Assembly (NCBI RefSeq): GCF_022760755.1
Contig: NZ_JAIVFP010000001.1
Coordinates: 2,398,001 to 2,462,000 of the forward strand
Source of the DNA: Candidatus Rhodoblastus alkanivorans
Lineage (GTDB): Bacteria > Pseudomonadota > Alphaproteobacteria > Rhizobiales > Beijerinckiaceae
DNA: 64,000 bases
Direction: 5' to 3'
Shown piece by piece: positions 1 to 64,000 of this stretch. Position numbers and translations under genes: made by a program. The notes beneath the pieces are model-generated. The model had not been told where the DNA came from. It saw only the letters and a list, made by a program, of their open reading frames with translations, and did not search any database. Position 1 is the first letter of the stretch, and every line of letters begins with the position of its first letter.

Positions 1-207
1 AGCGTCTTCATGGTCACGCACGATCTCGACTCGCTCTATTCGATATGCGACACAATCGCGGCGCTTGCGGACGGCCAGGTGATCGCCTCCGGCCCGCTAG
101 CGACCATGCTCGCTTCCGATCATCCGTGGCTGCGCTCCTATTTCCATGGCAAGCGCGCGCGGTCGATCGTCGCGCCGGGACACGCCGGCGCGGGCGAGCA
201 GAGCTAG
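1..207 (+). CDS. ABC transporter ATP-binding protein, C-terminal end (MlaF-like), partial
   Basis: Only the last 68 codons are in the window; the gene enters from the left edge. The visible part holds the H-loop (VTHDLDS) followed by the usual ABC tail that describes reset of the ATPase. It is followed after 13 bases by a MlaD-like gene, and then by an ABC auxiliary lipoprotein. That order is the classical Mla/MCE lipid-transport arrangement, so the likely role is energising phospholipid or other lipid transport between the membranes. The Walker motifs lie outside the window, so the family assignment rests on the H-loop and on the neighbours. Confidence 0.8.
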   Translation, partial: SVFMVTHDLDSLYSICDTIAALADGQVIASGPLATMLASDHPWLRSYFHGKRARSIVAPGHAGAGEQS

Positions 208-220
208 GAGGAGCCGAAAC

Positions 221-1138
221 ATGGAGACCCGCGCCAATTATGCGCTGATCGGCCTGTTCACTTTGGCGGTGATCATCGGCGCCTTCGGGTTCATCTATTG
301 GTTCAAGACCTATGGCCAGCAGACGGCGCACACGAGCTATGTGATCCATTTCAACGGCTCCGTCTCCGGCCTGCTCAACGGCGCCGCGGTGCAGTTCAAT
401 GGCCTCAAGGTCGGCGATGTCACCGAACTTGGACTCAATCCGGAAAATCCCAGTCAGGTCTACGCGCGCATCTCGATCAACGCCAATACGCCGGTGAAGA
501 CCGACACCAAGGCCTCGCTCGAATTCGGTGGACTGACCGGCGTCGCCTGGGTGGCGCTGCAGGGCGGCAGCGCGAGCGCCGAGCCTTTGCCGCCGGGCGG
601 CGTGCTCGAGGCCTCCGGATCGGCGCTTCAGTCCCTGTTGCAGAAGGCGGAGAAACTCTCGGTCAAGGCCGACAAGGTGCTGGGGGAGGTGGATAGCGCC
701 CTGACCAGCCTGAACGGACTGCTGAAGGAAAGCGGGCCGGGGATTACCGCCTCGGTGAACAACATCCAGAAATTGACGGGGGCGCTCGCCGACAAGAGCG
801 GCAATTTCCTCCAGTCGCTCGACAGCATCGAGCCGGGCAAGGTGCGCAACATCGTGAGAAATACCGATGAGGCGATGGCCAAGGTGAACAATCTGCTCGG
901 CGGCCCCGGCGGCAAGAGCATGATCTCGGATATTTCCGACGCGGCGCGCTCGGTCAGGAAGCTGGCCGACAGCCTGAACCGCTTCGCCAATACCGGGCTG
1001 CGTCAATATGAGGGCCTTGCAGTTGACGGCCGCAAGACGCTCCAGGACGTCGATCACGCGGTCAAGACCATCGAGAGAGATCCGCAAAGCATCATCTTCG
1101 GCCGAAAGCCGGCGTTGCCGGAATATCGTGGGCGCTAA
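221..1138 (+). CDS. MlaD family (MCE-domain) lipid transport protein
   Basis: 305 residues. An N-terminal membrane anchor (about residues 8-28) is followed by a single MCE domain whose core reads SVSGLLNGAAVQFNGLKVGD, then a long helical C-terminal tail. MCE proteins of this type form the periplasmic substrate-binding rings of Mla-like ABC transporters that move phospholipids between inner and outer membranes. The start is set by an AGGAGG ribosome site about 8 bases upstream of the ATG; longer open frame upstream overlaps the ATPase gene and has no such site. It is the second gene of an ATPase - MCE protein - lipoprotein operon. Confidence 0.88.
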   Translation: METRANYALIGLFTLAVIIGAFGFIYWFKTYGQQTAHTSYVIHFNGSVSGLLNGAAVQFNGLKVGDVTELGLNPENPSQVYARISINANTPVKTDTKASLEFGGLTGVAWVALQGGSASAEPLPPGGVLEASGSALQSLLQKAEKLSVKADKVLGEVDSALTSLNGLLKESGPGITASVNNIQKLTGALADKSGNFLQSLDSIEPGKVRNIVRNTDEAMAKVNNLLGGPGGKSMISDISDAARSVRKLADSLNRFANTGLRQYEGLAVDGRKTLQDVDHAVKTIERDPQSIIFGRKPALPEYRGR

Positions 1139-1181
1139 GCGAAAAATCGGCGCCGGCCGGCCCTGAAGGGAAACAGACAGC

Positions 1182-1805
1182 GTGGTCAGCAATACCGGAA
1201 CCAAAACGCGGCGGGCGCGCGGGACGCGGCGGAAAACGGCGGCCGTTACGGCGCTTGGCGCGGCGTTCGCCTTCGGTCTGGCCGGCTGCGCGAGCCTGTC
1301 CCCGCCGCCGCAACGCTTCGACCTTCGCGCGGCGTCGGCGCGGGCGCGCCCTTCGAGCGCGACTTTCGCGGTTCCGACGCCGACCGCTTACGATCCTCTG
1401 GACAGCAATCTGATCGTGGTGCGCAGCGCCGACGGCGCGCTGAGCCGTTCGCCCGGCGCGGAATGGGCGGATCGCTTGCCTTCCCTGCTGCGGGGCCGCA
1501 TCGTCCAGACTTTCGAAAACGCCGGACTCGCCCGGCAGGTCGCGCCATTCGGCAATTCCGCGCAATATGCCCTGCCTGTCGAAGTGCGGCGCTTCGACAT
1601 TGACGCCGCCACCCACATGGCCGAAGTCGAACTGACCGCGCGTCTGATTGCCGAAGACGGCGGCCGGATCGTCGCCGCCAAGGTGTTTTCCGCCTCGGAG
1701 CCCGTCGCCGAAATCGGGGGCGCCGCGCCGCCTGTGGCGCTGGACCAGGCTCTCTCGATAGTGCTCGCCCGCATGATCCCCTGGGCCGCGTCCCTGGGGC
1801 GATAA
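1182..1805 (+). CDS. ABC-type transport auxiliary lipoprotein
   Basis: 207 residues with a GTG start. A basic N-terminus and hydrophobic stretch lead to a lipobox LAGC near residue 36, so the mature protein is a lipoprotein. The rest matches the general form of the ABC-type transport auxiliary lipoprotein family (PqiC/MlaD-partner type), which sits in the outer membrane and helps MCE transporters. It is the last gene of the lipid transport operon and is followed by a strong hairpin terminator. The start could be slightly further downstream, but the lipobox spacing agrees with this one. Confidence 0.82.
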   Translation: MVSNTGTKTRRARGTRRKTAAVTALGAAFAFGLAGCASLSPPPQRFDLRAASARARPSSATFAVPTPTAYDPLDSNLIVVRSADGALSRSPGAEWADRLPSLLRGRIVQTFENAGLARQVAPFGNSAQYALPVEVRRFDIDAATHMAEVELTARLIAEDGGRIVAAKVFSASEPVAEIGGAAPPVALDQALSIVLARMIPWAASLGR

Positions 1806-1847
1806 GACCGCACAACCCGCCGCGAAGCGCGGAAGCGCAAAAGAAAA

Positions 1848-1876
1848 CGCCCGGATCGCTCCGGGCGCTGATTTTT
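1848..1876. terminator. bidirectional rho-independent terminator
   Basis: An 8-bp perfect stem (CGCCCGGA / TCCGGGCG) with a four-base loop is followed by a T-rich run on the plus strand, and is preceded by an A-rich run that serves as the T-run for the minus strand. It lies between two convergent genes, so it can end both transcripts. Confidence 0.85.
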
Positions 1877-1891
1877 GTCGTTGCCCTTTGC

Positions 1892-4800
1892 TCAGCCGAG
1901 ACGGCCGGAGGCGTGGGCGAGCAGGCTGTATACCTTGCCGGTTTCCGACGTGAGATAGGACCGCGTCAGCAGGCCGTCACGGTCCTGCCGGCTGACGTCG
2001 CCGAGCAGACGCTCGAATTCCTGCAGATAGCGATCGACCGTCAGGCGGAAGTCGTGATCCTCGCCGTAACGGCGGCGCACGTCGTCGAAGGTCTTCTGGC
2101 CCTGAGTCGTATAGAGACGGCGGTTGAACGCCGCGCTCTCGCCGCGGCGGAAGCGGTCCCAGGCGTCGATCAGCGCCGTTTCGTCCACCACCCGGGCGAT
2201 TTCCGCCGACAGGCTGTCGAGCGAATCGGCGGGAGCCGCCGGGCGGCGCGCCGCCGGCTCGTCGGCCGAGGCGCGCGCGAGCAGGTCGCTCATCCAGCCG
2301 CCGCGCTCCGCGGGGGCCGCCGGGGCGGGCGCCGGCAAGGCGGCGGCCGCGACCGGCCGCGCCGCCTGCGGTCGTGAGTCGAAGCGCGGCGTCTCGCGGG
2401 CGGGTTCCCGCCGCGAAGGCGTTTCGCTGCGCGGCTCGAGCGCCGGCTGGGGACGCGCGGGTTCGGGTTCGACCACGTCATAGGCCCGGCCCGAGCGGGC
2501 GACCAGTTCGGTCAGCTCGTTCAGGGCCTGCATCTGCTCGGTGACGATCCTGCGCATGGTCGCAGCCTGTTCACCGGTCTCACGCGGGAGATCGACCATG
2601 CCGCGCTTCAGCTCCTGCCGGGTCGATTCCAGCTCGCGCTGGATTTCGCCGGTCATCGCCCGCAGCTCCTGCGACACGCCCTTGTAACGTTCCGAGGTCT
2701 GTTGGAACAGCTGGTTCATTTGCGCCAGGGTCTGTTCATAGGCGGCGCTCAGCTCGGCGGCCGTCTTCTCGCGTTCGCGCGCCGTCTTCTCGCGCAATTC
2801 GTCATACTGGCTGGTGAGCGCGCCCGCCGTGGCGGAAGTCGCGGAAGACAGGAAGTCGCCGACCTCGCGGGCGCGCGCCTCGGCCTGGGTCAGAGTGCGC
2901 GCGATCATCGCCGAGAAGCCGTTGAGGCGCATTTCATATTCGTTCTGACGCTTCTGGGCCTCGTCATAAAGCGCCTGGAGGCTTTGCATGCGCGCCTCGA
3001 GCGCGGCGTTGATCGCCTCCTGGGCTTCCGCGGCATCGTTGACGCGGGCCTGCAGGCTTTCGTCCACTTGCGCCTGAGCGCGGTTCAATTCCTGCAGGCG
3101 GGCGTCGAAGCCGTGGCGGATTGTGGCGTGTGCTGTGGTCATCTCGCGCAGCGACGACTCCAGCGCTTCCATCTGGTCGTGGATCGCGTGCGCGGCGCCG
3201 CCAATGCCTTCTTCGGTCTGGCGGGCCGCCGAGTCGAGACGGTCCACTTCGCCATGGAGGCTCTCGATGGCGGTCCCGAGCGCGCCGATCCGCGGCGCCA
3301 GGGCGCCTTCGACCTGGGTCAGTCCGGTTTCGGCCTTGTCGATCGTCGCGAGGAGGGCGCGATGGGTTTCCGCCATATTGGCGATCAGCCCGCCGACGTC
3401 CTGCTTCATGCGGCCGCTCGCCTCTTCGAGCGCCGCGGTCATTTCCGCCTGGCGGCGGCCGAGATGCGCGATGAGATCGTTCGAACGCCCGGCGAGCGCG
3501 CCGACCGCGCTCTCGCTGAAAGCGACGATCTGCGATACGACTTCGCCGCCGCGCGTGGTCAGCAGTTCGACCAGATTCGCCCCGCGCGAATCGTACCACT
3601 CATGCAGTTCTGCGACGCGGGCGCCCAATTCGCCGGTGAGCGCCCGTCCGCGGCCGTCGACAGTCTGTTCGATCTGCGCGATGCGGCGGTCCATTTCCTC
3701 GCCGACCTGGCCGAGGCGGCCGACCACATTCTGCTCGAACAGGTCGATCTGGCCGCTGAGACTGACGGCGATCTCATTGGCGCGGCCGCCGAGCGCAGCA
3801 TCGATTTCATCGGTCTTGGCGGACAGCTGCCGGGCGACGGCGTTGGAGCGGGCGAGAATGATCCCGTCGAGCTCGCGGCCCTTGGCCTCGAGTGTGTCGC
3901 GGACCTCGCCAAGGCGACCGGCGATCTTCTGCTCGAAGGTCGCGACATGGCTGTCGAAGCTGGCGGCGATCTCGTCGGCGCGGCCGCCGAGCGTGGCGTC
4001 GAGCTCCCTAGTCTTCGTGGCGAGCTGATGGGCGAGGGCGTTGGAGCGCGACGCAATGACCGCGTCGAGATCGCGGCCCTTGGCGTCGAGCGTCTCCTGG
4101 ACCTCGCCGAGACGGCCGACCACATTCTGCTCGAACATCGCAATATGGCCGCCGAGGCTCGCGGCGATCTCGCTGGCGTGTCCGCCCAACGTGGCGTCGA
4201 GTTCCCCGGTCTTGGCGGAGAGTTCGAGAGAGAGGGCGTTGGAGCGCGACGCAATGGCCGCGTCGAGTTCGCGGCCCTTGGCGTCGAGCGTCTCCTGGAC
4301 CTCGCCGAGGCGGCCGACGACATTCTGCTCGAACATCGCAATATGACCGCCGAGGCTGGCGGCGATCTCGCTGGCGCGTCCGCCGAGCGTGGCGTCGATC
4401 TCCTCGGCCTTGGCCGAGAGCTCCCGGGTGAGGGCGTCGGAGCGCGACAGAATGATCGCGTCGAGCTCGCGGCCCTTGGCTTCGAGCGTGTCGCGGACCT
4501 CTCCGAGGCGGCCGACGACATTGCGCTCGAACAGATCGATATGGCCGCCCAGATGGCCGGAAATCTCGGTGGCGCGGCCGCCGAGCGTGGCGTCGATCTC
4601 CTCGGCCTTGGCCGAGAGCTCCTGGGTGAGGGCGGTCGAGCGCGCGAGGATGATCTCGTCGAGTTCGCGCGCCTTGGCGTCGAGCGCCCTGCCGACCTCG
4701 CGGCCGCCTTCGCCGAGCACTTTGGCGATATCGATGGCGCGGCCCGCCAAAGCGTCGTTGAGCTGGCGCGAGCGCGTCGAGAGGCCAGTCTCCACCTTGG

Positions 4801-7800
4801 CGATGAGATCGTCCATGACGCGGGCGACGTCCTCGGTCTTGCTGGCGGCTCTATGGTCGAAGCGATCGATCTGCTGCTCCAGCAGGTTCGCCGTCTCTTC
4901 GGCGCGGCGGCCGAGGCGCGTCTCGAGCTGGGCTCCGTGAATGTTGATCGCCATTTCGATGGCGGCGAGCCGCGAGGAGATCGCGGCGGCGAGGGCTTCC
5001 GACTGCTCGCCGATCCGCGTGGAGGCGCTGGCGCCCAGATCGGAAATGGTGTTGTCGAAACTCGCCAGCGTCTCGCTAAGCATGGCGCGCAGGGCTTCGG
5101 TTTCCGTCCGGATGTGCTCCACCGAGCCTTCGCCGCCCGAACGCAGGAGCTGATCCAGCGCCGCGAACTGGCCGACGAAATCGGCCTTGAGCCGTTCGGC
5201 GTGGTCGCTGAGCCGCGCCTGGGTCTCGGCGACGCCGGTCGCCATGCGGTCCTCGAAGATTTCGAGATGCGAAGCGATTTCCTGCGACATGCGCGCGGCG
5301 TGGTGGCCGAGGCTGCCCGAGGCGTCCTCGCCGCCGCGCAGCATCGCCTGTTCGAAGGCGTCGAACCGCTCCGACAGGGCTTCGGCGACGCGCTCGCCAT
5401 GGACGCCGATCGCCGCGACCGCCTCCGAGGCGAGCTGGGCGAAACGCTTCTGGCTTTCGGCGACCCGCGAGGCAATGGATTCGGCGGTCTGCCCAGCGGT
5501 GGCCGCGAAATTGCGGTCGAGATTCGCCGTCTGCGCCAGCAAAGCGGAGACGGTTGCGTCGGCGGCCTCCTGGAAGCGCGCCTGCGCGGCGGCGACATTG
5601 CCGCCAAGGACGTCCGCGATCGACCCGCCGATCTCGGCCAGCGCCTGGCGCAGCAGCTCGGTCTGTTCCGAAGTTTGCGCGTTGAAGGCGCCGAACTGGG
5701 CCTGGAAGGTCTCGGCGTGGCGCGCGAGCGCCGAGCGCTGGGTTTCGGCTGTCGCGGCGACGCTCCTTTCGAGGCGTTCGCCCTGGGCGGCGACGGCTTC
5801 GATCGCCTGCTGCGCGCTTTCGCCGACGCGTTGCGCGAAAGCCTCCGCCTGGCTGACGAAGGCCGCGAGGGGCGCGTCAGTGACAGCGGCGACGCTCTGT
5901 TCCAGGCGCTCCGTATGGGCGGCGACCGCCTCGATCGTATGCTGCGCGGCCTCGCCGAAGCGCTGCTCGAACGCCTCCGTTTGGCTGACGAGGGCGGCGA
6001 GGGGCGCGTCGGTCGCGGACGCGACGCTCCGTTCGAGACGCTCCGCCTGGGCGGCGATCGCTTCCGTCGCCTGTTGCGCCGTTTCGCCGAAGCGCCGGGC
6101 CACGGCCTCCGTCTGCTCGACCAGATGGGTCATGGGCGCCTCGACCGCCGAAACGACGCCTTGATCGAGGCGCTCGACATGGGCCGCCATGGCGTCGAGC
6201 GCCGCCTGGGTCGCTTCGCCGAGACGCTGCTCGACCGCGTCAGTATGGCTGGCGAGGGCGGCGATATGGGTTTCGGTCGCGGCGACGACGCCGCGCTCCA
6301 GGCGCTCGCTGTGGGCGACGATGGCGTTGGTCGCCTGCCGGGCGGTTTCGCCGAAGCGCTGCTCGAAGCCGTCGGTATGGCCGGTGAGGGCGACGAGCTG
6401 ACTCTCGGTCGCGCTCGCCACGCCGCGCTCGATCCGATCGCCCTGGGCGACGAGAGCGTCGACGGCCTGTTGCGCGGTCTGTTCCAGCTTCTGCTCGAAG
6501 GCCTGGGTCTGGCTGACGAAGGCGGCGAGCGGCTCTTCGGTCGCGGCGGCGACGCTATGTTCGAGGCGTTCGGTTTGGGCGACGATGGCCCGGATGGTTT
6601 GTTGCGCGGTTTCGCCGAAGCGCTGCTCGAAGGCCTGGGTCTGGCTGACGAAGGCCGCGAGCGGCGCCTCGGTCGCGGCGGCGACGCTTTGATCGAGACG
6701 CTCGACATGGGCGCCGATGGCGTCCAGAGCGGTCTGGGTCGCTTCGCCCAACCGCTGCTCGACCGCGTCGGTATGGCTGCCGAGAGCGGCGATATGGGTT
6801 TCGGTCGCGGCGACGACGCCGCGCTCCAGCCGCTCGCTGTGAGCGACGATGGCGTCGGTCGCCTGCCTGGCGGTCTCGCCGAAGCGCTGCTCGAAGCCTT
6901 CGGTATGGCCGGTGAGGGCGACGAGCTGGCTCTCGGTCGCGCTCGCGACGCCGCGTTCGAGGCGGTCGCCCTGGGCGACCAGAGCGTCGAGGGCCTGTTG
7001 CGTCGTCTGCTCCAGTTTCTGCTGGAAGGAATCGGCATGGCCCGAAAGCGCGGCGATCTGCCTGTCCGCCGCATGAGCGACGCCATGTTCCAGCCGGTCG
7101 GTCTGGGCGACGATCGCTTCAACCGTCTGCTGCGCGGTCTGGCCGAACAGCCGTTCGAAGCTTTCCGTATGGCCGGCGAGCGAAGAGAGCTGGTCCTGGG
7201 TCGCGGCGGCGACCACATGCTCCAGCCGCTCGCCCTGTGCGGCGACGGCTTCGATGGTGTTGTGCGCCGTCTGGGCGAATTGCTCCTGGAAGGCGTTCGT
7301 ATGGCCGACGAGCGCGACGAGCGTCTCCTGCATCGCGCCGCCGACGGTCCGTTCCAGATTCTGGACGTTCTGGGTCAGCGCGCTTTCGACCTGGCCCGTA
7401 TGCGTTTCGAACTGCGTGATCGTCGCCCCGGCGAGGGCTTCGATCCGCTGCTTGAGCGTGTCGGCCTTTTCGCCGATCGCGGCAAGGGCGGATTGGGTCG
7501 CCTCATCCACGATTTCGCGCAGATTGGCGGTATGGCCCGAGACCGATTCGATGGTCTCGCCGGCGACCTGGGCGAATTGCGTATTGAACGCCTGGGTATG
7601 GCCGGCGAAGGCGGCGAGCGTCTCGTTCGCCGCCTGGCCGAAGTTTTCGCGCAGGGCGGCCGCCTGGCTCGCGACCTCTTCCGTGGTCTTGGCGCTGACG
7701 GTGGCGTAGGCTTCGCCGACCGCTTCGACATTGGCGCCGAAATCCTCGATCGTCCGCTGCGTCGTCGCGCCGACATGGCGCTGGAAGGCCTCGGCCTTGG

Positions 7801-9262
7801 TCGTCATTTCCTCGATCGCGGCGGCGGCGGCGGCGGAGAATTCCTCCACCGCGCGCTGGCGATGGCCGGCGAGCGCTTCGGAGACGGCGTCGCCCAGCGA
7901 GGCGAGCTGATTGCGCGCTTCGGCCGACTGCTGGCCGATCTTGGCGCTGACCTCGTCGCCGGTCAGGGCGAGGGCCTGCTGGAAGGCTGGCCCCTGAACG
8001 CCGACCAGATGTTCGAGGCGCGCCGCCTGCTCGGTAAGGCTCGCGGTCCATTGCCGCGAGCGCGCCCCGAGCGTTTCGCCCAGGCGCGCGCCGATCTCGT
8101 CGAGGCCCTGCGACATGCCGTTCGTCCGCTCCTCGGCCTGTTCGAGGAAAGTCGTCGCGAAGCCGCGGAGATCGCCGTCGATTTTCGATGCGCGCGCGTC
8201 GATCAGGCGCGCGGTCTCCTCGCTCGACTGGCTGAAGGTCTGAATCAGGTTGCGGGCGCGCTCGTCGAGCTGGCGCAGAAGCGTCTCGCCGGATTGCAGG
8301 AACGCCGTTTCGATCGCGGAGCCCTTGCCCTCTATGGATTTCGCGATGCGGTCGCCGGTCTGCTCGAGCATTTCGGTCAGCTGTTTCGTCGCCGAGTCGA
8401 GTTCGCCCGCGACCGCCGTATGGGCGTCGCCGAGGGCGCTGGAAATCTGGTCGGCGTTGGAGACGATGGATTCGCGCTCGCTCGCCAGTTCGTTGAGCAG
8501 GACGCGGATGCGGCGCTCGTTGTCGCCATAGGTTCGTTCGAGCGCGGAGACCTCGGCGCGGACCATGGTTTCGAGCTCGCTGGCGCGGGCGAGCGCGCGC
8601 TCTATGCCGTCGCCCATCGAGGCCACTTCGCGGCGGATCGCCTGGCTCAGGGTCACGACCTGTTCGGTGGCGATGGTTTCAGGCTCGGCGAGGCGGATCG
8701 CCACTTCGGCCATGGAGCGGGCGGTGTGGCGCATTTCCTGCGTGCGGCGCAGCACGGCGCCCATGGCGAGGAAGAAGATGACAGGGCCGATCAAAGCGAA
8801 GGCGGAGGCCGCGGCCCGCGGGCTGAACAGCGCGCCGGAGAAAGCGGCGCCGTGGTTGGCGAGGACATAGCCGCTCCACAGGCCGACCCAGATGAGGGAA
8901 GCGAATATTGCGACGGTTAGGGCGCTGGAGCTGGGTTTCGTTTGAAGGGCCTGGAGAATCTGCCCGACCGAAGGCCGGTCGTCGTTGGCCGGGCGGGGGC
9001 TCGACGGCGGACGCTGGGGATCCGGCTGTTTGGCGACAGGCGCCAGCTCGTTGGGCGGCACTTCCGGCAGGCGCGGCGCGGGTTCGGGGGCTTCGGAGCG
9101 CGGCGTCGGCAGCTGGAAATCGAGCTTGGGGGCTTGCGCGGGCGATTCCGGTTCGGGCGCGGGCGTCGTCGAGGCCTCGGGCTCGATATTGAGCCTGAGG
9201 GCATCCTCGATGGCCGACAAAGCGGCTGCCGCCGGATCCTGAGCCTTGTTCGGTGTGGACAT
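1892..9262 (-). CDS. giant membrane-anchored coiled-coil repeat protein (2456 aa)
   Basis: 2456 residues. A Pro/Glu-rich cytoplasmic N-terminus (1-110) is followed by two membrane segments (about 113-135 and 150-170) and then roughly 2000 residues of Ala/Glu/Gln-rich helix. Two repeat classes are visible: about twelve tandem units of 44 residues (4 x 11), and four to five units of 66 residues (6 x 11). Both are multiples of the 11-residue hendecad step seen in apolipoprotein-like and some tethering coiled coils. A Pro-rich linker precedes a conserved-looking globular C-terminus of about 100 residues (from the IDAWDRFRRGE motif onwards). Similar very long proteins in Hyphomicrobiales are annotated as apolipoprotein-like or kinesin-like, without known function. 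The start is the first ATG, with an alanine-rich N-terminus. A scaffold or cell-size envelope tether is an inference only. Confidence 0.85.
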   Translation of the reverse strand: MSTPNKAQDPAAAALSAIEDALRLNIEPEASTTPAPEPESPAQAPKLDFQLPTPRSEAPEPAPRLPEVPPNELAPVAKQPDPQRPPSSPRPANDDRPSVGQILQALQTKPSSSALTVAIFASLIWVGLWSGYVLANHGAAFSGALFSPRAAASAFALIGPVIFFLAMGAVLRRTQEMRHTARSMAEVAIRLAEPETIATEQVVTLSQAIRREVASMGDGIERALARASELETMVRAEVSALERTYGDNERRIRVLLNELASERESIVSNADQISSALGDAHTAVAGELDSATKQLTEMLEQTGDRIAKSIEGKGSAIETAFLQSGETLLRQLDERARNLIQTFSQSSEETARLIDARASKIDGDLRGFATTFLEQAEERTNGMSQGLDEIGARLGETLGARSRQWTASLTEQAARLEHLVGVQGPAFQQALALTGDEVSAKIGQQSAEARNQLASLGDAVSEALAGHRQRAVEEFSAAAAAAIEEMTTKAEAFQRHVGATTQRTIEDFGANVEAVGEAYATVSAKTTEEVASQAAALRENFGQAANETLAAFAGHTQAFNTQFAQVAGETIESVSGHTANLREIVDEATQSALAAIGEKADTLKQRIEALAGATITQFETHTGQVESALTQNVQNLERTVGGAMQETLVALVGHTNAFQEQFAQTAHNTIEAVAAQGERLEHVVAAATQDQLSSLAGHTESFERLFGQTAQQTVEAIVAQTDRLEHGVAHAADRQIAALSGHADSFQQKLEQTTQQALDALVAQGDRLERGVASATESQLVALTGHTEGFEQRFGETARQATDAIVAHSERLERGVVAATETHIAALGSHTDAVEQRLGEATQTALDAIGAHVERLDQSVAAATEAPLAAFVSQTQAFEQRFGETAQQTIRAIVAQTERLEHSVAAATEEPLAAFVSQTQAFEQKLEQTAQQAVDALVAQGDRIERGVASATESQLVALTGHTDGFEQRFGETARQATNAIVAHSERLERGVVAATETHIAALASHTDAVEQRLGEATQAALDAMAAHVERLDQGVVSAVEAPMTHLVEQTEAVARRFGETAQQATEAIAAQAERLERSVASATDAPLAALVSQTEAFEQRFGEAAQHTIEAVAAHTERLEQSVAAVTDAPLAAFVSQAEAFAQRVGESAQQAIEAVAAQGERLERSVAATAETQRSALARHAETFQAQFGAFNAQTSEQTELLRQALAEIGGSIADVLGGNVAAAQARFQEAADATVSALLAQTANLDRNFAATAGQTAESIASRVAESQKRFAQLASEAVAAIGVHGERVAEALSERFDAFEQAMLRGGEDASGSLGHHAARMSQEIASHLEIFEDRMATGVAETQARLSDHAERLKADFVGQFAALDQLLRSGGEGSVEHIRTETEALRAMLSETLASFDNTISDLGASASTRIGEQSEALAAAISSRLAAIEMAINIHGAQLETRLGRRAEETANLLEQQIDRFDHRAASKTEDVARVMDDLIAKVETGLSTRSRQLNDALAGRAIDIAKVLGEGGREVGRALDAKARELDEIILARSTALTQELSAKAEEIDATLGGRATEISGHLGGHIDLFERNVVGRLGEVRDTLEAKGRELDAIILSRSDALTRELSAKAEEIDATLGGRASEIAASLGGHIAMFEQNVVGRLGEVQETLDAKGRELDAAIASRSNALSLELSAKTGELDATLGGHASEIAASLGGHIAMFEQNVVGRLGEVQETLDAKGRDLDAVIASRSNALAHQLATKTRELDATLGGRADEIAASFDSHVATFEQKIAGRLGEVRDTLEAKGRELDGIILARSNAVARQLSAKTDEIDAALGGRANEIAVSLSGQIDLFEQNVVGRLGQVGEEMDRRIAQIEQTVDGRGRALTGELGARVAELHEWYDSRGANLVELLTTRGGEVVSQIVAFSESAVGALAGRSNDLIAHLGRRQAEMTAALEEASGRMKQDVGGLIANMAETHRALLATIDKAETGLTQVEGALAPRIGALGTAIESLHGEVDRLDSAARQTEEGIGGAAHAIHDQMEALESSLREMTTAHATIRHGFDARLQELNRAQAQVDESLQARVNDAAEAQEAINAALEARMQSLQALYDEAQKRQNEYEMRLNGFSAMIARTLTQAEARAREVGDFLSSATSATAGALTSQYDELREKTAREREKTAAELSAAYEQTLAQMNQLFQQTSERYKGVSQELRAMTGEIQRELESTRQELKRGMVDLPRETGEQAATMRRIVTEQMQALNELTELVARSGRAYDVVEPEPARPQPALEPRSETPSRREPARETPRFDSRPQAARPVAAAALPAPAPAAPAERGGWMSDLLARASADEPAARRPAAPADSLDSLSAEIARVVDETALIDAWDRFRRGESAAFNRRLYTTQGQKTFDDVRRRYGEDHDFRLTVDRYLQEFERLLGDVSRQDRDGLLTRSYLTSETGKVYSLLAHASGRLG
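3690..4595 (-). repeat. 66-residue (198-bp) tandem repeats inside the giant coiled-coil gene
   Basis: Four nearly complete units and one partial unit follow each other. Each carries the phrases EIAASLGGHI, FEQNVVGRLGEV, LDAKGRELDA and LDATLGG at the same spacing. The period is 66 residues, i.e. six hendecads. Limits are approximate. Confidence 0.8.
5716..7299 (-). repeat. 44-residue (132-bp) tandem repeats inside the giant coiled-coil gene
   Basis: About twelve consecutive units of 44 residues, each of the form H/QT-x-x-FEQRFGETAQQ ... ERLERGV-x-x-ATE ... ALxG/S. Units 4-7 and 8-11 of the run resemble each other more than their direct neighbours, which indicates a block duplication of four units (528 bp). 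Limits are approximate. Confidence 0.82.
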
Positions 9263-9605
9263 ATCGGAATCGCCTCTACGACTAACTGGACGGCGTGCGG
9301 AGCAACCGCCGACGCCGGTAAACGGCCGAAATTCCGGCAGTTAACCAAGACGTACTCTACGCCCGCGCCGCCGCGATGAAAACGGGCGCGTGAGGGGCTT
9401 TTGCGAACGTCGTTAACGGACCATTAGGCATATTTTCAAAAAAACCCGCAAAAGCCTGAAAAGTAAGGGATCCTTGAAGCGCTCCGCCATAGACTCCGGA
9501 CACGGAAAACGTGTGGATTTTTCATATCCGCAACCAGTGATCGCGGCCGAGCGGCGCGAATTGGCCCGCGACTCGTCGCGCCGCAAGCATGGATCGAGGT
9601 TAATC
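9263..9605. other. intergenic region between divergent genes
   Basis: 343 bases between the divergently transcribed giant coiled-coil gene and the Hpt gene; it should hold both promoters. A TTAA-N7-TTAG sequence at about 9414-9428 resembles the CtrA box (TTAA-N7-TTAA) and a second TTAACC half-site lies near 9351. I see no RNA gene or terminator hairpin here. Confidence 0.4.
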
Positions 9606-9989
9606 ATGGGCGTCGCCGCGCATCGGGAAAGCGATAATCTCAACCCTTCCGCCGCGCCGGGGCCCTTCGACTCGCCGATCGATCTTGTCCATCTCGCGCG
9701 CCAGACGATGGGCGACCGCGAATTGGAAAAGGAAGCGCTCGCCCTGTTCGACCGGCAGGCGGAGCAGATTTCCGAAAAGCTGCGCTTCGCAGCTTCCGGC
9801 CCGGCGGCCGCCGATCTCGCGCACAAGCTGAAAGGCTCGGCCCGCGCCATCGGCGCGGTCGCCGTGGCCGCCGCCGCGGACCATTATGAACATGCGGCCC
9901 GCGCCGGCGCGCTGAAACAGGCCGACGCCGACCATCTGGTTGTCGCGACGGCGGCGGCGCGCGCCTTTTTGCGCGAACTGGACGCCTAG
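9606..9989 (+). CDS. Hpt domain-containing (histidine phosphotransfer) protein
   Basis: 127 residues, about the size of a free-standing Hpt domain. The motif AHKLKGSAR holds the candidate phospho-accepting His73 in the usual HxLKGxA context. The rest is four-helix-bundle type sequence ending in LRELDA. Such proteins relay phosphate between response regulators and hybrid kinases in the cytoplasm. The ATG at 9606 is preceded by GAGG at suitable distance; a longer frame exists upstream but starts in non-conserved sequence. No kinase or regulator partner is adjacent, so the partner is unknown. Confidence 0.75.
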   Translation: MGVAAHRESDNLNPSAAPGPFDSPIDLVHLARQTMGDRELEKEALALFDRQAEQISEKLRFAASGPAAADLAHKLKGSARAIGAVAVAAAADHYEHAARAGALKQADADHLVVATAAARAFLRELDA

Positions 9990-10765
9990 ACGAGAAACTT
10001 CTCCACCGCCGCAAGAAAGGGGTGGGCCGCTTCGACGCAAGAGAGATGGGCGGCCGGCAGGCGGACGAGGCGCGCGTCGGGCAGGGCGCCAGCGAGGGCC
10101 TCGCCGAGCGCGGGCGGCGTCGAGGCGTCGGCGTCACCGACGATCACCAGCGTCGGGCGCGGCGGCGCCGCGCGAATCGCGTCGCGCAGGTCGGCGTCAC
10201 GCAGAGCCGCGCAGCAGGCGGCGTAGCCGAGCGGCGGCGTGGCGCGCACCAGTTTTTCGATCTGCTGGTATCTTTCCGGATCCGTTGCGCGGAAGGCCGG
10301 GGTCAGCCAGCGCTGAACCACAGCCGCCGCAAGATCGGCCATGCCGCCGCCGCGCGCCGCGCGAATGCGCGCGTTCCAGTTTTCGGGACCGGGAAACCAG
10401 GCGGCGGTGTTCGAGAGCACGACCCTGTCGAGCCGGTCCGGGGCGTGGATCATTAGCCATTGCCCGATCGCGCCGCTCATCGACAGGCCGACGAAATGGG
10501 CGCGGGCCAGGCCGAGCGCGTCCATCAGGGCGACGACGTCGCCGCCGAGGTCGGAGAGGGAATAGGGGCCGGGCGGGACATCCGAGCCGCCATGGCCCCG
10601 GGCGTCGAATCGCACCACGAAGAATTTTTTGGCGAGAATCGGCGCGACTTCGTCCCAGACGCTCAGGCTCGCGCCGAGCGGATGAGCGAGGATCAGGGTC
10701 GGCGCGCCGGGCGCGCCTGCGGTCGCGACATTGAGGGACAGGGCGCCGATGTTCATTTTGCTCAT
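9986..10765 (-). CDS. alpha/beta hydrolase, 3-oxoadipate enol-lactonase-like
   Basis: 259 residues. The nucleophile elbow is GLSMSG, the acid is probably the Asp of VGDADASTPP, and the catalytic His lies in AAHLSCVEA, all in the order of the alpha/beta-hydrolase fold. The overall sequence is closest in style to PcaD, which opens the lactone ring in the beta-ketoadipate pathway. No other pca gene is nearby, so the substrate is uncertain and the name is a family label. The start ATG has a GAGGA site in front. The 3' end overlaps the convergent Hpt gene by 4 bases. Confidence 0.8.
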   Translation of the reverse strand: MSKMNIGALSLNVATAGAPGAPTLILAHPLGASLSVWDEVAPILAKKFFVVRFDARGHGGSDVPPGPYSLSDLGGDVVALMDALGLARAHFVGLSMSGAIGQWLMIHAPDRLDRVVLSNTAAWFPGPENWNARIRAARGGGMADLAAAVVQRWLTPAFRATDPERYQQIEKLVRATPPLGYAACCAALRDADLRDAIRAAPPRPTLVIVGDADASTPPALGEALAGALPDARLVRLPAAHLSCVEAAHPFLAAVEKFLV

Positions 10766-10776
10766 GGCGAATTTCC

Positions 10777-11469
10777 TCAGATCAGCTTCATCGCGCGCAT
10801 CGAGGCGTGGCCATTGCGGCCAACGATCAGATGGTCGTGCAGCTTGACGCCGAGCGGCTTGGCGAGCGCGGCGATGGTCTCGGTCATGGTCACGTCGGCG
10901 GTCGAGGGCGTCGGGTCGCCCGAGGGATGATTGTGGACGAGGATCATCGCGCTGGCGTTCAGCTCCAACGCGCGGCGGATCACCTCGCGCGGATAGACGG
11001 GCGTGTGATCGACCGTGCCGCGCCCCTGTACCTCGTCGGCGAGCAGGCCGTTCTTCTTGTCGAGGAATAGAACGCGGAATTCCTCGGTCTCGCGAAAGGC
11101 CATGGCGCCGCGGCAATAATCGAGCACCTGGGCGAAGGAGCCGAGCTCCAGCCGCTTCTTCATGGATTGCCGGGCGAACCGCAGCGCCGCCGCCTCGACG
11201 ATCTTCAGTTCCGTCACCACCGCGTCGCCGACATAATCGACTTCCTTGAGCCGCGCCGGCGGCGCCGCGATCACTTCGGCGAAGGAGCCGAAGCGCTGCA
11301 TCAGCATTTTGGCGATGGGCTTGACGTCGCGGCGCGGAATGGCGCGAAACAGCAGCAGCTCCAGCAATTCGTAATCGTGCAGGCCTTCAGCGCCGCCTTT
11401 CAGGAAACGCTCACGCAGCCGCTCACGGTGGCCGGCGTTGAGCGAGTCTTTTGTCGGCTGCTGGTCCAC
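10777..11469 (-). CDS. radC: RadC family protein (JAMM/MPN domain)
   Basis: 230 residues. The N-terminal part has the helical UPF0758 region ([20 protein letters not shown]), and the C-terminal part has the JAMM metal site [14 protein letters not shown]. This is the standard length and domain order of RadC. The family was once linked to DNA repair; its real function is unsettled. It follows map on the same strand with a 12-base gap, the arrangement common in alphaproteobacteria. Confidence 0.95.
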
Positions 11470-11481
11470 GACGGCGTCGGG

Positions 11482-12312
11482 TCAGGGCGCCGTGACATAG
11501 GGCGGACAGTTCAGCCCGCGCGGTGAGAGCGTGAAGATTTCGCAGCCCCCGGCGGTGACCCCCACAGCATGTTCGAACTGGGCGGAGAGCGAGCGGTCGC
11601 GGGTCACGGCGGTCCAGCCGTCGGACAGGATTTTCACCTGCGGCTTGCCGACATTGATCATCGGCTCGATGGTGAAGAACATGCCCTCGCGCAGGGTCAC
11701 GCCCTGTCCCTTATTACCGTAATGGAGGATGTTGGGCTCGTCGTGGAACAGGCGGCCGAGGCCGTGGCCGCAGAATTCGCGCACCACCGAGCAGCGCTCG
11801 GATTCGGCGTAAGATTGGATGGCGTGGCCGATGTCGCCGGTGGTGGCGCCGGGCTTGACCACGGCGATCCCCCGCAAAAGCGCTTCATAGGTCACCTGGC
11901 ACAGGCGCTGCGCGCGGCGGGGAACCTCGCCGACATAATACATGCGGCTCGAGTCACCGTGCCAGCCGTCGACGATATAGGTGACGTCGATATTGACGAT
12001 GTCGCCATCGCGCAGGGGCTTGGAATCGGGGATGCCGTGGCAGACGACATGGTTGACCGAGGTGCAGATCGACTTGCGATAGCCGCGATAATCGAGCGGG
12101 GCCGGATAAGCGCCGTGGTCCATGCCGAATTCATAGGCCAGCTTGTCCAGCGCGTCGGTGGTGACGCCGGGCTGGGCGGCCTCGACCATGAGGTCGAGTG
12201 CTTCAGCCGCGATCCGGCCGGCCTTGCGCATGCCTTCGAACCCTTCCGGGCCATGAATGCGAATATGGCCGGTCTTGCGGCTCGGCAGCGCGTCGGCTTC
12301 GATGAAGGTCAT
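11482..12312 (-). CDS. map: methionine aminopeptidase type I
   Basis: 276 residues. It removes the initiator methionine from new proteins in the cytosol. The five metal ligands of the family are visible in order: Asp in NIDVT, Asp in WHGDSS, His in GHGLG, Glu in FTIEPM, and Glu in FEHAVG. Length and sequence are typical of the type Ia enzyme of alphaproteobacteria, including the short N-terminal extension. It is transcribed together with radC. Confidence 0.96.
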   Translation of the reverse strand: MTFIEADALPSRKTGHIRIHGPEGFEGMRKAGRIAAEALDLMVEAAQPGVTTDALDKLAYEFGMDHGAYPAPLDYRGYRKSICTSVNHVVCHGIPDSKPLRDGDIVNIDVTYIVDGWHGDSSRMYYVGEVPRRAQRLCQVTYEALLRGIAVVKPGATTGDIGHAIQSYAESERCSVVREFCGHGLGRLFHDEPNILHYGNKGQGVTLREGMFFTIEPMINVGKPQVKILSDGWTAVTRDRSLSAQFEHAVGVTAGGCEIFTLSPRGLNCPPYVTAP

Positions 12313-12479
12313 CTAAATGGTGTGTCCTTTCGTCACGCGGACTTCGCGTCCTCCCTGACGGGCGCGGCCGCGACAAATTTCAGGGTATGATATTCTTTTT
12401 CCAGATTTAGCCCAAACCCTGTCCGGCGCAAGGGGCCAACGCGCTCACCATGCCCGTTCCCTCCAGGAGACAGAGATCA

Positions 12480-13267
12480 ATGACGGACGAATCACGGAAA
12501 CCGCGCCTGAGCAAGGTTCCAGAGGTCACGCTCGGCTTCTGGGTCGTCAAGATTCCCGTGACGACGCTCGGCGAGACCGGCGGCGACGCGGTCACCATGT
12601 CGATGCACCTCGGCCATGCCGTAGGAACGATCATCTTCTTCGCCGCTTTCGTCCTGGCCGCGGCGGTCCAGGTGCGGGCGCGCGGGTTCCACCCCTAATT
12701 TTATGGCTTACGATCGTCGCAACCACCACTGTGGGCACGACTTTTGCCGATTTGGTCGATCGCTCGCTCGGAATCGGCTATTGGGTCGGCTCCGCCCTGC
12801 TTGCGGCGTTGCTCGCGACGTCGCTCGCCGTCTGGCGCTGGTCGGAAGGGACGGTTTTGGTCGAAACGGTGACGACGCCGCGGGTCGAGGCTTTCTACTG
12901 GACGACGATCCTGTTCTCGCAGACTTTGGGCACGGCGCTCGGCGACTGGATGGCCGACGCCAGCCACATTGGCGTTCATCTGGGCTTCGGCGGCGGCGCG
13001 CTCGTATTCGGCGCCGCGCTCGCGGGCCTTGTCGCGTTCTATTATTACACGAATATTTCGCGTGTCGCGCTGTTCTGTGCGGCCTTCATCCTGACGCGGC
13101 CGCTGGGCGCGACCGTCGGCGACTTTCTCGACAAGGCGCATCAGCTCGGAGGGCTGGGCTTGAGCCGCTATTACGCCTCGGCGGTGCTGATCGTCGCCAT
13201 CCTCGTCTTGCTCATCACCTTTCCCCAGCGCGCCGGCGCTCATCCCTCCGCGCGCGAGGCGTCATGA
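12480..13267 (+). pseudogene. COG4705-family membrane protein, split by a one-base frameshift
   Basis: The first frame (12480-12698, 72 codons) begins MTDESRKPRLSKVPEVTLGF and stops at TAA right after GFHP. The continuation (LWLTIVATTTVGTTFADL and onward, to 13267) is in the -1 frame and is a perfect match to the rest of the same membrane-protein family, with seven or so hydrophobic segments. The switch falls in the run ACCCCT at 12691-12696; adding one C restores a single frame of about 262 codons, the normal family length. Either this is a real inactivating deletion or a base-calling error in a C run. Function of the family is unknown. Confidence 0.8.
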
Positions 13268-13328
13268 TGACGGGCGGGGCGGCCCAAAGGTCTTGGCCGC
13301 TGGCGCTGGGGCTGGTATTAACCCCTCC

Positions 13329-14192
13329 ATGCGCGCGATTCCCGCCAATGATTTGTCTCCTTTCGGGCAATATCGGCCGCAAGGCGCCTTGCGCGGCCTG
13401 CTGCGCTTCACGCAGAGCGCCGGAGCCCATTGGCTCGGCCAGCGCATGGCGCTGCTGGTGCGGCGGATCGGCCTGCGCCGGCTGCGCGCCCGTCCCGTCG
13501 ACGTGACGGTGGACACGCTGAAAGCGCGGATGCGGCTTTATCCATACAACAACGCCTGCGAAAAGCGCCTGCTGTTCACGCCGCAATTCTCCGACCGCGA
13601 GGAGCGCCGCTTCCTTGCCGCGCGGATTTCTCCCGACATAACCTTTTTCGACATCGGCGCGGGCTGCGGCGCCGGCAGCCTGTTCGTCGCGCTGCGCGCC
13701 GGCCCGCGCGCAAGAGTTCTCGCGGTCGAACCCCAGCCGCTGCTGTTCGAGCGGCTGGTTTATAACCTCCGCCAGAACCCGGCCGCGACCGTCAAGGCGC
13801 TCGATTGCGCGGTCGCCGACGTCGACGGCCCGGTGACCTTGTTCTATCATTCGCGCGATCTCGCCGAGACTTCCATGCGCATCGTCAGCGCCGAGAACAG
13901 CGGCGGTTCGTTCCTTGCGCCGGCCAAATCGCTCGCGACGCTTGCCCGCGAGGAGGGGCTGCGCCGCATCGACGTGATGAAGCTCGACGTCGAGGGAGCC
14001 GAGGATCTGGCGCTGGAGCCTTTCCTCACCAACGAGCCCGAGTCGCTGTGGCCGCACGCGCTGGTGCTCGCTTATTCTCCGGCGAAATGGGAGGTCGATC
14101 TGCTCGGCCTGCTCGAAAGCCGGGGCTATGTCCCGGTCGCGCGGACCAAAGTCTACGTGATGTACGAACGCGGGCGCCGCGCGGATGGTTGA
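13329..14192 (+). CDS. FkbM family methyltransferase
   Basis: 287 residues from the ATG at 13329 (an upstream TTG at 13293 would add 12 residues). The SAM-binding motif I reads FFDIGAGCGAGSL, followed by the acidic VEPQP and the late motif DVMKLDVEGAE that defines FkbM-type O-methyltransferases. Substrates in this family are usually sugars or secondary metabolites and cannot be predicted here. The stop overlaps the next gene by 8 bases, so the two are co-transcribed. Confidence 0.85.
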   Translation: MRAIPANDLSPFGQYRPQGALRGLLRFTQSAGAHWLGQRMALLVRRIGLRRLRARPVDVTVDTLKARMRLYPYNNACEKRLLFTPQFSDREERRFLAARISPDITFFDIGAGCGAGSLFVALRAGPRARVLAVEPQPLLFERLVYNLRQNPAATVKALDCAVADVDGPVTLFYHSRDLAETSMRIVSAENSGGSFLAPAKSLATLAREEGLRRIDVMKLDVEGAEDLALEPFLTNEPESLWPHALVLAYSPAKWEVDLLGLLESRGYVPVARTKVYVMYERGRRADG

Positions 14193-14916
14193 AGGGCGCG
14201 TCACGGCCGCCGTGCTGGTGATCGGCGACGAAATCCTGTCTGGCCGGACCCGCGACGCCAACAGCCACTATATCGCCCATTACCTGCTTCAGATCGGCAT
14301 AGAAACGCGCGAAATCCGCGTCGTGCCGGATGTCGAGGAGGAGATCGTCGCCGCGCTCAACGCCCTGCGGTCTCGCTACGATTATGTCTTCACCACCGGC
14401 GGCATTGGCCCCACGCATGACGACATCACCGCCGACGCGGTGGCCAAGGCGTTTGGCGTCGGAATTTCCGAGGACCCGCGCGCGCTTGCTTTGCTGCTGG
14501 AGCGGATCAAGCCCGAGGATTTGAATGCGGCGCGCCGGCGCATGGCCCGGATTCCGGACGGCGCGGAACTGGTCGCCAATCCGATCTCCAAGGCGCCCGG
14601 CTTCTGGATCGGTAATGTCGTCGTCATGGCCGGGGTGCCGGCGGTGATGCAGGTCATGCTTGACGATGTCGCGCCCAAGCTCGCCCATGGCGTGAAAATC
14701 TTGTCGGAAACCATTGACGCTCTTGGTCTTCCGGAAGGCGCCTATGCGGCCGGGCTGATGGATCTGGCGAAGGCTTTTCCGCAATTGTCGATCGGCTCCT
14801 ATCCTTCGCTGCGCGAAGGGAAATTCTTCAACCAGATCGTGCTGCGCGGCCGCGATGGCGACGTCCTGGCGGCGGCGGCGGAAAGGACCCGCGCCATGCT
14901 GCGCGGGCTGGACTGA
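14185..14916 (+). CDS. competence/damage-inducible protein A-like, molybdopterin-binding domain
   Basis: 243 residues. It contains the MoaB/MogA-type fold motifs GDEILSGRTRDAN and TTGGIGPTHDD, as in the N-terminal domain of CinA. The C-terminal nicotinamide-nucleotide amidase domain of full CinA is absent, as is usual for the stand-alone alphaproteobacterial form. It may hydrolyse a pyrophosphate bond such as in ADP-ribose, by analogy with CinA. It overlaps the FkbM gene and ends 27 bases before a convergent ABC gene. Confidence 0.88.
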   Translation: MVEGRVTAAVLVIGDEILSGRTRDANSHYIAHYLLQIGIETREIRVVPDVEEEIVAALNALRSRYDYVFTTGGIGPTHDDITADAVAKAFGVGISEDPRALALLLERIKPEDLNAARRRMARIPDGAELVANPISKAPGFWIGNVVVMAGVPAVMQVMLDDVAPKLAHGVKILSETIDALGLPEGAYAAGLMDLAKAFPQLSIGSYPSLREGKFFNQIVLRGRDGDVLAAAAERTRAMLRGLD

Positions 14917-14943
14917 AGGGCCGTTCGCCCGGCGCGTCTTCGG

Positions 14944-15681
14944 TCAGCGCAGAATCTGCTGGAGGAAGCTTTTCGTGCGCTCATGGCGGGGCGCCGTGAA
15001 AAACGCCTCCGGCGCCCCGATTTCGACGATCTGGCCCTGGTCCATGAATATCACCCGGTCGGCGACCTGGCGGGCGAAGCCCATTTCATGGGTCACCACC
15101 ATCATGGTCATGCCCTCGCGCGCCAGCGCCTCCATCGTGTCGAGCACTTCCTTGACCATTTCCGGGTCGAGCGCCGAGGTCGGTTCGTCGAACAGCATGA
15201 GTTTCGGCTTCATGCACAAAGCCCGGGCGATGGCCACACGCTGTTGCTGGCCGCCCGAAAGCCCGGCGGGATATTTTTGCGCCTGTTCGGCGATCCTGAC
15301 TTTTTCCAAATAATGCAAGGCGACCGCCTCGGCCTCGGTCCTGGGAAGCTTGCGCGCATGGACCGGCGCCAGCATGCAGTTTTCCAGCACGGTCAGGTGA
15401 GGAAAAAGGTTGAAATGCTGGAAGACCATGCCGACCTCGCGCCGGACCTCCTCGACGCTGCGCAGATCGTCGGTCAGTTCGACCCCGTCCACCACGATCC
15501 GGCCCGACTGATGCGTCTCCAGTCGGTTGACGCAGCGGATGAGGGTCGATTTGCCCGACCCGGAGGGGCCGCACAACACGATCTTCTCGCCCCGCGCGAC
15601 TTCGAGATCGACGTCCCGCAGCGCATGGAATTCGCCATACCATTTATTGACGCCGATCATGCGAATCGCGGCTTCGGTCAT
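14944..15681 (-). CDS. polar amino acid ABC transporter ATP-binding protein (GlnQ/AapP type)
   Basis: 245 residues. All ABC motifs are present: Walker [10 protein letters not shown], signature LSGGQQQR, Walker [13 protein letters not shown] and H-loop VTHEMGF. The length and spacing match the ATPases that drive uptake of polar amino acids. No permease or binding protein is adjacent, so it is an orphan ATPase within this window. Specificity cannot be read from the sequence. Confidence 0.92.
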
Positions 15682-15908
15682 GGGGAGGCCCGGTCGGAGG
15701 AATCAATATCTGGAAGCCGCGTCATGTATGGGCGGGCCCCTTTGCGCAAGAGATATTTGGACGGCCACGACTTACGGGTCCGATGCGGCCATATATTCGG
15801 CCATTCAAGCGCGGCGCCAAAACAGGCCATTGCGGCCTACACTTTCGCGCGGGTTAAAAAAGCGTTATGAACGCGCACCCCGCGCCCAGCGCGCTACAGA
15901 GGCGAAAC

Positions 15909-16646
15909 ATGGCCGATACCCGTTACGAGGAACTGGTCGCCCATGCGGTGAAGTCGATCATGGATGCGGAGGTCTGGTCGAAGCCATATCCGCACATGAT
16001 CTTCCGCGATTTCTGGCCCGAGGATTTTTATCGCGAGTTGAACGCGAAGCGGCCGGAGGAAAAGAATTATTTCCAGCTCAACGGCGCCAACACCCGCCGC
16101 CAGTTCACTTTGTTCGACGGCTCCTGCGACGCCGGCGACGACGAGCGGCGCGCTTTGTGGAAGCTGGCGTCCGACGTTCTGTCCGCGCCCGAACTCGAAG
16201 CCGCCATGCGTACGCGGCTCGACGAGGGCTTGAAAATCCGCTCCAACGCCAGCAAGGAAGGCTGGCCGATCCCGATGTATCCCAGGCCCGTGCTCTATTG
16301 CGATTATGACGGCTACCGGATCAAGCCGCATCCCGACACCAGGCGAAAAGTCATCACCATGATGATTTATATGCCCGAGGACGACAGCCAGAAGGCGCTT
16401 GGCACGACGCTCTACCGGCTGTCGCCACAGGGTCTGTTCTCGTGGAAACATTTCGGCCTCGCCGAGGAAAAGACCGTGCCCTTCCTGCCCAATAGCGGCT
16501 GCGCCTTCGTCGTCATCCATCCGGCCTATGATTTTCTGCACACCAGTTGGCACGGGCGCGAATCGATCGCGGTGGACAACGACAGGCCGCGCTTCTCGAT
16601 CCTCAACACCTATTACGCCGAGCCGGTGCAGAAGGCGGTTTACTGA
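15909..16646 (+). CDS. 2OG-Fe(II) oxygenase-like protein
   Basis: 245 residues from the ATG at 15909; an in-frame ATG at 15867 would add 14 residues and neither has a strong ribosome site. A double-stranded beta-helix metal site is suggested by His141-x-Asp143 (PHPDTRRK), a distal His in LHTSWHG (about 211-215), and Arg217 as a possible 2-oxoglutarate ligand. This is the HxD...H...R pattern of Fe(II)/2-oxoglutarate dioxygenases. Substrate unknown. It lies alone between a divergent ABC gene and a small membrane protein. Confidence 0.65.
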   Translation: MADTRYEELVAHAVKSIMDAEVWSKPYPHMIFRDFWPEDFYRELNAKRPEEKNYFQLNGANTRRQFTLFDGSCDAGDDERRALWKLASDVLSAPELEAAMRTRLDEGLKIRSNASKEGWPIPMYPRPVLYCDYDGYRIKPHPDTRRKVITMMIYMPEDDSQKALGTTLYRLSPQGLFSWKHFGLAEEKTVPFLPNSGCAFVVIHPAYDFLHTSWHGRESIAVDNDRPRFSILNTYYAEPVQKAVY

Positions 16647-16694
16647 CCCGCCGCCACGGCGCAGTATGCGCTTAAACGCGAGGCGCGGGGGAGC

Positions 16695-17111
16695 ATGTTC
16701 CGGAACGAGTTGGGCGAGCGTCGCTGGCCGGTCCTCATCGTCGCGCTCGGGCTTACAATTGCGCCTTTGCTCGCCATTCTGGTGAACAAGTCGCTTGCGC
16801 CATGGGTCTTCCTGCCCTTCAAATGGCGCAACCTGCTATTTCTCGTCTTCGTGCCCTTCGTCCTCGGCGTGGTGAGCGAGACGCGCCCGATCATGGTCGG
16901 CGATCTCGAAGCGCGCGACGGCTCCGTGGTTTTCGCCGCGATCGTCCTGATCGTGTGGTTCGTCCTGCTGCTCAAGGGCTGGGGTTTCGACCTCTGGGCC
17001 AATGTTCTGCCCCTCGGCGTTTTCGTCTCGCAGGTCGGCGCCTTTCACGCCGGCCGCTGGGCCGGGCGGATCCCGCGCCATCGCCTGCCGGACGATCCCG
17101 GCCACGGTTGA
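16695..17111 (+). CDS. small integral membrane protein of unknown function
   Basis: 138 residues with four hydrophobic segments (about 12-30, 47-62, 78-95 and 100-115). I do not recognise the family. It starts 48 bases after the oxygenase-like gene and ends 22 bases before copA, so co-transcription with copA is plausible. A role in metal handling would be guilt by association only. Confidence 0.6.
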   Translation: MFRNELGERRWPVLIVALGLTIAPLLAILVNKSLAPWVFLPFKWRNLLFLVFVPFVLGVVSETRPIMVGDLEARDGSVVFAAIVLIVWFVLLLKGWGFDLWANVLPLGVFVSQVGAFHAGRWAGRIPRHRLPDDPGHG

Positions 17112-17133
17112 TCGGGCCTCGGCGCGAGACCAT

Positions 17134-19881
17134 ATGAACGCCATGAACGTCCAAACCCAATCGGAAACAGACGCCGCCTGTGGCGAGGGCGGGGCGCTGG
17201 CGCTCGGCGTCGGCGGCATGACCTGCGCCGCCTGTGTGCGTCACGTCGAAAAGGCGCTTAAAGACGCGCCCGGCGTGCTTGACGCCCATGTCAATCTGGT
17301 CGGCGAGCGCGCCGATCTGAAGCTCGCGCCCGAGGCCGACCTCGCCGAAATCGCGGCGCGGGTCAAGGAGGCCGGCTATGAGCCGCGCCTGACCCGCAGT
17401 GAACTGGGCGTCGGCGGCATGACCTGCGCCTCCTGCGTCGTCCATGTCGAAAAGGCCTTGAAAGCCGCGCCGGGCGTGGTTTCGGCCCGGGTCAATCTCG
17501 CGACCGAACGAGCCTATGTCGAAGGGATCGAAGGCGCGGTCGACGCGGCCGCCCTGGCCGCGGCGGTGCGCCGCGCCGGCTACGAGCCGCGCCCGGTCGA
17601 GGAAAAAGCAGCCGGGAAAATCGATCCTCTTGCACGCCGCGCCGCCGAAACCGAGGTCATGCGCCGCCGGTTCCTGCTCGCGGCTTTATTCGCCGCGCCC
17701 GTGGTCGTTCTGGAAATGGGCGGCCATATGTCGGCGGTTTTCGGCGCCTTTATCGACGCCGTCCTCGGCCATCACAATATGATGATTCTGGTCGCCGCGC
17801 TGACGACCATCGTCCTGTTCGGTCCCGGCCGGCGCTTCTTCACCATCGGCCTTCCTTCGCTGCTGCGCGGCGCGCCCGACATGAACGCCTTGGTCGCGCT
17901 CGGCGCCGGCGCGGCGTATCTCTATTCGCTGTTGGCGACTTTCGCGCCGCATATGCTGCCCGAGAGCGCGCGTCATTCCTATTTCGAATCCGCCGCGACC
18001 ATCGTGGCCTTTATCCTGCTCGGCCGCTGGCTGGAGGCCCGCTCGCGCGGCCGCGCCGCAGACGCCATCGGCAAGCTGGCGCGGCTCCAGCCCAAGATCG
18101 CCCATGTCCGGCGCGAGGGCGCCGCACAGGATCTGCCGGTCGAGCAGGTTGTGGTCGGCGACGTCATCGAAGTGCGTCCGGGCGAATCGATTCCGGTGGA
18201 TGGCGTGGCGACCGAAGGCGCGAGCCATGTCGACGAGAGTTTCATCACCGGCGAAGCGGCGCCGGTGACGAAAAAGCCCGGCGATCCGGTGACCGGCGGC
18301 AGCGTTAATCTCGCCGGCGCCTTCGCTTTCCGCGCGACCAAGGTCGGCGCCGACACTTTTCTTGCCGACGTCATCCGCATGGTCGAGACGGCGCAGGGCG
18401 CGCGCCTGCCGATCCAGGATCTCGCCGACCGCGTCACCGCCGTTTTCGTGCCCGCCGTGCTGGCGGCGGCGCTGGCGACTTTCGCGATCTGGCTCTATTT
18501 CGGCGGCCTCTCCGCCCTGAGCCTTGCCCTGGTCAGCGCGGTCAATGTGCTGATCATCGCCTGTCCCTGCGCCATGGGCCTCGCGACGCCGGCGGCGCTC
18601 GTCACCGGAACCGGGCGGGCGGCGGAACTCGGCGTGATCTTCCGCCAGGGCGACGCCTTGCAGACCCTGTGCGGCGTGAAAACTGTCGCCTTCGACAAGA
18701 CCGGCACCCTCACCGAAGGCCGGCCGGCGCTGACGAAGATCGTGGCCGGCGAGGGTTTCGAGGCCGGGCGATTGCTTGCTCTGGCGGCGGCGGTCGAGGC
18801 GCGGTCGGAACATCCTTTAGGCCGGGCGCTGGTCGAGGCCGCGCGGGCGCGTCAGGTCCCTGCGGCCGAAGCGGTCGCCCATTTCGCCTACCAGCCCGGC
18901 CTTGGCGTGACCGGCGACGTCGGCGGCGCAAGAATTGCGGTTGGCTCGGCCGAACTTCTGGCCGCGCTCGGCGCTTCGCCCGACATTTTCGCGAAAACGG
19001 CCGAAGACCTCGCGGGGCAGGGCGCCTCGTGCTTCTTCATCGCCGTCGACGGCAAGCCCGCCGGCCTGTTCGCCTTCACCGACCCGCCGCGCCCTCAAGC
19101 CGCGCTGGCTATCGCCGCCCTGCGCGATCTCGGCTTGCGCGTCGCTTTGATCACCGGCGACCGCGAGGCCACGGCGCGGGCCGTCGGGCAAAAAATCGGC
19201 GTCGATGTGATTTTTGCCGGCCGCAGGCCGGAGGGCAAGGTCGCCGCCCTGCGCGAACTCGGCCTCGCGGGCCCGGTCGCTTTCGTCGGCGACGGCATCA
19301 ACGACGCCCCGGCGCTCGCCGCCGCCGACATCGGCATCGCCATGGGCGCGGGGACCGACATCGCCGTGGAAAGCGCGCAGGTCGCGCTGATGTCGAGCGA
19401 TCTCGCCAAGGTCGCCCAGGCCTTCGCCCTGTCCCGCGCCACCCTGCGCACGATCAAGCAGAATCTGGGCTGGGCCTTCGGCTATAACATCATTCTGATT
19501 CCCGTCGCGATGGGCGCGCTTTATCCCGCGTTCGCGATCATGCTCAATCCGAGCCTCGGCGCGGCCGCGATGGCTTCGTCAAGCCTGTTCGTGCTGGGCA
19601 ACGCCCTGCGCCTGCGACAATTTGCCGTTCCTTCCCGTCATGATGGAGATCTGCCCATGTCCGAAGCCCCCTCTACCATTTTCGCCGTCTCCGACATGAC
19701 CTGCGGCCATTGCGTCGCGCGGGTCAAGAAAGCCGTGCTTTCCCTTGAGCCGGGCGCGGAAGTGGAGGTCGATCTGGCCTCGGGAGACGTCACGGTCACC
19801 CCCGCCGCCGCCGATCCCGCGGTCGTCGCCACGGCGATCGCCGACGCCGGCTATCCGGCGCATGAAAAAAAACTTGGATAG
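17134..19881 (+). CDS. copA: Cu(I)-exporting P-type ATPase with C-terminal CopZ-like domain
   Basis: 915 residues. Two N-terminal heavy-metal domains (Cys31/Cys34 in GMTCAAC and Cys98/Cys101 in GMTCASC), the membrane copper site ACPCAMGLA, the phosphorylated Asp in FDKTGTLTEG, the HP site EHPLG and the hinge GDGINDAPAL are all present. This identifies a Cu(I) exporter of the inner membrane. Unusually, a third heavy-metal domain (DMTCGHC, Cys857/Cys860) follows the last membrane helix. The joining stretch carries a ribosome-site-like GGAGA in front of Met842, so this domain could also be made on its own. ccoG follows, so the pump may help cbb3 oxidase assembly as well as detoxification. The start is the first ATG after the upstream membrane gene. 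Confidence 0.93.
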   Translation: MNAMNVQTQSETDAACGEGGALALGVGGMTCAACVRHVEKALKDAPGVLDAHVNLVGERADLKLAPEADLAEIAARVKEAGYEPRLTRSELGVGGMTCASCVVHVEKALKAAPGVVSARVNLATERAYVEGIEGAVDAAALAAAVRRAGYEPRPVEEKAAGKIDPLARRAAETEVMRRRFLLAALFAAPVVVLEMGGHMSAVFGAFIDAVLGHHNMMILVAALTTIVLFGPGRRFFTIGLPSLLRGAPDMNALVALGAGAAYLYSLLATFAPHMLPESARHSYFESAATIVAFILLGRWLEARSRGRAADAIGKLARLQPKIAHVRREGAAQDLPVEQVVVGDVIEVRPGESIPVDGVATEGASHVDESFITGEAAPVTKKPGDPVTGGSVNLAGAFAFRATKVGADTFLADVIRMVETAQGARLPIQDLADRVTAVFVPAVLAAALATFAIWLYFGGLSALSLALVSAVNVLIIACPCAMGLATPAALVTGTGRAAELGVIFRQGDALQTLCGVKTVAFDKTGTLTEGRPALTKIVAGEGFEAGRLLALAAAVEARSEHPLGRALVEAARARQVPAAEAVAHFAYQPGLGVTGDVGGARIAVGSAELLAALGASPDIFAKTAEDLAGQGASCFFIAVDGKPAGLFAFTDPPRPQAALAIAALRDLGLRVALITGDREATARAVGQKIGVDVIFAGRRPEGKVAALRELGLAGPVAFVGDGINDAPALAAADIGIAMGAGTDIAVESAQVALMSSDLAKVAQAFALSRATLRTIKQNLGWAFGYNIILIPVAMGALYPAFAIMLNPSLGAAAMASSSLFVLGNALRLRQFAVPSRHDGDLPMSEAPSTIFAVSDMTCGHCVARVKKAVLSLEPGAEVEVDLASGDVTVTPAAADPAVVATAIADAGYPAHEKKLG
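19645..19881 (+). other. possible internal translation start giving a free 74-residue CopZ-like chaperone
   Basis: Inside copA, GGAGA at 19645-19649 stands seven bases before an in-frame ATG at 19657. Translation from there gives 74 residues beginning MSEAPSTIF with one complete MxCxxC heavy-metal domain, exactly the size of CopZ. The 20 or so residues just before it look like former intergenic DNA rather than conserved pump sequence. The idea of a separate product is inference. Confidence 0.4.
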
Positions 19882-19899
19882 GAAATAGACCTTTTATCC

Positions 19900-19911
19900 A
19901 TATTCGAATAT
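19900..19911. promoter_or_regulatory. 12-bp perfect palindrome upstream of ccoG
   Basis: ATATTCGAATAT is a perfect inverted repeat in an AT-rich stretch just after the copA stop and about 158 bases before ccoG. It could be an operator, or the remains of a promoter region. No known binding consensus is matched. Confidence 0.3.
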
Positions 19912-20068
19912 ATCGGGTTCATGCTGGATCAATGCGGAGCCGCGCGATTGCCGCGACACTCCGCTCGACAGGCAGGATTTCCGAAAGGCGGATTCCGGTT
20001 ATCGGATAAAAAATCCTGCTGTAGCAAAGGATTTACGCAATTCGCGCCTCCGCGTCAGGTGAAACCCG

Positions 20069-21496
20069 ATGAACGACGAAACCCTCATCACTGGCCCGCT
20101 CTACGCCTCGCGCAAGAAGGTCTATCCGCAGGCGACTCACGGCACGTTCCGCAACATAAAATGGGCGGTGCTGGTCCTCACCCTCGGCGTCTATTATCTG
20201 CTGCCCTTCATTCGCTGGGATCGCGGCCCGAACCTGCCCAATCAGGCGGTTCTGATCGACATGGCGCATCGGCGCTTCTATTTCTTCTTCATCCAGATCT
20301 GGCCGCAGGAGGTCTATTATTTCACCGGCCTTCTGATCATGGCCGCCATGACCCTGTTCCTGATGAACGCGGTCGCGGGGCGCGTGTGGTGCGGCTATCT
20401 GTGCTGGCAGACGGTTTGGACCGACCTGTTCTATGCGGTCGAGCGCTGGGTCGAGGGCGACCGCCGCGAGCGCATGCTCAAGGACAAGAAGGGCTTCACC
20501 ATCCGCCACGCCTATGAGCTGGCGCTGAAGCATTTCCTGTGGCTGATCATCGCCTGGTGGACCGGCGGCGCCTTCGTCCTCTATTTCGCCGACGCGCCGA
20601 CGCTGGTGAAGCAACTCCTGACTTTCCAGGCGCCCGGAATCGCCTATACGTGGATCGGTATTCTCACCTTCACCACCTATATGTTCGCCGGCCACATGCG
20701 CGAGCAGACCTGCATTTATATGTGCCCCTGGCCTCGCATCCAGGCCTCGATGACCGACGAATGGGCGCTCAACGTTTCTTACGAGAGCACCCGCGGCGAG
20801 CCGCGCATGTCGGTGAAGAAGGCCGCCGCCGCCAAAGCCAAGGGCCTTCCGGCTGGCGATTGCATCGATTGCCACCAATGTATCGCGGTCTGTCCGACCG
20901 GCGTGGACATCCGCCACGGCTCGCAGCTTGGCTGCATCCAGTGCGGCCTGTGTATCGACGCCTGCGACAATGTCATGAAGGAAATCGGCCGTCCGCCGCG
21001 CCTGATCGCCTATGACACCGACATCAACATCCAGCGCCGCTTGGAAGGCCTGCCGCCGATTTTCCGTCCCATCCGCCCGCGCACGCTGATCTATCCGGTG
21101 ATCATCGCCATGGTGGGCGGGTTGATGGTGTGGAAGCTCGCCACCCGCTCCGACCTCGGCATCGACGTCCTGCATGACCGCAACCCGATGTCGATTCCCA
21201 TGACCGACGGCGGCGTGCGCAACGGCTACACCGTGCGCCTGCTGAACAAAGAGCCCAACGACCGACCGATCAACATCTCGGTCTCCGGCGCTCCCGGCCT
21301 GAAGTTGAAGATCGTTGACGCTCCCAACCCAACCCAGGCGACAGTCGGTCCCGACCAGACGCTGGAACTACGCGTCATCGTCGTCGCGCCGCCGGACGAG
21401 GTCCCGTCCAAGCCGGTCGACGTAACCTTTACCGCTTCGGACCCCTCGGGCAAGACGACGGCGACGGCGAAAGACCACTTCTTCCCCAACGGCTGA
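20069..21496 (+). CDS. ccoG: cytochrome c oxidase accessory protein CcoG (FixG/RdxA)
   Basis: 475 residues. N-terminal and central membrane helices, the CGYLCWQTVW motif, and two ferredoxin-type cysteine clusters (CIDCHQCIAVCP and CIQCGLCIDACD) precede an Ig-like C-terminal domain. CcoG is a membrane cuproxidase/reductase that helps supply copper to the cbb3 oxidase. Its place directly after a Cu(I) pump fits this. The oxidase genes ccoNOQP are not in the window. A rho-independent terminator follows. Confidence 0.95.
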   Translation: MNDETLITGPLYASRKKVYPQATHGTFRNIKWAVLVLTLGVYYLLPFIRWDRGPNLPNQAVLIDMAHRRFYFFFIQIWPQEVYYFTGLLIMAAMTLFLMNAVAGRVWCGYLCWQTVWTDLFYAVERWVEGDRRERMLKDKKGFTIRHAYELALKHFLWLIIAWWTGGAFVLYFADAPTLVKQLLTFQAPGIAYTWIGILTFTTYMFAGHMREQTCIYMCPWPRIQASMTDEWALNVSYESTRGEPRMSVKKAAAAKAKGLPAGDCIDCHQCIAVCPTGVDIRHGSQLGCIQCGLCIDACDNVMKEIGRPPRLIAYDTDINIQRRLEGLPPIFRPIRPRTLIYPVIIAMVGGLMVWKLATRSDLGIDVLHDRNPMSIPMTDGGVRNGYTVRLLNKEPNDRPINISVSGAPGLKLKIVDAPNPTQATVGPDQTLELRVIVVAPPDEVPSKPVDVTFTASDPSGKTTATAKDHFFPNG

Positions 21497-21557
21497 CCCG
21501 CGTTTCTCGCACAGGGCCGGCCAGCGACGAAAGACTGGCGAAAACCTCCAGCAACGG

Positions 21558-21587
21558 GCGCGGTCTCTTGCCGCGCTCTTTTTTTCC
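21558..21587 (+). terminator. rho-independent terminator after ccoG
   Basis: A 6-bp GC stem (GCGCGG / CCGCGC) with a seven-base loop, followed by TC and a run of seven or more T. It separates ccoG from the next operon. Confidence 0.8.
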
Positions 21588-21650
21588 CGCGTAGAAAGGG
21601 CGCGCAAGCGCCACGGTTTCGGCCGGACGCCGACGTTGGTTGGGGGTGGC

Positions 21651-21983
21651 ATGAAGAACAGCAATGGCAAGGCCGAGGCGGGCGAAGCCGTCGTCGCGGC
21701 GGTCGAGGCGGATACGATCAATCAGGTGCGCGAGCTTCTGTTCGGCGCCGACAAGCGCGCCACCGACGCGCGTCTCGCGCAGATTGACGACAAGTTCGAG
21801 AAGATCGTCGCGGAATTGCGCGCCGACCTCGCCGCCAAATTCACCGATCTCGAAAATCGCATCGATACTCTGGCGCGCGATGTCGAAAACAGGCGCCTGA
21901 CTTCGATCGACGATATTGGCGCGGCGATCGCCAATCTCGGCGCGACCGTCCGCAACATGGGCGCCTCGGGCAAGGCGCGCTAA
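21651..21983 (+). CDS. small coiled-coil protein, putative partner of the roadblock-OmpA protein and GTPase
   Basis: 110 residues from the ATG at 21651, preceded by a GGGGGTGG stretch. The protein is predominantly helical. A segment around residues 25-45 (NQVRELLFGADKRATDARLA) resembles the start of the OmpA-domain protein two steps downstream (LLKRLLFRSEQSR-L): both share a LLF-x-x-(D/E) motif followed by a coiled coil. This suggests that both bind the same partner. An IS630 element has landed 2 bases after the stop codon, cutting this gene from its neighbours. No function is known for the family. Confidence 0.7.
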   Translation: MKNSNGKAEAGEAVVAAVEADTINQVRELLFGADKRATDARLAQIDDKFEKIVAELRADLAAKFTDLENRIDTLARDVENRRLTSIDDIGAAIANLGATVRNMGASGKAR

Positions 21984-21985
21984 TA

Positions 21986-23139
21986 CCAAGTCCCTGAAAC
22001 TCTGACTCGGCGGGCGATTCCCAAACCGGCGTTTATTTGATTCAACAGGCGAACCAGGAGGTTCGCCATGCCGATTGCCCTTCGAGCAGATTTTGATGCG
22101 CGCTCCATGCGCGTTGCGGCCAAACGCGCGAAGGATGCGGCGCAGGCGCGGCGCTTGTTGGCCTTGGCGGCCATTTATGAAGGCGCCAGCCGCTCGAAGG
22201 CCGCCGAGATCGGCGGCGTCACGCGCCAGATCGTTCGCGATTGGGTGGTGAGATTCAACGCGGACGGCCCTGAGGGCCTGATCAACCGCAAAGCGCCAGG
22301 CCAACCCTCGCGGCTCAACGACGCCCATCGGGCGGCGCTCGCCACCGCAATCGAAAGCGGGCCGATCCCAGCCGCGCACGGCGTCGTGCGCTGGCGCCTC
22401 GTCGATCTTTGCCAGTGGATGTTCGAGGAATTCCGCGTCACCATCGCCAAACAGACGATGAGCCGGGAGCTGCGGGCGTTGGGCTACCGCAAGCTGTCGG
22501 CGCGCCCCAAGCATCACGCCCAGGCCGAGGGCGCGATCGAAGATTTTAAAAAAGTTTCCCCGCGCGCCTGGAGGAAATCGCGCGGGAAAAAGGCGTCGCC
22601 GCCGACAAAATAGAAGTCTGGTTCGAGGACGAGGCCCGGATCGGGCAGAAGAACAAGATCACCCGCCGCTGGGCCAAGAAGGGAACGCGCCCCAGCGCGC
22701 CCCATGATCAGCGCACCGCCTCGACCTATATTTTCGGCGCGATCTGTCCCAAGGACGGCAAGGGCGCGGCGCTCGTCCTGCCCAAGTGCGACACCTTCGC
22801 CATGAACCTCCACTTAGAGGAAATCGCCAAAAATGTCGCGCCCGGGGCGCATGCCGTCCTCATCCTCGACCAGGCGGGCTGGCACACGACGGACAAGCTC
22901 GCCGTTCCAGCCAACATCACCATCCTGCCGCTGCCGCCGAAATGCCCCGAACTCAATCCAGCCGAAAACGTCTGGCAGTTCCTGCGCGACAACTGGCTGT
23001 CGAACCGCGTCTTCAAATCCTACGACGACGTCGTCGATCATTGCTGCCACGCTTGGAACAAACTCATCGATCAGCCGTGGCGCATCATGTCGATCGGATT
23101 GCGTGACTGGGCGCACGGGTTCTGATCAACGAGACTTGG
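21986..23139 (+). mobile_element. IS630-family insertion sequence
   Basis: 1154 bp. Terminal inverted repeats begin CCAAGTC on the left and end GACTTGG on the right, and the element is flanked on each side by TA (21984-21985 and 23140-23141), the target always duplicated by IS630/Tc1-type elements. It carries one transposase gene in two frames. Exact excision would leave only six bases between the stop of the coiled-coil gene and the GTG of the OmpA-domain gene. Confidence 0.9.
22068..23125 (+). CDS. IS630 family transposase, two frames joined by a -1 shift
   Basis: The first frame (22068-22613) encodes the helix-turn-helix part (SKAAEIGGVTRQIVRDWVVRF). The DDE catalytic part is in the -1 frame and runs to 23125, with the motifs WFEDEARIG, LDQAGWHTT and PPKCPELNPAENVW. 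The frames meet at a T4A6G run (22545-22554); reading back one base there gives the continuous family sequence FPARLEEIAREKGV. IS630 elements often use programmed frameshifting at such A runs, so the element may still be active; a plain frameshift mutation is the alternative. Confidence 0.85.
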
Positions 23140-23145
23140 TATAAG

Positions 23146-24894
23146 GTGTCGGTCCCGGCGCAGCCGGACCCTGGGACGCAAGACGCGACGCTGCGGGGCG
23201 CCGCCGAGGCGGGCAACCAACTCGGCTTGCTGAAACGGCTGCTCTTTCGCAGCGAGCAGTCGCGGCTCGACGCGATTCAGGCCCAGACCGAGGCTTTGGC
23301 GGCGCGGCTCGGCGACCAGGCCGGGCTGGAGGCGGCGACGGCGGAAATCCTCGCCGGCGCCTTGCGGCGCGCGGAAGTTTCGGGCCATCGCGAATTGTCC
23401 GAGGCCTTGGCGCCGCTGGTGGTTACGGCGATCCGGTCGGAGATCGCCAATTCGCGCGACATGATGGTCGAGGCGCTCTATCCGATTACCGGCCGGCTGG
23501 TCGCCGCCGCCGTGTCGAACGCCTTCCGCGAATTGGTGGAGAACATCAACGCCCGGCTCAACCGGCTGCTGTCCACGCGCCTGTGGCGGCTGCGGCTGCG
23601 CAGCCTGCTGACCGGGCGGCCGCTGGCGGAAATCCTGCTCGAAGCCGCTCAGCGTCCCCGGGTGCGCCGCATTCTCGCTCTGGAGCGCGACAGCGGCCGT
23701 CTGCTCGCGCATTGGCCCGAAGACAGCGCGCCGGATTCCGCGGACGAAATCGTCAGCGGGATGCTCGCCGCGATCAGCCAGTTCGCGGCCCAGGCCTTCG
23801 CGTGCGGGCATGGCGAATTGCGCACGCTGGACATGGGCGCGAGCCGTCTGCTGCTGCGGGCCTCGGCGCGCCTCATCGTCGCCGCCGAATTTTTCGGCGA
23901 ACCCCGTGCGGACGACGAAGCGCGGATGGATTCGGCTCTGCTGTCGTTGATTTCAACCTCGCCCGGGCCACCGGGCGAGGGCGCCTTGGCGCGAATTGCG
24001 GCCGATTTCGTCGACGCGGAGCCCAAAAAAAGCGGAGCCGCGCGCAATGTCGCTCTGGCGGCGCTGGCGCTGCTGCTGATCGGCGGGGCGGCCTATTGGC
24101 CGGCGCGCAATTTCCTGTGGGAGCGACGTCTCGACGACGCTTTCGCCCGCGCCGTGGCGGCGCAGCCGGGCCTCGCCGACTTTCCGCTGAAATTGACGGT
24201 CGACGCCGGAAAAAAACGCGCGGCGCTGACCGGGCTCGCGCCGCCCGCGGCCGATCTCGCCGCCCTGGCGCGCGCTATCGACGGCGCTGGTACGCCTTAT
24301 CGTCTGGAGATGCGGATCGCGCGGGTCGCGACGCCGGCCAGCGTCGAGGCCGCCGCGCGCCAAAACAACAAAGCGAGCGGCGAGGCGGTCGCCGTTCTGG
24401 CAGGACGGCTCGACCGGATTCAGGCGACGGTTGCGGAGCAGCAGGGCCGCGCGGAGGCTTTGTCTGGTCAGGTCGCTCGGCTTGAAGCCGCAGAGACGGC
24501 GCAGCGGGCCGCCGCGGCGACGCCAGCCGCCCGGCTGGCGCGCCTCGCCGCGGGGACGACGCTCTGGTTCGATGACGGAACGGATTTTCTCGAAGCCGAG
24601 ACAGCCCACGCGCAAATCGCCGCGCTGGCGGCCGAGATGAAGCGCAGCGGTTTGTCCCTGCGGGTTGTGGGTTATACGGACAGTCTGGGCTCGACCCAGA
24701 AAAACATGAAGCTTTCCCAGGCTCGCGCTGAAGCCGCCGTCGCCGCGCTGATTGCACAAGGCGTTGATTCCAGTAAACTTGCTGCTGTAGGCCGAGGCGA
24801 CGAATCCCCGATCGCCGCCGAACATGGATCGGACAGCCGCCGCAACAGGCGGGTCGTCTTCGAAGTGATCGGCCCAGCGGAGCAGATACCTTGA
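23146..24894 (+). CDS. membrane protein with cytoplasmic roadblock-like domain and periplasmic OmpA domain
   Basis: 582 residues, GTG start. Parts in order: an N-terminal helical region with the LLF motif (25-70), a region at about 172-251 (RRILALERDSGRLLAHW ... LRTLDMGASRLLLRA) that looks like a roadblock/longin-type domain, one membrane helix (301-319), a small periplasmic domain, a coiled coil (about 395-440), and a C-terminal OmpA peptidoglycan-binding domain (about 471-577, with GYTDSLGS and SxxRRNRRVVFEV). The next gene, a Rab-like GTPase, overlaps it by 4 bases. Roadblock proteins commonly bind small GTPases (MglB-MglA), so this protein may tether the GTPase to the cell wall. The domain call for the roadblock part is by pattern only. 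Confidence 0.8.
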   Translation: MSVPAQPDPGTQDATLRGAAEAGNQLGLLKRLLFRSEQSRLDAIQAQTEALAARLGDQAGLEAATAEILAGALRRAEVSGHRELSEALAPLVVTAIRSEIANSRDMMVEALYPITGRLVAAAVSNAFRELVENINARLNRLLSTRLWRLRLRSLLTGRPLAEILLEAAQRPRVRRILALERDSGRLLAHWPEDSAPDSADEIVSGMLAAISQFAAQAFACGHGELRTLDMGASRLLLRASARLIVAAEFFGEPRADDEARMDSALLSLISTSPGPPGEGALARIAADFVDAEPKKSGAARNVALAALALLLIGGAAYWPARNFLWERRLDDAFARAVAAQPGLADFPLKLTVDAGKKRAALTGLAPPAADLAALARAIDGAGTPYRLEMRIARVATPASVEAAARQNNKASGEAVAVLAGRLDRIQATVAEQQGRAEALSGQVARLEAAETAQRAAAATPAARLARLAAGTTLWFDDGTDFLEAETAHAQIAALAAEMKRSGLSLRVVGYTDSLGSTQKNMKLSQARAEAAVAALIAQGVDSSKLAAVGRGDESPIAAEHGSDSRRNRRVVFEVIGPAEQIP

Positions 24895-25397
24895 ATTTTT
24901 CCGCCAAACTCATGCTGTTGGGCGATATTGGCGTCGGAAAGTCGTCGCTCGCGAAGCGGCTGATGTTCAACAAATTCGACGCCGATTACAAGACCACGAT
25001 CGGCGTGGACATCCTGACCCACGAATTGACCCTCGACATCGACTCCGGACCGGTGAAGGCGAAATTGCTGATCTGGGACACGGACGGCGACTTCGGCCAG
25101 CATATTTTCAAGTCGGTCTATCTCTCCGGCGCCTCGGGCGCGCTGGTGGTCGCCGACGCTTCGCGCCCGCCGACCATCGAGAAAATGTTCGATCTCTCGG
25201 CCGATTTTCTGGAGCGGCTCCCCGGCCGTTCCGTGCGCGCCATCATCAACAAGACCGATATCGTCGCGCCCGACCTGACCAATATCGATCGGCGCGGGCT
25301 GGCGCCGGAACAAGTGTTGTTTTCCAGCGCCAAGACGGGCGAGGGGGTGACGGCGGCCTTCGCCGCCATCGCCACGGACATCTACCGGCGGCTGTAG
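24891..25397 (+). CDS. Rab/Roc-like small GTPase
   Basis: 168 residues, TTG start overlapping the TGA of the OmpA-domain gene (TTGA), which implies translational coupling. G1 is GDIGVGKSSL, the G3 region is WDTDGDFGQ, G4 is NKTD and G5 is SSAK, in the order of Ras-superfamily enzymes. In G3 the usual DTAGQ is replaced by DTDGD, so the catalytic Gln is missing and intrinsic hydrolysis is probably slow or uses a residue from a partner. No lipid-modification signal is seen. The role is unknown; coupling with a roadblock/OmpA protein suggests polarity or envelope sensing. Confidence 0.85.
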   Translation: MNFSAKLMLLGDIGVGKSSLAKRLMFNKFDADYKTTIGVDILTHELTLDIDSGPVKAKLLIWDTDGDFGQHIFKSVYLSGASGALVVADASRPPTIEKMFDLSADFLERLPGRSVRAIINKTDIVAPDLTNIDRRGLAPEQVLFSSAKTGEGVTAAFAAIATDIYRRL

Positions 25398-25404
25398 CGC
25401 CCGG

Positions 25405-27126
25405 TTAGTTCTTCTTGGGCGGGATCAGGTCGGTGATCGTGCCTTCAAAAAGCTCAGCCGCCATGCCGAGGGTTTCGGACAGGGTCGGATGGGGGTGGAT
25501 GGTGAGGCCGATGTCCTCGGCGTCTGCGCTCATTTCGATGGCGAGCGCGGCTTCCGCGATCAGGTCGCCAGCATTTACGCCGACGATGCCGCAGCCGATC
25601 AGGCGCTTGGTCTCCTCGTCGAACAGCACCTTGGTCGCGCCCTCGTCGCGGCCGAGCGACAGAGCGCGGCCGGACGCCGCCCAGGGGAAGGTCGCCTTGC
25701 CGAACTTCAGGCCTTTGGCTTTGGCTTCGGTTTCGGTCACGCCGACCCAGGCCACTTCCGGGTCGGTGTAGGCGACGGACGGGATGACCTTGGCGTCGAA
25801 GACGGATTTGTGGCCGCAGGCGACTTCCGCCGCCACCTTGGCCTCATGGGTCGCCTTGTGGGCGAGCATGGGCTGGCCGACAATGTCGCCGATGGCGAAA
25901 ACATGCGGGACCTTGGTCCGCATCTGCTTGTCCACGGCGATGAAGCCGCGCTCGTCGACATTGAGGCCAGCGGCCTCGGCGTTGATGAGCTTGCCATTGG
26001 GCTTGCGGCCCACGGCGACCAACAGTTTGTCGAATGTGTCCTCGCTTTGGGCCCCGTCGGCCGCCTCGAAAGTCACGCGCAGGCCGGCGGGCTCGGCCGC
26101 GACAGCGACCACCTTGGTTTTGAGCAGGACCTTTTCGTATTTTCGGCCAATCCTTTTGGCGAGCGGCGCGACGATGTCCTTGTCGGCGCCCGGGATGATC
26201 TGGTCCATCAGCTCGACGACGGTCACTTTCGAGCCGAGCGCGTGATAGACCGTCGCCATTTCCAGCCCGATGATGCCGCCGCCGAGCACCAACAGGCGCT
26301 TCGGGACGTCGGCCAGCGCCAAAGCGCCAGTCGAATCGATGACGCGTGAATCATCGTGCGGGATGAAGGGCAAAGTGACGGGCTCGGAGCCGGCGGCGAT
26401 GATGGCCTTGTCGAAGGTGACGAGCTTTTTCGAGCCGTCCTCGGCGATGACTTCCATGCTGTTGGGCGAGGCGAAGGCGCCCTTGCCGGTGACGACCGTC
26501 ACCTTGCGCTGCTTGGCCATCGAGCCGAGGCCCCCGGTCAGCAGCTTGACGACGCTTTCCTTCCAGCCGCGCAGCTTGTCGAGGTCGATCGTCGGGTCGG
26601 CGAAGACGATGCCGTTCTCGCCGATTTCATGGGCCTCCTCGATCACCTTGGCGGCATGGAGCAGGGCCTTGGACGGAATACAGCCGACATTGAGACAGAC
26701 GCCGCCCAAGACCGGCCAGCGTTCGACCAGCACGACCCTGGCGCCGAGATCGGCGGCGCGGAAGGCGGCGGTATAGCCGCCGGGGCCAGCGCCGAGCACC
26801 AGCACTTCGGCGTGGAGATCGCCGGCAGCAGCGGAAGGGGCTGGCGCAGGGGCCGCCGCGGGCGCGGGAGCCGGGACGGCCGCGGCGGCGCCGGCTTCGT
26901 CCAGCAGCAGGATGAGTGCGCCTTCGCCGACCCTGTCGCCGACCTTGACCTTCAATTCCTTGACCACGCCGGCCGAGGGCGAGGGCACTTCCATCGTGGC
27001 CTTGTCCGATTCAAGCACGATCAGCGGGTCTTCCGGCTTGATCATATCGCCGGCCTTGACCAGGATTTCGATGATCGGAACGTCCTTGAAGTCGCCGATA
27101 TCGGGGACCTTGATTTCAATTGTCAT
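25405..27126 (-). CDS. lpdA: dihydrolipoyl dehydrogenase (E3) with N-terminal lipoyl domain
   Basis: 573 residues. A lipoyl domain (1-76, lysine in [12 protein letters not shown]) and an Ala/Pro-rich linker precede the flavoprotein. The FAD site [11 protein letters not shown] and the redox disulfide [13 protein letters not shown] follow. It reoxidises dihydrolipoamide in the pyruvate dehydrogenase complex, with NAD+ as acceptor. The start at 27126 is the first Met before the lipoyl domain. It is the last gene of aceE-aceF-lpdA and ends 7 bases from the convergent GTPase gene. Confidence 0.95.
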
Positions 27127-27139
27127 GGTTGCCCCCAAT

Positions 27140-28423
27140 TCACAGCGCCAGGCGGCGGATGTCTTCGAGCACGATGGCAAACGCCCGGGCGAAGCGGGCC
27201 GCGGCCGCGCCGTCGATCACGCGATGGTCGTAGGATAGCGACAAAGGCAGCATCAGGCGCGGCACGAATTCCTTGCCGTTCCAGACCGGCGCCATTTTCG
27301 AGCGCACGACGCCGAGGATCGCCACTTCCGGCGCGTTGACGATCGGCGAGAAACTTGTGCCGCCAATGCCGCCGAGCGAGGAAATAGTGAAACTCGCCCC
27401 CGACATTTCGGCCGGCGACAACTTTCCGGCGCGCGCTTTCGCGGAAAGGTCGCCGAGTTCCTTCGCAAGCTCCAGGACGCCCTTCTTGTCCGCATCCTTG
27501 ATCACCGGCACGACCAGGCCTTCCGGCGTGTCGCAGGCGAAGCCGATGTGCCAGTATTTCTTGTGGATCAGCGAGTCCTTGGTTGGGCTCAGCGACGAGT
27601 TGAAGTCCGGATATTGTTTCAGCACCGCGACGCTGGCGCGGATGAGGAAAGGCAGCAGCGAGACCCGATAGGACTCCTTGGCTTTTTTGCCTTCCTCGTC
27701 GAGCTTTTTACGGAAATCCTCCAGATCGGTGATGTCGGCCTCGTCATTCTGGGTGACAGCCGGCACATTGAGCCAGGAACGATGCAGGAAGGGGCCCGAC
27801 AGCTTGCGGATGCGCGACAGCGGCTTTTCCTCGATCGGCCCGAATTTGGAAAAGTCGATGACGGGGATTTCCGGAATGCCGGCGCCGGTCGCGCCGCCCG
27901 GGGCCGCGGCCTTGCCGCCAGCCAGAAAAGCCTTCACGTCCTCTTTGGTGATGCGGCCCTTGTCGCCGGTGGCCGGGACCCGGGTCAGGTCGATATCGAG
28001 TTCGCGGGCGAGGCGGCGCACGGCGGGCGAGGCGAAGATATCGCCAAAATCCGAAAGCGACGTACGGGGCCCGAGAATAGGCGCCGGTCCGCCGGTCTTG
28101 CCGGCGTCGAGATCGGTCACCGCGATCGGCTCCGGCTTGAGTTCCGGCGCGGCGGACGCCGGCGTCGGGGCGGGCGCCGGCGTCCCTTCCGCGGCCAGCG
28201 TCAGAATGGCTGAGCCTTCCGAGACCTTGTCGCCGACCTTGACGAGCAGTTCCGACACGACGCCCGCCTCGGGGGCGGGAACCTCCATCGTGGCCTTGTC
28301 GGATTCGAGCACGATCAACGGGTCTTCCGCCTTGATCGAATCGCCGGCCTTGACCAGGATTTCGATCACGGGAACGCCTTGGAAATCGCCGATATCCGGC
28401 ACTTTCACTTCAATCTTGGACAT
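27140..28423 (-). CDS. aceF: pyruvate dehydrogenase E2, dihydrolipoamide acetyltransferase
   Basis: 427 residues. One lipoyl domain (1-76, [15 protein letters not shown]), a peripheral-subunit binding domain (about 130-165, [16 protein letters not shown]), and the catalytic domain with the active-site histidine in DHRVIDGAA. It passes the acetyl group from E1 to CoA. The single lipoyl domain is at the low end of the one to three seen in this family; E3 here carries another. The ATG at 28423 is chosen over a TTG three codons earlier. Confidence 0.95.
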
Positions 28424-28461
28424 TTTTTCCAACCTTGGGAGAAGGGAGCGGTGGGCGAGAT

Positions 28462-31122
28462 TCAGGAATGCCGAGGGTCGGGCTTTTCGGGATCGAGGCG
28501 ATAGAGGTCGATCGCGTCGGCGACCTTTTTCGCCGGCAGCAATTGCGACTCCGCCAACGCCTTCAGCGCCGCGACGGCGACGTAATGGCGGTCCACCTCG
28601 AAGAAGGCACGCAGCTTGCGGCGATAGTCGGAGCGGCCGAAGCCGTCGGTGCCGAGCACCCTGTAGCGGGTCGGCACATGGCCGCGAATCTGCTCGGCGA
28701 AGGCGCGGATGTAATCACTGGTGGCCACCACGGGACTGTCGCCGCGCGCCTGCAACAGCTGGGTGACATAGGGAATGCGCGGCTCCTCCATCGGATGCAG
28801 CATGTTCCAGCGCTCACAGGCGTCGGCTTCGCGCTTCAGTTCAGTGAAGCTGGTCACGGCGAAAATGTCGGCCTGGATGCCGAAATCGCGTTCGAGCAGC
28901 TCCGCGCCTGCGATCGCCTCGCGCAAAATCGAGCCCGAGCCGAGCAGGGTCACTTTCTTTTCCTTCGGCGTGCCTTCCGGCGCGGCCCTGAAGAGATACA
29001 TGCCCTTGACGATGCCCTCTTCCGCGCCCTCCGGCATGGCGGGATGTTCGTAATTCTCGTTGAGCAAAGTGAGGTAGTAATAGACGTCCTCGCCCTTGCC
29101 ATACATGCGCTCCAGCCCGTGCTGGACGATGACCGCGACTTCATAGGAGAAGGTCGCGTCATAGGACACGCAGTTGGGGATGGTGGACGAGAGGATGTGG
29201 CTGTGGCCGTCCTCGTGCTGGAGGCCCTCGCCGTTGAGCGTGGTGCGGCCCGAGGTGCCGCCGAGCAGGAAGCCGCGGGCGCGCAGATCCCCCGCCGCCC
29301 AGGCGAGGTCGTGGACGCGCTGGAACCCGAACATCGAATAATAGATGTAGAACGGGATCATCGGCGTGTTGGAATGGGAATAGGACGTCGCCGCCGCGAT
29401 CCATGAGGCCATGGCGCCGGCCTCGTTGATGCCCTCCTGGAGCATCTGGCCGGAGCGGTCCTCCTTGTAATAGGAAAGCTGGTCGGCGTCCTGCGGGCGG
29501 TAAAGCTGGCCGACCTGCGAGAAAATGCCATATTGGCGGAACATGCCCTCCATGCCGAAGGTGCGGGACTCATCCGGCACGATCGGCACGATGCGCTTGC
29601 CGATATTCTTGTCGCGCAAAAGGTGGTTCAGCACCCTGACGAAAGCCATGGTGGTGGAGATTTCGCGGCCCTCGGTCGATTTGAGCTGGGCTTCGAGCGA
29701 CGACAGCGGCGGGATGACCAGCGGCTCGCTCTGGCGCCGGCGGGCCGGCAGATAGCCGCCGAGCGCCTCGCGCCGCGCCCGCAGATAATTCATCTCCTCA
29801 GACCCTTCCGGGAATTTCAGCAGGGGCAGATGCTCGATCTCGCTGTCGGCGACCGGAATTTTGAAGCGGTCGCGGAACTGCTTGAGCGCTTCCAGGCTCA
29901 TTTTCTTGGCCTGGTGGGCCATCATCTGGGCTTCGCCGGCCGAGCCCATGCCATAGCCCTTGACTGTCTTCGCGAGAATGACGGTCGGCTGTCCCTTATG
30001 CTCGACCGCCGCCTTGTAGGCCGCGAAAATCTTGCGCGAGTCATGGCCGCCGCGGGTCAGGCTCCAGATCTTGTCGTCGGACCATTCCTTGACCATGGCC
30101 GCGGTCTCGGGATAGCGGCCGAAGAATTTCTCGCGGATATAGGCGCCATTCTTGGACTTGAAATCCTGATATTCTCCGTCGACGCATTCTTCCATCAACT
30201 GACGCAGGCGGCCGGTGACGTCCCTGGCGAGCAGTTCGTCCCAGCCCGTGCCCCAGATCAACTTGATGACGTTCCACCCGGCGCCGCGGAAGTCCGCCTC
30301 CAGTTCCTGGATGATCTTGCCATTGCCGCGCACCGGGCCGTCAAGGCGCTGGAGGTTGCAGTTGATGACGAAGATGAGGTTGTCGAGCTTTTCGCGGCCG
30401 GCCAACGAGATGGCGCCCAGGGACTCGGGCTCGTCCATCTCGCCGTCGCCCATGAAGGCCCAGACTTTTCTTTCATGGGTTTCGATCAGGCTGCGCCCTT
30501 CGAGATAGCGCATGAAGCGGGCCTGATAAATCGCCATCAGGGGTCCGAGGCCCATCGAGACGGTCGGGAATTGCCAGAAATCCGGCATCAGCCAGGGATG
30601 CGGATAAGACGAAATGCCCTTGCCGTCCACCTCCTGACGGAAATTGAGGATTTGCTCTTCGGAGAGGCGGCCTTCGACAAAGGCGCGGGCGTAGATACCG
30701 GGCGAGGAATGGCCCTGGAAAAACACGAGGTCGCCGGCGTGTTTTTCGTCCGGCGCGCGCCAGAAATGCATGAAGCCGACGTCATAGAGCGTCGCGGCGG
30801 ACTGGAAGCTGGCAATATGGCCGCCAAGCTCGGACGAGGTCTTGTTGGCCTTGAGCACCACCATTGCCGCATTCCAGCGGATCGTGGCGCGGATTTTGGT
30901 CTCGATCTCGCGGACGCCGGGATGCGGCGGCTGCTGTTCCGGGGGAATGGTGTTGATATAAGCGGTGTTCCAGGCGAAAGGCAGTTTCGCGCCGTTCTTG
31001 CGCGCCTCCGAAACCACATCGCTGAGCAGGCCGTCCACCCGCTCGACGCCCTCGAATTCCTGCACCGAATTGAGGGCCTCAAGCCACTCCCGCGTTTCGG
31101 CGGCCGCGTCCGATTTGTCCAT
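28462..31122 (-). CDS. aceE: pyruvate dehydrogenase E1, homodimeric type
   Basis: 886 residues, the standard size for the single-chain E1. The thiamine diphosphate motif begins GDGEMDEPESLG. The start ATG at 31122 has the ribosome site AGGGAG seven bases upstream. The enzyme decarboxylates pyruvate and acetylates the lipoyl arm of E2. A homodimeric AceE rather than an alpha/beta E1 is a feature of a subset of alphaproteobacteria. First gene of the operon. Confidence 0.97.
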   Translation of the reverse strand: MDKSDAAAETREWLEALNSVQEFEGVERVDGLLSDVVSEARKNGAKLPFAWNTAYINTIPPEQQPPHPGVREIETKIRATIRWNAAMVVLKANKTSSELGGHIASFQSAATLYDVGFMHFWRAPDEKHAGDLVFFQGHSSPGIYARAFVEGRLSEEQILNFRQEVDGKGISSYPHPWLMPDFWQFPTVSMGLGPLMAIYQARFMRYLEGRSLIETHERKVWAFMGDGEMDEPESLGAISLAGREKLDNLIFVINCNLQRLDGPVRGNGKIIQELEADFRGAGWNVIKLIWGTGWDELLARDVTGRLRQLMEECVDGEYQDFKSKNGAYIREKFFGRYPETAAMVKEWSDDKIWSLTRGGHDSRKIFAAYKAAVEHKGQPTVILAKTVKGYGMGSAGEAQMMAHQAKKMSLEALKQFRDRFKIPVADSEIEHLPLLKFPEGSEEMNYLRARREALGGYLPARRRQSEPLVIPPLSSLEAQLKSTEGREISTTMAFVRVLNHLLRDKNIGKRIVPIVPDESRTFGMEGMFRQYGIFSQVGQLYRPQDADQLSYYKEDRSGQMLQEGINEAGAMASWIAAATSYSHSNTPMIPFYIYYSMFGFQRVHDLAWAAGDLRARGFLLGGTSGRTTLNGEGLQHEDGHSHILSSTIPNCVSYDATFSYEVAVIVQHGLERMYGKGEDVYYYLTLLNENYEHPAMPEGAEEGIVKGMYLFRAAPEGTPKEKKVTLLGSGSILREAIAGAELLERDFGIQADIFAVTSFTELKREADACERWNMLHPMEEPRIPYVTQLLQARGDSPVVATSDYIRAFAEQIRGHVPTRYRVLGTDGFGRSDYRRKLRAFFEVDRHYVAVAALKALAESQLLPAKKVADAIDLYRLDPEKPDPRHS

Positions 31123-31225
31123 GCCTAGCTCCCTTGAGGGCGGCGGCCGGATCGGCCCCACGCCGGTTTTTGGTCGATGATAGGCGCGCTTTTGCGCCGC
31201 CGCTTCTCAGCATTTGGCCGGATAG

Positions 31226-31876
31226 TCAAATGACTGAATTGACGATGACGATATGCAGCCTCCCCGGCCCATGGGCGCCCCGCGCGAGCACGCCTTCGAT
31301 GTCCGTGGTGCCGCTCGCGCCGGTGACCAGATTGACGTTGCGCGGAACGGGCAGGCCACTGGCCAGGGCGGCGTAATCCTCCATGCGCGGAACAAGGCTT
31401 TGCGCGCTAAGCGCGACAAGATGATGGAGGGGCAGAAATTCATAGAGCGTCGGCGCCTCCCGCCCGGAATGGAAGACCAGAGAGCCGGTTTCGGCCACGC
31501 CGCAGAGCGCGATGCCGACCGCAAGCGGGCTATCGGGGCGCAAGGGCGCGTCGGGGCGCAGCGCGCCCCAGTCGAGCTTTTGCAGGCGCGGGTCGGGCTG
31601 GAGGGAGAATTCCGGCGCAAGCTCGTTGGCGGCGACATAGCGCGCGACCGCGCCGGGCAGCTCGGCCAGCGTTTCGACGCGCTCAAGCGTCGCGCCGACT
31701 TTTTCGGCGCCGGCGCGCGCCGTGAACAACGCGACGAGGTCGCTGGCTTCCAGCGGCGGCAGCGTCTTTTTCATCGCCTCGGAACAGGCTTGCGCCTGCG
31801 CCGCGATCTCGGCCGGGGCGGTGCGGTTTGGGCGCGCCTTGCGGATCGCGACGAAAATATTTTCGCGCGCGCTCAT
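31226..31876 (-). CDS. lutC: lactate utilization protein C (LUD domain)
   Basis: 216 residues with the LUD-domain signature (SPLAVGIALCGVAETGS, NLVTGASGTTDIEGVLARGAHGP). With LutA and LutB it forms the iron-sulfur L-lactate oxidation complex. The start overlaps the stop of lutB by 4 bases. Confidence 0.9.
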   Translation of the reverse strand: MSARENIFVAIRKARPNRTAPAEIAAQAQACSEAMKKTLPPLEASDLVALFTARAGAEKVGATLERVETLAELPGAVARYVAANELAPEFSLQPDPRLQKLDWGALRPDAPLRPDSPLAVGIALCGVAETGSLVFHSGREAPTLYEFLPLHHLVALSAQSLVPRMEDYAALASGLPVPRNVNLVTGASGTTDIEGVLARGAHGPGRLHIVIVNSVI

Positions 31877-33288
31877 GGCTTTCTGTTCTCCTTGCCGCCC
31901 TTCTTGATCGTGGTCAGAAATGTTTGCCTTGGCGGCTTGGGGAAGTCGCGCGACGCCGTCCAGCCCGAGGCGAGCGGCAGCGACGAAATCCACCCCTCCC
32001 GGGCGAACAGCCGCATCGCCGGCAAGGCGAAAGCTTGCGCCAGCCGGTAAAGCGCCGGTCGCGCGGCGACATAGGCCCAGGCTTTCACCGCCGCGCTCGA
32101 AATTTTCGGCTCGTAACCGGCGCGCCAGCTTCGCGCGCGCCAATGGCGCAGCAGTGTCGGCAAGGGAATGTCCACCGGGCAGACCTGCTTGCATTGGCCG
32201 TTGAGGGTGCAGGCGGTGGGCAGGTCGCGGGTCCGCTCGAGCCCGTCGAACACCGGGGTCAGAACCGAGCCCATCGGGCCGGGATAGGCGCCGCCATAGG
32301 CGTGGCCGCCAATGGCGCGATAGACCACACAATGGTTGAGGCAGGCGCCGCATCGCAGGCAGCGCAGCATGTCCGGCATTTCGGCGAGCATTTGCGTCCG
32401 GCCGTGATCGACCAGCACGATATGGAACTGCTCCGGCCCGTCGCGGTCGCCCGGGCGCTTCGGGCCGCAATGGAAAGTGGTGTATTGTGTGAGATCGGCG
32501 CCCGTCGCCGAGCGGACCAGCAGGCGGGTCAATTGCAGCGCATGCTCGGTGCTGGCGACGATTTTTTCTATGCCCGCCGTCACGATATGGACGCGGGGCG
32601 GGGTCGTGGTCAGTTCGGCGTTGCCCTCATTGGTGATGGTGCAGATCGCGCCGGTCTCGGCGACCAGGAAATTGGCGCCGGAAATGCCGACTTCGGCGGC
32701 GAAGAAATCCGCGCGCAATTCCTTGCGCGCCGAACCGACCATGCTGACCACGTCGTGGGCGGGCGGCTTTTCATGGTGATATTGGTCAAAGAGTTTGGCC
32801 ACGTCCTCAGCTGTGCGATGGGCGGCGGGCCAGATGATATGGGAGGGCGTCTCGCCGGCGAGCTGGATGATATGTTCGGCGAGATCGGTCTCGACCCGGC
32901 GCAACCCGGCGCCGGCGAGCGCATGGGGCAGTCCAATCTCCTCGCCCAGCATGCTTTTCGAGCGCGTTACGGTTTTTGCGCCTGCCGCCTTGCAGAGGTC
33001 CACGACGATCCGGCAGGCCTCGTCGGCGTCGCGCGCCCAATGAACTAAAGCGCCGGAAGCCAGCGCGTTGCGCTCGAACATTTCCAGGTAAAAGGCCATG
33101 TGCTCGATCGCATGGTCCTTGATCGCGGCCGCCGCGGCGCGGGCGGCTTCGAAATCAGGCCAGGCGGCGACGGCGGCGGCGCGTTTGCGCCGGGCGTTGC
33201 CGGTCGTACGCTCGATCGCGATCTTGAGCTGGGGATCGTGGAGCGCCTTTTCGACGCGATCATGGAAATTCCCGGCGGGCGCGGTCAT
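31873..33288 (-). CDS. lutB: lactate utilization iron-sulfur protein LutB
   Basis: 471 residues. The N-terminal half is a LUD domain (SKSMLGEEIGL, VAETGAICTITNEGN). The C-terminal half has two iron-sulfur cysteine groups, CLRCGACLNHC and CTLNGQCKQVC. It transfers electrons from lactate within LutABC. The chosen ATG at 33288 overlaps the stop of lutA (ATGA-type coupling); the longer open frame upstream runs into lutA and is not used. Confidence 0.94.
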   Translation of the reverse strand: MTAPAGNFHDRVEKALHDPQLKIAIERTTGNARRKRAAAVAAWPDFEAARAAAAAIKDHAIEHMAFYLEMFERNALASGALVHWARDADEACRIVVDLCKAAGAKTVTRSKSMLGEEIGLPHALAGAGLRRVETDLAEHIIQLAGETPSHIIWPAAHRTAEDVAKLFDQYHHEKPPAHDVVSMVGSARKELRADFFAAEVGISGANFLVAETGAICTITNEGNAELTTTPPRVHIVTAGIEKIVASTEHALQLTRLLVRSATGADLTQYTTFHCGPKRPGDRDGPEQFHIVLVDHGRTQMLAEMPDMLRCLRCGACLNHCVVYRAIGGHAYGGAYPGPMGSVLTPVFDGLERTRDLPTACTLNGQCKQVCPVDIPLPTLLRHWRARSWRAGYEPKISSAAVKAWAYVAARPALYRLAQAFALPAMRLFAREGWISSLPLASGWTASRDFPKPPRQTFLTTIKKGGKENRKP

Positions 33289-34064
33289 GGCGCGTCCTCG
33301 CCGATGGCGCGTTGCGCCATGCCGGCCAGGACTTCCGCCGCGTGGAAGACTCGCGTCTTCGCGCGATCGCGGCGTAATTTGCCGGCCATATTCAGCAGGC
33401 AGCCGAGATCGCCGCCGAGCAGGAGGTCGGCCCCGGTCGCGACGACATTTTGCGCCTTTTCGCCGACGATTGCCTCGGAAATCCCGGAATATTTTACGCA
33501 AAAGGTCCCGCCGAAGCCGCAGCAGGTCTCTTCGCCTTCGAGCGGGCGCAGGTCGAGGCCTTCGACCGCGCCGAGCAAGGCGCGCGGCTGAGTCTTGACG
33601 CCGAGTTCGCGCAGGCCGGAGCAGGAATCGTGATAGGCTGCGCTGGCCTTGCAGGCGACGTTTTGCGGCCGAAAGCCGCGCAGATCGACGAGGAAGCTCA
33701 GCAATTCGTGGGTCTTGGCGGCGAGCGCCTCCGCGCGCGCGCGCCAGGCCGGATCATCGGTGAAAAGCTCGGGATAATGCGCCTTGATCATCCCAGCGCA
33801 GGAACCGGACGGCGCGACGAGGTAATCGTAAGGCTCGAAAGTCTCGATTACGGATTTGGCGATGGGCTTGGTCGCCTCGTCGGCGCCGCTGTTGAAGGCG
33901 GGCTGGCCGCAGCAGGTCTGGCTCAGAGGAACTTCGACCCGGCAGCCGGCGGCCTCAAGCAGGGCGACGGCGGCGAAGCCGACATTCGGCCGGATCGAAT
34001 CGACCAGGCAAGTCACAAAAAGGCCGACGCGCGGCCCGTCGAGGGCATTTCCACCTACCGTCAT
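33285..34064 (-). CDS. lutA: lactate utilization protein A (CCG-domain protein)
   Basis: 259 residues with the two cysteine-rich CCG motifs (QTCCGQPAFNSG and EETCCGFGGTF) of the LutA/GlpC family, which hold non-cubane iron-sulfur clusters. First gene of lutABC. An inverted repeat that matches the one in front of the neighbouring FadR-type regulator lies just upstream. Confidence 0.93.
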   Translation of the reverse strand: MTVGGNALDGPRVGLFVTCLVDSIRPNVGFAAVALLEAAGCRVEVPLSQTCCGQPAFNSGADEATKPIAKSVIETFEPYDYLVAPSGSCAGMIKAHYPELFTDDPAWRARAEALAAKTHELLSFLVDLRGFRPQNVACKASAAYHDSCSGLRELGVKTQPRALLGAVEGLDLRPLEGEETCCGFGGTFCVKYSGISEAIVGEKAQNVVATGADLLLGGDLGCLLNMAGKLRRDRAKTRVFHAAEVLAGMAQRAIGEDAP

Positions 34065-34119
34065 TGGAGCCGGCCCATTTCAGCGAGGTCGTGGCCGCCT
34101 TATAACGAGGAAATTTTAT

Positions 34120-34140
34120 GTGGTCAAATGTTTTTACCAC
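34120..34140. promoter_or_regulatory. putative FadR/LldR-type operator in front of lutA
   Basis: GTGGT-N11-ACCAC, with GGTCAAATG on the left arm. It lies 56 bases upstream of the lutA start and beside the 3' end of the regulator gene. The same GGTCAAATG word occurs in front of the regulator. FadR-family operators generally have this TGGT...ACCA form. Confidence 0.6.
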
Positions 34141-34143
34141 CAA

Positions 34144-34914
34144 TCAGTCGCTGGCGCGGGCCAGCAATTCGGAGCGGCCCATGCGGCGGAGCGCCCGGGC
34201 GACGCGGGTCTCTTCCTCGCGCATTTCCTTCAGCGTGCTGGCGATCCCGCGGATATGGGCGGTCGCCGCGGCCGCCGCCGCTTCGGGATCGCGGGCGAGA
34301 ATGGCCTCGGCGATCGCGAAATGCTGGTCGAGCAGCACATCCCGCGAGCCGGCCTTCGCATAAAGCTCGCTGCGGTTGTAGAAGGCGTCGCTGCGCAGCA
34401 TTTCATAGAGCGCGCGCATGATGTGCAGCAGCACCAGATTATGCGCCGCCTCATAGATCAGCATGTGCAGTTCGGCGTCGGTCTCCGCTTCGGCCGCGAT
34501 GTCGTTGGCCTCATGCGCTTGGCGCAGCTTCTGCAGGCAGCGAGCGATGGCTTCGCGCTCGACGTCGGTGGCGCGCGTGGCTGCAAGCCGCGCGGCTTCG
34601 CCTTCGATCAGGCAGCGATATTCCAGGTAATCCTTCAAGGCATGGTCGCTCGACTGGAACAGCGAGGTCAGCGGATCGATCATGGGGGTGAGGAAGCGGC
34701 TGACGAAATTTCCCGCCTTGTTGGTCTCGATCAGGCCGCGCGCCTGCAATTTGTCGAGCGCCTCGCGCAGCGAAGGGCGGGAGACGTCGAGCTTTGCCGC
34801 CAGTTCGCGTTCAGGCGCGAGCTTTTCGCCCGGCCGCAGCGCCCCTTCGAGGATGAGCTGTTCGAGATGCTCGGCGAGCGCGTCGGCCAGTTTGGGGGTC
34901 CGCAACGGGTCCAT
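34144..34914 (-). CDS. FadR/GntR family regulator, LldR/PdhR-like
   Basis: 256 residues. An N-terminal winged helix (about 1-70: LRPGEKLAPERELAAKLDVSRPSLREAL) and a C-terminal all-helical FCD effector domain with likely metal or ligand residues (Asp/His around LHMLIYEAAH, DQHFAIAEA). It is directly upstream of lutABC on the same strand and both have similar operator-like repeats, so it probably controls lactate use and its own gene, with lactate or pyruvate as effector. The effector is not shown by sequence. Confidence 0.9.
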   Translation of the reverse strand: MDPLRTPKLADALAEHLEQLILEGALRPGEKLAPERELAAKLDVSRPSLREALDKLQARGLIETNKAGNFVSRFLTPMIDPLTSLFQSSDHALKDYLEYRCLIEGEAARLAATRATDVEREAIARCLQKLRQAHEANDIAAEAETDAELHMLIYEAAHNLVLLHIMRALYEMLRSDAFYNRSELYAKAGSRDVLLDQHFAIAEAILARDPEAAAAAATAHIRGIASTLKEMREEETRVARALRRMGRSELLARASD

Positions 34915-34978
34915 GAAAAGTCCTGTCTGCCGGCCTTGAACCTGGCGGCCCGGCGCGAGGGATCGTCCCCTTCGCTTG

Positions 34979-34995
34979 GGTCAAATGATTAGACC
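34979..34995. promoter_or_regulatory. putative operator in front of the FadR-type regulator
   Basis: GGTC-N9-GACC, starting GGTCAAATG exactly like the left arm of the lutA operator. It is about 65 bases upstream of the regulator start, which suggests autoregulation. Confidence 0.55.
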
Positions 34996-35027
34996 ACAAA
35001 ATGGGCCGGTCATCCAGAAGGAAAAAC

Positions 35028-36584
35028 TCACGCCTTTTTCGCGATGGCGGCGCGGATGATCTCCAGCGCGCGGTCTCGCAGATCGGGGGCGGAAGCGTCG
35101 AGCCGGATCCAGTCAAGCCTGCCGGGATCGCGGTTGAGCTGGTTTTCGAGCACGTCGAGATTGGCGTCGGAGACGCCGTGCGGGCGATCGCGCACGCGCT
35201 GGCGCAGAACGTCGGGCGGCGCTTCGAGCCACAGGCCGACGAAGGGCGCGCCGCAGTCGCGCGCCAGTTTGGCCGCGGCGTTGCGCTCTTCCTCGGTCGA
35301 ATAGACCGCGTCGAGGACGACAGAGTGACCCTGGGCATAAGCGTCCATGGCGCGCGACAGCAGGCGCAGATAGACCGCCGCGGTAATGGTGAATTCATAG
35401 GCCGACGGGGGCAGGCGGTCGTTCGGCGCGATTCGGTGCATTGCCTTGCGGGTGCGGTCGGAATTGAGCATGCGGGCGCCGGGCGGCGCGCCGATGTCGC
35501 CGGCGATCGCCACCGACAGCGTCGATTTTCCCGAGCCGCTTAAGCCGCCGATGGCGACAATGGCGTTGGGGCGCGGCGCGAGCAATTCTTCGGCAAGCGC
35601 AAAATAGGCGCGGGCCTCGCGCTCCATCGCGGCGTCGGCTTCCCTGTCGCCGGAATGGGCCTGCGACGCGGCGATATGGGCGCGGATCGCGGCGCGCAGG
35701 GCCATGAAGAAGGGCAGGGCCGAATAGCCGTCGCGCACCTTGGCCGGCATGTCCGGCACGGTGCGCGACAAAGCGCTGACATAACGGTTGAACAGCAGAT
35801 TGGCGAGGTCGTGGCGCCCGCGCAGCCACAGGTCCATCAGGGTGAAGGCGACGTCATAGAGGACGTCGATCTGCGCCAGCCGGGGGTCGAATTCGATGCA
35901 GTCGAACATGGTCGGCCGCCCCTCGAACCAACAGATGTTGCGCAAGTAGAGATCGCCATGGCACAGCCGGACGAATCCGACGAGGGCGCGGGCGTCGATG
36001 AGGTCCGTAAGTTCCTTCAATTCGGCGCGAAAGGCGGCGTTGAGCCTGTCGAGCTCATCCTGCGCGAAAAGGCCGCAATGGGCGAAGGAATCCTCGTTCA
36101 GATCGAGGAGATGGGCAAAGACGCCCGAGCCGCTCTCTTCATTGAAGCGCTGGGCGCGGGCGTGGAAATCGGCAATGGTCGTGGCGAGCGCCTCGATATG
36201 GGCGGGGGTTAGCCGGCCCTCGCGGACCATGACGTCGAACAGGCCCGATTCTTCGAACCGGCGCATGACGACGATGCAATCGACCAGAGGCCCCTTTCCA
36301 TCGAAGGCAAGGCCCTGCGGCTCGCTGGTGATCCGCCGCAAGCCCAGATAAAGCTCCGGCGCGGCGCGCGAATTCAGCGACAGTTCGGCGCGGCAGGCTT
36401 TTTCCCGCAAGCGGGGCTTGGAAAAGTCGAGATAGGGAAAAACGATCGCGCGCTTCAGCTTGAAGACGAGGCCGCCGGACAGGAACAGCAGCGAGACATG
36501 GGTCTGCTTGGTCTCGACCGGCGCGCCGGTTTCGCGCGCCAGCGCCGCCGAGACGAAAGCGATGACTTTCGATTGGTCCATCAT
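35028..36584 (-). CDS. aminoglycoside-phosphotransferase-like / AAA kinase fusion protein
   Basis: 518 residues. The N-terminal part is a phosphotransferase-like domain with Brenner motif HGDLYLRNI and metal motif FDCIEFD. The C-terminal part (from about 345) is a P-loop kinase with GGLSGSGKST. This pair, COG2187 plus COG0645, is widespread in proteobacteria as a two-domain protein of unknown substrate. The first ATG (36584) overlaps the SGNH gene by 4 bases. A second ATG follows directly, so the start is uncertain by one codon. Confidence 0.85.
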   Translation of the reverse strand: MMDQSKVIAFVSAALARETGAPVETKQTHVSLLFLSGGLVFKLKRAIVFPYLDFSKPRLREKACRAELSLNSRAAPELYLGLRRITSEPQGLAFDGKGPLVDCIVVMRRFEESGLFDVMVREGRLTPAHIEALATTIADFHARAQRFNEESGSGVFAHLLDLNEDSFAHCGLFAQDELDRLNAAFRAELKELTDLIDARALVGFVRLCHGDLYLRNICWFEGRPTMFDCIEFDPRLAQIDVLYDVAFTLMDLWLRGRHDLANLLFNRYVSALSRTVPDMPAKVRDGYSALPFFMALRAAIRAHIAASQAHSGDREADAAMEREARAYFALAEELLAPRPNAIVAIGGLSGSGKSTLSVAIAGDIGAPPGARMLNSDRTRKAMHRIAPNDRLPPSAYEFTITAAVYLRLLSRAMDAYAQGHSVVLDAVYSTEEERNAAAKLARDCGAPFVGLWLEAPPDVLRQRVRDRPHGVSDANLDVLENQLNRDPGRLDWIRLDASAPDLRDRALEIIRAAIAKKA

Positions 36585-37426
36585 TTGGCGGGCGGGGGCG
36601 GGGTGGGACGGGTGTGGCGCAGGACCATATTGGCGACCAGGGCCTGCGCGACCTGTTCCGCCAGGCAGTCATAGCCGATTTCCGGGGAAAAAGGATTTTC
36701 GCCCTGTGCGACGCTCTTGCGGGTCTTCGCCAGGAATTGCATCGCCTCGTAGCGGCGCAGATAGAGCACGTTCTCGGACTGCGCCACGCGGCGCGTCGCG
36801 TCGCGGATGGCGCTGGCCTCGCTCTGGTCGTGCAGCCAGCGATTGGCCTCGAAGCCGACCAGGAGCACATCGACGCCATTGTCCTTGGCCCAGCGCACGC
36901 CCTCGCGCAGATGGTCCTCATATTCGGCGGGCGCGACGAACTGGAGCGCGTCATTGGCGCCGACCTGCCAGATCAGGAGGTCGGGCCGGTCGAGCGCGAC
37001 CTCGGTGCGCATCCGCTCGACGGCGGTGCCCGCGATCTCGCCGGAAACCGGACGCTCGTCGATGACGACGTCCACGCCCGCGAGCGCGTGCTCAAGCAGG
37101 GCTTCGAGCGCCGCCGGATAGGGCTTGCGCTGGCTCCTGCTCATGCCGATCGGCGAGCCGATGATCAGGATGTTGAGCTTCTGGCCCGTCTTCAGCGCCG
37201 CGGCGACATGGGGCAGGGGCGCCGGGGCCGCCAAAGATTCGGCCGGCGCGTCGCAGACCGAGGGGGGCCGCGTCATATCCTGCGCCCGCGCCGGCGCGGC
37301 GAAAGCGTGTGAGGCCGGGCCCGCGATCGCGCCGAGCATGAGGCCCAGAACCGCGCAGAGCGTCAGGCCGAAGCCAGGCGCTGGGCGCGCGCTACGGCAT
37401 GTCTTTTCCGCCATTCCGACAACCAT
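36581..37426 (-). CDS. SGNH/GDSL-type hydrolase-like exported protein
   Basis: About 281 residues. An N-terminal hydrophobic signal region (ends near the Ala-rich stretch before APARAQDM) indicates export. The block III motif VGANDAL is clear and block I reads IIGSPIGMSRSQ, where GDS is replaced by GSP. I do not see a clear block V DxxH. It is therefore a divergent SGNH protein and may be inactive or atypical. The start is uncertain (37426 or 37414); both overlap the opgC gene. It is followed with a 4-base overlap by the kinase fusion gene. Confidence 0.65.
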   Translation of the reverse strand: MVVGMAEKTCRSARPAPGFGLTLCAVLGLMLGAIAGPASHAFAAPARAQDMTRPPSVCDAPAESLAAPAPLPHVAAALKTGQKLNILIIGSPIGMSRSQRKPYPAALEALLEHALAGVDVVIDERPVSGEIAGTAVERMRTEVALDRPDLLIWQVGANDALQFVAPAEYEDHLREGVRWAKDNGVDVLLVGFEANRWLHDQSEASAIRDATRRVAQSENVLYLRRYEAMQFLAKTRKSVAQGENPFSPEIGYDCLAEQVAQALVANMVLRHTRPTPPPPAK

Positions 37427-38466
37427 GCGACCACGCCCATCACCGTCCATCCGACAAGTATCACGACGACGTCGATTTCGAAACGCCCGTTGAACCGATA
37501 ACGGACGATCTGGCCGGTAAGGCTCAGCAGCGACCCGGCGCAGAACACATGCAGGGAATTACGGCCGAGCAGCGCGAGATAGCCGACCAGCGGTCGCGCG
37601 AAGCGGTCGATATATTTGAAGGCGCCCATGAAGAAACAGGCCAGCGCCAGCGCGTGGAGGCAGAGGGCGGGCGAGAGATAGGTCTTGTCGAAGACGAAGA
37701 ACAGTTTCGGGTCGGGCAGCGCGGACGGATCGGGCGCGATGCCCGCGAGCGCGAGCCCCCCGCCGACCAAAGTCTGGATGCCGGCGAGCCAGAACAGGAT
37801 TTTCTTCACGCGCGGCGACCAGCTTTGATAGCCGCGCGGCCCGCTCAGCACGAAGCCGAGGATGAAGATGAACTGCCAGGCGAAGGGGCTGAAATACCAC
37901 GCGCCTTCGACCGGCCAGGTGGGAAGGTTGAGGCCGGTCGCGAGGGTATAGACGTAAAGTGCGAAAGAAAGCGGCAGCAGGAGGCGCGGCGCGTAGCGGT
38001 CGATGATCGCGATCGACGGCCCCATCGCCATGAGCACGACGTAAAGCGGCAGAATGTCGAAAAAGCCGAGTTGGTAGCGCAGCAGAGCAAGGCCGATATG
38101 GGCGTTGACCGGGTCTTCGAATATCGCCGCCGCATTGTTCCATTGCAGGATATAGGGCTGGTCGAGCGCCTTGGCGCCGCCGGCGAGAATGGCTATGGCG
38201 ATCGCCGTGATGACGAGCTGGGCGAAATAGATGGTGAGCGCCCGCCCCGCCAGCCGGTAGACGGCGGCGCTCATCGGCTCCTTGGCGAGCGAATTGCTGA
38301 CATAGCGCAGGGCCACCCCGGCCAGCAGAACGAACAGCTCCGCGGCGTCCGAAAGCGAATAATGGCGGAAGCTGTAGCGTTCGAGAAAAATGCCGGGGAT
38401 GTGGTTAATGAAAATCGTCGCCAGCGCGAAGCCGCGCCAGAAATCGACCGCATTCGGCGCCCTCAT
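37363..38466 (-). CDS. opgC: OpgC-type membrane acyltransferase
   Basis: 367 residues with about ten membrane segments. The N-terminus (VDFWRGFALATIFINHIPG) is characteristic of the OpgC family, which adds succinyl groups to osmoregulated periplasmic glucans. The start ATG at 38466 is just before the conserved sequence. No opgG/opgH glucan genes are near, so the acceptor is an assumption. It overlaps the SGNH gene, itself often paired with O-acyl transfer, so both may act on a periplasmic polymer. Confidence 0.8.
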   Translation of the reverse strand: MRAPNAVDFWRGFALATIFINHIPGIFLERYSFRHYSLSDAAELFVLLAGVALRYVSNSLAKEPMSAAVYRLAGRALTIYFAQLVITAIAIAILAGGAKALDQPYILQWNNAAAIFEDPVNAHIGLALLRYQLGFFDILPLYVVLMAMGPSIAIIDRYAPRLLLPLSFALYVYTLATGLNLPTWPVEGAWYFSPFAWQFIFILGFVLSGPRGYQSWSPRVKKILFWLAGIQTLVGGGLALAGIAPDPSALPDPKLFFVFDKTYLSPALCLHALALACFFMGAFKYIDRFARPLVGYLALLGRNSLHVFCAGSLLSLTGQIVRYRFNGRFEIDVVVILVGWTVMGVVAWLSEWRKRHAVARAQRLASA

Positions 38467-38594
38467 GGCGCGCTCTCCATGCCCGCGGGGCGGCGCGGGC
38501 AAGGCTTGTTCAGGGCGGCGGCGGCGCGAAAGGTCATGGCGGGCGATTCACGTCCGAAAACGGGCGACCGCTATAAACCCTTACGCGAAAATCC

Positions 38595-38936
38595 TCAAAT
38601 CGCGAAACTCGTCCCGCAGCCGCAGGAGGCGGTGGCGTTGGGATTTTCGATCTTGAAGGACTGGCCCATCAGATCGTCGACGAAATCGATTTTCGCGCCC
38701 TTCAGGAAATCGAGCGACACCGGGTCGACGGCGAGCCGCGCCTCGGCGTCGCCGAGAATCAGGTCGCCATCGTCGGGCGCGGGAACGATGTCGAAGGAAT
38801 ATTGAAAGCCGGAACAGCCGCCGCCATTGACCGAAATGCGCAAAAAGGCGCCGGGCGCCTCGCCGCGCAACACTTCGGCGACGCGCTTGAGGGCGCTGTC
38901 GGTGGCGACGACCGGTTCCGCCGTGAGTTCAGTCAT
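38595..38936 (-). CDS. erpA: iron-sulfur cluster insertion protein ErpA
   Basis: 113 residues. The three conserved cysteines of A-type carriers are in NGGGCSGF and SCGCGTSF. It carries iron-sulfur clusters to target enzymes in the cytosol. In many alphaproteobacteria erpA and dgt are neighbours in divergent orientation. Here dgt is 4.5 kb away, beyond a restriction-modification gene, which suggests that the latter was inserted between them. Confidence 0.93.
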   Translation of the reverse strand: MTELTAEPVVATDSALKRVAEVLRGEAPGAFLRISVNGGGCSGFQYSFDIVPAPDDGDLILGDAEARLAVDPVSLDFLKGAKIDFVDDLMGQSFKIENPNATASCGCGTSFAI

Positions 38937-39423
38937 TCATGCCTCCGAAAAAAGATGTCCTTGCATAGATAGTCCCCTCTGGCGCCTGGTCAATGCGGAA
39001 CATGGCCGCTGCGCGAAATGGACGAAAACCGCGCGCCGAAAACAGCGGGGTGGAAATCGATTGGACAGGAAAAAACGCTTCGGTTTCGCGAAATAATGTT
39101 CTTGTTTTGTTTCATGTGAAACACTCGTGGGCTCCGCCGCGCCGGCACGAGCCAGCCCAACAGGCCGGTGTCTTCGCTTAACATATTGTTCAGACGCTAA
39201 ATTTCATTGCGGCGCGGATGCGGGGTCGTGGGCGTCCGGCAGATTTCGCCACGCGCGAAAAACTTTTGGCGGCGGGCGACGCCGTTACAACCATGTGCTT
39301 GCATGGGGTGGAAATCGATCGTTTTGTTCACGAAAATCACCCGATTCCGCAAAAAAGCGCTCGTTTTTTCACAGATTTTCGTCCCATTTCGCAACCGAAG
39401 ATTGAATTTTCAGCGGGTGGCGA
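38937..39423. other. intergenic region with a parS-like site
   Basis: 487 bases between the start of erpA and the end of the restriction-modification gene. It is distinctly AT-richer than its surroundings. Apart from the parS-like site at 39108-39123 I see no gene, RNA or hairpin terminator in it. Confidence 0.5.
39108..39123. promoter_or_regulatory. parS-like ParB binding site
   Basis: TGTTTCATGTGAAACA differs by one base from the near-universal parS consensus TGTTTCACGTGAAACA (the central CG is TG here). The site lies in non-coding DNA. Chromosomal parS sites cluster near the replication origin, so this window may be origin-proximal. Confidence 0.6.
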
Positions 39424-42400
39424 TCAGCGGTCGGCGCGCTTCATCGCCTCGACGATTTCGACCGTTTCAACCGACACCCGCGTCACGCGGGCGATCAGGT
39501 CGATGACCTTCTCCTTGTAATCGGCGAAGCGATAGGTGTTGAATTTCTCGCGAATGGTCGGGTCCTTCGGCGTCTTTTCCTTGTGCTGGTCCAGAATCCA
39601 GTCGAGGCCGGAGCGGTTGCCGAGGCGGTAGTCGAAAGCTTTGGGCGGAATGCCGGACAATGTGGTTTCGGTGTCGAGGCGGATGGTTCCGCTCACCGGG
39701 TCGGATTTCAGGATCGGCTTTGGCGCGACGCCGGCCGCGCGGGCCTTTTCGTCCGGCGTGTCGGTCCGCACGATCGGCCAGGCCTCGACGCTCTCATAGC
39801 CGATATGCAGCGCCATCAGCCTTTCGCCCCAATCCGCCCAGGCCCAGAAATCGGGATAGAACGGCAGGCGCGGAAAATCGCGTTTCAGGTTGAGCGCGTA
39901 TTTCTCGCGGTAAACTGGATCGTGCAGCACGCCATAGACGTAATGGAAGATCGCATCCTTGGTGATCGGGCGCGTTCGCCGAGTCCTGCCGCTTTCCTTC
40001 TCCCCTCGCGAGAGAAGGTTGCCCGAAGTACCGGATGAGGGGGTCCGCCCCGCCAGATCATGCCAGAGCGTCTCCTCAACCACCTCTCTTTGCGCCAGAA
40101 TCTCCGCGTTCCAGAACCTTCGGACGCGAAAGCCCTGTCCGGCGAACCAGGCGTCGCGCTCGGCGTCGGCGGTGGATTCGGCATGCTGCGACCCGTCCGC
40201 CTCGACAATCAGCCTGGCCTCGAAACAGACGAAATCGGCGATATAGGGACCGATCGGCGCTTGCCGCCGGAACTTGAAGCCGGAAAAGCGCCGCCCGCGC
40301 AGAATATGCCAGAGCGTCTTTTCCGCCTCGGTCGGCTCTTTTCGCATTTTTCGCGCGAAATTCAGCATCTGCGCGCGCTTGGCGACTCCCTTCTCCCCTT
40401 GCGGGAGAAGGTGGCGCGAAGCGCCGGATGAGGGGGTGGCCGCAGCCGCCCCGGATGAGGGGGAACCCCGCTCGCCAGAAAATCCCTCATCCGTCTCGCT
40501 GCTACGCAGCGAGACACCTTCTCCCGCAAGGGGAGAAGGGGAGGTTGCGGCCTTTCCGTAATGCGCGCGGAACTGTTTCAGGCCCCAGTCGGTGATGTTG
40601 TCGATGGCTGTATTGGAATCTGAAAAAGAAAAGCGAGCGAGTACCTGCGCCGCGCTCGGCATAAAGAAGTCTTTATTCGGGATATTTCCTATTGCAAATA
40701 CAGAAAAATTCGCGCGCTCCTCGGCTACGTAACATATCCCGACATTTTTGCCTGCGCCAGGGCCAAAAAGCAGTGGTATCTGATATAGCATCTCATTTAA
40801 GTTACGACTAAAGTAAATATTTTTACGAATAAATGGACGATAGTCGCTTACAAATATTTTATTTACGTCAAATACGTATCTAATGCCGTTTAGCAAATCT
40901 CTCTTTACGGCGCGTGTCCACTTTATCGCTGAGTTAAGTTTGCTTAGATCTGTTGCGCTGGCGGACAGACGACGAATTATATCGCAATTAGCATTGTACG
41001 TATCTATTAGAAATGAAACCTTGTCTGCCAAATGGGCTTCGTTGTCATCGTATACCCACTCGTCGCGATTTGTGACAACACCCAACGAAAAAAGTCTGAA
41101 TAAAGCACGTTCCTTGGCCTTTGACGTCGCGGCTTTCGTCTCTTTCGTCGCAACGGGGATCAGGTCAGCCCAATCATTTTCAGTCTGCCCAAGCCAGTTT
41201 TGTTTGGCATCTGGTTTTACAAATATAAACCTTCTCTCTGGAAGGCGCTCACGAAGAAACACGCGTTTATCATCGCTTTTTAAATAATCGTCTACGGCTT
41301 GATAACGTATTGTACAACCGGAAGCTTTTCGCTTCTTGACAAAAAAACTAATGGCGATGCCGACGCGGATTTGATCCTCGAAGACGTTTCCTCCTTCGCG
41401 CCGACGTCGTTCGCCACTGGTTCGGGCGTTGCCCTTCAAATCGACAAGCCAAATTTCGTGGAACTCTTCGGCAACGATTTTGCGAAATCCATCGTAAGTT
41501 CGGGCGTCGATAAAGCTACTATTGCTCACGAAGGCCAGTACGCCGTCGTCGTGCAGACGGTCGGACGCCCAGCGGAAAAAGCGGGCGTACATGTCGTAGA
41601 GCTTGGTTTTCTGCGCGGTCGAGGCCTTGATGTAGGAGTTCTTGATCCGCTCGTCGATGTCGCGATAGGTGCGGTTCTTGTTGTTGTCGTTCTCGTTCTG
41701 CTGGTTGGCGTTATAGGGTGGGTTGCCGATGATGACCGAGATTTTGCGGCGGTTCTGCCGCTTGATACGCTCGATGTTCTCATCCGACAGCGCGCCGAAC
41801 AGGTCGCCGACATGCTGGCCGGTTTTCACGCCCAAGGCCGTGGTGTTGTCGAGCGTATCGACAAAACAGAGGTTGGGATATTCGGCGAACTGGCCGGTGA
41901 TCGCGGCATAAGTCGCCTCGATGTTCAGATTGGCGACATAATAGGGCAATATCGCCACCTCGTTGGCGTGCAACTCCTCCTTGTATTTATGGGTGAGCTT
42001 GTCCGGCTGGCCGCGAAAATGCTCCAGCAATTCGCAGATGAAGGTGCCCGTGCCGGTGGCCGGATCGAGGATTTCCACGTCGCGATCGATCAGGGTTTTC
42101 TTGAAATGTTTGGAGCACAGCCAGTCGGCCCCCTCGATCATGAATTTCACGATCTCGTTGGGCGTATAGACCACGCCGAGCCGGTCGGCCGCCTTGGGAT
42201 TATAGACCTTGTAGAAGCGCTCGTAGATGAGCTTGAGAAAGGTCTGCTTTTCGGAATGGTTTGAAATCTGCGCGGCGTTGGCGCGGATCGCGGCGTAATA
42301 GGTTTCCAGTTTTTTCAGCGTGTCGCGCTTGACCGCGCCGGTGAAAAACTTCGCCTCCAGCGCATAAAGCTCCTTGGCGATATTGTTTTCGCGGTGGAAA

Positions 42401-43083
42401 TCGCCCTCGTTGAAGACATGGGCGAAGATTTCCTCGGTCAGGATATGCTGGATCAGCATTTCCCGGACATCGGCCTCCGAGACCGAAGGATTGATGGTCT
42501 GGCGGGCGAGGTCGAGAAATTTTGCAGCCGCCTCGCGGAAGGGCGCATTGGTCGTATAGGCGTCGTCGATCTTTTCGCGCAGGGCTTCGAGCACGGCGGG
42601 CAGGTCGGTGGAAAATTGCGCCACCGCCTTGCGGAAATCGGCGATTTCCTGCCGCTCATAGCCGAAGAACAGCGAAACCAGATGGCCGAGTTGCGCAACA
42701 TCGCGCATGTCGCAGCGAAAAACCTCCTGACGGTTCTGGATCAGGACGGCGGTTTCGGAATTCTCGAAAATGATATTGTCCTGCGGATAGCCTTTCGCCA
42801 GTTTCTTGCGGATTTCGACGTCGAGATCGTCCGAAGAATCCTTGGCTTCCCAATAGCCGAGCGGCACGCGCAGATCGTGAAGGATGGTCCCGTCGGGCCG
42901 GATGCGATTCTTCTGCGGCGACAGGAATTCATATTGCGGGATGAAGATGAGATTGGCCCGCTTCGCCCAGCTTTTCAGCAGGTCCTTGAATGCCTCGGAA
43001 ATCACCCCTTCGGTCGCGGAGCCGGAAAATTTCTTGAGGCGGTCGATTTCGTTGAAATAATCCTGGATCAAAATCTGGTTCAT
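39424..43083 (-). CDS. single-chain restriction-modification enzyme (type IIG/ISP-like) with a DUF559 insert
   Basis: 1219 residues. The N-terminus (Asp64 in RPDGTI, Glu79/Lys81 in YWEAKD) looks like a PD-(D/E)XK nuclease. It is followed by a helical connector, an N6-adenine methyltransferase (SAM motif DPATGTGTF, catalytic NPPYNANQ) and an AT-rich middle that should recognise the target sequence. No helicase motifs are present, unlike true type ISP enzymes. Between QFRAHYGK and ITKDAIFHYVYGVL, which are adjacent in relatives, about 195 extra residues (39968-40551) form a DUF559 endonuclease-like domain with flanking palindromic-repeat-coded stretches. The frame stays open. The gene stands alone without a separate methylase. 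It protects against phage or plasmid DNA if active. Confidence 0.88.
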   Translation of the reverse strand: MNQILIQDYFNEIDRLKKFSGSATEGVISEAFKDLLKSWAKRANLIFIPQYEFLSPQKNRIRPDGTILHDLRVPLGYWEAKDSSDDLDVEIRKKLAKGYPQDNIIFENSETAVLIQNRQEVFRCDMRDVAQLGHLVSLFFGYERQEIADFRKAVAQFSTDLPAVLEALREKIDDAYTTNAPFREAAAKFLDLARQTINPSVSEADVREMLIQHILTEEIFAHVFNEGDFHRENNIAKELYALEAKFFTGAVKRDTLKKLETYYAAIRANAAQISNHSEKQTFLKLIYERFYKVYNPKAADRLGVVYTPNEIVKFMIEGADWLCSKHFKKTLIDRDVEILDPATGTGTFICELLEHFRGQPDKLTHKYKEELHANEVAILPYYVANLNIEATYAAITGQFAEYPNLCFVDTLDNTTALGVKTGQHVGDLFGALSDENIERIKRQNRRKISVIIGNPPYNANQQNENDNNKNRTYRDIDERIKNSYIKASTAQKTKLYDMYARFFRWASDRLHDDGVLAFVSNSSFIDARTYDGFRKIVAEEFHEIWLVDLKGNARTSGERRRREGGNVFEDQIRVGIAISFFVKKRKASGCTIRYQAVDDYLKSDDKRVFLRERLPERRFIFVKPDAKQNWLGQTENDWADLIPVATKETKAATSKAKERALFRLFSLGVVTNRDEWVYDDNEAHLADKVSFLIDTYNANCDIIRRLSASATDLSKLNSAIKWTRAVKRDLLNGIRYVFDVNKIFVSDYRPFIRKNIYFSRNLNEMLYQIPLLFGPGAGKNVGICYVAEERANFSVFAIGNIPNKDFFMPSAAQVLARFSFSDSNTAIDNITDWGLKQFRAHYGKAATSPSPLAGEGVSLRSSETDEGFSGERGSPSSGAAAATPSSGASRHLLPQGEKGVAKRAQMLNFARKMRKEPTEAEKTLWHILRGRRFSGFKFRRQAPIGPYIADFVCFEARLIVEADGSQHAESTADAERDAWFAGQGFRVRRFWNAEILAQREVVEETLWHDLAGRTPSSGTSGNLLSRGEKESGRTRRTRPITKDAIFHYVYGVLHDPVYREKYALNLKRDFPRLPFYPDFWAWADWGERLMALHIGYESVEAWPIVRTDTPDEKARAAGVAPKPILKSDPVSGTIRLDTETTLSGIPPKAFDYRLGNRSGLDWILDQHKEKTPKDPTIREKFNTYRFADYKEKVIDLIARVTRVSVETVEIVEAMKRADR
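39996..40042. repeat. REP-like palindromic repeat, copy 1
   Basis: A CTTCTCCCC...GAGAAGG stem followed by GGATGAGGGGG. This repeat type is common between genes of Hyphomicrobiales but here it is translated, at the 3' (C-terminal) side of the DUF559 insert. Confidence 0.75.
40389..40436. repeat. REP-like palindromic repeat, copy 2
   Basis: Same structure and orientation as copy 1: a stem of CTTCTCCCC / GGGAGAAG, a short GGCGCGAAGCGCC stem, then GGATGAGGGGG. It lies on the N-terminal side of the DUF559 insert. Confidence 0.78.
40483..40542. repeat. REP-like palindromic repeat, copy 3, inverted
   Basis: CCCTCATCC, a strong stem GTCTCGCTGC / GCAGCGAGAC, then the CTTCTCCCGC / GGGGAGAAGG stem. 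It is in opposite orientation to copy 2; together they form an inverted pair at one edge of the insert. Confidence 0.78.
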
Positions 43084-43397
43084 GAATCGCGCTCCGGCGT
43101 GCGAAATTTAGCCGGCGCCCGAACGAAAGCGCAAGGCGGCCTTGATCGGGCGCGGGCGGACGCCGCACGGTTCCGGATCGCACGGCGGCGAGTCGCGGGG
43201 GCGATGACGACGACACCGAAAAGTGTGGGATCGGCGCGCTTCGGAGAGGCGGTAAGGCGCGGCCGGGCGCCTTGTTCGCGGTTTCGCCGGAATGTCGTCT
43301 CGCCGATTTACAAGGGTTCGCCTCGACGGCGGCGCGCCCGTCGTGATATCGCCTCGGGAAAGCGGGCGCCCCGTCGCCGCTGCTCAAAAGGTTCGCC
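43084..43397. other. intergenic region between divergent genes
   Basis: 314 bases between the restriction-modification gene start and dgt. It should hold both promoters. I see no RNA gene, repeat or convincing small gene. Confidence 0.4.
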
Positions 43398-44615
43398 TTG
43401 TCCGTCGCGCCAGTTTCGAAATTTCTCAACGACAAGCCGCTCGCGCCTTATGCCGCCGACTGGCGGCGCAGTCGCGGGCGGTTGCACCCCGAGCCGGCCT
43501 CGCCGACGCGCGGCGAATTCCAGCGCGACCGCGACCGCCTGATCCATTCGACCGCCTTCCGCCGCCTCGCCCACAAGACCCAAGTCTTCATTCCGCTCGA
43601 CGGCGACCATTTCCGCACCCGGCTGACTCATACGATCGAGGTCGCGCAAATCTCGCGCGCTCTCGCGCGAGGCCTGAGGCTCGACGAGGACCTCGCCGAG
43701 GCGACCGCGCTCGCCCACGATCTCGGCCACACCTGTTTCGGCCATGCCGGCGAGGAAGTGCTCGACGCCTGCATGGCGCCTTACGGCGGGTTCGACCACA
43801 ACGCCCACGCCCTGCGCATCGTCACCAGGCTGGAGCGGCGCTATGCCGGCTGGGACGGGCTCAATCTCTGTTACGAGACGCTCGAAGGGCTGGTGAAGCA
43901 TAACGGCCCATTGCGCGGGCCATATGCGCGACGTCGGGGTAAGAAGGAAATTCCTTTTGAAATCATAGAATTCGATAATATATTTCCGCTCGATCTTGAG
44001 CTTTTTGCGTCCGCGGAGGCGCAATGCGCGGCGCTCGCCGACGACATCGCCTATAACGCCCATGACATCGACGACGGCCTGCGCGCCGGCCTGTTCAGCC
44101 TCGACGATCTTCGTCCCGTCGGCCTCGTCGGCGGCCTGCTCGCCGAGATCGACGCGCTCTATCCCGGGCTCGAACGCGTCCGCGTGATCCATGAACTGGT
44201 GCGCCGGCTCATCACCCGTTTCGTCGAGGACGCGCTGACGGAAAGCGCGCGGCGGCTGGAGGCGCTGGCGCCGGCAAGCATCGAGGACATAAGCCGCGCG
44301 CAGGCGCCGGTCGTGGCCTTTTCGCCGGAGATGGAAAGAGCGCAGAAGGCGATCAAGGATTTCCTGTTCACCCGGATGTATCGCCACGCCGTCGTCCTGC
44401 CGGTGTGGAAGAACGCCCAAAAAATCGTCCGGGGCCTGTTCGAGAAATTTTTCGCCGAGCCCGAAGCCATGACGGACGAGTGGACGCAGGCCGCCCGCCC
44501 CTGCGACGACGGGGGGCGGGCGAGGGTGGTTTCGGATTATATCGCCGGCATGACCGACCGTTATGCCCTGGCGCAGGCCAGGGAATGGCTTGGCGACGGC
44601 TCAGGATTCGCCTGA
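43398..44615 (+). CDS. dgt: deoxyguanosinetriphosphate triphosphohydrolase-like protein
   Basis: 405 residues, TTG start. The HD-domain metal motifs are clear: RLAHKTQVF, RLTHTIEVAQ, LAHDLGHTCFGHAGE (HD) and DDIAYNAHDIDDG. The protein is of the dGTPase-like type 2 family typical of alphaproteobacteria. It controls the dNTP pool by removing triphosphate from dNTPs. The TTG is chosen because the N-terminal sequence after it (SVAPVSKFLNDKPLAPYA) agrees with the family. Confidence 0.92.
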   Translation: MSVAPVSKFLNDKPLAPYAADWRRSRGRLHPEPASPTRGEFQRDRDRLIHSTAFRRLAHKTQVFIPLDGDHFRTRLTHTIEVAQISRALARGLRLDEDLAEATALAHDLGHTCFGHAGEEVLDACMAPYGGFDHNAHALRIVTRLERRYAGWDGLNLCYETLEGLVKHNGPLRGPYARRRGKKEIPFEIIEFDNIFPLDLELFASAEAQCAALADDIAYNAHDIDDGLRAGLFSLDDLRPVGLVGGLLAEIDALYPGLERVRVIHELVRRLITRFVEDALTESARRLEALAPASIEDISRAQAPVVAFSPEMERAQKAIKDFLFTRMYRHAVVLPVWKNAQKIVRGLFEKFFAEPEAMTDEWTQAARPCDDGGRARVVSDYIAGMTDRYALAQAREWLGDGSGFA

Positions 44616-44634
44616 CGCGCCAAAGCCTTATCGT

Positions 44635-44970
44635 CTATTCGATTTTCGAGACCAGCACCTTGGCGCCGCCGGTGGCGAATTTCGGCACGTCCTCGACGAC
44701 CCGCTTCCACTCCGCCGTCGCCGTGACGCTTTGCAGATGGTCCTCGTTCTCGAACCAGAGTTCGGCCATGCGATAGAATTCCGGCGGCGAGCCGTCCGGT
44801 CCGGGAAGGCCCATCGAGAGTTCGACCGGTCCGAGATCGTCAACCTCATCGACCAGGGGCAGATGCGTTTCGGCGTAGTATTGTTCGAAGGCGGCGGGGT
44901 CCTTCGGCTGGCCATAGAGAACAGTGATCTTGATGCCGCCCTCGTCTTCCGCATCGTCGTCATTGGTCAT
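44635..44970 (-). CDS. EthD domain-containing protein
   Basis: 111 residues, a ferredoxin-like alpha+beta barrel of the EthD family (KITVLYGQPKDPAAFEQYY, HLPLVDEV, RMAELWFENEDHLQ). EthD proteins help degradation or act as small enzymes; the specific role is unknown. The start has a GAAGGATG sequence in front. It is a single gene convergent with dgt. Confidence 0.85.
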   Translation of the reverse strand: MTNDDDAEDEGGIKITVLYGQPKDPAAFEQYYAETHLPLVDEVDDLGPVELSMGLPGPDGSPPEFYRMAELWFENEDHLQSVTATAEWKRVVEDVPKFATGGAKVLVSKIE

Positions 44971-45135
44971 GGGTTCATCCTTCCTGAGGCCGGGGCGCCC
45001 CGGCCCCGATCGAACGCCGGAACCCTATGTCCGTTCCATAAGCTGAGCAAGAAATCAGAATTTGCCGCGCATTGATCCCCCGCGCGAAATCGGGCAAAAG
45101 TCCGGGAAATCTTCGCAGCGGGCGGGAATCGGGAC

Positions 45136-46431
45136 ATGAGTGAGATTTTGCGCGTCGGCATCGCCGGCCTGGGGACGGTGGGCGCCGCGGTGGTCCGCCT
45201 CCTTGACGCGCAGGCCGCCGACCTCGCCGCCCGCACCGGCAAGAAAGTCGTCGTGACCGGCGTCTCGGCGCGCGACCCCGCGCGCGACCGCGGAATCGAT
45301 CTTTCGGGCGCAACCTGGTTCTCCGCGCCGACCGACCTCGCGCGCTCGGATAAAATCGACCTCTTCGTCGAACTGATCGGCGGCGACGAGGGGCCGGCGC
45401 GTGAGAGCGTCGAGGCGGCGCTTGCCGCCGGCAAATCGGTGGTCACCGCCAACAAGGCGCTGCTCGCCAAGCACGGGATCGCGCTGGCGCGCCTCGCGGA
45501 AGCGCACCATGGCGCGCTCGCCTTCGAGGCCTCGGTCGCCGGCGGCATCCCCATCGTCAAGACGCTTCGCGAGGGGCTCGCCGGCAATCGCATCGAGCGT
45601 GTCTATGGCATCCTCAACGGCACCTGCAATTACATCCTGTCGCGGATGGAGCTTGAAGGCCTGTCCTTTGCGGAATGTCTCGCCGACGCCCAGAAACTCG
45701 GCTATGCCGAGGCCGACCCGACCTTCGACATCGGCGGCTTCGACACCGCCCACAAGCTCGCGATCCTGGCGTCGCTGGCCTTTGGCGTGAAGCTTGACGC
45801 CGAGGCGATCAGCGTCGAGGGCATACAGGACATTTCGCTCGCCGATCTCCAGGCTGCGAGCGAACTCGGCTACCGCGTCAAACTGCTCGGCGTCGCCCAG
45901 CGCACGCCCCATGGCGTGGAGCAGCGCGTGCATCCGACCATGGTTCCGCTGTCTTCGGCGATCGCGCAGGTGATGGGCGTGACCAATGCGGTCACGGTGG
46001 ACGCCGACGCGGTGAACGAACTGACTTTGGTCGGCCCCGGCGCCGGCGGCATGGCGACGGCCTCCGCCGTGGTGGCCGATATCGCGGACATCGCGCGCGG
46101 AATCCGCTCGGCGCCCTTCGGCCTGCCGGTCGATCATCTCGCGAGCCCCGAGAAATCGCCGATGCAGCGCCACGAAGGTGGCTATTACATTCGCCTCGCG
46201 GTGCGCAATGAGATCGGCGCCGCCGCCGCCATCGCCACCCGCATGGCCGAACATGGGATCTCGCTGGAAAGCATCGTCCAGCGCCGGGCCTGCGCCGACG
46301 CGAGCGTCGCGCCGGTGGTGCTGGTGACCTACGCCACCACCGAGGCTAGCGTGCGCGAGGCGCTCGCCGCCATCGTCGCCGACGGCCATGTCGCCGACAA
46401 GCCGCAAGTCATCCGCATCGAGCGGGAATGA
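45136..46431 (+). CDS. hom: homoserine dehydrogenase
   Basis: 431 residues. NAD(P)-binding GLGTVGAAV, the NGTCNYIL substrate motif, the catalytic region GYAEADPTFDIGG and a C-terminal ACT domain (from about 350, YYIRLAVRNEIGAAAAIA) are all present. It reduces aspartate semialdehyde to homoserine for threonine and methionine synthesis. The ACT domain implies threonine feedback. Confidence 0.96.
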   Translation: MSEILRVGIAGLGTVGAAVVRLLDAQAADLAARTGKKVVVTGVSARDPARDRGIDLSGATWFSAPTDLARSDKIDLFVELIGGDEGPARESVEAALAAGKSVVTANKALLAKHGIALARLAEAHHGALAFEASVAGGIPIVKTLREGLAGNRIERVYGILNGTCNYILSRMELEGLSFAECLADAQKLGYAEADPTFDIGGFDTAHKLAILASLAFGVKLDAEAISVEGIQDISLADLQAASELGYRVKLLGVAQRTPHGVEQRVHPTMVPLSSAIAQVMGVTNAVTVDADAVNELTLVGPGAGGMATASAVVADIADIARGIRSAPFGLPVDHLASPEKSPMQRHEGGYYIRLAVRNEIGAAAAIATRMAEHGISLESIVQRRACADASVAPVVLVTYATTEASVREALAAIVADGHVADKPQVIRIERE

Positions 46432-46497
46432 TTTCCCGGCTTGACGTCGTGGCGGTTTGTTCCTAATTTGTTCGCATCATTTCAGGCGGAGGATTCG

Positions 46498-47097
46498 ATG
46501 CGGCTTTATTGGGCGCCCAACACGCGGTCGCTGCGCGTTCTCTGGCTGCTGGAGGAAATCGGCGCGCCCTACGAGCGCGTGCTGGTGGATTTGAAAAACG
46601 GCGGCCAGCGCACGCCCGCTTTTCACGCCGTCAATCCGATGGAAAAAGTCCCGGCCCTGCAGGACGGGGAGGCCTGCGTCGCGGAATCGGGCGCGATCAT
46701 CGCTTATCTCGCCGAGAAATTCCCCGACGCCGGGCTCGCGCCGGCAATCGGAGATGCAAGGCGTGGACGCTATCTGCAATGGCTGTTTTTCTCGGGCGCC
46801 TGCGTCGAGGGCGCGCTCACCCAGAAATTCGGCAATGTCGAGATGCCTGAAGGTTCGGCAGGCTGGGGATCGTTCGACAAGGTTTTCAATGTGCTGGATG
46901 AGGTTCTTTCAGCTAATCCTTATTTGCTTGGCGAAAAATTTTCCGCCGCCGACGTGCTGATCGCCTCCGACCTGCATTTCACGATCAACATCTTCAAGAT
47001 GCTGGAGCCGCGTCCGGTCTTCGCCTCTTATCTGGAGCGCTGCCAGTCGCGTCCGGCTTTTGCGCGCGCGGCGCAAATCAATTCCGATGGCATTTGA
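46498..47097 (+). CDS. glutathione S-transferase family protein
   Basis: 199 residues. N-terminal thioredoxin-fold domain with RLYWAPNTRSLRVLWLLEE, the cis-Pro motif KVPALQDGE and the glutathione-binding ESGAIIAYLAEKFP, then the helical C-terminal domain. AGGCGGAGG is an excellent ribosome site before the ATG at 46498. Substrate unknown. Its stop overlaps the start of recJ. Confidence 0.92.
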   Translation: MRLYWAPNTRSLRVLWLLEEIGAPYERVLVDLKNGGQRTPAFHAVNPMEKVPALQDGEACVAESGAIIAYLAEKFPDAGLAPAIGDARRGRYLQWLFFSGACVEGALTQKFGNVEMPEGSAGWGSFDKVFNVLDEVLSANPYLLGEKFSAADVLIASDLHFTINIFKMLEPRPVFASYLERCQSRPAFARAAQINSDGI

Positions 47098-48889
47098 CCG
47101 GCGCGTCCTGCTCGGCGTCGAGTCCAGCGTTCTTGGCCGCCCGTGGCGCAGCCGCCTGGACGCCGCGGGCGACGCCCGGGCCCTGGCCATCGCCCAGCAG
47201 ACCGGTCTGCCGGACCTGTTGTCCCGCGTGCTGGCGGGGCGGGGCGTCGCGCCCGAGACCGCGCTCGGCTATCTCGATCCGACGCTGCGGATGCTGCTGC
47301 CGGAGCCTTTTTCGCTCACCGCGATGCAGGAGGCGACCGAACGACTGGTCCGGGCGGTGGAAAGGCAGGAGACGATCGCCATTTTCGGCGATTACGACGT
47401 GGACGGCGCCTGTTCCTCGGCGCTACTCGCGGAGTTTTTCGATTATTGCGGCGTCCCGCGCCTGATCCATATTCCGGACCGGATCACGGAGGGCTATGGC
47501 CCCAATGCCGAGGCGATCCGGGCGCTCGCCGCGCGCGGCGCGACCTTGCTGGTCACGGCCGATTGCGGCACGACCAGCCACGAGCCGTTCGCCGAGGCGC
47601 GCCGGCTCGGCATGGATGTCGTCGTGCTCGATCATCACCAGGCGCCGGAAGTCCTGCCCGAGGCGATCGTGGTCAATCCGAACCGTCAGGACGACGTGTC
47701 GGGGCAGGGCGCGCTTTGCGCCGCGGGCGTGGCCTTCGTCGCGCTGGTGGCCTTGAACCGGGCCCTGCGCCAGCGAGGCTTCTGGCGGGAACGGCTGGAG
47801 CCGGACCTGTTGCGGTCGCTCGATCTCGTGGCGTTGGCGACGGTGGCCGACGTCGCGCCGCTCACCGGACTCAACCGCGCCTTTGTGGTCAAGGGCCTCG
47901 CCTTGATGAAATCGCGCGGCCGCGCCGGCCTGCGGGCGCTGGCCGACGTCGCCGGAGTCAACGGCCCGCCGCGCGCCTTTCACCTCGGCTTTCTGCTCGG
48001 GCCGCGCATCAACGCCGGCGGAAGGATCGGGGATGCGGCGCTGGGCGCGAAACTGCTGCTGCTCAGCGACGAATTGGAGGCCGCCGCGATCGCCGCCGAA
48101 CTCGACCGGCTCAACGGCGAGCGCCAGATCCTTGAAAAGCAGATGCTTCAGGAGGCTCTGGCCGAGGCCTACAAACAGCTTGGTCCGGCCGAGCAGGGCG
48201 CCGTCGTCCTGACCGCCGGGGAGGACTGGCTGCCGGGGATCGTCGGCCTCGTCGCCGCGCGGCTGAAGGAGCTTTTTGGCCGCCCGGCCTTTGCGCTGGC
48301 CCTCGACGGCGATGTCGCCACCGGCTCGGCGCGCTCGATTCAGGGCGTCGATCTTGGCCGCGCCGTGCGCGCGGCGGTTGAACGCGGCCTGATCGTCAAG
48401 GGGGGCGGCCACGCCATGGCGGCCGGCGTGACCCTGCGCCGCGATCAGATCGAAGGCTTCCAATCCTTTCTCGAGGAGATGCTGGCGGAGCCCGTGGCCC
48501 GCGCCCGCGCCGAGGCCGGCCTTGCGGTCGACGGCCTGCTCACGGCCAGCGCCTGCGCTCCGGCTTTGGTCGAGGAGATCGAAAAGGCCGGCCCCTTCGG
48601 CTCCGCCAATCCCGAACCGGTCTTCGCGCTGCCGGAACATCGAATCAACGACGTCCAGCCCTTCGGCGCCGACCATTTGCGGCTTCGGGTCCAGGCAGGC
48701 GACGGCGCGCGCATGGAAATCGCGGCGTTCCGCGTCGCCCAGTCGCCGCTCGGCGCGGCGCTGGCCAAGGGGCGCGGCGAGCGCGCCCATCTTGCCTGTT
48801 CGCTCACGCTCGACCATTGGGGCGGGCGCACGAAGGTGAGCGCGCGGCTGGTCGATCTCGCCTTCTGCAAACCCGGGGCGGGAGGATAG
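47087..48889 (+). CDS. recJ: single-stranded-DNA-specific exonuclease RecJ
   Basis: 600 residues. DHH phosphoesterase motifs are in order: FGDYDVDGACSSALL, ADCGTTSHEP, LDHHQAP, and ATVADVAPL, then the DHHA1 motif GGHAMAAGVTL and a C-terminal OB domain. It degrades single-stranded DNA 5' to 3' in recombination and repair. The ATG at 47087 overlaps the GST stop by 11 bases. Confidence 0.95.
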   Translation: MAFDRRVLLGVESSVLGRPWRSRLDAAGDARALAIAQQTGLPDLLSRVLAGRGVAPETALGYLDPTLRMLLPEPFSLTAMQEATERLVRAVERQETIAIFGDYDVDGACSSALLAEFFDYCGVPRLIHIPDRITEGYGPNAEAIRALAARGATLLVTADCGTTSHEPFAEARRLGMDVVVLDHHQAPEVLPEAIVVNPNRQDDVSGQGALCAAGVAFVALVALNRALRQRGFWRERLEPDLLRSLDLVALATVADVAPLTGLNRAFVVKGLALMKSRGRAGLRALADVAGVNGPPRAFHLGFLLGPRINAGGRIGDAALGAKLLLLSDELEAAAIAAELDRLNGERQILEKQMLQEALAEAYKQLGPAEQGAVVLTAGEDWLPGIVGLVAARLKELFGRPAFALALDGDVATGSARSIQGVDLGRAVRAAVERGLIVKGGGHAMAAGVTLRRDQIEGFQSFLEEMLAEPVARARAEAGLAVDGLLTASACAPALVEEIEKAGPFGSANPEPVFALPEHRINDVQPFGADHLRLRVQAGDGARMEIAAFRVAQSPLGAALAKGRGERAHLACSLTLDHWGGRTKVSARLVDLAFCKPGAGG

Positions 48890-48986
48890 GAAAAATCCCC
48901 ATGGCGCGGCAGATCAGGCTTGCCAGCATGAACAGCCGCGTTTATACGTCCCCCCACTTCGCGAACGGCCCCGCCGCTTCGCCCAA

Positions 48987-49062
48987 GCGCCCATCGTCTA
49001 GCGGTCTAGGACGTCGCCCTTTCACGGCGAAAACAGGGGTTCGAGTCCCCTTGGGCGCGCCA
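48987..49062 (+). tRNA. tRNA-Glu (anticodon TTC)
   Basis: 76 bases including CCA. Acceptor stem GCGCCCA / TGGGCGC, D-arm GTCTAGCGGTCTAGGAC, anticodon arm CGCCCTTTCACGGCG with TTC, and T-arm AGGGGTTCGAGTCCCCT all pair. The accessory region with insertion sequences begins directly after it, a common landing place for mobile DNA. Confidence 0.95.
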
Positions 49063-49279
49063 GTAAAATCAAAAACTTAAGATCGGTTGTCGACTTTAAG
49101 ATCGGTTGTCGACTTAATGTCCAATATCCGAGGGCGGATAAGGACGGAATTGTGTGAACTGCGGCGACTTTAGTTCCGGCATTGAAGGCAATGCCAAAGA
49201 GCGCTGATCTGCTATGGTAGCGCTCCCGATTCGCGCAATTCGTTCCGGTGTTCCAGATTTTGATTTTTAGGAACCAAAA

Positions 49280-50275
49280 ATGACGTTTGTCGATTTTCCT
49301 AGTGCGTCGCCAGTTACCATCGATATCAAGACACGCTTCATTGCCGACGACACTCGCGTCTACCTGGTCTTCCCGGGCCCAGGGTACCGCTATTTTCAGA
49401 CAATGCAGAATGAGTCTGTCGTCTTTTTGAACTTGCCGGGGTTTCCCATTGCTGCGCTTGAGCGATTGCCTGATCGGGAAGCGGTCATCCGAGGCATTGT
49501 TGTCTCTGATCGCGTTCGGGAATGGCATAAAAGTGGCGCCGAGGCCGATAAAGAGCCGGAGCGGCAAATAGATAAAATTACTGACTTTCGTCGCACAAAA
49601 TGGCGTGAGCAGTTCGCCGCAATCATTAGTAATTTTTTCTCGCAACCTCGCAAAGGCGATATTTTCATTGTGCCGGGCCCAAATGAGGATTCGCCTGTCC
49701 TGTTCGGGGAAATAGTCGACGAGACAGACCCTTTTATTGAAGTCGACTCGCTCTTGGCGGGCGAGAAAATTTTTGCTCGCAAGGTAAAATGGGTTCGGGA
49801 AGTTCAGAGAAGGGCGATACCGCGCTGGCTCGACAAAAAAATCCCCTCCCCAAACCCCGTTAGGCAAGTCGAGCGGGATAAGTTACCGCATATCTTCGAT
49901 TTAATGTACGAGCGGTATTATTACGATGGTCATTTTGTAGTTAAATTCGAAACGACCTCTCGCGAGTTTAATGCATTAGATAACTATCTAATTAATCAGG
50001 TATTTTTATATGTTGCAGCGCTACATGAACATTTGCACGACGCGTCGATCGGTGACGTCGCCAATAGGCCAATTTGGGAGGTCGTATCTGGTATTACATT
50101 CTCAGAAGATATACCAGAACAGCGCTTAATCATTCAATCTCCCGGATATATCGCTCTGGATGCACGCAATATCATTCCGTTAGTGGTCGGCGTTTTCATG
50201 ACCCTGAGCAGCGCAACGGCGGCGAGTCAAACGCAACCAACCCCGCCAACGATCGTTAATACTATTGACGACTCA
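49280..50275 (+). pseudogene. interrupted gene A, 5' part: hypothetical protein with PUA/EVE-like region
   Basis: 332 codons of an AT-richer gene than its neighbours, cut by IS5 at 50276 (reading into the IS adds 18 codons and ends at 50332). The middle (126-184) reads GDIFIVPG ... VLFGEIV ... VKWVREVQRRAIPRWL, which resembles the PUA-like domain found beside Mrr-type restriction nucleases. A hydrophobic segment at about 297-315 may be membrane-inserted. When IS5 and one 3-base duplication are removed, the frame runs on into 51212. I do not recognise the whole family. The position after tRNA-Glu and the composition suggest acquisition; a defence role is a guess. Confidence 0.65.
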
Positions 50276-51208
50276 GAACCCGACTCGAATTTCAATTCTG
50301 ACTGGCTTTTGCCCTCGCCAGCCTTCGCATGAGAAGGAAAGCCAGGGCCAATTGCAGCCACGCGAGGGCGGATTCGATGGTCGCCTCGAAGTCTTTTGAC
50401 AGACGGCGCGCGCGATTGATCCAACCGAGCGTCCTTTCGACGACCCAGCGTTTCGGCAGCACCGTAAATCCTTTCACCTCTTTATCGGTTCGCTTGACGA
50501 CGGTGATGGAAATGCGGCTCGCCTCGAAGGCTGCGCGCTTGGCTTCATCACCCTGATAACCCCCGTCGACGAAGGACATTTTCACCCACGGGCTCTTGCG
50601 ATGCACGGCCTTCAGCAACGGCGCGAGAGCGTCGCGGTCCTGCACGTCGGCGGTCGTGATCTGGCATTCGATGGGCAGACCGATCGTGTCGACGGCGAGA
50701 TGGCGCTTGCGCCCCTTGACCTTCTTGCCCGCATCGAAACCACGGGGGCCGCCGGCTTCCGTCGTCTTGACAGATTGGCTGTCGACGACGACAGCCGTCG
50801 GCGCGGCCTCACGGCTTTCCGCTTCGCGGGCGTCCATCACGAGAACGCTGATGATTTGCGCCCACACGCCGCTGTCGCGCCACGCGTAGAAGCGGTTTTG
50901 CACGGTCGTGAACGGCGGAAAATCCTTCGGCAGATATCGCCATGGGCAGCCGCAGCGGATCAAATAAAACAAGGCGTTGAGAATGATCTGGGCATCTGTC
51001 GGCTTGCGTCCGCGCCGTTTGGGCGGCGGCAACAGCGGCGAAATCAGCGCCAGTTCGGCCTCCGACATATCGCTTGAATAGCGCGCCCGAATGACTTCAT
51101 ACTTCGCGCGATCGGCCTCGCTCCACGGCATCGCGAATCTCCCAAAGTTGTTGCAAACCAAGGGAATCAAGGGCCGCGAGGCCGGTCAACCAATTTCAGG
51201 TCAGGCTC
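50276..51208 (-). mobile_element. IS5-family insertion sequence
   Basis: 933 bp. Imperfect inverted repeats (left GAACCCGACTCGAATTT, right end complementary to GAGCCTGACCTGAAATT) are flanked by a TCA duplication (50273-50275 and 51209-51211). One transposase gene fills it. It interrupts gene A. Confidence 0.85.
50292..51131 (-). CDS. IS5 family transposase
   Basis: 279 residues from the ATG at 51131, preceded by GGGAG. N-terminal DUF4096-type region (LLPPPKRRGRKPTDAQIILNA), then the DDE catalytic core with VVDSQSVKTTEAGGPRGFD, FVDGGYQGD and VLPKRWVVERTLGWINRARR. Apparently intact, so the copy may be recent. Confidence 0.93.
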   Translation of the reverse strand: MPWSEADRAKYEVIRARYSSDMSEAELALISPLLPPPKRRGRKPTDAQIILNALFYLIRCGCPWRYLPKDFPPFTTVQNRFYAWRDSGVWAQIISVLVMDAREAESREAAPTAVVVDSQSVKTTEAGGPRGFDAGKKVKGRKRHLAVDTIGLPIECQITTADVQDRDALAPLLKAVHRKSPWVKMSFVDGGYQGDEAKRAAFEASRISITVVKRTDKEVKGFTVLPKRWVVERTLGWINRARRLSKDFEATIESALAWLQLALAFLLMRRLARAKASQN

Positions 51209-51319
51209 TCAGCGCCCTCGCGGGCCTGCGTCGATGATATAGCCAGTGAGGTTGCAGCGGACCTCGCCATGATGGGCCACGCTCGTTGGAAGGAAATGTG
51301 CTTAGCTGAAAGACTGTTG
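51209..51319 (+). pseudogene. interrupted gene A, middle fragment
   Basis: From 51212 the frame of gene A continues for 36 codons without stop (reads APSRACVDDIASEVAAD ... CLAERLL) up to the left end of the IS3-family element at 51320. The amphipathic, coding-like sequence supports a true continuation. The first three bases (TCA) are the IS5 target duplication. Confidence 0.65.
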
Positions 51320-51326
51320 TAGCCCC

Positions 51327-52184
51327 TTAAGTTTCGGACAGACACTCTCCGGCTTCGGCGGCCAAGCGATCCGCGATGAACTCGCGGGGTGAACGATAGC
51401 CAAGCGCGCGATGCGGATGGCGTGTGTTGTAATGCTCGAACCACGACGGCAGCAAGCGGATCACGGTTTCGGCGTCCGGCAGTGGCGACACGCGCGCGTA
51501 ATCGCGTTTGATCGTGCGGACGAAGGCTTCGGCCATTCCATTCGATTGGGGGCTTTCGACCGGCGTGGTCAGCGGCTCAAGGCCGATTTCGCGGGCAAAA
51601 TGTTTCGTGTCGCCAGCGATGTAGCAAGACCCGTTGTCGGTCAGCCATTCGATCGGGCTGGGCAGGCGATTGACCGGGCCAAAGCGATATTCGACGGCGC
51701 TGACCATCAGGTCGCGGATGTCCTCGCCCTTGACGCCCGCCGTCGTGGCGACATGGCCGAGGGCTTCCCGGTCGCAGCAATCAAGCGCGAAGGCGACGCG
51801 GACTTTTTCGGCATTGTCGCAAGCGATCTCGAAGCCGTCGGAACACCAACGCAGGTTGGAGCGCAGAACGGCGATCTTGCCGTCATGCCGGCGGTTTTCG
51901 CCGCCGCCGGCATGACGTTGAAGCAACAGGCCGTGCGCCCTCATCACCCGATAAACCCGCTTGCGGTTGACCGGCGCCGCGCCCTCGGCGCGTCTTTTGC
52001 GGCGCAGGTCGGCCCACACGCGGGCGTAGCCCCAGGACGGCTGTTCGGCGATGATCCCCTTGATCTCGCAGAGCAGATCGTCTTCCGGCAGGGGCGGTCG
52101 GCCCATGCGTTTGGCCGCGCCGCCGGCAATGCGCGCGGCGACATTCGAGCGGGCGACGCCGAGGGTTTCGCAGACGGCCTTCAT
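51327..52184 (-). CDS. IS3 family transposase, orfB part
   Basis: 285 residues. rve-type integrase core with WLTDNGSCYIA (first Asp-region), ETPVESPQSNGMAEAFVRTIKRDY-like region and the C-terminal TRHPHRALGYRSPREF. A HTH_21 region lies at the N-terminus. Expression normally needs frameshifting from orfA at an A7 run (minus strand, near 52235), but orfA is now separated by IS66, so it is probably not made. Confidence 0.88.
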   Translation of the reverse strand: MKAVCETLGVARSNVAARIAGGAAKRMGRPPLPEDDLLCEIKGIIAEQPSWGYARVWADLRRKRRAEGAAPVNRKRVYRVMRAHGLLLQRHAGGGENRRHDGKIAVLRSNLRWCSDGFEIACDNAEKVRVAFALDCCDREALGHVATTAGVKGEDIRDLMVSAVEYRFGPVNRLPSPIEWLTDNGSCYIAGDTKHFAREIGLEPLTTPVESPQSNGMAEAFVRTIKRDYARVSPLPDAETVIRLLPSWFEHYNTRHPHRALGYRSPREFIADRLAAEAGECLSET

Positions 52185-52257
52185 CGCGAACCGTCCCGTG
52201 GATTGAGCGTCGGCAGCGACAACGACCGCAACATCCGTTTTTTTGAGCCTACGGCGA

Positions 52258-52265
52258 CTTCAAGC
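52258..52265. repeat. 8-bp target-site duplication of IS66, left copy
   Basis: CTTCAAGC, identical to the copy at 54773-54780 on the other side of the IS66 element. Eight bases is the duplication length of the IS66 family. Confidence 0.9.
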
Positions 52266-52325
52266 GTATGCGTCCGGCATGGACCGCCTGTGATTTCGCT
52301 GGCAGATCGGTAAGACACTATACGT

Positions 52326-52703
52326 ATGCATAGTCATACTCACAGTGTCGAAAAGCTGGCGATCGTCGAGACGGGGCGTCGCCGCCGTTGGTCCGATGAG
52401 GAGAAGCTGCGGATCGTGAGCGAAAGCATGGCGGGTCCTCGCCTGGTTTCGGCGACGGCGCGGCGCCACGGGATTTCGCCGGGCCAATTATTCACCTGGC
52501 GTCGCGAGCTGCGCGTTCAGCCGCAACGGCCCGCCATCGAGCCGCCGCAGATGGTTCGCGTCTGCGTTGAGGCCGCCCCCAAGGCGAGCGGCTCGCCATC
52601 AATGGTCGAGATCATTCTTCCAAGCGGCGTCCGGCTCGTTGTCGCGTCCGACATTGATCCCGTTGCCCTGAGGCGGATCATGAACGTCATGGCGCCGAGG
52701 TGA
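52326..52703 (+). CDS. tnpA: IS66 accessory protein TnpA
   Basis: 125 residues. HTH region RRRRWSDEEKLRIVSESMAG and HGISPGQLFTWRREL typical of the IS66 Orf1. The stop overlaps the GTG of tnpB. Confidence 0.9.
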   Translation: MHSHTHSVEKLAIVETGRRRRWSDEEKLRIVSESMAGPRLVSATARRHGISPGQLFTWRRELRVQPQRPAIEPPQMVRVCVEAAPKASGSPSMVEIILPSGVRLVVASDIDPVALRRIMNVMAPR

Positions 52704-53047
52704 TCGGGCTGTCGAGCGACGTTCGCGTCTGGCTGGCGACGGGCCACACCGACATGCGCAAAGGCTTCAACTCTCTGGCGTTGCGGGTACAGGAAACGCT
52801 GAAACGCAATCCGCACAACGGAAATCTCTTTTGTTTCCGCGGTCGCCGCGGCGATCTTTTGAAGGTGATCTGGCATGATGGCCAAGGGGCCTGCCTTTTC
52901 GTGAAAAGGCTGGAGCGCGGCCGGTTCTTGTGGCCTTCCATGGCCGATGGCGTGGTGACGATTTCGGCAGCCCAGCTGTCCTATCTTCTGTCCGGGATCG
53001 ACTGGCGCATGCCGCAGAAAACATGGCGTCCGGAGGCGGCGGGGTGA
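52700..53047 (+). CDS. tnpB: IS66 accessory protein TnpB
   Basis: 115 residues, GTG start. The motifs VRVWLATGHTDMRKGFNSLAL, FCFRGRRGDLLKVIWHDG and ISAAQLSYLLSGIDWR define IS66 Orf2. Required for transposition together with TnpA and TnpC. Confidence 0.94.
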   Translation: MIGLSSDVRVWLATGHTDMRKGFNSLALRVQETLKRNPHNGNLFCFRGRRGDLLKVIWHDGQGACLFVKRLERGRFLWPSMADGVVTISAAQLSYLLSGIDWRMPQKTWRPEAAG

Positions 53048-53116
53048 TCTGCGACCGATTGACTCGGGCCGCTGTTTTGGGACGATTTCGGCGGACAGAT
53101 ATGGTTCAATCGGAGC

Positions 53117-54721
53117 GTGGAAAACGCCTTCGACCCACTTCCTTCCGACCTCGCCAGCGCCCATGCGATGATCCTCGTGCAGCGCGAACAGCTGGCGCAG
53201 CAGCAGGCGGAAAATCTCGCCGCGCAGAGTGAGGTCAAAGTCACCCGGCTGGAGATCGAGCGCCTGAAGTTCCTGCTCGCCAAGGCCCGGCGTGAACAGT
53301 TCGGACAATCATCGGAGCGCGGCAAGCAGCTGATCGAACAGCTCGAACTGGCGATCGAGGATCTGGAGGAAACGCAAGGCGCCGAACAAGCCAAAGCCGA
53401 GATCGCCGCTCCGGAAGCGACGAAGGAAAATCACAGGCGCGCGCTGCGCGGACCGCGCAAATTGCCGGACGATCTGCCGGTCGAGCGGGTTGTCGAGCCG
53501 GCGCCTTGCGCTTGCGGCAAATGCGGCAGTCAGCGGTTGCGCAAGCTGGGCGAGGTCGTGACCCGGTCGCTGGAAAGCGAACCGCGGCGCTGGAAAATCA
53601 TCGAGCATGTGCGCGAAAAATTTACCTGCCGCGATTGCGAGGCGATCACCGAACCGCCGGCGCCCTCGCATCCGATCGCGCGCGGCTTCGCCGGCCCCAG
53701 CCTGCTCGCCATGATCCTGGTGTCGAAGTTCCTGCTGCATCAGCCGCTCAATCGCCAGAGCGCAACCTACGCCCGCGAAGGCATCGAAATCGACACCTCC
53801 ACGCTCGCCGATTGGGTCGGCGCCTGCGTGGTGACGCTCGATCCGATCCTGGCCGCGCTGAAAGCCCACGTGCTGCGCGGCGCGCGCATCCATGCCGATG
53901 ACACTACGGTTCCCGTACTGGCCAAAGGCAAGACCGTGACCGGCCGGTTATGGACCTATGTCCGCGACGACCGGCCGTTCGGGGGCAAGGGTCCGCCGGC
54001 GGCCTTCTTCGAATACTCGCGCAATCGCGCCGGCGAACACCCGCAAAAGCATCTCACCGGCTGGACCGGGATCATGCAGGCCGACGCCTATACCGGCTAC
54101 AACGCGCTTTACGAGGCGGCGCGCAAGCCCGCGCCGATCAAGGAGGCGGCCTGCTGGGCGCACTGGCGGCGCAAACTGTTCGACCACGCCAAATCGGGCA
54201 AGGCGCCGATCGCGGTCGAGGCGGTGCGCCGCATGGATGAGATCTTCGCCTGCGAGCGGACGATCACCGGCAAACCGCCCGATGAGCGCGTCGCCTTGCG
54301 AAAGGAAACCGTTGCGCCGCTCGTCGCCGACTTGCGCGTCTGGCTGTCCGAACAGCGCGCGAAACTGTCGGCCAAGACCGATCTCGCGAAGGACATCAAT
54401 TACGGCCTGTCGCGATGGGTCGAGTTTGCGCGTTTCCTTGACGAAGGCCGAGTCTGCCTCACCAATAACGCCGCCGAGCGCGCCCTGAGAGGCATAGCGG
54501 TCGGGCGACGCAACTGGACGTTCGCCGGTTCCGATGCCGGGGGACGCCGGGCCGCAGCGGTTTTCACGCTGGTCGAGACGTGCAAGCTCAACGATATTGA
54601 TCCGCAGGCTTGGCTCGCCGACGTCCTGGCGCGCCTGCCAGATCATCCCGCCAAGCAGATCGACGACCTGCTGCCGTGGAAATGGAAAGAGCGCCAACTC
54701 GCCGCCACTGTCGCCGCATGA
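53117..54721 (+). CDS. tnpC: IS66 family transposase TnpC
   Basis: 534 residues, GTG start. N-terminal leucine zipper, zinc-binding region (CACGKCGS), catalytic core with [23 protein letters not shown], and C-terminal [23 protein letters not shown]. Apparently intact. Confidence 0.94.
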
Positions 54722-54772
54722 TCGCTGAAGCGGTCAAATCCGAGGCTGCTGCGGCGCCGGTCGGATGCGTAC

Positions 54773-54780
54773 CTTCAAGC
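54773..54780. repeat. 8-bp target-site duplication of IS66, right copy
   Basis: CTTCAAGC, the partner of 52258-52265. Confidence 0.9.
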
Positions 54781-55109
54781 GCCTCTTTGAGGATTTCGGC
54801 CTCCATCGACTTCTTGCCGAGCAGGCGCTGCAGTTCGCGCACCTGGTCGACCAAAGCCCTGTAGGCGGACGCCGGAACGACGTCCTCCTCGGCCTGCGTC
54901 GCGGTCAGGGCGCCTTGGTTCGCCAGCCGCCGCCAGGTGAACAGCTGATTGGGGGCGATGCCGTGACGGCGCGCGACAAGGCTAACCGTCATGCCCGGCT
55001 CCATCGTCTCGGCAATGATCGCCAATTTCTCCGCCGACGTGCGCCGACGCCGTCGTTCTCGGCCCGGCAGGACCTCACTCTTCGGATTGTCACCAGTCAT
55101 AAACACCAC
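54773..55109 (-). pseudogene. IS3 family orfA, 3' end cut off by IS66
   Basis: About 112 native residues ([53 protein letters not shown]) of an IS3 orfA. The original sequence after EALE lies on the far side of IS66 near 52257. The frame now runs into IS66 sequence until 54588, giving a hybrid end without meaning. Confidence 0.85.
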
Positions 55110-55164
55110 ATTACTCCTACCTCTTAGCGAAGTGGGAGTGCCTGTCCGGCGACTTACGGGGCTA

Positions 55165-55233
55165 TTTCAAAGACAAGCTCGTGAGAGGACACGCGTGCAG
55201 TCGGGGATGTCCGCAAGATAATGGGGGGCAGTC
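55165..55233 (+). pseudogene. interrupted gene A, 3' fragment
   Basis: Right of the IS3 element the old frame can be followed in two ways, depending on how the insertion joined. With a TA duplication it reads [20 protein letters not shown] and stops at the TGA inside the ATGA of the next gene; without it, it reads [14 protein letters not shown] and stops at 55221. Both end next to gene B, so A and B were an operon. Confidence 0.5.
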
Positions 55234-55761
55234 ATGAACGAGTTGGACAGTTCGCCTCCAGCGCCTGCGGAAAAGACCGTTGCTGCCAAGGCCAAAGAAT
55301 TTTTTGAGACTACGCAAACTCCGCGGTGGCACACGTATGTTGTGACGCTATTGGGGATGGTGGCGACCTTCTGGATGACTCAGATCACAGATGGTTGGAA
55401 GCGTGCGGATGACTATCGCGTGCAACAATTGCGCGCGCTCAGCGACAGCATGACCCAGTTTCAGGTTCACGCTTCGGCTTATGCCATGGAGCTCATGGAC
55501 ACGAAACAAGTTCCGGTCGACGCAAAAAGGGCGCTTCTTGCCAATCTAAATGAACAATATGCAAGGGCGCGCGCTGTCAAGCCTTTGGTCGGAGACGCTC
55601 AAAAAAAGGCGCTGGATAGCTATTGTGAAGCAATATTAAATATGCAGAACGCGATTGATGCAACAAATGATGTTGTTACGCTTGGACGTTTCTGGACGGC
55701 GGCTAGCAAGTTGCTAGTTACGCGTAATAAAGTGAATGACTCGCTCAGAAACGCAATTTAA
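55234..55761 (+). CDS. gene B: single-pass membrane protein of unknown function
   Basis: 175 residues starting MNELDSSPPAPAEKT, with one membrane helix (about 33-50) and a long helical C-terminal domain (residues 65-175). AT-richer than the rest of the window. GGGGGGCAG before the ATG is an acceptable ribosome site. It followed gene A directly before the insertions and is intact. I do not recognise the family. An effector or anchor in a two-gene system is possible but unproven. Confidence 0.65.
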   Translation: MNELDSSPPAPAEKTVAAKAKEFFETTQTPRWHTYVVTLLGMVATFWMTQITDGWKRADDYRVQQLRALSDSMTQFQVHASAYAMELMDTKQVPVDAKRALLANLNEQYARARAVKPLVGDAQKKALDSYCEAILNMQNAIDATNDVVTLGRFWTAASKLLVTRNKVNDSLRNAI

Positions 55762-56563
55762 CGATGCATTTGGCCGCGCGAAGCGTAGTCGGAGAATGAT
55801 TTTGGTAAATCTTTTTAAGCAATGCGCCCGCCAGCGCATCCGTGGCGGCCGCTCGTCGAGGGGAGGCGGTATCGTGGCTAAACCTTGGAGACGATCTTCT
55901 CCAAATCCCGCATTTCCGCACCAAGGTTGTAAGTTCGGTCTGAAACCGAGCCAATTCCTGGCTCAGCGTCAGGAGCCGGGCATTGGAGAGGCCCCAAGCT
56001 GAGCGCGGAGGACGCTGAGCGTTTCGTCTCGGGCCTGTGATTGACGCACGGCAGCGCTGCGGGCGGGCCGGAGGATCGCCGGAGCCAGCGTCGCCCGAGA
56101 GACACGCGATCTCTCTGGCTGAAACGCGCTGGCGGCTGGCGACGCGGACGGTTTGAAAGCCGCCGCGCTTAACCATGCAGTCGATTGTCGCCCGGCTCAC
56201 ACGCGGGGCTTGCGCGACTCGTCAAGTGTCAAGCATGGGCGGCGAGGCCTGGTCGGGGTCGGCTGGCTCAGCCATCGGCGTTTTCCTCCATGTCGCCCCG
56301 TCAGTCTTTCTGGCATCGGCAAACGAGTGAAGGAACAATTCAATGTCGTGGTCGGAAATCTTGTCAAGTCGCATCCGCTCGATGATGAATCTCGATGATG
56401 AATATAGCCTTTGCTGAGCGCTAAAAATGCGGCGTGACCTTCGCCCATTGGCGGGTCGCTTCAGCTTTTGACCGGCCTCTATTCATTGCGACGCTCCTGA
56501 AGTGGTCGCCTGCAGACGGACGTGTTTTTAAAGCGTCATTTGGGACCCCGGCATCGGTGACGA
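55762..56563. other. 802-bp region of decayed DNA
   Basis: No intact gene. On the minus strand fragments such as RATIDCMVKRGGFQTVR, QARDETLSVLRAQLGAS and NLGAEMRDLEKIVSKV look coding but lie in different frames, so they are probably remains of one or more degraded genes, maybe transposase parts. No hairpin terminator or RNA is evident. Confidence 0.4.
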
Positions 56564-57679
56564 TTATGGACGCGCCTCGGAATTTGGAGGGAAAGACGCC
56601 TCGGGGTCGTCGCTTTCCTTGATCCATGCCATGAAAAGCTCCCAGAACACCGAAAGCGTGATCGGGCCAAGGAAGAGCCCTGTGATTCCGAATGAAATGA
56701 CGCCTCCGACGACGCCAATGAGAATGACAAGCAAAGGTGTCGTGAGGCCTCTGGCCATGAGAATCGGCCGTAGGAAATTGTCGAATAAATTGACCGGGAT
56801 CATATAGATCGTAAACAGCATTGCGGTCATATGCTCCATCGAGAACCAGCTCCAGATGATCACAGGGATGATCACCACGCTCGGGCCGACCTGAACGATC
56901 GCCAGAATGAGAATCGCGATGCTGATGAGACTGGCTCCGGGCACGCCGGCGACGACAAGCCCGAGCGCGGCGAGCAAGGTTTGGAGAATGGCGACGCCGA
57001 CAACCCCACTCGATACGCTACGAATTGTCGCGCCGGCGAGCTCCAGGAAATGTTCGCCGCGCCCGGGCGCCACTCTGCGGGAAAACATTTTCAGGATCGA
57101 AACCAGCGCGGGCGCCGCCGGAAACAGAAATCCGGCGACAACAATGGCCGTGAAGAATTTGAGCGCGGCGGCTCCGCCTCCTGCAGCGATCTGCAACAGG
57201 TTGCCGCCGAGCGGTTTCAATTGTGGCGCGATCTGAACCAGCGCCGCGCGCAGGTTCGTGAAGGCGAGGCTCCAGAATTGGTATGCCGCTTCGCCAATCA
57301 GCGGCCATTTTTTTACCGCATCGGATGGCGGCGGCAGCGTAATTGCTGACAGATCGAACTCGGTCGACAGCGTTCGCAGGCTGCCTATCAGGCCCAGCAC
57401 CAGCGACGTCGCGGGGCCAACGACGACAAGGAGAGAAGCGGCGGTCAAAAGCGCGGCCGCGAGTCGGCGCCGACCTCCAAAAAATCGAACCATCCAATCA
57501 TATGCGGGATACAGGGCTACCGTCAGAACCGTGCTCCACGCCATGATCGTTGTGAACGGACTGATGAGAAGGAATGACCAATAAAGGAAAACGCCGAGCA
57601 CCCCCAGCCTGATCGTCAATTCGACCCAAGTGACTGTAAGCCGGTCGCTGTTGGCGACCTCAGTGCGATCGAGGGACAT
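56564..57679 (-). CDS. AI-2E family transporter / PerM-type permease
   Basis: 371 residues from the ATG at 57679, with GGAG upstream. Seven or eight membrane segments and the C-terminal family motif region (ILIGVVGGVISFGITGLFLGPI) are typical of the AI-2 exporter/PerM family (DUF20). Members export autoinducer-2 or act as ion antiporters; the substrate is not clear from sequence. It lies at the edge of the accessory region as a single gene. Confidence 0.88.
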   Translation of the reverse strand: MSLDRTEVANSDRLTVTWVELTIRLGVLGVFLYWSFLLISPFTTIMAWSTVLTVALYPAYDWMVRFFGGRRRLAAALLTAASLLVVVGPATSLVLGLIGSLRTLSTEFDLSAITLPPPSDAVKKWPLIGEAAYQFWSLAFTNLRAALVQIAPQLKPLGGNLLQIAAGGGAAALKFFTAIVVAGFLFPAAPALVSILKMFSRRVAPGRGEHFLELAGATIRSVSSGVVGVAILQTLLAALGLVVAGVPGASLISIAILILAIVQVGPSVVIIPVIIWSWFSMEHMTAMLFTIYMIPVNLFDNFLRPILMARGLTTPLLVILIGVVGGVISFGITGLFLGPITLSVFWELFMAWIKESDDPEASFPPNSEARP

Positions 57680-57983
57680 TTTCGCTCCAACAGGGTGTGA
57701 AGGCCTCATAGCTCTACCAAACAACAATTCGGCGAGCCAGAAGCGCCGACATCACGTTGGTCTGCCTGAACTGCGCCGGGCCTGGCGGCGGCGTGATCAT
57801 TCCAGGCGTAACAATGCGTCTTCGCCTCGGCTGGTCGCCGAAGGAAGCAGGCGAAAAATGGTGGTCGGCAAAAAGCTGACATTGGGACAGCGCGCGATTC
57901 AGCCGCTACAGTCGTCGCATGCGCAAAATAACACCCCGTCGAAACCGTTGGCCGATGGCCCTTAGCATCCTCCTGGCGGGCGC
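57680..57983. other. intergenic region
   Basis: 304 bases between the divergent permease and YaiI-family genes, expected to hold both promoters. I see nothing else in it. Confidence 0.35.
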
Positions 57984-58451
57984 ATGGACCCGGTAATCCT
58001 GATCGACGCCGACGCCTGTCCGGTGAAGGACGAATGCTACAAAGTCGCCGCGCGGCATGAGCTGAAAGTCTTTCTGGTCGCCAATCGCCTGTTGCAAGCG
58101 CCGCGCCATCCTATGATCGAGCGCGTGCTTGTGCCGCAGGGACCGGATGTGGCGGATGACTGGATCGCCACGCGCGCCGATGCGGGTAAAATCGTCGTCA
58201 CCGCCGATATTCCGCTCGCCGCGCGCTGCGTCAAGGCGGGGGCCTTCGTGCTGGCGCCCGATGGCAAGATTTTCGACGATGCGTCGATTGGCATGGCGCT
58301 GGCAATGCGCAATCTGATGGAGGATTTGCGCTCCGGCGGCGCGATCGTCGGGGGGCCGAAGGGATTTTCACCGCGCGACCGGTCGGCCTTCCTGTCGGCC
58401 CTGGAGCGCTGCGTTCAGCAAGCGCGCAAGAGGAGGACGCCAGAGACTTGA
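57984..58451 (+). CDS. YaiI/YqxD family protein (DUF188)
   Basis: 155 residues with the family landmarks LIDADACPVKDECYKVA, GPDVADDWIATRA, VVTADIPLAARC and KGFSPRDRSAF. The acidic residues resemble those of PIN-type nucleases, but the function is not known. Single gene. Confidence 0.93.
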   Translation: MDPVILIDADACPVKDECYKVAARHELKVFLVANRLLQAPRHPMIERVLVPQGPDVADDWIATRADAGKIVVTADIPLAARCVKAGAFVLAPDGKIFDDASIGMALAMRNLMEDLRSGGAIVGGPKGFSPRDRSAFLSALERCVQQARKRRTPET

Positions 58452-58741
58452 GGCGTCGGCCCGCGATGAGTTTTAACGCGGCGCAGGGTAAACAGTCCCT
58501 AAATTACTTGAGTATTTTTCGTTCATTCCGGGTCGGAACAACGCTATAGTTCGTCGTTTTAACGCGTGTTATTGTCAAACAAGTCTGCAACTTCTTGTGA
58601 CTATGCGCTAACGCGCCTCTTATGTTCTTGTCTTTATCGACGATCGATGGCGGCGCGGCGTCGACAGCGCCCAAGCTGGAGAATTGCTTCTTGCGCATTC
58701 GGATGTTAATTTCGTTGTGCAGCGCGAAATTTGAGGCTTCG

Positions 58742-59230
58742 ATGTTTGCTGACGCGCCCCACCGCAAGCGAGATTTCTGGGTCCGTTCGGCGTTTTTTTT
58801 CGGGCTGTGGCTGGTCGTCGCGGGCTGGAGCCCCAAAGACCTGCCGGTGGGCTTGTTCGCGGCCGGCGGCGCGGGTTATGTCAGCTTGCTGTTGCTGCCC
58901 CCCGGCGGCGCCCATCCGCAAATCTTTCCTTTGTTCGCGCTATTGGGTCGTTTTCTGCGCGGGTCGGTCGTCGCGGGCTTCGACGTCGCGCGACGCGCCC
59001 TGTCGCCTCAGCTCGACATCGATCCCGGTTTCGTCGTCTATCCGTTGACGATTGCGCCCGGCGTCGCCCGCAACGCCTTCTCGCTGAACCAGAGCCTGCA
59101 GCCTGGAACCCTGCCGACCGGCGAAGAGGGCGGCAGACTGTTCGTCCACGGCCTCGACATCGCCCAACCCATCGCCGCCAATCTGGCGGCGGACGAAGCC
59201 GCCTTCAAGAAAGCGACAGGCCATGAATGA
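58742..59230 (+). CDS. mnhE: Na+/H+ antiporter subunit E (MnhE/MrpE-like)
   Basis: 162 residues from the ATG at 58742; a longer frame from 58622 has non-conserved sequence. N-terminal hydrophobic helices followed by a soluble region with LTIAPGVARNAFSLNQSLQPGTLP and VHGLDI, the typical MrpE end (T-x-x-x-G-x-L-x-V-H). First gene of the Mrp-like operon. The operon has 4- to 8-base overlaps throughout. Confidence 0.85.
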   Translation: MFADAPHRKRDFWVRSAFFFGLWLVVAGWSPKDLPVGLFAAGGAGYVSLLLLPPGGAHPQIFPLFALLGRFLRGSVVAGFDVARRALSPQLDIDPGFVVYPLTIAPGVARNAFSLNQSLQPGTLPTGEEGGRLFVHGLDIAQPIAANLAADEAAFKKATGHE

Positions 59231-59495
59231 GCTTTTGCTCGGCGCCGCGGGGGTCATTGTCCTGACGGTCGCCGTCGGCCTCGCGCGCATCCTGCGCGGC
59301 CCCGACGATGTCGACCGGCTGATGGCGGTCCAGCTTCTGGGCACGGGCGGCATCGCCGCCCTGCTGCTCACCGCCTATGCGACCCAGGTTCCCGGCGTCG
59401 ACGACGTCGCGCTCGGCCTCGCCTTGCTCGCCGCCTTCGCGACCATGGCCTTCCTGAACCACCTCGACGCCGAGGAAGGGGGCTCGGAGCCGTGA
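59223..59495 (+). CDS. mnhF: Na+/H+ antiporter subunit F (MnhF/MrpF-like)
   Basis: 90 residues, three membrane helices with the family signature ARILRGPDDVDRLMAVQLLGTGG. Overlaps mnhE by 8 bases and mnhG by 4. Confidence 0.9.
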   Translation: MNELLLGAAGVIVLTVAVGLARILRGPDDVDRLMAVQLLGTGGIAALLLTAYATQVPGVDDVALGLALLAAFATMAFLNHLDAEEGGSEP

Positions 59496-59779
59496 GCGTT
59501 TTGATCGATCTCTTCAGCCTGGCCGCCATCGGCGCGGGCGTGTTCTTCTTTTTCGCGGGAACCGTCGGATTGTTGCGCTTTCCGGATTCGCTCTCGCGCC
59601 TGCACGCTCTGTCCAAGGCCGACAATCTCGGCCTCGGACTGGTCGTTCTGGGCCTCCTTCCCCGTGCGGAAAACCCCTTGGCCGCTTTCAAGCTGGTCGT
59701 GGTCTGGGCGCTGGTCCTGCTGTCGGGGGCCTCGACCGCCCAGCTGATCGGCCGCGCCCTGCGCCGGGGGCGCAAATGA
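59492..59779 (+). CDS. mnhG: Na+/H+ antiporter subunit G (MnhG/MrpG-like)
   Basis: 95 residues, GTG start, with the conserved GTVGLLRFPDSLSRLHALSKADNLGLG of subunit G, split here across positions 25-55. Three membrane helices. Overlaps mnhF and the next gene by 4 bases each. Confidence 0.9.
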   Translation: MSVLIDLFSLAAIGAGVFFFFAGTVGLLRFPDSLSRLHALSKADNLGLGLVVLGLLPRAENPLAAFKLVVVWALVLLSGASTAQLIGRALRRGRK

Positions 59780-60729
59780 GCGTCCTGCCCGCGCTCGACC
59801 TCGGCCTCGCCCTTCTGGTCGTGGGCGTCGCGGCCTGGACCATCGCCGCCCGGAATCTCTTCGCCTCGGTCGTCGGCTATGTCGCTTATGGCTTGCTGCT
59901 CGCCATCGTCTGGATCCGGCTTTATGCGCCGGACATCGCCTTGACCGAAGCCGCGGTCGGCAGCGGCGTGACCGGCGTGCTGCTGGTCACGGCGGGCAAG
60001 AGGCTCGACGCCATCAAGGCGGCGGAAACCGGCGCGCCGCCCGGGCTGGCGCTCAGGATTTTCGTCGGCGCGCTCGCGGTTCTCGTCGCCGGCGCGCTCG
60101 CCTGGGTCGTCGTGACGCTGCCGACGCCCGCGCCAAGTCTGGCGCCGGCGGCCGCCGCGGCCGCCGACGGTCCCGGCGCGGGGCTCGGCAATCCGATCAC
60201 CGCGGTGCTCATGTCCTACCGCTCCTTCGACACCATGCTCGAAAAGGTCGTGCTGATCCTGGCCGTGCTCGGCGTCTGGTCGGTCGGCCCCGACAAGGCC
60301 TGGGGAACGGCGCCGGCGCCCCTGCGCAAGGCGAAGGCCGAAGGCGCCATGGTCTTTCTCGCCCAGCTTCTCGCGCCGGCCGGCGCGCTGATCGGCGTTC
60401 ACATCTTCTGGGTCGGGGCCGACGCGCCCGGCGGCGCCTTCCAGGGCGGCGCCTTGCTCGCGGCCATGTGGATGGTCGCGATGATGGCCCGTCTGACCGA
60501 GCCGCCGCGCATCGACTCGCGCATCCTGCGTCTGGCGCTGATCGCCGGCCCGGCGGTTTTCCTGGTCGTCGGCCTTGCCGGCCTGTTGCTGGCGGGCAAT
60601 TTCTTCGCATTCCCGTCCGCTTTCGCCAAGCCGTTGATTCTCTTCATCGAGGCCTTCATGGTCCTGTCGATCGCAGTCGCCTTGCCTATGCTCGTCGCCG
60701 GCCCGCCGGACGGGAGTTCCGAGCCATGA
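59776..60729 (+). CDS. fused MrpA C-terminal (DUF4040/MbhE) and MnhB-like subunit
   Basis: 317 residues. The first 95 residues are DUF4040-like (YVAYGLLLAIVWIRLYAPDIALTEAAVG, in parts), followed by a MbhE-like segment (about 135-170, YRSFDTMLEKVVLILAVLGV) and a MnhB domain (about 190-310, FWVGADAPGGAFQGG). In classical Mrp the first two belong to the end of MrpA; here they are joined to MrpB, as in Mbh/Mbs-like complexes. Confidence 0.82.
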   Translation: MSVLPALDLGLALLVVGVAAWTIAARNLFASVVGYVAYGLLLAIVWIRLYAPDIALTEAAVGSGVTGVLLVTAGKRLDAIKAAETGAPPGLALRIFVGALAVLVAGALAWVVVTLPTPAPSLAPAAAAAADGPGAGLGNPITAVLMSYRSFDTMLEKVVLILAVLGVWSVGPDKAWGTAPAPLRKAKAEGAMVFLAQLLAPAGALIGVHIFWVGADAPGGAFQGGALLAAMWMVAMMARLTEPPRIDSRILRLALIAGPAVFLVVGLAGLLLAGNFFAFPSAFAKPLILFIEAFMVLSIAVALPMLVAGPPDGSSEP

Positions 60730-61064
60730 GCCCGTCGATACTCGCCGGACTGGTCGGCGCCGCGCTGGTCGGGCTCGGGCTCTACGGCCTGATCCTGCAC
60801 CCCCATCCCTTGCGTAAATTGCTCGCCTTCAATTTCATCGGCAGCGGAGTCTTCCTCGTTTTCGGGATTGTCGCGCGGCGCGGCGCGGCGGCGCGATTCG
60901 CCTTCGATCCCGTCCCGCAGGCCATGGTCATCACGGGCATCGTCGTCGCCTTCGCCGCCAGCGCGCTTGCGGTCGCGCTCATCCTGCGCCTCGCCGCCGC
61001 GAGCGGCAAGGTCACGCTCGACCCGGAAGCCTGGTCCGGGCCGGACGACGGCGGCGCGAAATGA
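60726..61064 (+). CDS. mnhC: Na+/H+ antiporter subunit C (MnhC/NuoK-like)
   Basis: 112 residues, three membrane helices as in NuoK (LGLYGLILHPHPLRKLLAFN, FDPVPQAMVITGIVVAFA). The ATG at 60726 overlaps the stop of the preceding gene (ATGA). A longer open frame upstream is inside that gene and is not used. Confidence 0.9.
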   Translation: MSPSILAGLVGAALVGLGLYGLILHPHPLRKLLAFNFIGSGVFLVFGIVARRGAAARFAFDPVPQAMVITGIVVAFAASALAVALILRLAAASGKVTLDPEAWSGPDDGGAK

Positions 61065-62554
61065 TGGCGGCCACCCCGGGCGGCGCGCTGCTCGTTCTTG
61101 CGGTCCTGCTGCCGGTTGCGGGAATCCTCGTCTCGTTCGCGCTCGGCGGCCGCGTCGCCGAAAAGGTCACGCTCGCCCTCGCGCCGCTCGGTTTCGCTTT
61201 GGCCTGGCTCATCGCAATGCAGGTCGCGGCGACCGGCGCGCCGATCGTCTACACGATCGCGGGCCTGCCGCCGCCGCTCGGAATCGCCCTGCGCGCCGAT
61301 GGCGTATCGGCGGTCATGCTGCTCGTCGCGGCGGTGATCGTCGCCGCGGCGGCGTTTTACGCCCGCGCCAAATTCGCCACGCCGGAAGGGCAGGGGGAAA
61401 GCCGCGGCGCGTTGACCTTCTGGCTCATGCTGCAGGCGATCTGGGCGGCGCTGATCCTCATTTTCCTCGGCGGCGACCTGTTCAATCTCTATGTCGCGCT
61501 GGAGCTTCTGACTTTCGCGGCCGTGCCGCTGGTCTGCATCGACGGCCGCCCGGAAACGCTCGCCGCCGCCTTGCGCTACCTGCTGTTCGCTTTGTTCGGC
61601 TCGATCATCTATCTGCTTGGGGTCGCGCTGCTCTATGGCGCCTATGGGACGCTCGACATTGTCCTGCTCGCGCAGCGGGTCGCGCCCACGCCGGTCGTCT
61701 GGACCGCCGCCGCGCTGATGACCGCGGGCCTGATCGCTAAAACGGCCTTGTTCCCGCTCCACATCTGGCTGCCTCCCGCGCACGCCAATGCGCCGGCCGC
61801 CGCCAGCGCCGTGCTGTCGGGCCTGGTCGTCAAGGGCTCTTTCTTCCTGGCCTTGCGGCTGTGGTTCTATGTCCTGCCGGCGCTGCCGACCGCCGCGCCG
61901 AGCGCGGTTCTCGGGACGCTCGGGGCTTTCGCCGCCATCGTCGGCAGCGTCCTCGCGCTCCGGCAGGCGCGGCTGAAACTGTTGGTCGCTTATTCGACGG
62001 TGGCGCAGATCGGCTATCTCTTTCTCGTGTTCCCCCTGGCCGCCGGCGGCCATGCCTGGAGCGCGACCGGATGGAGCGGCGGCATGATGCAGGTTCTCGC
62101 CCATGCCTTCGCCAAGGCGGCGATGTTCCTTTCCGCCGGCCTGCTCGCCGAGGCGCTCGGCCATGACCAGATCGCGAAATTCAAGGGCGCGGCGCGCGCT
62201 CTGCCGCTGACCTTTCTCACGCTCGGCCTTGGCGGCCTGTCGCTGACGGGCCTGCCGCCGAGCGGCGGATTCGAAGCCAAATGGCTGATGCTGCGGGCCT
62301 CGATCGCGTCCGGCCAATGGATATGGTCGCTGCCGATCCTCGCCGGCGGGCTGCTCGCGGCGGGCTATGTCTATCGCATCCTCGCGCCGGCGCTCGCCGA
62401 TGGCGCGGTCGAAATCAAGGCGCCTCCGCAGCGTTCGCGCGAGGCGATCGCCCTTGGCCTCGCCGTGATTGCGCTGGCGCTGGCCTTCGCGCCGCAGAGC
62501 TTTTTTCATTTCCTCGAAATCGGCCGCCCGCTCGCGGCGGGAGGCGCGCCTTGA
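61061..62554 (+). CDS. mnhD: proton-conducting antiporter subunit D (MnhD/NuoN-like)
   Basis: 497 residues, about 14 membrane helices of the proton_antipo_M family. The Lys region IAKTALFPLHIWLPPAHANAP and the helix with AHAFAKAAMFLSAGLL are conserved. It forms the ion path with the neighbouring subunits. Starts 4 bases inside mnhC. Confidence 0.92.
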   Translation: MMAATPGGALLVLAVLLPVAGILVSFALGGRVAEKVTLALAPLGFALAWLIAMQVAATGAPIVYTIAGLPPPLGIALRADGVSAVMLLVAAVIVAAAAFYARAKFATPEGQGESRGALTFWLMLQAIWAALILIFLGGDLFNLYVALELLTFAAVPLVCIDGRPETLAAALRYLLFALFGSIIYLLGVALLYGAYGTLDIVLLAQRVAPTPVVWTAAALMTAGLIAKTALFPLHIWLPPAHANAPAAASAVLSGLVVKGSFFLALRLWFYVLPALPTAAPSAVLGTLGAFAAIVGSVLALRQARLKLLVAYSTVAQIGYLFLVFPLAAGGHAWSATGWSGGMMQVLAHAFAKAAMFLSAGLLAEALGHDQIAKFKGAARALPLTFLTLGLGGLSLTGLPPSGGFEAKWLMLRASIASGQWIWSLPILAGGLLAAGYVYRILAPALADGAVEIKAPPQRSREAIALGLAVIALALAFAPQSFFHFLEIGRPLAAGGAP

Positions 62555-64000
62555 CGGAATTCCTCCTTGCCGCGACCCTCGCCGCGCCTCTGGCGCTGTT
62601 GGCGGCCTGTTTCGTCAAGGATTGGCGGCCGCGTGCGCTCGCCTGGCAATTTCTGGCGCCCGCGCCGGGTCTCGCCGCCGGCCTCCTTGGCCTTCGCGGC
62701 GCGCCGGTTTCGCTCGATCTGCCGTGGCTGGGCGTCACCCTGCGGCTCGATCCTCCCGGTGCGCTGTTGCTGGTCTTTGCCGCTTTGCTGTGGATCGTCG
62801 TCGGCGCGGCGCTGCGTCGCGACAAGGCGTCCGATGAGCGTTTCGGGATTTCCTGGCTTTTGACCATGACCGGCAGCCTCGGCGTCTTCGTCGCCGGCGA
62901 TCTCGTTTCATTCTATTTGCTCTACGCCCTGGTCAGTATCCCGGCCTTTGGGCTGTTCGCTTTTTCCGACGATCCGGAAAAGAAGCGCGCGGGCGCGATC
63001 TATATGGCCTTCGCGCTTTTCGGCGAGGCTTTGCTGCTGCTGGCTTTCGCTCTCCTTGCGGCGGGCGAGCCACATGGGAGCGCGCGGATCGCCGACATCA
63101 CGGCGGCTTTGCCGTCTTCGCCCTATCGCGACGCCGTCGGCGTCCTGATCGTTGCCGGTTTCGGGATGAAAATGGGCCTCATCCCGTTCAACGGCTGGAT
63201 GCCGCTCAATTATGGCGCGGCCCCGATCCCCGTCGCCGCGGTGCTCAGCGGCGCGGGCGTCAAGGCCGGCGTCATCGGCCTCATCCGCTTTCTGCCGCTC
63301 GGCGCTCCGATGGCGGGCATGGGCGAGGCGCTGGCGACGCTGGGATTCCTGTCCGCCTTTTACGGCGTCGCCGTTGGCCTGACCCAGCACAATCCCAAGA
63401 CCATCCTGGCCTATTCGAGCATCAGCCAGATGGGGGTCGTCGCCGCCGCGCTCGGCCTCGGGCTCGCGGCGGGAGCGCCATCGGCGGCCGGCGACATGGC
63501 CTTCTATGGCGCCAATCACCTGCTGGTGAAAGCAGCTCTGTTCCTGACCATCGGCGCCCTCGCCGCGCGCCAAAAGTCGGGAACGGAGCCCTTGTCCGGC
63601 TGGCCGCTTGCTCTGGCCGGCGCGCTCGCCTTGAGCCTTGCCGGCCTGCCCTTCACCGGGGGCGCCCTGGCCAAGCTCGCGTCGAAAGCGCAATTCGTCA
63701 CCGGCTGGCCGGCCTTTCTGGCGGCGCTTTCCTCGATCGGCAGTGCGATCCTGATGACCCATTTCGTGACGCGCCTCGCATCGCCGACGCCGGAAGGCGC
63801 CCGAGATACGGCTCAAGAAACGCCTGCCGCTCTCGTGCGCTTCTGGCCGGCGCTGGGGCTTGGCGCGCTTCTTCTGCCCTGGTTCTTCGCCGCCCATCCC
63901 GGCGAAGCGCTGAAACTCGACAAAATCTGGGACGGGCTGTGGCCGGTCGCGACCGGCGTCGCGCTGGCTTTCGGCTTTCAGCGCAGCGGCCTTTCCGCGC
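62551..64000 (+). CDS. second NuoN/NuoL/MnhD-like proton-conducting subunit, partial
   Basis: 483 codons visible, TTG start overlapping the TGA of mnhD, no stop before the window end. Family motifs VAGDLVSFYLLYALVSIPAF, MKMGLIPFNGWMPLNYGAAP (with the conserved Lys) and YGANHLLVKAALFLTIGALA are present. With two such subunits and a fused B, the complex is nearer to Mbh/Mbs-type modules than to canonical Mrp; a true MrpA is not seen in the window but may follow. Confidence 0.88.
   Translation, partial: MTEFLLAATLAAPLALLAACFVKDWRPRALAWQFLAPAPGLAAGLLGLRGAPVSLDLPWLGVTLRLDPPGALLLVFAALLWIVVGAALRRDKASDERFGISWLLTMTGSLGVFVAGDLVSFYLLYALVSIPAFGLFAFSDDPEKKRAGAIYMAFALFGEALLLLAFALLAAGEPHGSARIADITAALPSSPYRDAVGVLIVAGFGMKMGLIPFNGWMPLNYGAAPIPVAAVLSGAGVKAGVIGLIRFLPLGAPMAGMGEALATLGFLSAFYGVAVGLTQHNPKTILAYSSISQMGVVAAALGLGLAAGAPSAAGDMAFYGANHLLVKAALFLTIGALAARQKSGTEPLSGWPLALAGALALSLAGLPFTGGALAKLASKAQFVTGWPAFLAALSSIGSAILMTHFVTRLASPTPEGARDTAQETPAALVRFWPALGLGALLLPWFFAAHPGEALKLDKIWDGLWPVATGVALAFGFQRSGLSA

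Follow-up and report, generated by a model that had tools for sequence, protein, structure and literature searches.

The locus and its relation to Group 1 Rup operons

Which partner controls a Ras-like GTPase devoid of catalytic glutamine? This question is raised by a locus of Candidatus Rhodoblastus alkanivorans lying in the window analysed here (the whole stretch of 64,000 nucleotides), where the gene of such a GTPase directly follows that of a protein with a membrane helix and an OmpA domain. The explanation that we consider the probable one, taken as a whole, is that of a Group 1 Rup-type signalling module, in which a wall-anchored protein of roadblock fold engages the adjacent Ras-like GTPase and the output is a kinase or a LuxR-type regulator. 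The locus is organized as follows:

21651..21983, + strand: gene of the small protein (110 aa), the first of the operon
21986..23139, + strand: IS630-family element between the small gene and the OmpA gene, with TA flanks at 21984-21985 and 23140-23141
22068-22613 and 22802-23125, + strand: IS630 transposase in two frames (NF033545, E 3.7e-25 and 1.1e-25)
23146..24894, + strand: gene of the protein with a predicted roadblock-like domain, a transmembrane (TM) helix and an OmpA domain (582 aa, GTG start)
24891..25397, + strand: GTPase gene (168 aa, TTG start), overlapping the OmpA stop

The three genes that the original prediction had joined into one unit are real and lie on the same strand, and the OmpA-protein stop indeed overlaps the GTPase start (TTGA, 24891-24894), a 4-nt overlap found in 45 of 73 adjacent OmpA-GTPase pairs. 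What did not hold is the contiguity of the unit: the IS630 element separates the small gene from the OmpA gene and a fourth component lies about 43 kb away. By the features of its GTPase and by its gene neighbourhood, the locus matches a Group 1 Rup operon, a type already known and described in 2014 (Wuichet and Sogaard-Andersen, PMC4316618). In the part of that survey on which we rely, the components are a coiled-coil protein, a protein combining an unknown domain, a TM helix and an OmpA domain, a Ras-like GTPase that lacks the G3 Gln, and an output gene. The locus shares all of these, the output gene carrying here also its own N-terminal region, while it differs from that description by its unlinked kinase pair and by the IS630 splitting the operon.

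Both ends of the IS630 element begin with CCAAGTC, and the two transposase pieces score 89 and 90.7 bits, somewhat under the NF033545 cut-off of 100. A second copy with other flanks (G000:C1:1490899) shows only 4 differences over 1158 positions, thus the insertion looks recent. Neither this insertion nor the kinase/response-regulator output figured in the original prediction. In this strain, the last two genes may be less expressed because of the element. Pushed further, the locus would be a decaying remnant, with ompA and the GTPase gene severed by IS630 from the first gene with its promoter, and the module no longer expressed. The apparently recent insertion, ending 6 nt before the ompA start, and the loss of most of the OmpA gene in two relatives (see below) speak for such a decay. 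We nevertheless hold it to be unlikely: all three frames are intact, the GTPase displays dN/dS values of 0.19-0.33 between the window and six relatives, and the kinase and response regulator are present.

A Rab-like GTPase without the G3 glutamine

25074..25091, + strand: G3 motif WDTDGD (residues 62-67), without catalytic Gln

The assignment of the third protein to the Ras superfamily, with Rab-like character, is borne out by its PF00071 match (E 3.3e-19) and by Ypt31 (E 6.8e-18) and Rab11A as nearest PDB sequences. It is a single-domain protein whose 168 aa fall within the 150-240 aa range of Group 1 Rup, and it fits the G1-G5 pattern of eukaryotic Ras/Rab expected of that group. The absence of the usual Gln from WDTDGD, noticed beforehand in this single sequence, turns out to be a family feature, since none of the 81 aligned GTPases carries it at position 67 (D in 68, N in 12, E in 1), whereas the G3 Asp (D63) is kept in 81/81. 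Without the G3 Gln, hydrolysis by this GTPase should be slow alone and would depend on a partner.

At G051, a 257-aa open frame surrounds the GTPase. A GTPase-roadblock fusion was considered at G265 (a 415-aa frame with the GTPase at 238-411) and rejected, the part preceding the GTPase matching none of four models.

A predicted roadblock fold in the OmpA-domain protein

23248..23610, + strand: conserved helical region (residues 35-155), with invariant P90, E99, S103, Y112, P113 and G116
23611..23973, + strand: roadblock/longin-like domain (residues 156-276) predicted by AF2 and Foldseek
24049..24105, + strand: membrane helix (residues 302-320), hydropathy 1.88 over 19 residues, the best window
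24568..24849, + strand: OmpA-like domain (residues 475-568), PF00691 E 1.5e-16

One membrane helix and a wall-binding OmpA domain had been proposed, and both a helix and a C-terminal OmpA domain are found. The protein has a single hydrophobic segment, a segment of at least 1.6 hydropathy exists in 72 of 74 family proteins, and PF00691 matches 37 of the 38 members scanned. By family membership, the OmpA-like domain would bind peptidoglycan. The protein would then span the inner membrane, with its C-terminal domain on peptidoglycan and the roadblock-fold domain on the cytoplasmic side, making up with the GTPase a putative switch tethered to peptidoglycan. Residues 35-155 form helices in the AF2 model, with low confidence in the mid-region (block means 51-59).

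A roadblock-like fold in the cytoplasmic region, first placed at residues 165-255, was a check set beforehand, and such a fold is predicted for residues 156-276. The AF2 model of this isolated domain (pLDDT 84.3, pTM 0.75) contains the elements H5-13 E17-25 E31-35 H43-62 E72-74 E78-84 E88-95 H100-116. The Robl_LC7 fold runs in the order helix, two strands, helix, three strands, helix, and that of the model agrees with it. A longer model was weaker (pLDDT 73.1, pTM 0.49), its Foldseek matches being also roadblock/longin. With the isolated domain, Foldseek gave 46 PDB matches at E<=1e-3; of the 50 matches listed, 44 are identified by their titles as roadblock or longin proteins or complexes, and the other six are presumably roadblock/longin chains too. 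Among the listed matches the best TM is 0.66-0.70, the first two are MP1-p14/Ragulator scaffold chains, and the MglB chain 6h5b_C reaches TM 0.65/0.64 with an rmsd of 2.9. As many rows have an rmsd of 6-10 Å, the overlay is loose outside the best ones.

Roadblock homology by sequence profile, on the other hand, failed at every attempt. The hhalign comparison of the domain (43 rows) with Robl_LC7 (19 sequences, from 30 loci fetched) gave a probability of 0.2%, no better than the PAS (0.2%) and GTPase (0.5%) controls, and an hmmsearch of PDB sequences with the domain returned 13 matches at E up to 10, no roadblock among them. PF03259 is not among the Pfam matches of the window OmpA protein at E up to 10, nor among the 25 families listed, out of 48 Pfam families matched, for 38 members (E up to 0.1), where a weak Fuz_longin_1 appears in 1/38 (E 0.012) and BON in 4/38. 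From the structural model, residues 156-276 are predicted to adopt a roadblock/LC7 fold. Proposing a fold for what the 2014 description, in the part used here, calls a domain of unknown function (PMC4316618) is what is new in this work.

The small protein and the LL(F) segment

21726..21746, + strand: VRELLFG segment of the small protein (residues 26-32)
23230..23256, + strand: LKRLLFRSE segment of the OmpA protein (residues 29-37)

The small protein is apparently a coiled coil, judging by its look; its Pfam matches all stay below cut-off, the best being Baculo_PEP_C (E 2.5e-6). It was thought to share a motif LLF-x-x-(D/E) with the OmpA-domain protein. The LL(F) core is common to both, as [LIVM][RK]xLL[FLVIYM] occurs in 64 of 69 small proteins (shuffle mean 0.5) and in 68 of 74 OmpA proteins (shuffle mean 1.5), but the acidic position belongs to the OmpA protein only: an acidic or Gln residue stands three after LLF in 65/74 of these vs 6/69 small proteins. 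The motif is missing from all 63 kinases, and is consequently not a common mark of all parts of the system. The small protein and the N-terminal part of the OmpA protein, which share this segment, would probably bind each other or a common partner.

Output of the system

In this genome, the output gene, the fourth component mentioned above, is represented by a histidine kinase/response regulator pair on the same contig. Elsewhere, a protein with the conserved N-domain lies within 7 kb of the GTPase in 63 of 80 loci, 40 of which have also a response regulator, and none is found within that distance in the other 17. The N-domain protein is a kinase in those of the 63 loci scanned with Pfam, and the N-domain was likened to the N-terminal region of the 2014 survey by description. 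In the genus, it occurs in 7/7 genomes bearing the GTPase and in 1/4 without. In one genome inspected, the N-domain beside the GTPase is fused to a LuxR HTH. The signal would leave through the conserved N-domain of 120 aa, attached to a histidine kinase (which is unlinked here and comes with a response regulator) or, alternatively, directly to a LuxR-type DNA-binding domain.

For Group 1 Rup, the outputs described in the portion of the survey used are a kinase or a c-di-GMP enzyme (PMC4316618), and the LuxR-type output of this clade is absent from that description. The same paper noted an invariant Gln in the output N-terminal region, with the idea that it could act in trans. This clade differs here as well, no invariant Gln being present in 65 aligned rows of the kinase N-domain (best Gln column 39/65), which leaves the trans-Gln idea unsupported in this clade.

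A defence system was also considered and rejected: the four PADLOC matches, to ZorB/MotB, concern the OmpA part, and none concerns the small protein, the GTPase or the kinase.

Conservation of the pair and the proposed role of the roadblock-fold protein

Conserved adjacency of the OmpA-protein and GTPase genes in other genomes, another check set beforehand, is observed. Of 80 related loci, 73 have the OmpA gene immediately upstream of that of the GTPase, and 68 have a small-protein orthologue upstream; among the 7 loci outside the 73, 4 are contig-limited. Among 199 genomes of the order, 18 contain both the domain and the GTPase, 181 neither and none only one of them (E<=1e-10). A divergent pair exists in one genus (4 genomes, one inspected directly), with 920-946 bp between the two matches.

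By analogy with MglB-MglA, the roadblock-fold domain, probably as a dimer, would engage the adjacent GTPase and set its nucleotide state. The fold could also have arisen by convergence or very remote descent and have dimerisation of the OmpA protein as its sole function, with the GTPase acting on the kinase and the pair being kept for co-regulation only. This would suit the lack of sequence similarity to Robl_LC7 and the paralogues of the OmpA protein that, in two genomes, keep the domain with no GTPase neighbour in the stretch examined. We give this reading little credit, since the listed structural matches come from a single superfamily, in which service to GTPases of the Ras superfamily is frequent, and since domain and GTPase are present or absent together over the 199 genomes.

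Greater weight, though still less than an even chance, goes to the possibility that the roadblock-fold protein does not regulate the GTPase but acts as an anchor or as an effector platform. It would recruit the GTPase to the envelope or be recruited by it, in the manner of Ragulator with the Rag GTPases, and the GAP residue that is missing would come from a further protein, for example the small protein or the one with the kinase N-domain. The Ragulator scaffold chains that head the Foldseek matches point in this direction, as do two relatives (L056/G007 and L057/G003) in which a shared deletion has removed all but the last 77-85 residues of the OmpA protein and in which the small gene was not found. 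The GTPase is intact and under purifying selection in both (dN/dS 0.19 between the two), and both retain the kinase N-domain. The roadblock-like protein is thus no absolute requirement. Against a platform, it is precisely the OmpA protein and the GTPase that show matched occurrence and, frequently, the 4-nt overlap of their genes, and the kinase N-domain offers no invariant Gln to act in trans. Engagement and control of the GTPase by the roadblock-fold protein stays our preferred reading.

Related systems and implications

MglA-MglB of Myxococcus and Thermus similarly pair a small Ras-like GTPase with a roadblock-fold protein, and MglB chains are among the top Foldseek matches of the modelled domain. 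The roadblock-like domain differs from MglB by its fusion to helices, to a membrane helix and to an OmpA domain, with no detected Robl_LC7 sequence similarity. According to the sections of the 2014 survey used here, no Rup GTPase is coupled to an MglB homologue, the ground on which Rup was set apart from MglA, and MglA lacks the conserved G3 Asp (PMC4316618). Neither mark of MglA is seen in this case: the Asp of DxxG is kept and the genome gives no PF03259 match at E<=0.001. From the same source, the actinobacterial conservon Cvn comprises a kinase, the roadblock protein CvnB, CvnC and the GTPase CvnD (PMC4316618), thus also a GTPase, a roadblock-fold protein and a histidine kinase in one system; here, in contrast, the membrane part is the OmpA protein instead of the kinase, a response regulator is present and the GTPase is of the other family.

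Similarity to the modelled domain extends to eukaryotes, Ragulator/LAMTOR-Rag, TRAPP and Mon1-Ccz1 being among the listed Foldseek matches. In these systems, roadblock or longin folds serve small GTPases at membranes; they share no demonstrated sequence relation with the domain and have no peptidoglycan anchor. Tentatively, and with more doubt than confidence, MglA and Rup, both great prokaryotic families of Ras-like GTPases, might each work with roadblock-fold partners. That of Rup, the family closest to eukaryotic Rab/Ras, would be anchored to the wall through the inner membrane, may sense peptidoglycan, and would convert the state of the envelope into that of the GTPase, and this in turn into a phosphorelay or a direct transcription output. 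If this is true, the Ras-roadblock partnership would predate the MglA/Rup split as well as the eukaryotic Rab and Rag systems.

The part of the 2014 survey considered here left the domain of the Rup partner unnamed; if it is a roadblock, it provides a concrete candidate for the missing Rup regulator. Tests of this bacterial GTPase family would then become feasible in culturable rhizobia and purple bacteria, and one more member, on the Rab-like side, would be added to the link of bacterial Ras-like proteins with the eukaryotic roadblock/longin machinery.

Operon organization and its interruption by an IS630-family element

The three genes of the original prediction are all present in the window, and the stop of the OmpA-protein gene overlaps the start of the Ras-like GTPase gene as described, TTGA being common to both. 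The contiguity of the unit did not stand, since an IS630-family element between the first two genes had been overlooked.

21651-21983, + strand: small protein, 110 aa, coiled-coil by look
21986-23139: IS630-family element between the small gene and the OmpA gene (model NF033545), TA at either side
23146-24894, + strand: OmpA protein, 582 aa (Pfam OmpA, E 1.5e-16, residues 475-568)
24891-25397, + strand: GTPase, 168 aa (Pfam Ras, E 3.3e-19)

The ends of the element could be fixed because a second copy elsewhere in the same genome (G000:C1:1490899) has the element and its TA flanks in common with the first, plus one chance base per side; the two copies show 4 differences in 1158 positions. Without the 1156 bp of the element, 91 nt separate the stop of the small gene from the LLF-motif segment of ompA, compared with 26-122 nt (median 41, 66 loci) in relatives. 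The IS630 element therefore breaks a compact operon, immediately before the ompA start. In the copy at window 21986-23139 the transposase is split over two frames, whose positions would be compatible with a -1 frameshift close to the A-rich sequence TTTTAAAAAAGTTT. Elsewhere in the window, 1892-9262 (- strand) encodes a highly repetitive coiled-coil-like protein of 2456 aa with many repeats of the type LAAFVSQTQAFEQRFGETA.

This type of operon is already known. Group 1 Rup GTPases, which lack the Gln of the G3 motif, were defined in PMC4316618, whose available sections describe three kinds of neighbouring gene: one for a coiled-coil protein, one whose product has an unknown domain, with a membrane helix and OmpA often coming after it, and one for an output protein. 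They name a member in Mesorhizobium loti (our related locus L082 comes from an M. loti strain), count no Rup protein coupled to MglB (Table 1) and report no member as experimentally characterised at that date. Among the matches listed for Rup terms, we found neither another paper using those terms nor an experimental follow-up. So far as the literature searched tells, the roadblock assignment developed below appears to be the new part.

Conservation of the OmpA protein and GTPase pair

Scanning a 13-row GTPase alignment against genome contigs gave 117 relatives, of which 80 loci were kept. The closest are from two MAGs with no label beyond Proteobacteria (78-79% identity); GTPases of named Rhodoblastus records are 66-70% identical to that of the window. 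The predicted adjacency is conserved: an OmpA protein (query, residues 1-460) lies directly upstream, ending at most 60 nt from the GTPase match, in 73/80 loci, with a 4-nt NTGA overlap in 45 of these 73. Among the other seven, four (L068, L071, L075, L078) hold only 15-821 bp upstream, L056 and L057 are degraded, and L123 shares its contig with L127, which has the pair. A small gene was identified in 68/80 loci.

The two proteins also co-occur. In 60 genomes, own included, the GTPase is found in 15 and the OmpA protein (first 478 residues) in 13; both are present in 13 and the GTPase alone in two. Across 199 genomes of the order (E<=1e-10), the domain region and the GTPase match in the same 18 and neither occurs alone, although these are not 18 independent events, since the genomes are related (12/100 genera). 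Genomes of one genus (G258, G296, G356, G402) carry the two matches on opposite strands, 920-946 bp apart, an arrangement examined in detail in G356.

The catalytic Gln is indeed missing, G3 reading WD[TI]DG[DNE] with Gln in 0/81 GTPases. More distant GTPases adjoining the same domain protein (L179:6594-7088 and L177 ~6150-6690, - strand) have WDLAGED and WDIEGDM, also without Gln. As for the LLF-x-x-(D/E) motif attributed to both the small and the OmpA proteins, its core is common to them and the acidic residue fails in the small protein. The core [LIVM][RK]xLL[FLVIYM] occurs in 64/69 small proteins and 68/74 OmpA proteins (means after shuffling, 0.5 and 1.5); when an acidic or Gln residue is also required three positions further along, the counts are 6/69 and 65/74, respectively.

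A predicted roadblock-like fold

In the OmpA protein, the sole 19-residue hydropathy stretch above 1.6 lies around residues 297-320; a segment of that strength exists in 72/74 OmpA proteins, and 34/74 have a second one elsewhere. The region preceding it was modelled with AF2 over residues 25-298 (45 rows; pLDDT 73.1, pTM 0.49) and 156-276 (43 rows; pLDDT 84.3, pTM 0.75). Over 156-276 both models display helix-strand-strand-helix-strand-strand-strand-helix, which we take to be the roadblock order.

Foldseek against the PDB gave 32 matches at E<=1e-3 with the long model and 46 with the short one. Of the 50 matches listed for the short model, 44 have a title that refers to a roadblock or longin protein or complex (MP1-p14, Ragulator/LAMTOR, MglB, roadblock, Mon1-Ccz1). 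The remaining six are presumably Ragulator and dynein light chains: two are human complexes whose titles are unspecific, and four are entries on axonemes or dynein. For the long model, the titles of 28 of the 50 listed refer to MglB, Ragulator/LAMTOR or roadblock; the other 22 are clathrin-adaptor, COPI, TRAPP, Mon1-Ccz1 or CPLANE entries, whose chains we assume to be longin-type. TM values among the matches listed for the short model range over 0.44-0.66 when taken by query and over 0.45-0.70 when taken by target; the MglB chain 6h5b_C gives 0.65/0.64 with rmsd 2.9, and many matches have rmsd of 6-10 A. The structural guess of the original prediction was thus a good one, and it withstood two of the three refuting conditions set for it: AF2 predicts a roadblock-like fold in residues 156-276, with which the Foldseek matches agree, and the adjacency to the GTPase is conserved. 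Sequence tests for a roadblock relation of this domain were negative, so our claim is one of fold similarity, not of proven descent. PF03259 (Robl_LC7) had no match at E<=0.001 in the window's own genome, so that no separate MglB is in sight.

A conserved N-domain with exchangeable output

In 63/80 loci a protein within 7 kb carries a conserved domain of ~120 aa at its N-terminus (N-domain), and 40 of these loci also have a response regulator resembling the one at L065; the N-domain proteins scanned with Pfam (L065, L082, L103, L133) are histidine kinases. All six Rhodoblastus-type loci, L056-L061, are among the 17 that lack it within 7 kb. In a search covering 21 genomes, the N-domain of the window's genome was placed at C1:2376633-2377022, in a PAS-HisKA_3 kinase ~43 kb from the small gene; the response regulator next to this kinase, on its downstream side, shares 62% identity with the L065 one. 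In the genus, the N-domain occurs in 7/7 genomes with the GTPase and 1/4 without.

In G356 the output is swapped: the N-domain protein beside the GTPase carries a LuxR-type HTH (GerE, E 8.5e-17) in place of a kinase, which gives the module a direct transcription output. Its gene (L185:1785-2456, - strand, the same as L178:5285-5956) overlaps the GTPase gene. With a kinase in some loci and a LuxR-type HTH in G356, it is the N-domain that stays constant and the output that can be exchanged.

The available text of PMC4316618 describes an invariant Gln in the N-terminal region of the output protein and suggests it as supplier of the GTPase's Gln. The best Gln column in 65 aligned kinase N-domains reaches only 39/65, so this clade lends no support to the 2014 trans-Gln suggestion. 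The LL core was found in 0/63 kinases. One Arg column (64/65), near the end of the N-domain alignment and before the kinase core, is only a lead.

Loss of the OmpA protein and proposed mechanism

At L056 and L057 a common deletion has reduced the OmpA gene upstream of the GTPase to its last 77-85 residues, and the small gene was not found at either (2.3 kb upstream present and 4.5 kb searched, respectively). Their GTPases are intact (dN/dS 0.19 between them) and the kinase N-domain is present in their genomes, G003 and G007, so GTPase and kinase can persist without the roadblock-like protein. G006 (near a contig start) and G008 contain paralogues of the OmpA protein that have no neighbours from the system in the stretch examined. 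Of the OmpA-protein paralogues, those at L182:7245-8792 (- strand) and L183:800-2155 keep the roadblock-like domain but lack much of the N-terminal part, and neither the GTPase, the small gene nor a kinase N-domain lies next to them within the stretch examined.

MglB acts on MglA as a GAP and, via a C-terminal helix, as a GEF, according to the available part of PMC11016934. The operon, the fold prediction, the co-occurrence and the swap of outputs are what the analysis shows, and the mechanism is inferred from them. On the model of MglB-MglA, the roadblock-like domain, on the cytoplasmic side and tethered to the wall, would bind the GTPase and set its state; the GTPase, or its complex with the roadblock-like protein, may then act on the N-domain of the output protein.
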